Made by a program: the position numbers and the translations under genes. The notes below the pieces were generated by a model that was given only the letters and a program-made list of their open reading frames with translations, was not told the DNA's origin and searched no databases. This document shows positions 1 through 36,682 of a stretch of 36,682 nt of DNA, piece after piece; the first letter of the stretch is position 1; every line of letters starts with the position of its first letter. The DNA comes from Rhizobium sp. Q54. GTDB taxonomy: Bacteria; Pseudomonadota; Alphaproteobacteria; Rhizobiales; Xanthobacteraceae. The stretch spans positions 1-36,682 of the forward strand of contig CAMAUC010000030.1 of the NCBI GenBank assembly GCA_945861265.1, given 5' to 3'.

Positions 1-374
1 TCGATCTAATCCGCTGATCTTCGTCTCTTTACTTTTATAGCGGACCAGATTTCGCAGTTGAGACTGAATCGTCAGCAATCGCCCTGATGTGATCTTTCCA
101 CCATCGACATCCTTTGATCGCCACGCAATATAAGCGCAAATCAACTCACTCAATGTGATGCCGAATATCTTCTTGCCAGTTTTTACATCGCTGTAGATTT
201 TAAGATATTTCGTTTCTGCTCGTTTGATCGCAGTATCTGTATCTGTCGTCTGTAATGTTTTGCGCAGATACTTTTTTCTTCAGCGATCCACATACGAAAT
301 TGCCAGATATCGCCCGATGCCTTGACTCGAAAGATCAATGCTTTGCCACCCAATATTTCATGAGTTTCGCGCAT
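1..374 (-). pseudogene. Tyrosine-type site-specific integrase, N-terminal part, frameshifted and cut by the window edge
   Basis: Reading leftward from an ATG at 374, the first 34 or so codons (MRETHEILGGKALIFRVKA...) run into an A6 tract (T272-277 on the plus strand). The frame then leads to a stop near 183. Adding one A restores an open frame to base 1, containing KKYLRKTLQTTDTDTAIKRA, then SDVKTGKKIFGITLSELI and ending near KISGLDR. This is the arm and core-binding N-terminal part typical of phage and island integrases; the catalytic domain lies outside the window. The frameshift may be a real inactivating deletion or a homopolymer sequencing error. The stretch is clearly AT-richer than the adjoining guaA, consistent with transferred DNA. 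The gene follows guaA on the same strand with a gap of about 170 bases, the arrangement of islands inserted at the guaA 3' end. The family call rests on sequence pattern only. Confidence 0.7.
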
Positions 375-545
375 TCCTGACGCTGAAAAAGTCGCTGGAG
401 ATTTATGTTTCAGAGTAATACCCGAAAGTTCGTCACTTCCTTGATATGTGTGCTAAAAAAACACTGATAAATCAATGCTTGAAGTAAAACTCCGTGACGA
501 TTCCGTTATTTTTTTATTGTTTTATATCAATGACTTAAGTTTTAT

Positions 546-575
546 GACTTACTCCCACTCAATCGTCCCCGGCGG
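546..575. other. Putative attachment site at the 3' end of guaA
   Basis: The last codons of guaA (KPPGTIEWE, stop at 549) mark a sharp change from GC-rich coding DNA to AT-rich DNA carrying an integrase. Integration at the guaA 3' end with the coding end preserved is known for several genomic islands. The exact crossover cannot be placed, because the matching repeat at the far island end is outside the window. Confidence 0.45.
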
Positions 576-2144
576 TTTGCTCGTCACATCATACACCACG
601 CGATTGACGCCCTTGACCTCGTTGATGATGCGCGTGGCGACCATGCCTAAAAACCGCATGTCGAACGGGAAGAAGTCCGCCGTCATGCCGTCCACCGAGG
701 TCACCGCGCGCAAGCCGACGACGTAATCGTAGGTGCGGCCGTCGCCCATGACGCCGACGGTCTTGACCGGCAGCAGCACCGCGAAGGCCTGCCAGATCTG
801 GTCGTACAATCCGCAGCGGCGGATTTCCTCGATGTAGATTTCATCGGCGAGGCGCAGGATGTCGAGCTTCTCCGGCGTGATCGCGCCGGGGATGCGGATC
901 GCCAATCCCGGCCCCGGAAACGGATGCCTTCCGACGAAGCTGTCGGGCAATCCGAGTTCACGGCCGAGCGCGCGTACCTCGTCCTTGAACAATTCGCGCA
1001 ACGGCTCCACGAGCTTCATCTTCATGAAGTCCGGCAGCCCGCCGACATTGTGATGCGACTTGATCGTCACCGACGGCCCGCCGGTGAACGACACGCTTTC
1101 GATCACATCGGGATACAACGTGCCTTGCGCTAGAAATTCCGCGCCGCCGATTTTCTTCGCTTCCGCATCGAACGCGTCGATGAACAGTTTGCCGATGATC
1201 TTGCGCTTCTGCTCGGGATCGTCGATGCCGTGAAGCGCACCGACAAACGTCTCAGCCGCGTTCACATGCACCAGCGGAATGTTGTAGCTGTCGCGGAACA
1301 TGGTGACGACGCGCTCGGCTTCGGCGAGCCGCATCAGGCCGTGATCGACCAGCACGCAAGTGAGCTGCTCGCCGATCGCTTCGTGAATGAGCACCGCCGC
1401 AACCGCGCTATCGACGCCGCCCGACAATCCGCAAATGACCTTGCCCTTGCCGACTTGCGCGCGGATTTTCTCGATCGCCTCGTCCTTGAAGGCGCGCATG
1501 GTCCAGTCGCCAGTCAGGCCGGCGATGTTGCGCACGAAGTTGCGCAGCAATGCTGCGCCTTGCGGCGTGTGCATCACTTCGAGATGGAATTGCGTGGCGT
1601 AGAACTTGCGCGCGTCGTCGCCGATGATGGCGATCGGCGAATTCGGCGCCTTGCCGAGGACACGAAAACCCGGCGGCAGTTCGGTGACGCGGTCGCCGTG
1701 GCTCATCCACACCGGATATTTTTCGCCCTTGACCCAGACGCCCTCGAAGATCGGACTGTCGGCGATCACCTCAACCTCGGCGCGGCCGAATTCGCGGTGG
1801 TGGCCGCCCTCGACCTTGCCGCCGAGCTGCTGCGCCATCGCCTGCTCGCCGTAGCAGATGCCGAGGATCGGCACGCCGGCGTCATAGATCGCCTTCGGCG
1901 CCAGCGGCGCATTGGCGTCGAGCACGGAAGCCGGCCCGCCGGACAGGATCACCGCCTTGGGCTTCATCGCCCGGAAGGCCTCTTCGGCCTTCTGGTACGG
2001 CACGATCTCGCTATAGACCTTTTCCTCGCGCACCCGGCGGGCGATGAGCTGGGTCACCTGCGAGCCGAAATCGACGATCAGGACCTTGTCATGATCGGGC
2101 AAGTGGCCGGGGTCGAGGGCAGTCGATTTCTGGGGGGTGTTCAT
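549..2144 (-). CDS. guaA: GMP synthase (glutamine-hydrolysing)
   Basis: Converts XMP to GMP using ATP and glutamine, the last step of de novo GMP synthesis in the cytoplasm. The 531-residue product has the normal order. An N-terminal class I glutamine amidotransferase domain (about 20-210) carries nucleophile Cys97 in GICYGEQ and His187/Glu189 in FHLEV. An ATP-pyrophosphatase domain follows, with the P-loop SGGVDS at 241-246. The C-terminal dimerisation domain ends KPPGTIEWE. Two positions differ from the commonest family form: Glu for Met in GICYGMQ and Leu for Pro in FHPEV. Neither removes a catalytic residue. The ATG at 2144 adds about 20 residues before VLIVDFGSQ. Full length indicates a working gene despite the island junction just downstream. 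guaB lies 4.2 kb away on the same strand. Confidence 0.97.
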
Positions 2145-2345
2145 GCCCTGAATTAAGCGAGTGCGCGCGCCACCGCAACAGGCAGCGGAAACCGTCCACG
2201 AATATCGGACATTTGGCGGCCCGCCGCCATTAACGCTGGCTTCACCCTGGAGATATCCGGCGAAATCCGGGGCTCGGCCCTAACGCTCCGTTAGGGCTGC
2301 CATGGCAAAACCGACGGACAAACAACGCTTTCCCGGAGCGCCGCT

Positions 2346-3254
2346 TTGGCCTTTCACACCGACCGCCTCAGCCTGCACCCGACCGGTGGCGCCTCGCGCC
2401 GCGAGACCCTGTTTCGCGAGCGCCCGGTCGACACCGTCGAACGCTGGGCGCTGGGGCTGGCCTGGGCGCTGATGCCCGCCCGCATCGGCGGCCTGCCGCC
2501 TCTCGCCCGCCTGTGCTTCGACGAACTGCTCGCCCCCGATTATGCCCTGCCCGATCCCGAGCGCGCACTGGCGAACCCGCCGGGGCTTGCCGGCATCGCC
2601 CACGATCTGTCGCTGCCGACCTTGCTCGCCGCTCACAAGCGCGGGCTTTATCCCTTCGCCCATCTTGGGCCGATCAAATGGTGGTCGCCGCCGGCGCGCT
2701 CGCTGCTGTTCTTCAACGAATTGCACATCGCTAAGCGCCTGCGCCGGCAGATGCGCCAGGGGCAATACACCGTCACCTTCGACCGCGACTTCGATGCCGT
2801 CATCAAGGCCTGCGCCGGCGCCCGCGACGGCCGCTGGCACGTCACCTGGATCACGCCGCGCATCATGCACACCTATGCGGCCGCCTATGACGCGGGCCAC
2901 GCGCATTCGTTCGAAGTGTGGAACGACAAAGGCGAACTGGCCGGCGGCGGCTATGGCGTCGCGGTCGGCAATTCGTTCGTCACCGAGTCGCAGTTCTCGG
3001 CCGAGCCGAACACATCGAAGATCGGCTTTACCGTTCTGAACTTTCATCTGGCGCGCTGGGGCTTTGCCTTCAACGACGGCAAGATGTTGACGCCGACGAC
3101 GCGCGATATGGGATTCCGCGAAATTCCGCGCTGGGATTATCTGGCGCGGTTGCGCCAGGCCGACAAAAATCCCGGCCGCGTCGGCCGTTGGCAGACCGAG
3201 GCCGATGTCGCCGCCGTCGCCGACTGGCAGCCGCAGGCTAAAACGTCAGCCTAG
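2346..3254 (+). CDS. aat: Leucyl/phenylalanyl-tRNA--protein transferase
   Basis: Transfers Leu or Phe from aminoacyl-tRNA to proteins with N-terminal Arg or Lys, marking them for ClpS/ClpAP degradation (N-degron pathway). The family core is present: GLYPFAHLGPIKWWSPPAR near residues 100-117, then HVTWITPRIMHTYAAAY, GHAHSFEVW and GGGYGVAVGNSFVTESQF. The chosen start is a TTG at 2346, with GGAG about 7 bases upstream; the upstream ATG at 2302 is in another frame. At about 302 residues it is longer than the E. coli protein and has an extended N-terminus, as is common in Rhizobiales. It is divergent from guaA, and its stop overlaps the stop of the convergent gene. Confidence 0.93.
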   Translation: MAFHTDRLSLHPTGGASRRETLFRERPVDTVERWALGLAWALMPARIGGLPPLARLCFDELLAPDYALPDPERALANPPGLAGIAHDLSLPTLLAAHKRGLYPFAHLGPIKWWSPPARSLLFFNELHIAKRLRRQMRQGQYTVTFDRDFDAVIKACAGARDGRWHVTWITPRIMHTYAAAYDAGHAHSFEVWNDKGELAGGGYGVAVGNSFVTESQFSAEPNTSKIGFTVLNFHLARWGFAFNDGKMLTPTTRDMGFREIPRWDYLARLRQADKNPGRVGRWQTEADVAAVADWQPQAKTSA

Positions 3255-4366
3255 TTTCCGCGCGGCTCGATCACCCGGCCGACCAGCGGAATCTCCGCGA
3301 TCCACGAACCCATGCGCGAACGTTCGCTGGGCTTTGCCTCGCCATTGCCCGGCGCGCTGACCGGAATGGACGCCGGAGGCACCGGATGATCGTCGCGCGT
3401 CATCGTCACAGCAGCTGGCGCTTCGACGACAGGCGCGGGCGTCGCCGGCTGGCCCGATACATTCCACGTTGGCTGCAACTGGACCGGCGGCGCGGCCGGC
3501 ACGGGCGCCGGCCTGCTCGCCGCGATTGTATCGGTGTGGGGCGATGCCGCGGGCAAAGTCACGGACAAAGTCACGGGCTTGGGCAGAACCTGATCCAGGC
3601 GCGGCTCAACCTTGACCGGTTCGATTTTGGCCGGCGCGACCTTGACCGGCTCGATCTTGACCGGCTCGATCTTGGCAGCCGCGATCGGCGCGGCATAATC
3701 GGCATTGTCGGACTTGGCCGGTCCATGCGCGACGATGGCCTGACGCACCGCCGCCAGCCAGCGCGTATCCGACAGGCCGGCGTCGCGCTGCTCCACCTTG
3801 GCTTCGGACTTTGGTTCGGCCTTCGCTTCCGCCTTCGGCTCGGTCTTTATCTCGGTCTTGGTCTCAACCTTGCGCGCGACCTCGGCCGCCGGCAGCGCGG
3901 CGCGCAGCTTCGGCGCAGGCGCGGGCACGACAGTGGCGGTCACCGGCGCTGGCGGCAGCGCCAGCAACGCCTTGAACGCGGCATGGGCGTCGGGATCGAC
4001 CGCGCCGCAGCTTTCCTCGAAAGCGGCGATGTCGCGGCGCACCAGCATGCGGCGCGTGCTCGCATCGACGCTCTTGTCGAGCATGGCGATGATATTGCCG
4101 CGCAACGTCTGGCACGTCGTCTCGGGCGAGAAATTGGCGCGGTACATCGAATAGCCGGAGGCCAGCCCCAGCGGCACCGCCAAAAGCGAACCGACGATCT
4201 GCACCGTCGAGACGACGCGGGTCAGCCCGGAGGCGCGCACCGCCCGATGCGCCGCGGCCTCTCCGACGCCGAGATGCGGCGCGGCATGGGCTACGCTCGG
4301 CGACGTTGAATGAGGTGGGCTGTGCGCCCCATCGAACGAGGGCTCGCGCCTGTTGGAAAATGTCAC
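3251..4366 (-). CDS. Hypothetical membrane-anchored Pro/Lys/Glu-rich protein
   Basis: A 371-residue protein of unknown function. An N-terminal cytoplasmic-looking stretch of about 50 residues is followed by one probable membrane segment (STVQIVGSLLAVPLGLASGY, near 53-72). A short folded part with two Cys (TTCQTLRG... and ESCGAVD) comes next, then a long low-complexity region with KTEIKTEPKAEAKAEPK-type charge repeats and EPVKI/APAKI pentapeptides. It ends with the tail GSWIAEIPLVGRVIEP. The start is a GTG at 4366. It lies downstream of rsmB on the same strand, and its stop overlaps that of aat at a shared CTAG. The layout suggests a single-pass protein with an extended periplasmic arm, perhaps spanning the envelope; this is inference. 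Codon use resembles the neighbours. Confidence 0.75.
   Translation of the reverse strand: MTFSNRREPSFDGAHSPPHSTSPSVAHAAPHLGVGEAAAHRAVRASGLTRVVSTVQIVGSLLAVPLGLASGYSMYRANFSPETTCQTLRGNIIAMLDKSVDASTRRMLVRRDIAAFEESCGAVDPDAHAAFKALLALPPAPVTATVVPAPAPKLRAALPAAEVARKVETKTEIKTEPKAEAKAEPKSEAKVEQRDAGLSDTRWLAAVRQAIVAHGPAKSDNADYAAPIAAAKIEPVKIEPVKVAPAKIEPVKVEPRLDQVLPKPVTLSVTLPAASPHTDTIAASRPAPVPAAPPVQLQPTWNVSGQPATPAPVVEAPAAVTMTRDDHPVPPASIPVSAPGNGEAKPSERSRMGSWIAEIPLVGRVIEPRGN
3611..3685 (-). repeat. Five 15-bp tandem units inside the hypothetical gene
   Basis: Units begin at 3611, 3626, 3641, 3656 and 3671. The copies at 3641 and 3656 are identical (cttgaccggctcgat) and the others are degenerate. Each encodes a pentapeptide of the EPVKI/APAKI/AAAKI type. 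Copy number could vary between strains. Confidence 0.85.
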
Positions 4367-4491
4367 GTCTTGACCCCGCCGAACGACTTTACCGCTGTGA
4401 GTTCCACACTCACCGAATCTTCACGCGGTTTTTCGGCCGGGAATGCGGCGCAATCGAGGAATTTTCCTATTTTATCCGTTAACGCGGGCGC

Positions 4492-5790
4492 TTAAGCCCT
4501 TTGCAGAACGCTGACAAAGAAGCCGTCGGTTCCCGTCGTGCGCGGCGTCATCAGGATGCCCTCCGCCGACAGTCGCGCCGCCTTGCCGAACATAACCGCC
4601 CGCTCGCCGAGCGCTTTGATCACCTCGGCCGGCTTGATCACCGAGAACTCGCTTTGACGGGCGAGAAAGGAGCGCACCTGCGCGCCGTTTTCCTCGTCCA
4701 GCACCGAGCAGGTGATATAGGCGATGCGGCCGCCGGACTTCAGGAGACCCACGGCGCGGTCAAGAATGTCCGATTGTTCCTTGACGCGCTGTTCCAGCGC
4801 GCCCGGCCGCATGCGCCATTTGGCGTCCGGATTGCGCCGCCACGAGCCGGTGCCGGTGCAGGGCGCGTCGATCAGCACCAGATCGCAGCGGCCTTTCAAA
4901 TCGTCGATCTCGTCGTGAATCGATTTCGGCGTGCGCACCTGAACATTGCGCGCGCCGGAGCGGGCGAGGCGATCGTGAATCGGCGCGAGCCGTCGCTTGT
5001 CGTCGTCTGTGGCGAAAATCTGCCCCTTGTTCTGCATCAGCGCGGCCAGCGCCAAAGTCTTGCCGCCGGCCCCGGCACAAAGATCGACCACCTGCTCGCC
5101 CGGCTTGGCGCCGGCAAACAGAGCGGCGAGCTGCGAGCCCTCGTCCTGCACTTCGATCATGCCTTTGAGGAACGCCGGCTCGGCATGGATTGCCGGGCTC
5201 TTGGCGTCGGCGTTGAGCGCGATGCGCAGCGCCACCGGCGACCAGCGGCCGCGCGCGGGTTTAAGATCGTCGAGCATCGAAGCGGCGCGGTCGGGCTCCG
5301 ACTTCAGCGTATTGACGCGCAGATCGAGCGGCGCGCGCGACGCCAACGCCGCGCCCTCCTCGGCGCGATCCTTGCCAAAGGCGCGTTCGAAATACGGGTC
5401 CAGCCAGTCGGGATAATCGCCAATGACATGCGGCGGCGCATCCTGCATGTCGTTTGCGTCGAGACGCGCGCGTTCGTCGTCACTCAACGCCGCTGCGCCG
5501 TACGGCGAACCGTCGGCGAGCTTGGCGATGGCGTCGGTATCGAGGCCGCGCTCGCGCTTGAGCATGCCGATGAGAATCGCGCGCGGCGTATCGGCACCCA
5601 TCAGATGCGCGCTCGACGCTTTGCGCCGCAGCGCGTCGTAGACCAGCCCGGCTATGCCGGCGCGGTCGCCGGAGCCGGCGAAGCGATGCGCCAGTCCCCA
5701 CGCCTTGAGCGCGTCGCCGGCCGGGCGGCGGTCTGTCTCTAGCGCTTCGAAGACTTCGATGGCGGCGGCGAGCTTGGCTGCCGGCGTCAT
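4492..5790 (-). CDS. rsmB: RsmB/NOP-family rRNA (cytosine-5) methyltransferase
   Basis: SAM-dependent methyltransferase, probably forming m5C967 in 16S rRNA. The N-terminal part (about 1-140) is alpha-helical and RNA-binding-like. The catalytic domain contains the SAM motif VVDLCAGAGGKTLALAA, the motif IV Cys in LIDAPCTGTGSWRRNPDAKWR (split here as DAPCTGTGS and RRNPDAKWR) and the motif VI catalytic Cys in YITCSVLDEEN. The ATG at 5790 is preferred because it shares its A with the TGA stop of the upstream MAPEG gene (TGATG), implying coupled translation. An in-frame start further upstream would lie inside that gene. The product is about 432 residues, normal for the family. Which cytosine is modified cannot be read from sequence, as related family members act on other sites. 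Confidence 0.9.
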   Translation of the reverse strand: MTPAAKLAAAIEVFEALETDRRPAGDALKAWGLAHRFAGSGDRAGIAGLVYDALRRKASSAHLMGADTPRAILIGMLKRERGLDTDAIAKLADGSPYGAAALSDDERARLDANDMQDAPPHVIGDYPDWLDPYFERAFGKDRAEEGAALASRAPLDLRVNTLKSEPDRAASMLDDLKPARGRWSPVALRIALNADAKSPAIHAEPAFLKGMIEVQDEGSQLAALFAGAKPGEQVVDLCAGAGGKTLALAALMQNKGQIFATDDDKRRLAPIHDRLARSGARNVQVRTPKSIHDEIDDLKGRCDLVLIDAPCTGTGSWRRNPDAKWRMRPGALEQRVKEQSDILDRAVGLLKSGGRIAYITCSVLDEENGAQVRSFLARQSEFSVIKPAEVIKALGERAVMFGKAARLSAEGILMTPRTTGTDGFFVSVLQRA

Positions 5791-6212
5791 CAGACGCCCG
5801 CCAGGATCTGCACCGCGAAGATGATCCACATCACCAGCAGAACGAGAGCGCCGACAAGAAAAGCATTGAAGCGATGCCGCACATAATTTGTCGTGCAGTG
5901 GACATAGGCATGGACGTAGCGCGACAGCACGAACACCCAGGCCAGCACCACGAACAGATAGTCGGCGTGGCGCGTGATGATCGCCAGGATGGTCAGCACA
6001 TAAAACAGCACCGGTAACTGAAACTGGTTATGGTAGCAGTTGGAAATTTGCTGCGCGCGCGGCGGCCAATTGCTCTGGCCGAGCGCGACGTCGCTCATCT
6101 TGACGTCGCCGCGCTTGAGAGCGCCGACGCGTGAACGCGCCATCATCACCATCAGGGCGAAGGTCAGCGCCACCAGCACAAAGACTGGCAGCAGGATCGT
6201 TGCAATGGACAT
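5790..6212 (-). CDS. MAPEG-family integral membrane protein
   Basis: About 140 residues with four probable transmembrane helices: the N-terminal ATILLPVFVLVALTFALMVM, FQLPVLFYVLTILAII, YLFVVLAWVFVLSRYVHAYV, and the C-terminal FLVGALVLLVMWIIFAVQIL. The middle has the MAPEG-like pattern NCYHNQFQLPVLFY and the RYVHAYVHCTTNYVRHR segment. MAPEG proteins in animals act in eicosanoid and glutathione metabolism; the bacterial ones are mostly uncharacterised, so no substrate is assigned. Two starts are possible, GTG 6221 and ATG 6212; the ATG is used here. The gene sits between guaB and rsmB on the same strand and is joined to rsmB by a TGATG overlap, so the pair is probably co-transcribed. Confidence 0.85.
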   Translation of the reverse strand: MSIATILLPVFVLVALTFALMVMMARSRVGALKRGDVKMSDVALGQSNWPPRAQQISNCYHNQFQLPVLFYVLTILAIITRHADYLFVVLAWVFVLSRYVHAYVHCTTNYVRHRFNAFLVGALVLLVMWIIFAVQILAGV

Positions 6213-6344
6213 GTCGGACACCCGGCTAAAATGGAAATGGTCGCTGTTGCGCGCCGGGCGGGCCCATGAGCGCGCCAGACACCTATGCGTTAGGCCGAGA
6301 ATGCTCCGGTGGCAAGACTTTGCTTTATGCCTCCCGGTCGGCCG

Positions 6345-7880
<1,536 letters not shown>

Positions 7881-7890
7881 TCAGGCTTAT

Positions 7891-7921
7891 AAAAAGCCTT
7901 TTCAGCTTGTTAAAAAGCCTT
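7891..7921. repeat. Direct repeat in the guaB/exporter intergenic region
   Basis: The 10-mer aaaaagcctt occurs at 7891-7900 and 7912-7921. The start-to-start spacing is 21 bases, two helical turns, about 55 bases upstream of guaB. The spacing could suit a regulator bound on one DNA face; no factor can be named. Confidence 0.4.
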
Positions 7922-8144
7922 GCCCGAGGGTGTCCTCGCGCTCGTCACGGCCCGCTTTTGGGTTGGCGTGGGTCGTTAGCATGGGAATCCCGGGATTCAA
8001 AGGTTTATCCTGGATGCCTGCTATGTAGCCCACAGGGTAGCCTATTTGCGGAACGGGCCTTCCTTCCGCCGCTGTTTGCCGATCTATCCGCCGGGCCTTT
8101 AATCCCAGCTTTTTAATCGTGGATTGCCCCAACCTGGATATCCC

Positions 8145-9557
8145 ATGCGCCGTGACCGCATCGTCCCCTTGATCATCGCGGTCGCCCTGTTCATGGAAAA
8201 CATGGACTCCACCGTGATCGCCACCTCGCTGCCGGCGATCGCCGCCGATATCGGCACCAATCCGCTGGCGCTCAAGCTCGCCGTCACCTCCTATCTCCTC
8301 TCGCTCGCCGTCTTCATTCCGGCCTCGGGCTGGACCGCCGACCGCTTCGGCGCGCGCACCGTGTTTCGCACCGCGATCGGCGTTTTCGTGCTCGGCTCGA
8401 TCGCCTGCGCTTTGTCCACCTCCCTTACCGATTTCGTCTTCGCCCGCATTTTGCAAGGCATGGGCGGCGCGATGATGACGCCGGTCGGCCGCATGGTGCT
8501 GGTGCGCTCGATCAGCCGGCGCGAACTGGTCGCTGCCATGGCATGGGTGACGACGCCGGCGCTGATCGGTCCCGTCATCGGCCCGCCGGTCGGCGGCTTT
8601 ATCACCACCTTTGCCACCTGGCACTGGATTTTTCTCATCAATGTGCCGATCGGCATTCTCGGCATCGTGCTGGCCACCCGTTACATCGAGGACGTGCGCG
8701 CCGAGCATCACGAACGCTTCGACATTCTCGGCATGATCTATGCGGGACTGGGAATTGCCGGGCTTGCCTTCGGCCTGTCAGTACTCGGCTTGAATTTTCT
8801 GCCGTGGCCGGTGGTAGCCTCGCTGATCGTTTGTGGCGCGATCTTCACCACCGCCTATGTCGTGCATGCGAAGCACACCGCGATCCCGGCGCTCGACCTG
8901 ACACTGTTCAAATTGCCGACCTTCCGCGCCAGCGTGCTCGGCGGCTTCATTTTCCGCATCGGCATCGGCGCGTTGCCGTTTCTATTGCCGCTGATGTTGC
9001 AGGTCGGCTTCGGCAAGTCGCCGTTCGAGTCCGGCCTGATCACCTTCGCCGCCGCTGTCGGCGCCATGGGCATGAAGATGGCAGCGGCGACCATGCTCAA
9101 GCGCTTCGGCTTCCGCGCAATCCTGATGTTCAACGCGATCCTGAGTTCGTGCTTCCTGGCCGCCTGCGCTTTCTTCACCGAAGCGATGCCGATCGCCGTG
9201 ATGTTCGCCATCCTGCTGGTCGGCGGCTTTTTCCGCTCGCTGCAATTCACCTCGATCAACACCATCGCCTATGCCGAGATCGAGCAGGCGCGCGTGTCGC
9301 GTGCCACGGCACTCGTCAGCGTCGGCCAGCAACTATCGATCTCGACCGGCGTTGCGCTCGGCGCGCTCGCCGTCGATCTCACCGCCCAGTTCCGCGGCCA
9401 TGCGCAACTTCAGGCGGAAGATTTCCAGGCGGCGTTCCTGATCGTCGCGGTGATTTCCGCGCTCTCGGTCTTCATTTTTGCCCGTTTGCATACCGATGCC
9501 GGCGCTGAATTGTCGGGCCGGGCGCTGAACGATCCGAAGCCTGCGGCCGAGCTTTAG
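8145..9557 (+). CDS. MFS transporter, DHA2 (EmrB/MdtD-like) drug exporter type
   Basis: About 470 residues, with hydrophobic segments consistent with the 14-helix DHA2 branch of the major facilitator superfamily. Helix 1 carries the DHA2 signature LFMENMDSTVIATSLPAI, and the TM2-3 loop has the MFS motif GWTADRFGARTVFRTAI. Motif C-like glycine and proline residues appear in TPALIGPVIGPPVGGF (helix 5), a mark of antiporters. It probably exports toxic compounds by proton antiport at the inner membrane. The ATG at 8145 is chosen; a TTG at 8124 in the same frame would add seven residues. There is no adjacent membrane-fusion protein or outer-membrane channel, so it is probably a single-component pump. 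Its end converges on rlmE with a gap of only 17 bases. Confidence 0.88.
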   Translation: MRRDRIVPLIIAVALFMENMDSTVIATSLPAIAADIGTNPLALKLAVTSYLLSLAVFIPASGWTADRFGARTVFRTAIGVFVLGSIACALSTSLTDFVFARILQGMGGAMMTPVGRMVLVRSISRRELVAAMAWVTTPALIGPVIGPPVGGFITTFATWHWIFLINVPIGILGIVLATRYIEDVRAEHHERFDILGMIYAGLGIAGLAFGLSVLGLNFLPWPVVASLIVCGAIFTTAYVVHAKHTAIPALDLTLFKLPTFRASVLGGFIFRIGIGALPFLLPLMLQVGFGKSPFESGLITFAAAVGAMGMKMAAATMLKRFGFRAILMFNAILSSCFLAACAFFTEAMPIAVMFAILLVGGFFRSLQFTSINTIAYAEIEQARVSRATALVSVGQQLSISTGVALGALAVDLTAQFRGHAQLQAEDFQAAFLIVAVISALSVFIFARLHTDAGAELSGRALNDPKPAAEL

Positions 9558-9574
9558 AAGATCAGTCGGCTCCG

Positions 9575-10264
9575 TCACGCGCCGCCGCGGAAACCGGTCG
9601 CCAGCAGATACAGCTCGGCGCTATCGGCGCGGCTCGCCAAAGGCTTGACGTGCTTGACCACCGCGAAGTCCTTCTTCAGCAGGGTCAGCAGCGTGCCTTC
9701 GGTGCCGCCCTGAATAACCTTCGCCAGAAACGTGCCGCCCGGCGCCAGCACTTCGCGGGCAAATTCGGTCGCCGCCTCGACCAGAGCGACGATCTTGATG
9801 TGGTCGGTCTTGCGATGGCCGGTGGCGTTCGCCGCCATGTCGGACAAAACAACATCGGCCGGGCCGCCGAGCATTTTCTTCAGCAGGTCGGGCGCGCCGG
9901 GATCGAGAAAATCGAAGACGCGAAACTCGACGCCCGGCAGCGGATCGATGTCGAGAAGATCGATGCCGATCACCTTGCCCTGCGCCGGCGCATGCACGCG
10001 CTTGGCGGCGACCTGCGACCAGCCGCCGGGCGCCGCGCCGAGATCGACCACGCGCGCGCCTTTTTTCAGAAAGCGCGCCTTGTCGTCGATCTCGATCAAT
10101 TTGTACGCCGCGCGCGAGCGCATGCCTTCGCGTTTGGCGCGGGCGACATAAGGATCGTTGAGCTGGCGCTCGAGCCAGAGTTTCGACGACAGCTTGCGGC
10201 CCTTGCCGGTCTTGACGCGCACTTTCAGGTCGCGCGAGCCGCTGCTCTTGCTGCGCACCGTCAC
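9575..10264 (-). CDS. rlmE: 23S rRNA 2'-O-ribose methyltransferase RlmE (FtsJ/RrmJ)
   Basis: Methylates the 2'-OH of U2552 in the A loop of 23S rRNA, a late step in 50S assembly. The 229-residue product has a basic N-terminal tail, then [11 protein letters not shown] (catalytic Lys of the K-D-K-E tetrad), the SAM motif [26 protein letters not shown] (Asp), FLAKVIQGG (Lys) and [10 protein letters not shown] (Glu). All four tetrad residues are visible. The GTG start overlaps the TGA stop of the upstream exopolyphosphatase (GTGA, 10261-10264), so the two are translationally coupled. Confidence 0.95.
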
Positions 10265-11394
10265 GACAGCGCCGCCTGGCCGCCGCCGCCCGGGCCGCTT
10301 TCACCCCAGGCGCCATCTTCCCGCATCATCTGCACCAGCATGCCTTCCCGTAAACCGCGATCCGCCACCCGCAGGCGCGGACAGGGGAAGGCGCGGCGGA
10401 TCGCTTCGAGGATCGCGCAGCCCGCCAGCACCAGATCGGCACGATCGGCGCCGATACAAGGGCTGGCGACGCGCTCCTCGTAGCTCATCGCCACCAGCCG
10501 TTCGAGCACGGAATCGATTTCGCCGGCCTCCAGCCAGCAGCCGTCGATGCGGTTGCGGTCATAGCGCTTGAGATCGAGATGCACGCCGGCGATGGTCGTC
10601 ACCGTGCCCGACGTACCGAGCATATGCACCCCGTGCAAGCTATCGCCATGTTCGCGTGCGAAGGGCGCGATCAGTTCGGCCACTTCCGCCACCATCGCCT
10701 CATACACATCGCGCGTGACATTGTGCCCGCCGTGGCGCTCGGCGAGCGTCACCACGCCATGCGGCAGCGAAATCCAGGCGCGGATACGCGGCAATGGCGG
10801 CCCGCGCTCGCAGCGCGGCGAGCGGTCGAGCCGCACCAGTTCGGACGAGCCGCCGCCGATATCGAACAGCACCACACCCTCAGCCTCCGGATCGATCAGC
10901 GGCGTGCAACTGGTCGCCGCCAAGGTCGCCTCGGTCTCGCGGTCGATGACTTCCAGCGCCAGTCCGAGTTTCTCGGTGACGCGGGCACGGAATTCGGCGC
11001 CGTTCTCGGCGGCGCGGCAGGCCTCGGTGGCAATCAGCCGGGCGCGGGTAACGCCGCGGTTGCGCATCTTGTTGCGGCAGATTTCCAGAGCCTCGAGCGA
11101 GCGGTCGATCGCCGCTTCGCTCAAGCGTCCGGAGGCGGAAATGCCCTCGCCGAGCCGGACAATGCGGGAAAAGGCGTCGACCACGCGAAAGCCGTCGCCG
11201 GCCGGGCGCGCCACCAGCAGACGGCAGTTATTGGTGCCGAGATCGAGCGCGGCATAAGTCGGCCCGCCCCGATCGTTACCGAAGCCGGCTTCACGTCCTC
11301 CAGGCGACCGCCGACCCCACCGGGGCTCGCTCTGAGGCGCCCGGCCGATAGCGGGGTCGAGGCCTGGGGTTTCCCCGGCCTCGCCGCTCGTCAT
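10261..11394 (-). CDS. ppx: Exopolyphosphatase / guanosine pentaphosphatase (Ppx/GppA family)
   Basis: Hydrolyses terminal phosphates of polyphosphate and/or pppGpp, linking phosphate storage to the stringent response. The ASKHA-fold signatures are [17 protein letters not shown] (phosphate loop 1), [28 protein letters not shown] (phosphate loop 2) and [14 protein letters not shown]. The product is about 377 residues. It matches the short Ppx/GppA form, without the extra C-terminal HD-type domain of E. coli Ppx. The ATG at 11394 is chosen because GAGAGGA lies just upstream; a longer reading from 11460 would add only low-complexity Arg-rich sequence. Even so, about 45 disordered residues precede the fold. 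Ppx and GppA activities cannot be separated by sequence alone. It is co-transcribed with rlmE. Confidence 0.9.
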
Positions 11395-11590
11395 CTTAAA
11401 TCCTCTCGGCCGCGCACGCCTGCCTCGTTGGGCCTTAAACGTTCGCGGCACTGTTCCCAAGTTCTTGTCATGAAAAGTGTAACAGCGCCCGAGCTTGGCG
11501 CAACCCTCGCCCCCGAAAGGGATTGTTGTAGAACAGGTCCGCCTGCTTTATTTGAAACTGACCCGTCCCTTCAGCCGAAAAGTCCCCGAA

Positions 11591-13951
11591 ATGGATAACA
11601 AAGCCTCGCAAACAGCCCTTTCGCTGACCAAATTCGGCATCGGCCAGCCGGTCACCCGCAAAGAGGACCCCATCCTGGTGCGCGGCGAAGGCCGCTATAC
11701 CGACGATCTCAAGCAACCGAACCAGGCTTACGCAGTGATCGTGCGCTCCAGCGAGGCGCACGGAATCATTCGCGGCATCGGCACCGATGCGGCCAAGGCC
11801 ATGCCCGGCGTCCTCGCGGTCCTGACCGCCGCCGATCTGAAGGACTATGGCGGGCTCAAATGCACACTGCCGATCAAGGGCCGCGACGGCTCGCCGATCA
11901 AATATGTGCCGCGCCCGGCGCTTAGCCCCGACAAGGTGCGCTTCGTCGGCGATCCGGTCGCCTGCGTGATTGCCGAGACCATCGCGCAAGCGAAAGATGC
12001 CGCCGAAGCGGTCGCGCTCGACATCGAACCCCTGCCCGCCGTGGTCTCGGCGCGCGACGCCGCCAAGCCCGGCGCGCCGCAGCTTTATGACGAAGTCCCC
12101 GGCAACATCGCGCTCGACTTCCAGCATGGCGACAGCGCCAAGGTCGCCGAGGCGATGAAGAATTCCGCGCATGTCGTGACGCTGCCGCTGATCAACCAGC
12201 GTCTCGTCGTCGCGGCGATGGAGCCGCGCGCGGCGATCGGCGAATTCGACAAGGCCGACGGCAAGTGGACGCTGCGTTCGAGCAGCCAGGGCGTCTTCGG
12301 CATGAAGAACCAGCTGCGCGATATTCTTTCCGCGCCGGCCGACAAGGTGCGCGTGCTGACCGGCAATGTCGGCGGCTCGTTCGGCATGAAGGCCACCGTC
12401 TATCCGGAATATGTCTGCATCCTGCATGCCGCAAAGCTTCTCGGCCGCCCGGTCAAGTGGACGGACGAGCGCTCGGGCTCATTCATGTCGGATCACCACG
12501 GCCGCGACTACGACATGACTGTCGAGGTCGGCTTCGACAAGGAAGGCCTGATCACCGCCGTGCGATTGTCCGGCTACGGCAATCTCGGCGCCTATTGCGC
12601 CGCCTTCGGCCCGCTGCTGCCGACGCTCAACGTCACCAAGAACATCATCAGCATGTACCGCACGCCGCTTCTGGAAGTGGCGACGAAATGCGTGTTCTCC
12701 AACACCACGCTTGTCTCCGCCTATCGCGGCGCCGGCCGCCCGGAAGGCGCGCTGTCGATAGAGCGCACCATGGATCTCGCCGCCAGCGAACTCGGCATCG
12801 ATCGCCTCGAATTGCGCCGCCGCAATTTCATCAAGGCCAAGGACATGCCGCACGCGACGCCGGCCGGCACGACCTATGACTGCGGCGATTTCCCCGGCCT
12901 GTTCAAAGCCGCGCTCGAGCAGGCCGACGCCAAGGGCTTCGCCAAGCGCAGGCGCGAGAGCAAGAAGGCCGGCAAATTGCGTGGCCTCGGCGTTGCCTGT
13001 TACGTCGAAACCACCGCGGCGATGACGCAGGAGCAAGGCGGCATTCGCTTCAACGCCGACGGCACCGTCACCATCGTCACCGGCACGCTCGATTACGGCC
13101 AGGGGCATGCCTCGCCCTTCGCGCAGGTGCTCAGCCAGAAGCTCGGCATTCCGTTCGACAAGATCAACCTGTTGCAGGGCGACAGCGATCAGCTGGTGCA
13201 AGGCGGCGGCACCGGCGGCTCGCGTTCGGCGATGCTGTCCGGCACCGCGATCGCGCAGGCGTCCGATAAGGTAATCGACGCCGGCAAGAAACTCGCCGCC
13301 CATGTGCTGGAAGCGTCAAGCGGCGACATCGAGTTCAAGAATGGCGATTTCACCATCGCCGGCACCGACCGCTCGATCAACATCATGCAGCTTGCCGAGA
13401 AGCTGCGCACGATCACTTTGCCCGACGATATGCCGAAAGCGCTCGACATTACGCATGTGACCGAAGCGGTGCCCGGCACCTATCCGAACGGCGTGCATGT
13501 CGTCGAAGTCGAGATCGATCCGGAGACGGGCCTCACCCGCGTCGTCAAATATGACGCGGTCAACGACTTCGGCACCGTCATCAATCCGCTGATGGTCGAA
13601 GGCCAGGTGCAGGGCGGCATCGTGCAGGGCCTCGGCCAGGTGCTGCTCGAAGGCGCGGTCTATGACGCCGAGGGCCAGCTCGTCACCGGCTCGTTCATGG
13701 ATTACGCGATGCCGCGCGCGCATGACGCGCCGATGATTACCGTCGCCAACCGCCCGGTGCCGACCAAAACCAATCCGATCGGCGCCAAAGGCTGCGGCGA
13801 AGCCGGTACCTCCGGCGGACTTCCGGCCGTGGCGAACGCCGTGATCGACGCGCTGTCGGAGTTCGGCATCAGGCATCTCGAAATGCCGATGACCGCCTCG
13901 CGCATCTGGGAAGCGATCGAAGCGGCGAAGGCAAGCAAGACGACGGCGTAA
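11591..13951 (+). CDS. Molybdopterin-binding large subunit, xanthine dehydrogenase / form II CO dehydrogenase (CoxL)-like
   Basis: A 786-residue molybdenum hydroxylase large subunit. The N-terminal domain begins FGIGQPVTRKEDPILVRGEG and contains RYTDDL, as in CoxL-type subunits. The Mo-binding domains show NVGGSFGMKA, the active-site loop SAYRGAGRPEG, TLDYGQGHASPFAQ and the catalytic Glu in GAKGCGEAGTSGG. AYRGAGR is the signature of form II CoxL-like enzymes; true CO dehydrogenase (form I) has AYRCSFR. CO oxidation should therefore not be assumed, and the real substrate is unknown. No FAD (CoxM) or 2Fe-2S (CoxS) subunit gene adjoins it, which is unusual for this family. The ATG at 11591 follows a poorly conserved leader; there is no signal peptide, so it is cytoplasmic. 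It is divergent from ppx. Confidence 0.88.
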   Translation: MDNKASQTALSLTKFGIGQPVTRKEDPILVRGEGRYTDDLKQPNQAYAVIVRSSEAHGIIRGIGTDAAKAMPGVLAVLTAADLKDYGGLKCTLPIKGRDGSPIKYVPRPALSPDKVRFVGDPVACVIAETIAQAKDAAEAVALDIEPLPAVVSARDAAKPGAPQLYDEVPGNIALDFQHGDSAKVAEAMKNSAHVVTLPLINQRLVVAAMEPRAAIGEFDKADGKWTLRSSSQGVFGMKNQLRDILSAPADKVRVLTGNVGGSFGMKATVYPEYVCILHAAKLLGRPVKWTDERSGSFMSDHHGRDYDMTVEVGFDKEGLITAVRLSGYGNLGAYCAAFGPLLPTLNVTKNIISMYRTPLLEVATKCVFSNTTLVSAYRGAGRPEGALSIERTMDLAASELGIDRLELRRRNFIKAKDMPHATPAGTTYDCGDFPGLFKAALEQADAKGFAKRRRESKKAGKLRGLGVACYVETTAAMTQEQGGIRFNADGTVTIVTGTLDYGQGHASPFAQVLSQKLGIPFDKINLLQGDSDQLVQGGGTGGSRSAMLSGTAIAQASDKVIDAGKKLAAHVLEASSGDIEFKNGDFTIAGTDRSINIMQLAEKLRTITLPDDMPKALDITHVTEAVPGTYPNGVHVVEVEIDPETGLTRVVKYDAVNDFGTVINPLMVEGQVQGGIVQGLGQVLLEGAVYDAEGQLVTGSFMDYAMPRAHDAPMITVANRPVPTKTNPIGAKGCGEAGTSGGLPAVANAVIDALSEFGIRHLEMPMTASRIWEAIEAAKASKTTA

Positions 13952-14734
13952 GGCGTATCTGGGACCGCGCGGCTGCGCTCACTTGTGCCGCGGCCAGCCT
14001 CGTCTGCCTTCTATCGGCAAATAAGACGCGGATGTCCGGCAAAAAGCTGGGTACAGAGGCGAAGCTTATCGCAGCGATAATCCGACACCGGCCTAGTTCG
14101 AGAAGCGGGTCTGTGACGCGCTCCTCACAAAGAGAGCGGAATGGCCGCCTAGCATCCCAAAACTCTCGTGTCAGTTGATGTCCTACGATTATAAAGGCGA
14201 TATTATACTTCGCGAACCCGCCGCTTTGACTGGTGCCGCTACTTGAGCGGGGAACAAGTCACCGAAACAGTTGGATATGGTGGCACAGCCGCTTGGATTG
14301 TCCCGAAGCCGCCGCTCTGCGGCAACCTTTTCTCAGCCTCTGTTTTAAGGCGGCCTGCTTCGGAGAGGACGGCCATCTTAGCTAAGCCGCAGGCGCGCTC
14401 ATTTTCAAATACGGTCTGCGAAACAACAGGCGGTTGCGCTAGATAAAACCACGTCACTAGCAACACTGTTTGGCCCATCGGCATGCCTTTCGGTCGGGTA
14501 CTGTTGATGTCGCCTGCGCATTTTGCCTAGCTTCGCCTCAAACCGCGCCTTGTCCTTGTCACCGTCCAAGCCAGTGAGTCCAACCGGCCCCTGACGTTCC
14601 GCGCACCCTTCTCATTAGGAAGTGCGCGTTAGGAAAACGGCCTGCCTAAGGCCTCGAAAGATACAAGCGAAGAGGCGCACCCGCGTCGATCACATTCTTG
14701 CGCGGCCGCCCTCCCCTCCCAGGAGGGCAAAAAA
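13952..14734. other. Gene-poor spacer between two molybdoenzyme genes
   Basis: Apart from one small possible gene (14239-14484, minus strand), no convincing coding sequence, RNA gene or strong terminator is seen. Both flanking genes point into it, so it is the 3' spacer of two convergent transcripts. Confidence 0.6.
14239..14484 (-). CDS. Small hypothetical protein, possibly secreted
   Basis: Eighty-one residues starting MPMGQTVLLVTWFYLAQ, a hydrophobic N-terminus that could be a weak signal peptide or anchor. A short helix-forming charged stretch follows (ENERACGLAKMAVLSEAGRLKTEAEKR, split as ENERACGLAK and SEAGRLKTEAEKR). The tail, PYPTVSVTCSPLK, contains one of two Cys. The pattern resembles small unannotated proteins common in Rhizobiales, but no domain is recognised. 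It stands alone between two convergent genes. It could be a chance reading frame; the non-repetitive composition and plausible secretion-like N-terminus favour a gene. Confidence 0.5.
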   Translation of the reverse strand: MPMGQTVLLVTWFYLAQPPVVSQTVFENERACGLAKMAVLSEAGRLKTEAEKRLPQSGGFGTIQAAVPPYPTVSVTCSPLK

Positions 14735-16930
14735 TCACGCCGCGCCCGCCAGCTTCGCGTTCTTCAGCGGCATGTTGCGCACGCGCGTGCCCGTCGCCGC
14801 GAACACCGCATTGGCCAGCGACGGCGCGGTCGCCGCCGTGCCGGGTTCGCCAATGCCGCCCCACTTCTTGCCGCCGGACAGCGCCAGATAGACCTCGATC
14901 TTCGGCGCGTCGGCCAGCCGCACCATTTCATATTGATCGAAATTGTTTTCCTGGATGACGCCGTTCTTGATGGTGAGGTCGCCGTAAAGCGCCGCCGACA
15001 GGCCGTAGATCACGCCACTCTGGATCTGCGCCTCGACGATCGAGGGATTGACGACATGGCCGCAATCGACCGCCGCGACGATACGATGCACGCGCACCTC
15101 GCCTTTGCCGTTGACCGACACTTCCGAGACCTGGCCGATGATGGAGCCGTAGCACTCGTGAACGGCGATGCCGCGGCCATGACCCTTCGGCAGCGGCTTG
15201 CCCCAGTCGCCCTTCTCGGCGATCTTGTCGAGCACGCCGAGGAAGTCCGGCCGATGCGCCAGCAGCGTGCGGCGGAATTTGTACGGGTCCTGACCCGCCG
15301 CCTGCGCCAGTTCGTCGACATAGCTCTCCATGAAGAAAGCATTTTGCGACGAACCGACCGACCGCCAGAAGCCGACCGGCATATGCGTGTTCTTCAGCAC
15401 ACAGCCAACGCGCATGTTCGGTATTTTGTAGTTGGTGTTGGCAATTCCTTCGACCGCCTGCGGCTCGACTTCGCTCGACGCTGCTGCGGGATTGCCGCTC
15501 GAGCGGTGGATCGAGCCGACCGCGATACGCGCGTCGAACGCCACCGGCAGTCCGTCGGCGCCGAGCGCGGTTTTCAGCTTCACCGCCGCTTGCGGCCGGA
15601 AGCGGTCATGCATCATGTCCTCTTCGCGCGTCCACAGAAGCTTGACCGGCTTGCCGACCTCTTTGGCGACGCGGATCGCCTGGCGCATCTCGTCATTGTT
15701 GCCGCGCCGGCCGAAACCGCCGCCGAGGAAGCAGTTGTTGATGGTGATATTCTCCGGCTTGAGGCCGGACGTTGCCGCCGCCGACCGCAACGCATTCATG
15801 GGACTCTGCGTGCCGACCCAGATTTCCAGTTTGTCGCCGTCGAAGCGCGCGGTGCAATTGAGCGGCTCCATTTGCGCATGCGCGGCATGCGGCGCTTCGT
15901 AGAGCGATTCCACGATCTTGCCGCCGGCCGCGACCGTCTTGGCGAAAACATCGTCGACATTGCCGTCGCTTTTCGCATTCACCAGCGGCCCGTCGAGCGA
16001 GTCGCGGTACATCTTGGCGAACTGCGCGCTGTCGGTCTTGCCGGCCTCGCCGGTGTCCCAGACCGGCTCGAGCAGCGCCAGCGCTTCCTTGGCGCGCCAG
16101 TAGCGGTCGGCGATCACCGCCACCGCGTCGTCGAGCTTGACGATGCGCTCAACGCCGCGCCGGCCCTTGATCGGCGCATCGTCGACGCTTTTAAGTTTGC
16201 CGCCCGGCACCGGACAGGCCGAAATCGCGGCATAGACCATGCCGGGAATGCGCGTATCGATGGCGAACTTGGCCGCGCCGTTGATTTTGTGCGGCGTATC
16301 GAGCCGCGCCACGGACTTGCCGATCAGCTTGAACTTGTCCGGCGTGCGGATGGCCGGCTCCTTGTCGAGTTTTATCTTCGCGGCGTCGTTGGCGAGCGCG
16401 GCATAATCGAGGCTGCGGCCCGTCGCTTTGTGCGTGACCTTGCTGTTGGCGGCCACGCAATCGGACGCCGCCACGTTCCACTTCTGCGCCGCGGCCAGAA
16501 TAAGCCGTTCGCGGGCCGACGCGCCGGCCTGCAGCAGCATCTGCCACGACATGCGCACGCCGCGGCTGCCGGCGGTGACCATGTCGCCATAGACATTGTT
16601 CTCGCGCAGGTTCCGCGTCGGCGAGGCGTATTCCACCTTCACCTTCGACCAGTCGCATTCCAGTTCCTCGGCGACGATCATCGGCAGCGCGGTGATCGCG
16701 CCCTGCCCCATCTCGTTATGCGGCGAGCGGATCAGAATGCTGCCGTCCGGTTCGATGGCGAGAAATGCGTTGATCTCGTTCGGCACCGTATCGGGGCCAA
16801 AGGTCTGCGGGCGGATCGTCGCGGCATCCGCCATGTCGCCGAGCGCGACGCTGATGGCGAGACCGCCGGCGGCGCTGGCGGTGGCGACGACGAACTGGCG
16901 GCGACTGATCTGCGTATTGATGACACTCAT
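14735..16930 (-). CDS. Molybdopterin-binding subunit, isoquinoline 1-oxidoreductase beta / aldehyde dehydrogenase type
   Basis: A 731-residue large subunit of a two-component molybdenum hydroxylase exported by the Tat system. The N-terminus has a twin-arginine signal (SRRQFVVATASAAGGLAISV). The Mo-cofactor region shows NEMGQGAITALPMIVAEEL, FLGGGFGRRGNNDE, and the catalytic Glu in GGIGEPGTAATAP near the C-terminus. Enzymes of this type hydroxylate N-heterocycles or oxidise aldehydes in the periplasm; the substrate here is not known. It follows the 2Fe-2S subunit gene by 9 bases and forms an operon with it. A c-type cytochrome subunit, which often accompanies such enzymes as electron acceptor, is not present nearby. 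Confidence 0.92.
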   Translation of the reverse strand: MSVINTQISRRQFVVATASAAGGLAISVALGDMADAATIRPQTFGPDTVPNEINAFLAIEPDGSILIRSPHNEMGQGAITALPMIVAEELECDWSKVKVEYASPTRNLRENNVYGDMVTAGSRGVRMSWQMLLQAGASARERLILAAAQKWNVAASDCVAANSKVTHKATGRSLDYAALANDAAKIKLDKEPAIRTPDKFKLIGKSVARLDTPHKINGAAKFAIDTRIPGMVYAAISACPVPGGKLKSVDDAPIKGRRGVERIVKLDDAVAVIADRYWRAKEALALLEPVWDTGEAGKTDSAQFAKMYRDSLDGPLVNAKSDGNVDDVFAKTVAAGGKIVESLYEAPHAAHAQMEPLNCTARFDGDKLEIWVGTQSPMNALRSAAATSGLKPENITINNCFLGGGFGRRGNNDEMRQAIRVAKEVGKPVKLLWTREEDMMHDRFRPQAAVKLKTALGADGLPVAFDARIAVGSIHRSSGNPAAASSEVEPQAVEGIANTNYKIPNMRVGCVLKNTHMPVGFWRSVGSSQNAFFMESYVDELAQAAGQDPYKFRRTLLAHRPDFLGVLDKIAEKGDWGKPLPKGHGRGIAVHECYGSIIGQVSEVSVNGKGEVRVHRIVAAVDCGHVVNPSIVEAQIQSGVIYGLSAALYGDLTIKNGVIQENNFDQYEMVRLADAPKIEVYLALSGGKKWGGIGEPGTAATAPSLANAVFAATGTRVRNMPLKNAKLAGAA

Positions 16931-16939
16931 GATCGCCCC

Positions 16940-17395
16940 CTAGATTTTCATCAGCGCGGCGGCGCGGTGGATCGCGCTGCGAATGCGGACGTAAGTACCG
17001 CAGCGGCAGATATTGGTAAGGTTGGCGTCGATGTCGGCGTCGGTCGGTTTGGGATGTTCCTTCAGGAACGCCACCGCCGCCATGATTTGCCCCGACTGGC
17101 AATAGCCGCATTGCGGCACGTCCTCGGCGAGCCACGCCTGCTGCACCGGATGTTTGCTCTCGGCCGACAGGCCTTCGATGGTGGTAATGGTCTTGCCGGC
17201 GACATCGCCGACGACGATGCCGCAGGAGCGCGTCGCCTCGCCATCGACATGGACGGTGCAGGCGCCGCATTGTGCGATGCCGCAACCGAATTTGGTGCCA
17301 GTCAGGCCCAATTCGTCGCGAATGACCCACAGCAATGGCGTCTCCGGCTCGATATCGAGCCGATGCTCGGTTCCGTTGACCTTGATGGCGATCAT
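16940..17395 (-). CDS. 2Fe-2S ferredoxin-type subunit of molybdenum hydroxylase (isoquinoline 1-oxidoreductase alpha type)
   Basis: A 151-residue electron-transfer subunit. The plant-type 2Fe-2S site is [20 protein letters not shown] plus the fourth Cys in ATRSCG. The second, helical 2Fe-2S site has QCGYCQSGQ and [12 protein letters not shown]. Electrons from the Mo site of the partner encoded just downstream pass through these clusters. The ATG at 17395 follows a GGGGAG ribosome-binding site; the protein then starts [17 protein letters not shown], normal for the family, whereas longer readings add unrelated sequence. There is no signal peptide of its own, so it would be carried out with the Tat-tagged large subunit. 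Confidence 0.93.
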
Positions 17396-17637
17396 GTCGC
17401 TCCCCGCTGGCGCCTTATTATTGAAAAACCGAGAGCATGCGGTCGGCGCCGAAGGACCGCGAATGCCGGAACGTTTAGGTGTGATATTAACACCGCTCGC
17501 GGCCGGCTTCATTCACACCTTGTTGCGTTGGCCCACTATTTTATTGCCCGCGGCCGCCTAGCCAACCTTCTGGAAATGCACTGGATTGGCGGGCGCTGCC
17601 GGGCCATAGTCCGCGCGCTGCCGGGAAGAAACGCCAC

Positions 17638-18852
17638 ATGAGTCTCGCCACCCTCGTCGCCAAGCCCGCCGCGCATGTCCGCCTGATCGGCGTCATCAGC
17701 GCGGCGCATTTTACGTCGCACATCTACATTCTCATTCTCGCGCCGCTGCTGCCCTTCGTGCGCGCGGCCTATGGCGTCAGCTATACCGAGATCGGTCTGG
17801 CACTGGCTGCCTTCAACATCGTCTCGGCGGCGTTGCAGACGCCGGCCGGCTTTCTCGTCGACTGGCTGGGCGCGCGCACTTTGCTGATCGCCGGCCTCGT
17901 TGTCGGAGCATTGTCCTTCATCGTCGTCGGCCTGGTCGATTCATTCTGGGTGATGGTGGCGATGTTCGCCCTCGCCGGCGTCGGCAACACAGTCTATCAC
18001 CCGGCCGATTATTCGTTGCTGTCGCACCATGTGCCGGCCGAGCGCATCGGCCAGGCCTATTCGATCCATACATTCGCCGGCCTGCTCGGCTCGGCGGTGA
18101 CGCCGGCAAGTCTGTTGATCATGCAGAACCTGTGGGGCTGGCGCGGCGCCTTCATCGGCGCCGGCCTGTTCGGCCTGCTTGTCGCCGCGGTGCTGATGAT
18201 GGTGCGCGAGGAACCGGTCGCCGCCGCCAAGCGCGCTGAACCCGGCAAACCGGCGGATGCCACCCCGCAAACCGCGTGGCAATTGCTGATGTCGGCGCCG
18301 ATCCTGCTCAACCTTTTCTTCTTCATGCTGATCGCACTGATGAGCGGCGGCATGTTCAATTACTCGGTGGTGGCGCTCGATGCGCTGCACGGCACGCCGG
18401 TGACGGTGGGCAACGGCGCGCTGTCGGTCCTGCTGTTGCTGTCGGCGATCGGCGTCCTGGTCGGCGGCCTCCTGGTGGCGCGCACCGAGCGGCACGCCTG
18501 GGTGGCCTCACTCGGCCTGATCGGCATGGCGGTGCCGGCCGTGCTCATTGGCCTGATCGACCTCGGCACGCTGGGGCTGGTCGCGGTGATGAGCGTGTTC
18601 GGCTTTTTCTTCGGCTTCATTTCGCCCTCGCGCGACATGATCGTGCGCGACGTCACGCCGCCGGGCTCATTCGGCAAGGTGTTCGGCTTCGTCACCACCG
18701 GCTTCAATCTCGGCGGCATTGTCTCGCCGATGATCTTCGGGGCGATCATGGACGCGGGCCACCCGCGCCTGGTGTTCCTGGTGGTGGCGGCGAGCGCCTT
18801 GGTCGCCATCCTGACCGTCGCCACCGTGCCCCGCCTGCCGGCAAAACAATAG
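17638..18852 (+). CDS. MFS transporter, fosmidomycin-resistance (Fsr)-like
   Basis: A 404-residue, 12-helix major facilitator. Helix 1 reads SAAHFTSHIYILILAPLLPF, close to the Fsr/YfnC-type pattern with an early His. Motif A is degenerate at GFLVDWLGARTLL. The HPADYSLLSHH loop after helix 4 and the long central linker (REEPVAAAKRAEPGKPADAT, near 190-210) separate the two halves. A FISPSRDMIVRDVTPPGSFG segment lies in the C-terminal half. Substrate unknown; efflux of a small anionic or drug-like molecule is plausible. It is divergent from the 2Fe-2S subunit gene with a spacer of about 240 bases, so it may share control with that oxidoreductase. Confidence 0.82.
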   Translation: MSLATLVAKPAAHVRLIGVISAAHFTSHIYILILAPLLPFVRAAYGVSYTEIGLALAAFNIVSAALQTPAGFLVDWLGARTLLIAGLVVGALSFIVVGLVDSFWVMVAMFALAGVGNTVYHPADYSLLSHHVPAERIGQAYSIHTFAGLLGSAVTPASLLIMQNLWGWRGAFIGAGLFGLLVAAVLMMVREEPVAAAKRAEPGKPADATPQTAWQLLMSAPILLNLFFFMLIALMSGGMFNYSVVALDALHGTPVTVGNGALSVLLLLSAIGVLVGGLLVARTERHAWVASLGLIGMAVPAVLIGLIDLGTLGLVAVMSVFGFFFGFISPSRDMIVRDVTPPGSFGKVFGFVTTGFNLGGIVSPMIFGAIMDAGHPRLVFLVVAASALVAILTVATVPRLPAKQ

Positions 18853-19013
18853 GAAAACGGGGCTTGCGGACGGCTTTCGCCGGGCCGGGCCGCGCGCCTC
18901 GCTTGAAGCGCATTTAGCCTGACGATGGGCTTGTCAAATCAAACGAATTGCCCCATGTGATGGGCCTCCGGCACGCCGGCAGCAGGCTATTTGCCCGACG
19001 CGCACGGCCTTGC

Positions 19014-19087
19014 TGGGGGATCGTCCAATGGTAGGACTCCAGACTCTGACTCTGGCTATCTAGGTTCGAATCCTAGTCCCCCAGCCA
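19014..19087 (+). tRNA. tRNA-Gln (anticodon CTG)
   Basis: A full cloverleaf of 74 bases with encoded CCA. The acceptor stem TGGGGGA pairs with TCCCCCA. The D arm is GTCC/GGAC. The anticodon stem CCAGA/TCTGG encloses CTCTGAC, with CTG at 19046-19048 reading CAG. The T arm is CTAGG/CCTAG with loop TTCGAAT. A T-rich stretch follows the CCA and may end transcription. The gene marks the left boundary of an accessory patch; no second copy of its 3' end was found in the window. Confidence 0.97.
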
Positions 19088-19361
19088 TTTTTATTTGTAC
19101 TTATACATCAAATAATATCAATGGCTTATGGACAGGCCGAAGCGTCGTACCCTAACGCTGCCCCCAACGATTTGGCCCCGACTTACCGTTTTGCCACCGT
19201 CGGACAAACGAGCCCCGTTGCACCGATGCTCAACTCCATGACCTCAAGACTGCGGACTTTCATAAGGTGTTGAACGAACCCGCCGATGCAAGGAAGCCGT
19301 ATCCGGTGTCAACACTCTGCCGTATGGTAGCCGAACCGTAGCGTGAACAGTGGAGAGTGTT

Positions 19362-19565
19362 GTGGCAACCGGTACTGTAAAGTGGTTCAACCCGACTAAG
19401 GGATATGGCTTCGTGCAGCCTCAGAGCGGCGGCAAAGATGTGTTCGTTCATATCTCTGCCGTGGAACGAGCGGGCTTGAGCACGCTCAATGAGGGTGCTG
19501 TAATCGAATACGAGATCGTCGCGAACAAGGGCAAGGAATCTGCGGAAAACATTAAAGTGAAGTAA
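19362..19565 (+). CDS. Cold shock protein, CspA family
   Basis: A small single-domain OB-fold protein that binds single-stranded nucleic acid and melts RNA structure. The N-terminus MATGTVKWFNPTKGYGFVQP carries RNP1 (KGYGFV), and DVFVHISAVERAG carries RNP2 (VFVHI). It is about 67 residues, normal for the family. The GTG at 19362 is preferred because GGAGA lies 5 bases upstream and the protein then starts at the family-typical MATGTVKWFN; a GTG at 19350 would add four residues. The 5' leader back to the tRNA is about 270 bases, long enough for the structured leaders known for cold shock mRNAs. Confidence 0.95.
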   Translation: MATGTVKWFNPTKGYGFVQPQSGGKDVFVHISAVERAGLSTLNEGAVIEYEIVANKGKESAENIKVK

Positions 19566-19572
19566 CCGCAGA

Positions 19573-19923
19573 CTAATGTGCGTGGGTTGAGTTGTGGCTA
19601 GTCGCCGGCGTTGTAACCGGGCAAGTGAGCAACTGGGAGCGGACGCTCACGCGGAAGCCACCGTCCGCCAGACCTTCGAATTGAATTCCTTGCTCGTGCC
19701 AAAGCAACTCGACTACCCGTACCGTGGCCCGCCGCGGTTCGGTGTCGCCGCGCTCCAGTTGGTGCACGCAGCGTTGCGTCAGCCCGACCCGCCGCGCCAG
19801 TTCGGTCTGGCTCCAGCCGCTCAACGCACGTGTCATCCGGACCTTGGCGGCAAAAGCAAGCCGTTCGAGCCTCAAATGCTCAACGAGATCACCTGAGCGA
19901 TCATGCGCAAGTTGAGTTGTCAT
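19573..19923 (-). CDS. XRE-family helix-turn-helix regulator
   Basis: A 116-residue DNA-binding protein. The helix-turn-helix spans about residues 27-72: VRMTRALSGWSQTELARRVG, then TQRCVHQLERGDTEPRRATV, the classic Cro/C1 pattern with Gln and Glu at expected positions. The following WHEQGIQFEGLADGGFRVSV resembles C-terminal tails of Rhizobiales XRE proteins and of some antitoxin-like regulators. No toxin gene is adjacent. It converges on the cold shock gene with a gap of 7 bases, so their transcripts may interfere. Confidence 0.85.
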   Translation of the reverse strand: MTTQLAHDRSGDLVEHLRLERLAFAAKVRMTRALSGWSQTELARRVGLTQRCVHQLERGDTEPRRATVRVVELLWHEQGIQFEGLADGGFRVSVRSQLLTCPVTTPATSHNSTHAH

Positions 19924-19962
19924 TAGCTCTACAAACCTTTGCCGACGATACGCTTACCTTTG

Positions 19963-19991
19963 AAAAACCCCCGGCAGTTTCCTGCCGGGGG
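19963..19991 (-). terminator. Rho-independent terminator of the porin gene
   Basis: A perfect 10-bp stem (cccccggcag / ctgccggggg, 19968-19991) has a 4-base loop. It is followed on the minus strand by five T (19967-19963) and lies 38 bases beyond the porin stop. Confidence 0.88.
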
Positions 19992-20028
19992 CTCTTTACA
20001 TTAGGCGAACTTCGCCTCGATCAAGCGA

Positions 20029-21537
20029 TCAAGGATAGAAGTTACGCTGAATGCGCAGGTGGGCCATCCACGCGCTCTGGTCGGCCGACGTCGCAACGGT
20101 ACCGGTGTTGCGGGCATCGAGGTTGGTGTACATCACGTCGACACCGACCTCGAGGTTGTTGACCGGAGCCCACGCAGTGCGCGTGCCGACCTGCCAAGTA
20201 TCCCATTTGCCCGAGCAGCCAGTCGCGATAGCTGCTGCGGTACAAAGGAGACTATCGTTTTCGACGGCCGCATAGCCACCGTAGACCGACGTCTTCCACT
20301 TCGGGTTCCAGTTATGCTCGTACGACGCACCCACGCTCCAGGCGGTCGTCAGATGCAGGCTGTCAGTGCCGTTCACCTGGAACACGGCATCGGCGAAGGT
20401 ACCCGCGCCGCTGGTGCCGCCGCTAACCTTCGACAGGCTGCTGCCCGCCGACATGTACTTGGTGGCACCCTTGGTCCAGTTGTACTGGGCCTGGAAGTAG
20501 TCACCAACACCAAGCATCGGCGCATTCACGCGAATGCCGGCGCCGAAAGCGTAGCCAAAGGCGTTGCCCGGATGACCCGCGAGAGCGATGTCATAGTAGG
20601 CTGCGCTGGTGTCATGGATCGCACCCATGACCTGCGCACTGCCCCAAGCCTGATCGACGCGCAAGTTGCCGACGAAGTCGGGCATCTTGTTGCCGGCTTT
20701 GGCAATCGGCGCGCCGTTAACGTCGGTCGGGAAGCCAGTCGTACCTGAAGCGGTGGAAAAAGCGCCGCCACCGGTCAGGACCGGGGTCACCGAACCGTTA
20801 CGCGGATCTTCAGCCGAGATCGTGGCCGACAGACCGTTGCCAAGCTGGGCGGTGTAGGCGAAAACCTGATAGCCACCGTCACCCGTATCCGCGCCGCCCG
20901 CGGTCCACGCCGAACCGCCGTTATACGACACAGCCGCGTAGTTCATGAAGTCGTAGAACGACTGCGAACGACCGGCGGTGAAGCCGGCGAACTGGATGAA
21001 CGCACGATTGGCGCTGAAGCCGGCCGGGCCGGCACCAACCGCAGCAATGCTAGCACCAGACGTGGCGCTTGCATCCGCAGCCTTCGCACCCTGCAGCGGA
21101 TTATCCCCCGACAGACCGACCGCGATGTAGCCGCGCAGCGTACCGTATTCGGTCTGCGAGCGGGCATCGGCCGTGATGTAACCACGGTTACGGGTCATGA
21201 AGTCGTGGGTCTGACGGTTGTTGAGGTTGGCGTACATCGGACCAGTCGTCCCGCTGCCGTTGTAGCCGTAATACATCTGCATACGGACCCAACCGCCAAC
21301 CTTGATGCAAGTATCGGTGCCCGGGATGTAATAGAAACCCGCACCGTACAAGCTACAAATCTTCACGTACTGACCGATTTGCGGCGTGTCGCGCGTCAAA
21401 TCGCAACGGCGCCAAGGGCGCGGCGGTCGTGCGCCTCCGGTCATGCGCCGCAGAGCGGCCACCGCCCGCCGGGTGCGTCGTGGGTCCGGCGAAAAGCCAT
21501 GCAATTGATCGAGCGTCCGGGTTTGCCGTCGTGCCAT
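20029..21537 (-). CDS. Omp2b-type porin with a replaced N-terminus (probably non-functional)
   Basis: From residue 56 (QYVKICSLYGAGFYYIPGTD, split as YVKICSLYGAGFY and CIKVGGWVRMQ) the product matches mature alphaproteobacterial Porin_2 beta-barrels to the C-terminus (HLRIQRNFYP). Such trimeric outer-membrane channels normally begin with a signal peptide and an ADLPVKA-like mature start. Here residues 1-55 are Arg-rich (MARRQTRTLDQLHGFSPDPR and onwards) with no hydrophobic core. No signal peptide is found upstream in any of the three minus-strand frames. The junction is near 21372. Without a signal peptide the protein cannot reach the outer membrane, so the gene looks like a 5'-truncated copy fused to foreign sequence, or a silent donor cassette. 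The remaining frame is intact and its terminator is kept, suggesting a recent event. An integrase gene lies 270 bases upstream. Confidence 0.85.
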   Translation of the reverse strand: MARRQTRTLDQLHGFSPDPRRTRRAVAALRRMTGGARPPRPWRRCDLTRDTPQIGQYVKICSLYGAGFYYIPGTDTCIKVGGWVRMQMYYGYNGSGTTGPMYANLNNRQTHDFMTRNRGYITADARSQTEYGTLRGYIAVGLSGDNPLQGAKAADASATSGASIAAVGAGPAGFSANRAFIQFAGFTAGRSQSFYDFMNYAAVSYNGGSAWTAGGADTGDGGYQVFAYTAQLGNGLSATISAEDPRNGSVTPVLTGGGAFSTASGTTGFPTDVNGAPIAKAGNKMPDFVGNLRVDQAWGSAQVMGAIHDTSAAYYDIALAGHPGNAFGYAFGAGIRVNAPMLGVGDYFQAQYNWTKGATKYMSAGSSLSKVSGGTSGAGTFADAVFQVNGTDSLHLTTAWSVGASYEHNWNPKWKTSVYGGYAAVENDSLLCTAAAIATGCSGKWDTWQVGTRTAWAPVNNLEVGVDVMYTNLDARNTGTVATSADQSAWMAHLRIQRNFYP

Positions 21538-21806
21538 CGAACCGGCGCTTCTGCCAACTAGGTATGGCCTAGGTCGCGCGACAAAAGCCCATATTTAACG
21601 GCACAATTCGACTCGAATTGAAACGCGCGCAAGCACGCGATCATTGAGGCTATTGGATTAGGAATTGGTAAACGCCGGCGCCGCGCAAATCTGCGCGCTA
21701 CGCCAGCAGGTGCTGATGCAAGATATTAATTCTGAAACGCGTGCGCTTCACGTCCGCGCCTTTCCCGGACATGGGCAATGAGATCGATAGAGCAATTTCG
21801 AAGCGG

Positions 21807-23027
21807 CTAGTTCGAACGCTCTGACGCTGGACGAAACGGCGCGCCGTTGCTCAAGCCGCTACCGGCAACGGCCGGCGGAAATGCAATGACGTGCTGGATC
21901 AGGTCCGCCGCGTCGCTCAATGTCTCTTGCGCGAGATGCGCGTAACGCTGCGTCGTACGTGCATGCAGATGGCCGAGCAGCCCCTGCACCACGTAGAGCG
22001 AAACGCCACGATTGACCAGGAAGCTCGCAAACGAATGCCGGAGATCGTGCAGCCGCACGTCATCGAGACCGGCGCGGTCCCGAATCCGCGCCCAAGGGAA
22101 AAACAAAGACGCCGAAGGACGGCCTGTGACTTCGGATGGGAAGATGTAAGGATTGCCGTCAATGCGCGGCGTCGCCGACAACAGCGCGATCGCCGATTGG
22201 TTTAAGGCGACGAAACGGGCGCGGCCCGATTTTGATTTCGGCACCAGCAGCGTCTTGTTCTTCCAGTCGATGTAGTCCCATTTGGCGAAAGTAACTTCGT
22301 TGCGACGCGCCCCGGTCAGAAGCAGCAGCATGATCGAGCGCGCCGCCGTCTGGTTTTCGTCGTTCTGGATGGCCCGCACCAGATTTTCCGCTTCCCATTC
22401 GGTAAGAAAGCGATTGCGCTGAACCTCGGGACCGGCGCTCAGGCCAGCCGCCGGATTGTCAGCGCCGCCCGGCGTCTTCCACTTGCGCGCAAGATTGTAG
22501 ATATAGCGCAGAATGACGATGACCCGGTTCATCGTGCCGGCGGCGTAGCCGTCCGCTCGCATGGCGTTGATCAGGTTAGAGATAGCGTCGGTCTTAATCT
22601 CGTCCAGCGCCAGACTGCCCAGCTTGGGCAGAATGTGGATACGCAGTACCGTCTCGTCAGTCTGCCAGCTGTTCTTGTAGGTCTGCACGAACGGTAAATA
22701 GCGTTCGGCGACGAAGTCCTTGAGTTGCGGCACCGCCCGCATTTCGCGCCGCTTCTGCTGCGGGTCGGCGCCAAGCAGCGCCTCGGCCACCACCTGCCGG
22801 GCCTTGCGACGCGCCTGATCGATCGCCAGCACGTCGGCCGACCCGATCTTGTATTGGCGCTCGCGTCCGCGCTCGTCGGTGTATCGCTGGTAATATGTCT
22901 TGCCGCCCGAGCTTCGCACCTCAAGCATGAAGCCACGCTGGGTTGAATCAAAATAGTCGGCCTTGCGCTGCGCTGGAGCACACGCGGCGGCACGAACGAA
23001 TTGCGCGGTAAGGACGACGACAGGCAT
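21807..23027 (-). CDS. Tyrosine-recombinase integrase
   Basis: A 406-residue site-specific recombinase. The N-terminal arm-binding part (about 20-85) includes YFDSTQRGFMLEVRSSGGKT and ERQYKIGSADVLAIDQAR. The SAM-like core-binding domain (about 100-185) contains YLPFVQTYKNSW and RVIVILRYIYNLARKW. The catalytic domain has Arg241 in LTGARRNEV, a Lys in LLVPKSKSGRAR, His327 and Arg330 in LHDLRHSFAS, His353 in LLGHLHARTTQ and the nucleophile Tyr362 in RYAHL, so the active site is complete. The ATG at 23027 is preferred; a GTG at 23033 is possible. It lies between the chimeric porin and an AT-rich stretch. It is unrelated in detail to the broken integrase at 1-374. The integration site is unknown; tRNA-Gln is 2.7 kb away. 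Confidence 0.93.
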   Translation of the reverse strand: MPVVVLTAQFVRAAACAPAQRKADYFDSTQRGFMLEVRSSGGKTYYQRYTDERGRERQYKIGSADVLAIDQARRKARQVVAEALLGADPQQKRREMRAVPQLKDFVAERYLPFVQTYKNSWQTDETVLRIHILPKLGSLALDEIKTDAISNLINAMRADGYAAGTMNRVIVILRYIYNLARKWKTPGGADNPAAGLSAGPEVQRNRFLTEWEAENLVRAIQNDENQTAARSIMLLLLTGARRNEVTFAKWDYIDWKNKTLLVPKSKSGRARFVALNQSAIALLSATPRIDGNPYIFPSEVTGRPSASLFFPWARIRDRAGLDDVRLHDLRHSFASFLVNRGVSLYVVQGLLGHLHARTTQRYAHLAQETLSDAADLIQHVIAFPPAVAGSGLSNGAPFRPASERSN

Positions 23028-23414
23028 ACGCACTCAAATTTTACGTTGGACGAATGTTAGAAGCGCAACAATGCGGCCCACCCGCAAGCAACCAACAGTA
23101 TTGCGGTGCACTTTAGATGCGTTTGTCCGCAAAGAAATATAATATCATAAAATATATACAACTGTTGCTTTTTTATCGGAAGTATAATCAACAGTATTAC
23201 TTTAGACTCGAATGGTGATATAGAGTAAACAACTATTTATGGAACGATTACATTGTAAATTTAATATAAATTCATTAGCAATATGAAAGTTGAAGCGTGT
23301 ATTAGAGACACGCATCTGGGGAATTATTGGTTGTGGAAAGATTATTATACCATTAAATGGCAGGGGATATAATCCACTCAACCTTGGATTGGTCGGAGCG
23401 GCAGGATTTGACAC
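23028..23414. other. AT-rich stretch upstream of the integrase, no supported gene
   Basis: From about 23110 to 23300 the base composition is far more AT-rich than the rest of the window (runs such as tataatatcataaaatata). No convincing coding sequence is seen. It probably holds the integrase promoter and may contain recombinase or excisionase binding sites or an att core. Confidence 0.6.
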
Positions 23415-23603
23415 TTAGACTGCTTTGTCCAAACCAAAGCGTTGTCGGGTCATCGTCCTTCGATCTGCCCTGGTGACAACTACCTTGTACCTAAGCAATT
23501 TAGCGCCGGTATTCTGCGTTTCGTTGATTTTGTAACCGACGTGGACAGCTTGGAACAGGCCATCAACCACTCGGGTGACGCCTAAATCTGTGATTTCAAT
23601 CAT
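23415..23603 (-). CDS. Small hypothetical protein
   Basis: Sixty-two residues from an ATG at 23603, starting MIEITDLGVTRVVDGLFQAV and ending TMTRQRFGLDKAV. The middle, HVGYKINETQNTGAKLLRYK, is followed by VVVTRADRR. The alternating hydrophobic pattern suggests a small beta-rich domain; no family is recognised. No signal peptide or membrane segment is seen. It lies in the accessory patch between the integrase and the polymerase-like gene and may belong to the mobile element. A chance reading frame cannot be excluded. Confidence 0.4.
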   Translation of the reverse strand: MIEITDLGVTRVVDGLFQAVHVGYKINETQNTGAKLLRYKVVVTRADRRTMTRQRFGLDKAV

Positions 23604-23826
23604 GACGACTATCGACTTTGAGCAAATCAACAATCGTCATTGATCTCGAAGAAACTGACATCTGGCCAAACGCCCTCACCGCAGATGAACTCTCGGCGAC
23701 GCCATGATGATTCTCTAAGGGAGGCCATGAACGGGAGGCGGTTTCTGAACACCACACCGTCGGCTCCGCTACGGCTGCCTTAGGCGGTTTGCCTCAATGG
23801 CCCGAAAGCCGCTTCACTTAGAGGCT

Positions 23827-23837
23827 CCCCCCCCCCC
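23827..23837. repeat. Homopolymer of eleven C
   Basis: An uninterrupted C11 tract about 43 bases beyond the stop of the polymerase-like gene. Such tracts are prone to slippage in cells and to sequencing error. Confidence 0.85.
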
Positions 23838-23879
23838 AGGTCCTCTCCCTTTAGCAGAGCCATAGCTCGAAAATGCTTG

Positions 23880-24980
23880 CTAAATGGGCCCAAAATCTAT
23901 TTTTACGGACGCGCGAGCGGAGCCAGTGTGCCGCCTGAACGCTGCCTCCATGACCTTTCTCGCGGTGTCGCCATAAGGTCGCGCTACCAAGACGGAATCG
24001 TGTAGGGGCAGCGCCGTAATGCCCTGCTTGAAGAGCGCGGTGACTACGGCGATCAGCATGTCGCTCTCGATGCGCATCAACTTGAATCCCAAACCGTGTT
24101 CGAGCAGGTGAGCTATAGGCGCGTGTTTGGCTTTTATCGCCGTAACGGCTTCCCGGAGAGAGACGCCATTAGGCAGTTTTTCGCGAGTGTCGCGGGGCCA
24201 GCCTCTGAGGGGCCGTTCGGCAAACAGAAGCGCATTGATAAGCTGCTTCCAACCCTCCCGACACGTGCCATCACCGGTGATGTCGTAAAGATCGGCCCTT
24301 GGCTGAGCCTCCCGAGCCCGCACGTATGCTAGACGAGGGAATAGCGAGCCGAAGTCGACGTTGACTACGGGGTCGCCCATGACTCGTAGGAGCCGAAAGC
24401 GGTCGGAGCGTTCCATAGTCTCCCAGAAGCCGCCGAAAAATCGACCACCTTGCTGCCAGTCTGCGTTGTTGAATATTCGGCGGAGGCCTCGACGGTAGGG
24501 CTCGATGGGTTGCCCGACGTTGTCCAGAGTCAGGGCCGCCCGGCTCTGCCCCGCGATGCTAATTGGCGCGTCTCGCAGCCACGCATTGAGTCTTGCGATC
24601 TCACGTCGCCACTGTGCAGTTCGCTTTGTGTCCTCGTAATCAATTGGATCGGCGCGTCCGTCATGATCTTTCGCAGGCTTGAGGATCAATAGTTCCGGCG
24701 GGTCTTCCTGTCGGAAGGAGTCCCATTTCAAACTGGTAAGCGACATGCGTTGCTTGTCGCCGCCACCCCATCCGGTTTCGCGTAGCCGCCCACCTTGGCA
24801 GAACCCAATAGTTGTGACGCATCGCAATAATTGGCCTGATCGCGAAGTGTACGCGCTCGCAAGTGACGACGAAAATTGAGCTGCACAACGTCGAGGCAAG
24901 TTGCCCGGAAAGCGGTACAAATCCGCGACCTTGCACCTGATCTTTTTCACTAATTGAAATTCCGCAAGGAATGCAATCAC
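23880..24980 (-). CDS. Compact family-A-polymerase-like protein of a mobile element (uncharacterised)
   Basis: Up to 366 residues (GTG at 24980); an ATG at 24746 (residue 79) is an alternative start, and the first 60 or so residues look unlike a folded domain. The conserved part has PELLILKPA and DPIDYEDTKRTAQWRREIAR, then FNNADWQQGGRFFGGFWETM. Next comes VVNVDFGSLFPRLAYV (Asp209, motif A-like), EGWKQLINALLF (Lys245, motif B-like), HAPIAHLLEHGLGFKLMRIE followed by SDML, and GITALPLHDSVLVARP (His327-Asp328, motif C-like). The order Asp, Lys, His-Asp matches the palm/fingers core of family A DNA polymerases and phage-type RNA polymerases. The His-Asp-Ser form is closer to the latter. There is no visible exonuclease or primase domain. 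Related proteins occur in proteobacterial accessory DNA, usually as hypotheticals. Activity, and whether the N-terminus is intact, are unknown. It is near the integrase and has no helicase or other replication gene beside it. Confidence 0.6.
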   Translation of the reverse strand: MIAFLAEFQLVKKIRCKVADLYRFPGNLPRRCAAQFSSSLASAYTSRSGQLLRCVTTIGFCQGGRLRETGWGGGDKQRMSLTSLKWDSFRQEDPPELLILKPAKDHDGRADPIDYEDTKRTAQWRREIARLNAWLRDAPISIAGQSRAALTLDNVGQPIEPYRRGLRRIFNNADWQQGGRFFGGFWETMERSDRFRLLRVMGDPVVNVDFGSLFPRLAYVRAREAQPRADLYDITGDGTCREGWKQLINALLFAERPLRGWPRDTREKLPNGVSLREAVTAIKAKHAPIAHLLEHGLGFKLMRIESDMLIAVVTALFKQGITALPLHDSVLVARPYGDTARKVMEAAFRRHTGSARASVKIDFGPI

Positions 24981-25087
24981 TTTCCACCGCCAGCGACGAA
25001 TTGCCCTATGCAGTCCAGCAATAGTGGATCATTCTCCAGTCACTGCTGAAGACCAAAAACCAAAACAGGGGATAGGGAAGCAACGCC

Positions 25088-26719
25088 ATGGCTCAAACCA
25101 TCGAAGCCTTCGTTGGCAAATCTTTGGACGAAGCAAAGATTTCGCCACTGCACAAAAAGATCATCGGCCTGATCGCTGCCGGATACTTTTTCGACGTCAT
25201 CGACTTCACGATCTTCGGCGCGCTCGTGCCGTTCATCCTGCAATCGAAGTTCGCAACTGGACCGGAAGTCGGCCTCATCGGCGCGGCCACCGTCTTCGGC
25301 ATGTTCATCGGTACTGCCGGTCAGGGTCAATTCAGCGACCGCTTCGGCCGCCGTTTCATTTACCAGTTCAATCTGATGCTGTTCGGCATCTTTACCATTC
25401 TCGGTGCGCTGGCCCCGAGCGTGACCTTGCTGATCCTGTGCCGGTTCATCGCCGGTCTCGGCCTCGGCGCGGAACAGCCACTCGCCTTTGCCTATGCCGG
25501 TGAATACGCACCGAAGGCAATTCGCGGCCGCGTTCTGGCCATCGTCCACTTCATCGGCGGCGCCTGCGTCTGGCCGATCGGTACGGCGCTCGCGCTCCTA
25601 GCAGGCGCGGTCGCAACCTCGCCTGAATATGCCTGGCGCTCGGTGTGGCTGCTCATCGGTGCCGGCGCCCTGGTCGTCTGGTTCTTCCGCTTTGCCCTGC
25701 CGGAATCGCCGCGCTATCTGGCGACGCATGGCCGCGGCGATGAAGCGCTTGCCGTATTGACCAAGCTCGGCATTTCCGGTCCGACCGAGAAACTCACGAC
25801 CGACTCCGCCAGCGACACCAAGAGCGATCCGTTCGGCGTCGTCTTCAAGATGTATCCGCAGCGTGTCATCGCCGGCATGATCTGCTTCACGGCGTTCTTC
25901 GGCATCGCCATCGGCCTCGGCGCCTGGCTGCCGAACATCATGAACGAAAAGGGCTTCACGATCACCAAGTCGCTCCAGTACACGCTGGCGATGAACTTCG
26001 CAGTGCCGTGCGCCAGTCTTTTCATGATGTACGCGCTCGACAAATTCGGCCGTAAGATCACCGCCATCTGCGCTTTCCTCGCGGCGGGCGTTATGGCCAT
26101 GGTGTTCTCGCAGGCCGGAACCGCGACCGAATTGATCGTTGCCGGCTTCGTGATGATCTTCTTCGTGCAGGTTGCGGGTAATTCGATGCAGATTTTCGCA
26201 TCGGAAGTGTTCCCGACCAATGCGCGCGCCTCCGGCTTCGGCTGGGCGTCGGGCGTCGGCCGGCTCGCGACTGCGTTCATCATGCCGGCGATCCTGCTGA
26301 TCCAGACGACCTACAGCCTCACGACCGTGTTCGTCTGTCTGGCCACCCTGCTTGTCATCGCCGCCGCGGCCGTGACGCAGCTCGGGCCGGAATCCCGGCA
26401 GAAGGGCCTCGACGAAATCGCACCGCCGACCGTCGGCGTTGTCGAAGCCGGCACGGATTTCTGGCTGAAGTTCGCCGGCGCCGTGTCGCTGCTTCTGTCG
26501 TTGAGCTGGTGGCTGTACTTCTATCTGGCCGCCAAGGAAGTGGCGTCCACACTGCCCTGCCTGTTGTACACGTCGGACAAGTGCCAAGCGCTTGTCACCG
26601 CTGCCGAAGCGGCCGGCAAGTTCGCATACAAGCCCTATCTGACCTGGATCGGGCTCGCGCTTCTCGTCGTCGGCATCGTCATGAGCATGACGAGCAAGCC
26701 GGTCGCCAAGAACGCATAG
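25088..26719 (+). CDS. MFS metabolite:H+ symporter with a C-terminal two-helix extension
   Basis: A 543-residue transporter of the sugar/aromatic-acid symporter type. Helix 1 reads GYFFDVIDFTIFGALVPFIL. Motif A is GQFSDRFGRRFIYQ, and GLGLGAEQPLAFAYAGEYAP and RFALPESPRYLATHGR are typical of the sugar/benzoate/shikimate branch. Twelve helices fit in the first 430 residues. A further 100 residues add two hydrophobic segments (FAGAVSLLLSLSWWLYFYLA and LTWIGLALLVVGIVM) around a loop with two Cys (LPCLLYTSDKCQA). The extension is not usual for the family. The ATG at 25088 follows GGGGATAGGGAAGC. It is the first gene of an apparent four-gene operon, so it probably imports the substrate of the downstream enzymes. 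Confidence 0.88.
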   Translation: MAQTIEAFVGKSLDEAKISPLHKKIIGLIAAGYFFDVIDFTIFGALVPFILQSKFATGPEVGLIGAATVFGMFIGTAGQGQFSDRFGRRFIYQFNLMLFGIFTILGALAPSVTLLILCRFIAGLGLGAEQPLAFAYAGEYAPKAIRGRVLAIVHFIGGACVWPIGTALALLAGAVATSPEYAWRSVWLLIGAGALVVWFFRFALPESPRYLATHGRGDEALAVLTKLGISGPTEKLTTDSASDTKSDPFGVVFKMYPQRVIAGMICFTAFFGIAIGLGAWLPNIMNEKGFTITKSLQYTLAMNFAVPCASLFMMYALDKFGRKITAICAFLAAGVMAMVFSQAGTATELIVAGFVMIFFVQVAGNSMQIFASEVFPTNARASGFGWASGVGRLATAFIMPAILLIQTTYSLTTVFVCLATLLVIAAAAVTQLGPESRQKGLDEIAPPTVGVVEAGTDFWLKFAGAVSLLLSLSWWLYFYLAAKEVASTLPCLLYTSDKCQALVTAAEAAGKFAYKPYLTWIGLALLVVGIVMSMTSKPVAKNA

Positions 26720-26738
26720 CCGCGGCCATTGCAAACAG

Positions 26739-26769
26739 GGCCCGGTTCGGCATGTCGCCGAGCCGGGCC
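26739..26769 (+). promoter_or_regulatory. Intercistronic hairpin between the transporter and the LVIVD gene
   Basis: A 13-bp stem (26739-26751 with 26757-26769, one G-T pair) with a 5-base loop. There is no proper T run after it, so it is more likely an mRNA-processing or stability element, or a leaky terminator that lowers downstream expression. Confidence 0.6.
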
Positions 26770-26795
26770 TTGGCAATTCTGATCGCAGGGAATTC

Positions 26796-28037
26796 ATGCA
26801 AATGACCGATGCCGCCAAAGCCAGCGCAAATAATGTCAGCCTGCTGTCGCGCTGCGATCAGGGCGGCCGGCTCGACGGCGTGCAGGTGATTGTTCATAAG
26901 GGCCACGCCTTTATCGGCCACATGTTCGCCGACGGTTTTTCCGTCGTCGACGTGCGCGACCCGCGCCAGCCGAAAACGGTCGCCTTCGTCGCGGCGCCGA
27001 AAAATACCCGCTCGCACCATCTGCAAATTCACGGCGACCTGTTGATGGCCGTCAACGGCCCAAATATCTGGGCGATGCAGCAATATGCCAGCCAGGCCGA
27101 CTATTACGCCAAGTCGCTGGCCGACTCGCTGACAATCGACAAGCCGTTCGGCGCCGGCGTGCGCGTCTTCGACATTTCCAATCCCGCCTCGCCACGCGAA
27201 ATCGCTTATCTCGCCATGCCCGGCCTGGGCGCGCATCGCATCTGGTGGGTCGGCGGCCGCTATGCCTATGCCTCGGTGCATCTCGAGGGTTTCATCGACC
27301 ACGTCCTGGCGGTCATCGACATGGCCGATCCGGCAAAACCCGCGCTCGTCGGCCATTGGTGGCTGCCGGGCATGTGGCGCGCCGGCGGCGAGACGCCGCC
27401 CGCCGCGTTCGGCAAGCGCACCGCGCTGCATCACATGATCACCGCCGGCAATATAGGCTACGCCGCCTGGCGCGACGGCGGCTACACGATTCACGATCTC
27501 AGCGATCCGGTGAAGCCGAAGCTGCTCAGCCACCGCAACTACTCGCCGCCCTTCGGCGGCGGCGCGCATACGCCCTTGCCGCTGCCCGGCCGCAACCTGC
27601 TGATCCTGGCCGATGAGGCGACGACGTCGAGCTGCGCCAATGGTCTCGCTTACACCTGGGTGATCGACGTACGCGCGCCGGACAATCCGGTGTCGATTGC
27701 GACACTGCCCACACCGGATGAGGAAGACTTCTGCGCCAAGGGCGCCAAGTTCGGCCCGCACAACATGCACGAGAACCGGCCCGGCTCTTTCATGTCGGAA
27801 GAACTGATCTTCGCCACCTATCACAATGCCGGTTTGCGCATCTATGACGTGCGCGACGCCTTCCAGCCGAAGCAGATCGGCTATTTCGTGCCGCCGCCGC
27901 CGGAGACCATCGTCGATCAGCGGCCGAATCCGGCCAGGGTTATTCAATCCTGCGATGTGTTTGTCGATAGCAACGGCGTGATGTATCTCACCGACACCAA
28001 TGCCGGACTTTATATTCTTCAATACGATGGAAAGTAG
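26796..28037 (+). CDS. LVIVD-repeat beta-propeller protein, His-rich, cytoplasmic
   Basis: A 413-residue protein built of beta-propeller repeats of LVIVD type: FSVVDVRDPRQPKTVAF, VRVFDISNPASPREIAYL, LAVIDMADPAKPALVGHW, YTIHDLSDPVKPKLLSH, WVIDVRAPDNPVSIATL and LRIYDVRDAFQPKQIGYF. His residues recur in the strands between the repeats: SHHLQIH (74, 75, 79), GAHRIWW (147), LHHMI (212, 213), GAHTPLP (258) and PHNMHEN (322, 325). This could form a metal site on the propeller axis, as in some propeller oxidases; that is inference. No signal peptide is present, whereas many LVIVD proteins are secreted. The gene lies 76 bases after the transporter and 3 bases before the isomerase gene, within one operon. 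Function unknown. Confidence 0.85.
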   Translation: MQMTDAAKASANNVSLLSRCDQGGRLDGVQVIVHKGHAFIGHMFADGFSVVDVRDPRQPKTVAFVAAPKNTRSHHLQIHGDLLMAVNGPNIWAMQQYASQADYYAKSLADSLTIDKPFGAGVRVFDISNPASPREIAYLAMPGLGAHRIWWVGGRYAYASVHLEGFIDHVLAVIDMADPAKPALVGHWWLPGMWRAGGETPPAAFGKRTALHHMITAGNIGYAAWRDGGYTIHDLSDPVKPKLLSHRNYSPPFGGGAHTPLPLPGRNLLILADEATTSSCANGLAYTWVIDVRAPDNPVSIATLPTPDEEDFCAKGAKFGPHNMHENRPGSFMSEELIFATYHNAGLRIYDVRDAFQPKQIGYFVPPPPETIVDQRPNPARVIQSCDVFVDSNGVMYLTDTNAGLYILQYDGK

Positions 28038-28040
28038 ATA

Positions 28041-28871
28041 ATGATGACCGGGACATTCGGACGCCTCGCTTTGCATACGTGGACCATCGACACCACGCCG
28101 CTCGCCACCGCGCTCGACGCGGCAAAGCTTGGCGGCTTCGACGCCATGGAGCTACGGCGCATCGACTTCGAGCGATGCTACGAAGCCGGCATGAGCAACG
28201 ATCAGGTGCTCGATCTCGTCAAGCAAAGCGGCATTCCGGTCGGCGTGCTTGGCGTGAAATACGGCTTCCTGTTCGCGCAAGGCGACGACCAGAAAGAGCT
28301 GTTCGATATTTATCGCCTGTCCTGCCAGAACGCCGTGGCGCTCGGCTGCGACATGCTGATGAGCGCGCCGGGGCAGAACGACGGCACCATCAAGTATGCG
28401 ATCGAAAGCCTCAAACGCGCCGGCGACATCGCGGCCGAATATGGCCTGCGCATCGGCATCGAATTCAACTCGCAGCACCCTACCCTCAACAACATGGCCG
28501 TGCAGCGCGAACTGGTCGAGGGCGCCGGCAGGGCGAATGTCGGCTACCTCATCGACGCCTACCATTTTGCCCGCAGCGGTGCGCCGGGCGCGAGCTTCGG
28601 CGACATGCCGGCCGACAAGATCTACTGCTTCCAGTACAGCGACCTGTCGCCGACGCCGGTCACGGGCGTGCGCCGGCCGACCGACCGGCTCGCCCCCGGC
28701 AAGGGTGTGGTGCGTTGGACGGAGATTTTCCGTCTGCTGAAGGAAAAGGGTTACACTGGCTATCTCAGCTATGAGGCGCCGAATCCCGAGCTTTGGGCGC
28801 AGTCGCCCTATGACGTTTGCCGCGAAGGCGTGGAGTTGACAAAGAAGCTCCTGCGCGACGCGGCCGTCTGA
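28041..28871 (+). CDS. Sugar phosphate isomerase/epimerase-like TIM-barrel protein
   Basis: A 276-residue protein of the xylose-isomerase-like / AP endonuclease 2 superfamily. Likely metal ligands are Glu in LRIGIEFNSQHP, Asp and His in YLIDAYHFARSG, a polar residue in YCFQYSDLSP, and Glu in YLSYEAPNPELW. The end VELTKKLLRDAAV is typical. Members epimerise ketoses, isomerise hydroxypyruvate or dehydrate inositol derivatives; the substrate here cannot be assigned. It begins 3 bases after the LVIVD gene and is followed by the Kelch gene after 56 bases, so it is probably the central catalytic step of the operon. Confidence 0.87.
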   Translation: MMTGTFGRLALHTWTIDTTPLATALDAAKLGGFDAMELRRIDFERCYEAGMSNDQVLDLVKQSGIPVGVLGVKYGFLFAQGDDQKELFDIYRLSCQNAVALGCDMLMSAPGQNDGTIKYAIESLKRAGDIAAEYGLRIGIEFNSQHPTLNNMAVQRELVEGAGRANVGYLIDAYHFARSGAPGASFGDMPADKIYCFQYSDLSPTPVTGVRRPTDRLAPGKGVVRWTEIFRLLKEKGYTGYLSYEAPNPELWAQSPYDVCREGVELTKKLLRDAAV

Positions 28872-28927
28872 TACGTGAATTCAAACATCAAGGCGGCAGC
28901 CGCCGCGGGACTTTCAAGGAGAACGTC

Positions 28928-29941
28928 ATGAGCGATCCGTTGTTCGCCGGTCTATTCGACAAGACCATCACCGCCATTCCCGCCGATGTGGCCAAGCAGC
29001 GCTACATGACCAGCGTCGCGCCGATGGCCGCCAATCCGGGAAAATGGGTCGAGATGCCGCGCCTGCCGATCCCGACCGGCGAGCACGCGGTGATCGAATG
29101 CCAGGGCAAGATTCATATTATCGCCGGTTACGCGCGCCACCGCGTCGATGGCAATTTTCATCAGGTGTTCGATGCCAAGACCGGCGGATGGTCGTTGAAG
29201 GCGGAATTCCCGACGCCGTGCAACCACGTCGCCGGCGTCGCCATTGGCTCAAAGGTCTACACTTTCGGCGGTTTCATCGAGCAGAACCGCTGCCCGCATT
29301 CGCTCTGCTACGTCTACGATACCGCGACCGATACCTGGTCGCGCATCGCTTCGCTGTCGAGGCCGCGCGGCGCGATTTCCGCCGTGGCGCTCGACGGAAA
29401 GATTCATCTGCTCGGCGGCCGCGACGTGCGGTCGGTCGAGTGGCATGAAGTCTACGATCCCGCGACCGACAAATACGAAGACCGCGCTTCGATGCGCGGA
29501 TCGACCATGACTCAGCCCTTCGTCGGGCAACGCGACCATATGGGCGTGGTAGTCGCCGATGGTCTCATCTTTGCGATCGCCGGGCGGATGGATTCTTACG
29601 ATTTCAACACCAGCCTGAATGCCGTCTATGATCCGAAGAAGGACTCCTGGAGCTTCCGCGCGCCGCTGCCGACCGCGCGCTCTGGCCCGTCGGCGGTCTA
29701 TATCGGCGGCAAGATCGTCGTCTTCGGCGGCGAAGCCACCGGCAAGGTCTTCGGCACCAATGAAGGTTACGACCCCAAGACCGATACCTGGGAGCAGCTT
29801 GCGCCGATGGCTATCCCGCGTCATGGCCTGCACGGTGCCACGGTCGCGGTGATCGGCAACATGGTGCATGTCCCCGGCGGCGGTCCGATCCCGGGTGGGC
29901 GCATCCAGGGCGCCTATCACGACGCCTTCACCTTCGGATGA
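28928..29941 (+). CDS. Kelch-repeat beta-propeller protein, cytoplasmic
   Basis: A 337-residue protein with Kelch blades. Examples are HAVIECQGKIHIIAGYARH, HVAGVAIGSKVYTFGGFIE followed by YDTATDTWSRIASLSRPR, AISAVALDGKIHLLGGRD, MGVVVADGLIFAIAGRMD, GPSAVYIGGKIVVFGGEA with YDPKTDTWEQLAPM, and the final ATVAVIGNMVHVPGGG. Kelch propellers in bacteria include sialic acid mutarotase and oxidases, but many are unassigned. There is no signal peptide. The ATG at 28928 follows CAAGGAGAACG, an excellent ribosome-binding site; reading further upstream gives Arg-rich non-conserved sequence overlapping the isomerase gene. It is the last gene of the operon and is followed by a strong terminator. A role as mutarotase, lactonase or isomerase for the operon's sugar-like substrate is inference. 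Confidence 0.85.
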   Translation: MSDPLFAGLFDKTITAIPADVAKQRYMTSVAPMAANPGKWVEMPRLPIPTGEHAVIECQGKIHIIAGYARHRVDGNFHQVFDAKTGGWSLKAEFPTPCNHVAGVAIGSKVYTFGGFIEQNRCPHSLCYVYDTATDTWSRIASLSRPRGAISAVALDGKIHLLGGRDVRSVEWHEVYDPATDKYEDRASMRGSTMTQPFVGQRDHMGVVVADGLIFAIAGRMDSYDFNTSLNAVYDPKKDSWSFRAPLPTARSGPSAVYIGGKIVVFGGEATGKVFGTNEGYDPKTDTWEQLAPMAIPRHGLHGATVAVIGNMVHVPGGGPIPGGRIQGAYHDAFTFG

Positions 29942-29959
29942 TGGCTTGCCTCTCTCGAG

Positions 29960-29999
29960 AAAAAAAATGGCGCCGGCATTTCTACCGGCGCCATTTTTT
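29960..29999. terminator. Bidirectional Rho-independent terminator
   Basis: A perfect 10-bp stem (atggcgccgg 29967-29976 with ccggcgccat 29985-29994) has an 8-base loop. It is flanked by an A run on the left and a T run on the right. It serves both the Kelch operon (plus) and the DUF992 gene (minus). Confidence 0.9.
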
Positions 30000-30010
30000 C
30001 ATGATTGAAT

Positions 30011-30502
30011 TTAGCGCGCCGGGTGCAGTTCAAGCCCGGTCACGCCGACCGCCAGATTGAGGCCGGTCTGGCCCTGCACCGACACCGGCTGCAAGGCCAC
30101 CGTACGGTCGGAACCGCCGACGAGGACATTCGCGCCAAGACCGGCGCCAACGGTCGCCTCCGCGCCCGCGCCGCCATATTGGCCGGCCAGCGCGCCGAAC
30201 TTCTTGTTGCTCGGCGCGAACACCGACCACACCATTTCGCCGCCCGAGGTCGCACCGACATCGAGACCGAATTTATTGATCGACCCGACATAGACCTCGC
30301 GTGGCCCCGGCTGCGCCGGCGTGAACAAGCAGGTCACGCTTTTCTTGGAAGCGACGATCAGACCGACGCCCGCTGAAATATCGCAGGTCAAAGTGCCGGC
30401 CTTGGTCCGAGACTGCGTCGCCGCCGAAACCGGCAAAGCGAGCGGCACGGCAACCGCGGCGACGGCCGCCAAACTGGCAAAAGCGCTCAACGGCTTGTTC
30501 AT
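30011..30502 (-). CDS. DUF992 secreted protein
   Basis: A 163-residue protein with a clear Sec signal peptide (MNKPLSAFASLAAVAAVAVP then LALPVSAA). The mature part starts TKAGTLTCDISAGVG and continues SKKSVTCLFTPAQPGPREVY, then YVGSINKFGLDVGATSG, the DUF992 pattern with two Cys that could form a disulphide. The C-terminal half is Gly/Ala-rich with alternating residues, consistent with a small beta-barrel or periplasmic beta protein. The family is common in Rhizobiales and has no known function. The ATG at 30502 follows CAGGAGAGA, a good ribosome-binding site. It lies 55 bases after the histidine kinase gene on the same strand and may be co-transcribed with it. Confidence 0.85.
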   Translation of the reverse strand: MNKPLSAFASLAAVAAVAVPLALPVSAATQSRTKAGTLTCDISAGVGLIVASKKSVTCLFTPAQPGPREVYVGSINKFGLDVGATSGGEMVWSVFAPSNKKFGALAGQYGGAGAEATVGAGLGANVLVGGSDRTVALQPVSVQGQTGLNLAVGVTGLELHPAR

Positions 30503-30557
30503 GATATCTCTCCTGATACGTTGCCGAGATCTTCGATTGCCACAATTGAGCGTCGCG

Positions 30558-31670
30558 TTAAAGTCCCGTGCCGCGTGCGTCAGCGCCAACCATAAACTGA
30601 CCGGCCGGGATCACGATACGACAGCGCAGGCCGTCGGCCTCGAATTTCAAGTCAACCTCGGCGCCAAGCGCGCGGGCGAGGTTTTTTTCAATGACGATCG
30701 AGCCGAATCCCTGCTTGCGGCGGGGCTTCAGTTTGGGGCCGAATTTCTCCTGCCAATCGATTTTCAGCGCATGATCGGCATCCTCGCCGTCCCGGGTCCA
30801 AGTGATTGCGATGCGCCCGTCCGACACCATCAACGCGCCGAAGCGCGCCGCATTGACGCTCAATTCGTGCAGCGCCAGACCGAGGTTTTGCGCTGCTTCC
30901 GGCTTGAACACGACATCCGGCCCGGTCATCGAGACTTGGGCGTCATCGCGATCGAGATAGACCGCCAACTGCGAACGGATCAGTTCGGTAAGCGAGGCGC
31001 CGTGCCAGTTTTTACGTACCAGCAGATCATGCGACGCGGCCAGCGCCTGCAGACGGGCGCCGAACTGATTGAGAAAACTTTGCGTGGAGCCAGCATGCCG
31101 CGCGGTTTGTCGCGCCATCGCCTGAATGACCGCCAGCAGGTTCTTCGAGCGGTGCGTCAGCTCCCGCAGCAGCAAACGCAGATGCGCTTCGCCCTCTTTC
31201 CGGCCGGTGACGTCGATCGCCGCGCAAGTCAGCCCGACAATGCCACCAGCCTCGTCGCGTAGCGGCTCGATATGAATGTCGTACCAGCGTTGATCTGGCT
31301 CACCGTCGAATGCGATTTCCGCATTTTTCGGCTGGCCTGTCGCGAGCACAGCGAGCTTGAGCGCGCGGATGCCGGCACCGGCATTATTCGGCCAAAGTTC
31401 GTCATCGGTCCGGCCAAGAATGTCGTCGACAGATAGACCCAGAAGACCGTGGCTGATCGCCGTGTAACGTAAATCAGCGTCCTGGGTGTAAACGACGATA
31501 TGCGACCCGCGTATCGCATTTTCGTAGCGTTCGAGCCGCCCGCGCAACAAACGAATCTCCATCGACTGTGCATCGACGTGCTGCTCAAGGCGCCGGCATT
31601 CGGCTTCCAGGATTTCTATCTGTGATCTGCCGCGTTCTGGGGCAGTTCCCGCTGGATCGTCGCGCGCCAT
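30558..31670 (-). CDS. PAS-domain sensor histidine kinase, HWE/HisKA_2 family
   Basis: A 370-residue soluble kinase. It has an N-terminal coiled coil (about 17-50, LEAECRRLEQHVDAQSMEIR), a PAS domain (about 53-155, VVYTQDADLRYTAISHGLLG, ending AAIDVTGRKEGE), and the dimerisation helix with phospho-acceptor His173 in LRELTHRSKNLLAVIQAMAR. The ATP-binding domain has LALHELSVNAARFGAL (N-box, Asn273), the W-x-E of the family in DWQEKF (306-308), and GFGSIVIEKNL. Kinases of this family phosphorylate PhyR in the alphaproteobacterial general stress response; phyR is the neighbouring gene on the same strand. No membrane segment is present, so the signal is probably sensed in the cytoplasm. The ATG at 31670 follows GGAAGG; an ATG at 31685 is possible. 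Confidence 0.92.
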   Translation of the reverse strand: MARDDPAGTAPERGRSQIEILEAECRRLEQHVDAQSMEIRLLRGRLERYENAIRGSHIVVYTQDADLRYTAISHGLLGLSVDDILGRTDDELWPNNAGAGIRALKLAVLATGQPKNAEIAFDGEPDQRWYDIHIEPLRDEAGGIVGLTCAAIDVTGRKEGEAHLRLLLRELTHRSKNLLAVIQAMARQTARHAGSTQSFLNQFGARLQALAASHDLLVRKNWHGASLTELIRSQLAVYLDRDDAQVSMTGPDVVFKPEAAQNLGLALHELSVNAARFGALMVSDGRIAITWTRDGEDADHALKIDWQEKFGPKLKPRRKQGFGSIVIEKNLARALGAEVDLKFEADGLRCRIVIPAGQFMVGADARGTGL

Positions 31671-31702
31671 TTGAACACCTTCCATGACCTGCCCGCGGTC
31701 CC

Positions 31703-31727
31703 AACGTGCGGGTGCGCGTCAGGTTCA
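31703..31727 (-). promoter_or_regulatory. Candidate EcfG-dependent promoter of the histidine kinase gene
   Basis: On the minus strand TGAAC (31727-31723), 16 bases, then CGTT (31706-31703). It differs from the GGAAC-N16-CGTT consensus only at the first base and lies about 33 bases upstream of the start codon. Confidence 0.45.
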
Positions 31728-31792
31728 CTACCAGGTGCCGGCGCCATCACGATTTTTCTGAATGGCGACTGGCGAGGCGCGACCTAAAATGA

Positions 31793-31816
31793 GTGCTGCT
31801 CCAACCGGAGCAGCAC
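31793..31816 (-). terminator. Probable terminator of phyR
   Basis: A perfect 10-bp stem (gtgctgctcc / ggagcagcac) with loop aacc lies 33 bases past the phyR stop. On the minus strand it is followed by TCATTTTAG, so the T run is weak. Confidence 0.65.
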
Positions 31817-31848
31817 CGCAATATGACGTCCGACAATGCACGGGCCTA

Positions 31849-32649
31849 TCAGCTGGCCTTGCGCTCGCGTCTTTTGGCGTTGCGGGCAAAAAACAACGCC
31901 TGGCTCAGCACGGCGGAAACGGTCGCCGGCTGAAACGGCTTGGCGATCAGGAACGCCGGTTCCGGCCGCTCGCCGGTCAGGAATCGCTCTGGATAGGCGG
32001 TGATAAAAATTACCGGCACCTCGAAAGAGCGAAGCATCTCGTTGACCGCATCCAAGCCTGAACTGCCATCGGCCAACTGAATATCGGCCAGGATGACGCC
32101 CGGCTGCTTGACCTTGGCCAGGGCAATTGCCTCGCTATGGGTGCGGGCTACGCCCAGCACTTTGTGACCGAGGCCTTCGACCAGCGCTTCCAGGTCGAGA
32201 GCGATGAACGTCTCGTCCTCAATGATCAGCACGTCGGTGGCGATTTCGGCGGCGAGTTCACGGCCGGAGTCTTCCACCAGTTGACGAAGGGTCGGGACAT
32301 CGACGTCGAGAACCTTTGCCGCTTCGTCTTCCGACAACCCTTCCAGCGCCACCAGCAGGAAGGCCTGCCGCGGCATCGGAGCGATCTGGGACAGATGGCG
32401 CTCGACCGGCTGGTTATCGTCGGGCGAAGTCGCCTGGCCGTTCACGCCGACCGAATTCCAGATTTTGGTGAACAGGCTGTAGAGCCCGATCCGGGTCGAA
32501 GCGTTGCTATCGATGACTTTGGGATCCTGGATCAGGGCTTCCAGCGTGGCCGCCACATAGGCGTCACCGGAGGCCTGGCTGCCCGTCAGAGCACGAGCGT
32601 AACGGCGCAAATATGGCAAATGCTGTGCAACCGATTGAGATGTCGACAA
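31849..32649 (-). CDS. phyR: General stress response regulator PhyR
   Basis: A 266-residue anti-anti-sigma response regulator. The N-terminal sigma-like domain (about 1-135) mimics EcfG: LPYLRRYARALTGSQASGDA in the region 2 part, and PRQAFLLVALEGLSEDEAAK in the region 4 part. The C-terminal receiver has the acidic pair Glu144/Asp145, phospho-acceptor Asp189 (ILADIQLADG), Thr217 and Lys237 (IAKPF). When phosphorylated it binds NepR and frees EcfG. The start is a TTG at 32649 with GGGAGGAATTC directly upstream, which gives the normal family length of 266; a longer reading from 32700 has no comparable ribosome-binding site. It is divergent from nepR-ecfG, with an EcfG-type promoter in between. 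Confidence 0.96.
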   Translation of the reverse strand: MSTSQSVAQHLPYLRRYARALTGSQASGDAYVAATLEALIQDPKVIDSNASTRIGLYSLFTKIWNSVGVNGQATSPDDNQPVERHLSQIAPMPRQAFLLVALEGLSEDEAAKVLDVDVPTLRQLVEDSGRELAAEIATDVLIIEDETFIALDLEALVEGLGHKVLGVARTHSEAIALAKVKQPGVILADIQLADGSSGLDAVNEMLRSFEVPVIFITAYPERFLTGERPEPAFLIAKPFQPATVSAVLSQALFFARNAKRRERKAS

Positions 32650-32726
32650 GAATTCCTCCCGAACGAAAACTGCCCTGGCCCCGCTGGACGTGGCCCCCAT
32701 AGGTTGCTGAGAACCTACCCCCTAGC

Positions 32727-32751
32727 AACGTAGCATATTGAAAAAAGTTCC
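32727..32751 (-). promoter_or_regulatory. EcfG-type promoter of phyR
   Basis: On the minus strand GGAAC (32751-32747), 16 bases, then CGTT (32730-32727), an exact match to the alphaproteobacterial general stress sigma consensus. It lies about 78 bases before the TTG start. Confidence 0.85.
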
Positions 32752-32759
32752 CGATCCGG

Positions 32760-32784
32760 GGAACCATTTGCGGGGTCAAAGGTT
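32760..32784 (+). promoter_or_regulatory. EcfG-type promoter of nepR-ecfG
   Basis: GGAAC at 32760-32764, 17 bases, then GTT at 32782-32784, about 64 bases upstream of nepR. With the opposing phyR site it forms a back-to-back pair whose -35 elements are only 8 bases apart. Confidence 0.82.
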
Positions 32785-32847
32785 TTGAATGCACACCAGA
32801 TGGGGGGAACCTGGCTCGGTGTCGGGCAAGGGACTTGGGGGCCACAG

Positions 32848-33075
32848 ATGAACGATCGCGAGAAACCCGTGGGACAACAAAAACCAATGGAAACCCCAGC
32901 CGCGCACGGCAAGAAATCCGAGGCTAAACCGGCCAAGCTGGGGCGCGAGGTACAAGCCCGCCTCGGCCAGCAATTACGCGCCATGTACGACGACGTTCTC
33001 AACCAGGGCGTGCCAGACCGGTTTGCCGATCTGATCAAGCGCATCGACGTCAACGGCAACAATGACAAGCAGTAA
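32848..33075 (+). CDS. nepR: Anti-sigma factor NepR
   Basis: A 75-residue anti-sigma factor that holds EcfG inactive until phosphorylated PhyR titrates it. The family core is LGREVQARLGQQLRAMYDDV followed by LNQGVPDRFADLIKRID, the two helices that contact sigma or PhyR. The first 28 residues are polar and probably disordered, as is usual. The ATG at 32848 is chosen, with a G-rich stretch (ctTGGGGGC) upstream. Its TAA stop overlaps the ATG of ecfG (TAATG at 33073-33077), so anti-sigma and sigma factor are made in a coupled way. Confidence 0.93.
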   Translation: MNDREKPVGQQKPMETPAAHGKKSEAKPAKLGREVQARLGQQLRAMYDDVLNQGVPDRFADLIKRIDVNGNNDKQ

Positions 33076-33623
33076 TGGCTATGGACGACACAGTCCGAAA
33101 TTCCATTCTTGCCGCGGTGCCAAGCCTGCGCGCCTTCGCCATCTCGCTGTGCGGGAATGTCGATCGCGCCGATGACCTGGTTCAGGAAACCATGTTGCGC
33201 GCCATCGCCAATATCGACTCGTTCCAGCCGGGCACCAACATGTCGGCCTGGCTGTTTACGATCCTGCGCAATCATTTCCGCTCGGAATATCGCAAACGCC
33301 GCCGCGAAGTCGAAGACAGCGACGGCCACTATGCCGATAGTCTCAAATCGCAGCCCGAGCAGCACGGCCACATCGAATTCGCCGAATTCCGAAAGGCGCT
33401 TGGCTTTTTGCCGGCCGACCAGCGCGAAGCGCTCATTCTGGTCGGCGCCTCGGGCTTCTCGTATGAAGAAGCCGCCAATATCTGCGGCTGCGCAGTCGGC
33501 ACCATCAAATCGCGCGTCAATCGCGCTCGCACCCGGCTTGCGGAAATGCTCAACGTCAACGGCGCCGACGATTTCGGACCGGACGAACAGACCCGCGCCG
33601 TCATGGCCGGCGGCGGCGAATAG
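33075..33623 (+). CDS. ecfG: ECF sigma factor EcfG (general stress response)
   Basis: A 182-residue group ECF15 sigma factor. Region 2 includes LRAFAISLCGNVDRADDLVQ, then ETMLRAIANIDSFQPGTNM and SAWLFTILRNHFRSEYRKRR. Region 4 includes FLPADQREALILVGASGFSY, EEAANICGCAVGTIKSRVNR and ARTRLAEML. It directs RNA polymerase to GGAAC-N16/17-CGTT-type promoters, and such sites flank this very locus, indicating autoregulation. It is translationally coupled to nepR. Confidence 0.95.
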   Translation: MAMDDTVRNSILAAVPSLRAFAISLCGNVDRADDLVQETMLRAIANIDSFQPGTNMSAWLFTILRNHFRSEYRKRRREVEDSDGHYADSLKSQPEQHGHIEFAEFRKALGFLPADQREALILVGASGFSYEEAANICGCAVGTIKSRVNRARTRLAEMLNVNGADDFGPDEQTRAVMAGGGE

Positions 33624-33662
33624 CCCCCAACTCCTTCCGCGCGATTACCGACTCTTCATTAC

Positions 33663-33688
33663 GGAACCGACCGGCTCGTCCGCGGGTT
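33663..33688 (+). promoter_or_regulatory. Candidate EcfG-dependent promoter of ku
   Basis: GGAAC (33663-33667), 18 bases, then GTT (33686-33688), about 33 bases before the ku start codon. The spacing is one base longer than at nepR but within the range GGAAC-N18-19-TT described for the Sinorhizobium general stress sigma factor. Confidence 0.6.
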
Positions 33689-33721
33689 CACGCTTTATCG
33701 ATTGTGTAACGGAGTATAGCC

Positions 33722-34594
33722 ATGGCGCCGCGGCCTAGCTGGAAGGGTTTTTTGAAGCTGTCTTTGGTGGCATGCGCGGTGTCGATGTATCCGGCGACGA
33801 CGACCAGCCAGCGCATTCGCTTCAACATCATCAACAAGGCGACCGGCAACCGTATCCACAACGAAGTGGTCGACGCCGAAACCGGCGAGCCCGTCGACGC
33901 TGAGGACCGCGTCAAGGGATATCAGGTCGAGAAAGGCCAATACGTCTTGCTCGATGACGAGGAACTCGACAACGTCGCACTTGCCAGCACCCATACGATC
34001 GACATCGACGAATTTGTGCCGATGGCCGACGTCGACCGGATTTATCTCGACGAGTCCTACTATATCGCGCCGCAAGATGAAGTGGCGCAGGAAGCCTTCG
34101 CCGTTATCCGCGAAGCGATGCACAAAGAGGATCTCGCCGGCCTCGCCCGCGTCGTCGTTTACCGGCGTGAACGGCTGTTGCTGTTGCGGCCCCGCGGCAA
34201 AGGCCTGATGGCCACCACCCTGCGCTATCAGGACGAGGTCCGCGACGAGAGCGAATATTTCGACGATATCCCGTCGACCAAAGTGCCTGCCGATATGCTC
34301 AAACTGGCGACGCACATTCTCGAGACCAAAAAGGGCAAGTTCGACCCGGCCAAATTCGAGGATCGCTACGAAACCGCGCTCAAGGAATTGGTCAAGGCCA
34401 AGCAGGCCGGCAAGAAACCGCCGGTGGCGTCCGATTCCAGACCGAGTAATGTGGTCAATCTGATGGACGCGCTTCGCCGCAGTGCCAAAGCCGATCGTGA
34501 CAAGGCTGACCGTCGTGAACCCGCGCCAACCCGGCGCAAAACCAGGGCTCGCAAACCGGCCGCGCCTCGGCGCAAGGTGCGAAAGGCCAGTTAG
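33722..34594 (+). CDS. ku: Non-homologous end-joining protein Ku
   Basis: A 290-residue bacterial Ku. It forms a ring-shaped homodimer on double-strand DNA ends and recruits LigD. The Ku core begins RPSWKGFLKLSLVACAVSMY, continues RIRFNIINKATGNRIHNEVV and KGYQVEKGQYVLLDDEEL, then TIDIDEFVPMADVDRIYLDE and SYYIAPQDE. The C-terminal tail from about residue 245 is Lys/Arg-rich (RRKTRARKPAAPRRKVRKAS), the extended basic type that helps DNA binding and threading. GGAG lies just upstream of the ATG. It is followed after 14 bases by ligD, forming a dedicated end-joining operon. A stress-type promoter site lies upstream. Confidence 0.96.
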   Translation: MAPRPSWKGFLKLSLVACAVSMYPATTTSQRIRFNIINKATGNRIHNEVVDAETGEPVDAEDRVKGYQVEKGQYVLLDDEELDNVALASTHTIDIDEFVPMADVDRIYLDESYYIAPQDEVAQEAFAVIREAMHKEDLAGLARVVVYRRERLLLLRPRGKGLMATTLRYQDEVRDESEYFDDIPSTKVPADMLKLATHILETKKGKFDPAKFEDRYETALKELVKAKQAGKKPPVASDSRPSNVVNLMDALRRSAKADRDKADRREPAPTRRKTRARKPAAPRRKVRKAS

Positions 34595-34608
34595 AACGGC
34601 GGTTTTCG

Positions 34609-36682
34609 ATGGCCGGGCTGAAGACCTATCACGCCAAGCGCCGGTTCGGTGTCACCGCCGAGCCAAAGGGCAAGATCGCGCGCAGGGCCGGACAGGCTTT
34701 TGTCATCCAGAAGCATGCGGCGCGCCGCCTGCACTACGACCTCCGCCTCGAGCTCGACGGCGTCATGAAAAGCTGGGCGGTGACGCGCGGCCCCAGTCTG
34801 TCGCCGAGCGAAAAGCGCCTTGCCGTGCAAGTCGAGGATCATCCGATCGACTATAACAAGTTCGAAGGGACCATCCCCGCGGGGGAATATGGCGGCGGCA
34901 CCGTCATGGTCTGGGATCGTGGCACCTGGTCGCCGGAGCACGACGCCCACAAGGGCCTGAAGAAGGGCCACCTGTCCTTTTTTCTGAATGGCGAGAAACT
35001 GCACGGCCTCTGGCATCTCGTCCGGTTGAAACGGCGGCGCGGCGAGAGCAAAAACAATTGGCTGCTGATCAAGTCCGACGATGAAGCCGCCGGCAAGCCA
35101 CGCGACAAGGACATATTGGAAGAAGCGCCGCTCTCGGTGAAAACCGGCCGCACGATGGAAGAGGTCGCCACCGGCCGTTCAAGGTCCAAAGCTGTGAAAA
35201 AACAGACCGCGCAGAAAAGAAAAACGGTCGCGAAGGCTAAAAAAACAAAGGCGAAAAAGACAAAGCCGGATTCTGTAAAAGCCCCGAAACCAAAACGCGC
35301 GCTCGCCGCTGCCGCACGGCAAATTCGCAAGGTCTCGTCGGCGGAAAAACCCGCGGCTCTGCCCGCATTCGTCAAGCCGTGCCTGGCGACGCTCGCAGAG
35401 AAAGCCCCCGACAGCGGCAATTGGATTCACGAAATCAAGTTCGACGGCTATCGTCTTCAAGCCCGGCTCGAAGACGGAAAGGTCGTCCTGCTCACCCGCA
35501 ACGGTCTGGACTGGACTGGCAAATTCCCTGGCATCGCCAAAGCCGTCGCGGCGTTGAAAGCAGACCGGGCTTTGATCGACGGCGAGTTGGTGGTTGACGA
35601 TCCGGACGGCGTCTCCAGCTTTTCACTCCTGCAACAAGAACTGACGTCGGGGCGTCCGGATCGCCTGGTCTTCTATGCGTTCGATCTCATGCATCTTGAT
35701 GGCGTCGACATGCGCCCGCTGCCGCTCTTGAAGCGCAAGGACGCCCTCGCCAGACTGCTAAATCGTACGCCGACAATCGCCACAATCCGATTGAGCGAGT
35801 CGATCGACGAAAGCGGCTCGGTCCTGCTCAAGCACGCCTGCCGCATGCATCTGGAAGGCATCGTCTCGAAGCGCAGCGATGCGCCCTATCGCTCCGGCCG
35901 CGGCCACGACTGGATCAAGACCAAATGCACCGACCGGCAGGAATTCGTCATTGCCGGCTTTGTCCCCGCCAGCAACGACGCCCGCGCCGTCGGCGCGCTG
36001 GTGCTCGGCGTCTTTGACAAAGGCAAACTGCGCTATGCCGGCCGCACCGGGACTGGCTTCACGCACGCATCAGCGAGCGAACTTTATCGAAAACTTCACG
36101 GACTGAAGCGCGACCGCACCAGTTTTGCCGCACTGCCTTCGGAAGAGCGCGGCACGCGCAGCCCGGTCTGGATCGAGCCTGCACTGGTGGCGGAGGTTGA
36201 TTTCCACGGCTGGACCCATGGCGGCCGCGTTCGCCATGCATCGTTCCAGGGCTTGCGTGAGGATAAGGCGGCTGGCGACGTCGTTCACGAAGTGAAGGAC
36301 AAGGCTGCCGCGGCAGCGGCCGCAAACAAGTCCGCGACCGTCAAAAAGCGAAGCGCTCCGGTCGGCAAATCAAGCGTAAAAAAAGCCGGCAAGAACGCCA
36401 GGGCCGTTGTCGGCTCAATTACGCTTACCCATCCGGACCGCGTCTATTGGGAAGATGCCGGTGTCACGAAAATGGACCTCGCTAAATACTATCGCTCGGT
36501 CTGGAAGTGGATGCGCCCGCACGTCGCCGGCCGGCCGATCTCGCTGCTGCGCTGTCCCGAAGGCGCCGCCGGGCAATGCTTCTTTCAGAAGCACGCGGCC
36601 GCCGGCATCGCCACCGACCATCTGCATCTGGTACCGGAAAAGGGCGACAAGATCATTACCATCGACGAACTCGACGGCTTGA
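34609..36682 (+). CDS. ligD: Multifunctional DNA ligase D (3' end cut by the window)
   Basis: The end-joining partner of Ku; 691 codons are visible with no stop. The order is phosphoesterase, ligase, polymerase. The 3'-phosphoesterase domain (about 10-190) has QKHAARRLHYDLRLELDG, with His36, His42 and Asp44 as likely metal or catalytic residues, and EGTIPAGEYGGGTVMVWDRG. A Lys-rich linker (about 195-250) follows. The ATP-dependent ligase domain has the adenylated Lys277 in HEIKFDGYRLQ, then LIDGELVV and LEGIVSKR. The OB part contains YAGRTGTGF. After a second Ala/Lys-rich linker, the primase-type polymerase domain starts near residue 600 (ITLTHPDRVYWEDAGVTKMD), and its catalytic residues lie outside the window. 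Many other bacteria place the domains in a different order. The ATG at 34609 lies 14 bases after ku. Confidence 0.95.
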   Translation, partial: MAGLKTYHAKRRFGVTAEPKGKIARRAGQAFVIQKHAARRLHYDLRLELDGVMKSWAVTRGPSLSPSEKRLAVQVEDHPIDYNKFEGTIPAGEYGGGTVMVWDRGTWSPEHDAHKGLKKGHLSFFLNGEKLHGLWHLVRLKRRRGESKNNWLLIKSDDEAAGKPRDKDILEEAPLSVKTGRTMEEVATGRSRSKAVKKQTAQKRKTVAKAKKTKAKKTKPDSVKAPKPKRALAAAARQIRKVSSAEKPAALPAFVKPCLATLAEKAPDSGNWIHEIKFDGYRLQARLEDGKVVLLTRNGLDWTGKFPGIAKAVAALKADRALIDGELVVDDPDGVSSFSLLQQELTSGRPDRLVFYAFDLMHLDGVDMRPLPLLKRKDALARLLNRTPTIATIRLSESIDESGSVLLKHACRMHLEGIVSKRSDAPYRSGRGHDWIKTKCTDRQEFVIAGFVPASNDARAVGALVLGVFDKGKLRYAGRTGTGFTHASASELYRKLHGLKRDRTSFAALPSEERGTRSPVWIEPALVAEVDFHGWTHGGRVRHASFQGLREDKAAGDVVHEVKDKAAAAAAANKSATVKKRSAPVGKSSVKKAGKNARAVVGSITLTHPDRVYWEDAGVTKMDLAKYYRSVWKWMRPHVAGRPISLLRCPEGAAGQCFFQKHAAAGIATDHLHLVPEKGDKIITIDELDGL

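Follow-up and report, generated by a model that had tools for sequence, protein, structure and literature searches.

A 5'-truncated palm-and-fingers polymerase gene beside tRNA-Gln in Rhizobium sp. Q54, with intact relatives on integrative elements and phages

The tRNA-Gln island and its polymerase gene

The DNA analyzed here, referred to as the window, is a stretch of 36,682 nucleotides from Rhizobium sp. Q54 and represents the entire contig of its assembly as given. An open reading frame (ORF) with polymerase motifs is located on its minus strand, across the right border of an island inserted between a tRNA-Gln gene and the flank of an MFS transporter gene. One match to this polymerase was obtained when the genome of the window was searched. 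The features are listed below in window coordinates.

19014..19087, plus strand: tRNA-Gln (CTG), left border of the island (ARAGORN, Rfam)
19088..24942, no strand assigned: inserted island of 5,855 bp, from tRNA-Gln to the flank of the MFS gene
21810..23033, minus strand: tyrosine recombinase of the tRNA-Pro type (PF00589, 1.1e-27)
23390..23408, minus strand: exact 19-bp copy of the tRNA-Pro 3' end, att-like, between the integrase and the polymerase
23880..24980, minus strand: polymerase ORF, 366 aa, GTG start at 24980, stop at 23880-23882
23883..24746, minus strand: polymerase core, residues 79-366 (288 aa), with GGR hairpin, palm, fingers and motifs A, B and C
23997..24002, minus strand: motif C, His327-Asp328
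24246..24248, minus strand: motif B, Lys245 of Arg241-x3-Lys245
24354..24356, minus strand: motif A, Asp209 in VNVDFGSLFPR
24747..24980, minus strand: 5' extension of the ORF, codons 1-78, no clear family homology; chromosomal flank from 24943
25088..26719, plus strand: MFS transporter gene (ORF), right chromosomal neighbor

The MFS gene was found in 22 of the 43 genomes of the genus, own genome included. In two congeners (L234 and L241), tRNA-Gln adjoins the MFS gene, which represents the empty site. A second tRNA-Gln 3' end, as expected of a right attachment site, was not found within 18900-25200 at up to 6 mismatches. In another congener (L121:1-2944), the same MFS gene has a stop-broken relative of the polymerase as its neighbor; a tyrosine recombinase-cluster gene lies just upstream of this relative, and 13 bp copied from the tRNA 3' end form the right border. 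No copy of this type was found in the window. The broken relative, the recombinase and the tRNA-end copy make the site look like a hot spot for such elements.

The stretch of the island from 19350 to 23033 carries a cold-shock-like gene, an HTH regulator, a porin-like gene and the tRNA-Pro-type integrase. Reading of the ORF list of the window revealed no recognizable helicase next to the polymerase copy, and no resolvase was recognized beside it.

The integrase beside the polymerase, a tyrosine recombinase found in 20 of the 43 genus genomes (own genome included), has relatives near tRNA-Pro in 8 of 9 congener loci, while the stretch of the ninth (L230) holds no tRNA gene. In several congener loci bearing tRNA-Pro, the porin and the integrase are matched as a pair, and the 19-bp tRNA-Pro-derived sequence lies between the integrase and the polymerase. 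The tRNA-Pro association and the 19-bp copy suggest that the integrase and the porin belong to a tRNA-Pro-type module and do not represent the mobility gene of the polymerase. Judged by these sequence relationships, the adjacent recombinase is probably not the polymerase's own integrase, and a grouping of the two is not supported. The island at tRNA-Gln is a mosaic.

The polymerase gene itself was compared by tblastn with seven full-length relatives. The alignments start at codons 76-81 in five of the seven, with outliers at codon 51 (L141) and codon 117 (L145), and the first 145-160 residues of the relatives gave no match upstream of the window core below E 0.1. A frameshift was rejected as the cause of the missing N-terminus on the same ground. 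The window protein is about 52% identical to Bradyrhizobium proteins (tblastn), and no close relative of the window copy was found. Most relatives, at about 430-500 aa, are longer by an additional N-terminal domain of about 145-160 aa, so the window gene is a 5'-truncated copy. The compact stand-alone form, originally taken as the natural state of the protein, is therefore not the usual one. The size first given as 290-366 residues stands for the part with clear homology, about residues 79-366. It does not stand for the remainder: the first 50-78 codons have no clear homology, and codons 1-12 are chromosomal flank of the insertion, as determined by blastn and a junction alignment with congeners. 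The flank begins again at 24943, within the ORF, which puts the GTG start in flank DNA. At this right flank, one congener (L244) matches the window from 24881 onward by blastn and another (L240) resembles it there by eye, which places the loss of the N-terminal part between about 24746-24830 and 24881.

Fold, motifs and sugar-selectivity residues

The three motif strings originally reported from the letters of the DNA were found at their places in the ORF, and their catalytic residues proved invariant when the conservation check was run. Alignment A3 holds 82 rows, the window and 81 relatives from named genomes or viral contigs, and Asp209, Asp230, Tyr232, Arg241, Lys245, His327 and Asp328 are each kept in 82/82. 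A broader alignment of 58 members, in which sequences of at least 300 aa were kept, showed few single exceptions overall: Asp209 in 58/58, Lys245 in 56/56 of the rows that have a residue in that column, Arg241 in 55/57, and His327 and Asp328 in 53/54 each. Arg180 of the GGR motif is invariant in A3 and present in 57/58 of the broader alignment. A chance motif match was rejected, because the motif residues are invariant in distant relatives. No stop interrupts the window core, which retains 40 of the 44 strongly conserved columns (rank 60 of 82; median 0.955). A short insertion just ahead of the motif B RxxxK was observed in the member of congener G004 (L116:8712-10163), and a similar one in L098.

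The extent of the core is based on homology to relatives, an AF2 model with a pLDDT of 95.1, and fold matches to family A and T7-like polymerases. In the model, the part with the Arg180 GGR motif contains strands, and one long helix (model 41-59) lies ahead of the hairpin. The N-terminal domain of full-length relatives is composed of strands and helices, and that of L130 adds two more long helices in its model. The matches listed by Foldseek for the core were all DNA polymerases. The VIA scores placed mitochondrial and T7 RNA polymerases in a tie with DNA polymerases, and a mitochondrial RNA polymerase appeared again in a second comparison; T7-type RNA polymerases were thus present in the VIA matches and absent among the Foldseek matches listed. 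The predicted palm supports the original assignment to a family A or T7-type polymerase palm with neither an exonuclease nor a primase domain. Both conditions that would have refuted it, a fold lacking a palm and variable catalytic residues, were checked, and the assignment withstood each. The palm-fingers fold, the motif A Asp, the motif B RxxxK and the motif C HD show that the window ORF is a palm-and-fingers core of the family A DNA polymerase / T7-like RNA polymerase superfamily. Judging by the model comparisons, the fold alone cannot separate DNA from RNA synthesis.

The whole ORF matched phrog_4756, of unknown function, at 7e-21 in PHROGs. Pfam and NCBIfam returned no family for it at E up to 1, and PDB sequence searches at E up to 10 returned nothing or just a ribosomal protein at 0.8. 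Scans of 73 members of a further set, A4, gave weak matches in one or two members each, such as D5_N in 1/73 at E 0.011. Assignment of the polymerase to a Pfam, NCBIfam or PADLOC entry was rejected, as no family fitted.

Two positions that exclude ribonucleotides were then compared, which we take to be E710 (the motif A Glu) and F762 (the motif B aromatic) in Klenow numbering; their register was set by ungapped motif alignment. At the E710-equivalent (position 214), Glu was found in 0/82 rows of A3 and 0/58 of the broader alignment. At the F762-equivalent (position 249), Phe or Tyr was found in 0/82 rows of A3, which carry N in 49, S in 12, Q in 8 and others, and Phe in 1/56 of the broader alignment. 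The residue pair of a dNTP-selective family A enzyme is thus missing from A3. In every row of A3 (82/82), the HD of motif C precedes Ala, Ser, Gly or Cys. In contrast to all of these rows, the phage reference AUR84708 carries Glu at the E710-equivalent, and its motif C reads FDE. Both ribonucleotide-excluding residues may have been lost in the bacterial branch, and from their absence we infer that it may accept ribonucleotides.

Intact relatives, their setting and possible function

Of the 397 genomes sampled from the order, 36 hold the polymerase family; the weaker phrog_4756 profile found it in 23 of 398 genomes of the phylum, own genome included in both. The named genome collection gave 352 candidate loci, and the best 80 of the 352 were used. 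Among the named hosts, Alphaproteobacteria (Bradyrhizobium, Rhizobium, Methylobacterium, Rhodobacteraceae) predominate; the few others include Cupriavidus and Desulfovibrio-type MAGs. Family members were also found in 13 viral contigs; scanning of viral contigs with the window protein alone was unproductive. From a set of 93 loci, L158, L166, L177, L183, L205 and L213 were dropped as broken, partial or duplicate, and of the 87 left, 81 entered A3 and 72 entered A4. As a tblastn query, the member from Vibrio phage K354 found 240 of 50,697 phage records; ICP1 and 115 Rheinheimera phages are among them. The window protein as query found 11 phage records, all Vibrio phages, and 3 of 72,556 plasmids. 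The records and libraries examined mostly give the family the label "hypothetical" or "unknown function", and one phage entry is labeled DNA polymerase. The family member of Vibrio phage ICP1 (NC_015157, 53119-54744, ORF99/ORF100 region) is annotated as hypothetical.

The setting of the relatives supports the proposed link to mobile elements: the intact relatives are carried by integrative elements, mainly of Alphaproteobacteria, and by phages. Of the 80 named genome loci, 52 have a serine recombinase cluster, 47 have a tyrosine recombinase cluster and 68 have at least one of the two; these are raw counts without a background rate, taken over flanks of at most 8 kb (some shorter), with one member per cluster confirmed by Pfam. 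A 17-bp direct repeat of the tRNA-Leu 3' end encloses the polymerase in 13-14 kb at 2 of 5 loci tested, and tRNA-end repeats were not found in the other three (L077, L116 and L118).

A gene for a CCCH zinc-finger protein (cluster k3, L130-L222; for example L132:7156-7896) was found near the polymerase in 46 of 93 loci. It lies on the polymerase strand in 47/47 cases and at most 300 bp away in 43/47. Its three Cys residues are kept in 45/46, 45/46 and 46/46, and the His in 44/46. Both genes occur together in 17 of 397 genomes versus 2.4 expected, with a hypergeometric p of 1.5e-13 that ignores genome relatedness and assumes that both profile searches covered the same 397 genomes (the handles agree). 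The zinc-finger gene occurs without the polymerase in 10 of 27 genomes and the polymerase without the zinc-finger gene in 19 of 36, which indicates that the partnership is not obligate. The zinc-finger profile, positive in 27 of 397 genomes, found nothing in the genome of the window. The members tested gave no match in Pfam, PHROGs or PADLOC. The CCCH zinc-finger protein may be a partner subunit of the polymerase. The idea that it is a detached copy of the N-terminal domain was rejected on an hhalign probability of 0.1.

RNase HI (PF00075 in one checked member) was found in 7 of 93 loci, a raw count without a background rate. Six are on the polymerase strand, four lie within 300 bp, and two of these four overlap the polymerase start. 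The same-strand loci are L199:7327-7977, L211:1-549, L168, L191, L137 and L187. Three further small gene families (k8, k10 and k17) surround the polymerase in the Bradyrhizobium elements (L130-L142), and one member of each had no match in Pfam.

We consider it probable that three propositions hold jointly: the window gene is a truncated copy, its intact relatives are primase-polymerases that copy the excised element, and the window copy is a remnant. The intact enzyme would start and extend short strands and so copy the excised element. The N-terminal domain and the small zinc-finger partner would hold the single-stranded template, and the tyrosine and serine recombinases would move or resolve the element. 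The window copy has no N-terminal domain, no recognizable zinc-finger partner, no integrase of its own and no right attachment site, and is therefore probably an immobile and non-functional remnant, though its core is open and intact. It is unlikely that the 288-aa form is instead a functional minimal palm-fingers polymerase starting at or near Met79. The open frame, the intact invariant residues and the confident compact fold would suit such an enzyme. Other short forms without the N-terminal half recur (L013, L101 and L108 in a set of 59 loci, L205 in the set of 93), stand-alone minimal TV-Pols are described in Iyer et al. 2008 (PMC2579912), and Rice 2023 makes the case that partner contacts evolved anew where N-termini had been truncated. 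However, the N-terminal domain is kept in most relatives, the sequence directly upstream of the core is element end and chromosomal flank, inspection by eye shows no evident ribosome-binding site ahead of Met79, and the partner gene was not found by profile in the genome of the window.

What the intact members synthesize can be read in other ways. It is not very likely that the bacterial ones are two-protein RNA (or mixed RNA/DNA) primases, in which a family A palm without either ribonucleotide-excluding residue works with a CCCH zinc-finger subunit recognizing the single-stranded template and an RNase HI encoded on the element removes the primers in some elements; the motif A Glu kept by AUR84708 makes this reading less likely. 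Transcription of element or phage genes by single-subunit RNA polymerases would agree with the VIA ties, with the HD at motif C and with the absence of Glu at the E710-equivalent in A3, and the same option is raised for divPolA2 in the available sections of Yutin et al. 2024 (PMC11348598). It is distinctly unlikely, as the Foldseek matches listed were all DNA polymerases, AUR84708 differs at both of these motifs, the N-terminal domain is, in the same sections, unrelated to those of PolA-related RNA polymerases, and recombinase and RNase HI neighbors suit replication better. A repair or gap-filling DNA polymerase on mobile elements is very unlikely: no exonuclease domain was recognized, the dNTP-selectivity residues are not kept in A3, and no recurrent repair gene was seen among the largest neighbor clusters inspected. 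Such a role would be in line with the family A fold, and the available sections of Yutin et al. 2024 list it and report that barbaviruses bearing divPolA2 also have a regular PolB (PMC11348598).

The window copy is probably an ordinary remnant, and the interest lies in the family. The family is widespread and mostly unlabeled, and its members may include a type of primase that belongs to neither of the two classical folds. If so, it would be a structural solution for priming other than DnaG and AEP, distinct from the DNA-priming CcPol-MP, and would join the TV-Pol elements of bacteria with the divPolA2 carried by ICP1, the barbaviruses and other phages. Through the zinc-finger partner, the RNase HI neighbors and the missing sugar-selectivity residues, the prediction of 2008 becomes open to a specific biochemical test for an RNA or mixed primase.

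Comparison with known polymerase families

The protein was initially described as unknown. Proteins of the same kind had already been described as TV-Pol (PMC2579912) and, in the available sections of Yutin et al. 2024, as divPolA2 of phages (PMC11348598). TV-Pol was introduced by Iyer, Abhiman and Aravind in 2008 as a minimal family A-like core on mobile elements, many of them in Alphaproteobacteria. It was predicted to be a primase-polymerase with resolvase or integrase neighbors, and a subset carries an N-terminal globular domain; TV-PolN and C3RHD are domains of the supplement (PMC2579912). The branch studied here shares with TV-Pol the hairpin arginine, the two metal-binding aspartates in an RRM-like palm, the fingers aspartate (Asp230) with RxxxK, and residence on mobile elements with a gamma-delta resolvase and a lambda-type integrase, the linked recombinases being those counted above among the relatives. 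The N-terminal domain of the TV-Pol subset is present in full-length relatives and missing in the window copy, which also has no recognized adjacent resolvase. That domain was predicted to be all-helical (PMC2579912), whereas strands and helices are found in the full-length relatives here. A TV-Pol thumb consists of two antiparallel helices; the models here offer for comparison the one long helix of the window core and the two long helices in the N-terminal domain of L130. Microcystis phage Ma-LMM01 gp030, picked for its place beside a transposase and presumably the TV-Pol of Iyer et al., gave a borderline E of 0.0049 with one of three unfiltered profiles and was not among the matches listed for the other two or for three default-filter profiles. 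The agreement of the branch with TV-Pol is a close fit by analogy of features and setting, not a sequence match.

The divPolA2 proteins, in the available sections of Yutin et al. 2024, are found in phages with variable gene neighbors and have a palm without a known thumb, no exonuclease, and an N-terminal globular domain in place of the thumb. In the same sections, TV-Pol is used for the PolA of small viruses and divPolA2 is not linked to it (PMC11348598). Profile A2, built from 18 bacterial sequences including the window, found AUR84708 at 1.7e-18 and Barba19A gp041 at 1.1e-25 among 689 six-frame ORFs of five phage stretches, and at the sequence level these matches identify the bacterial family as homologous to phage divPolA2. 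A palm with no known thumb, the absence of an exonuclease and the N-terminal globular domain are shared, the last being kept in the relatives and lost from the window copy. As far as the available sections go, divPolA2 resides in phage genomes, whereas the branch is chromosomal and tied to recombinases.

The PolA-SSB primases (CcPol-MP) share with the branch a family A core on a mobile element, a small operon partner and a nearby site-specific recombinase, according to the available parts of the sources (PMC7581432, PMC10061031). In these parts, their partner is an OB-fold protein with a linked helicase (D5/COG3378 or DUF927), in contrast to the CCCH zinc-finger partner here, and the SCCmec polymerase CcPol retains the equivalents of E710 and F762, which are missing from the 82 rows of A3 (PMC7581432). 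DNA polymerase I and the T7 and mitochondrial RNA polymerases have the palm-fingers fold and the three motifs A, B and C in common with the branch, but the branch is far shorter than DNA polymerase I and the T7-type enzymes and has no recognized exonuclease domain.

A search of the open-access literature, with subscription papers and supplements outside its range, met no further paper titled on these chromosomal elements and no report of the CCCH zinc-finger partner. The family is already known, as TV-Pol-like and divPolA2-homologous. The additions made here are the link of divPolA2 to tRNA-integrated alphaproteobacterial elements, the recurrent CCCH zinc-finger operon neighbor, the occasional adjacent RNase HI, and the apparent loss of both ribonucleotide-excluding residues.
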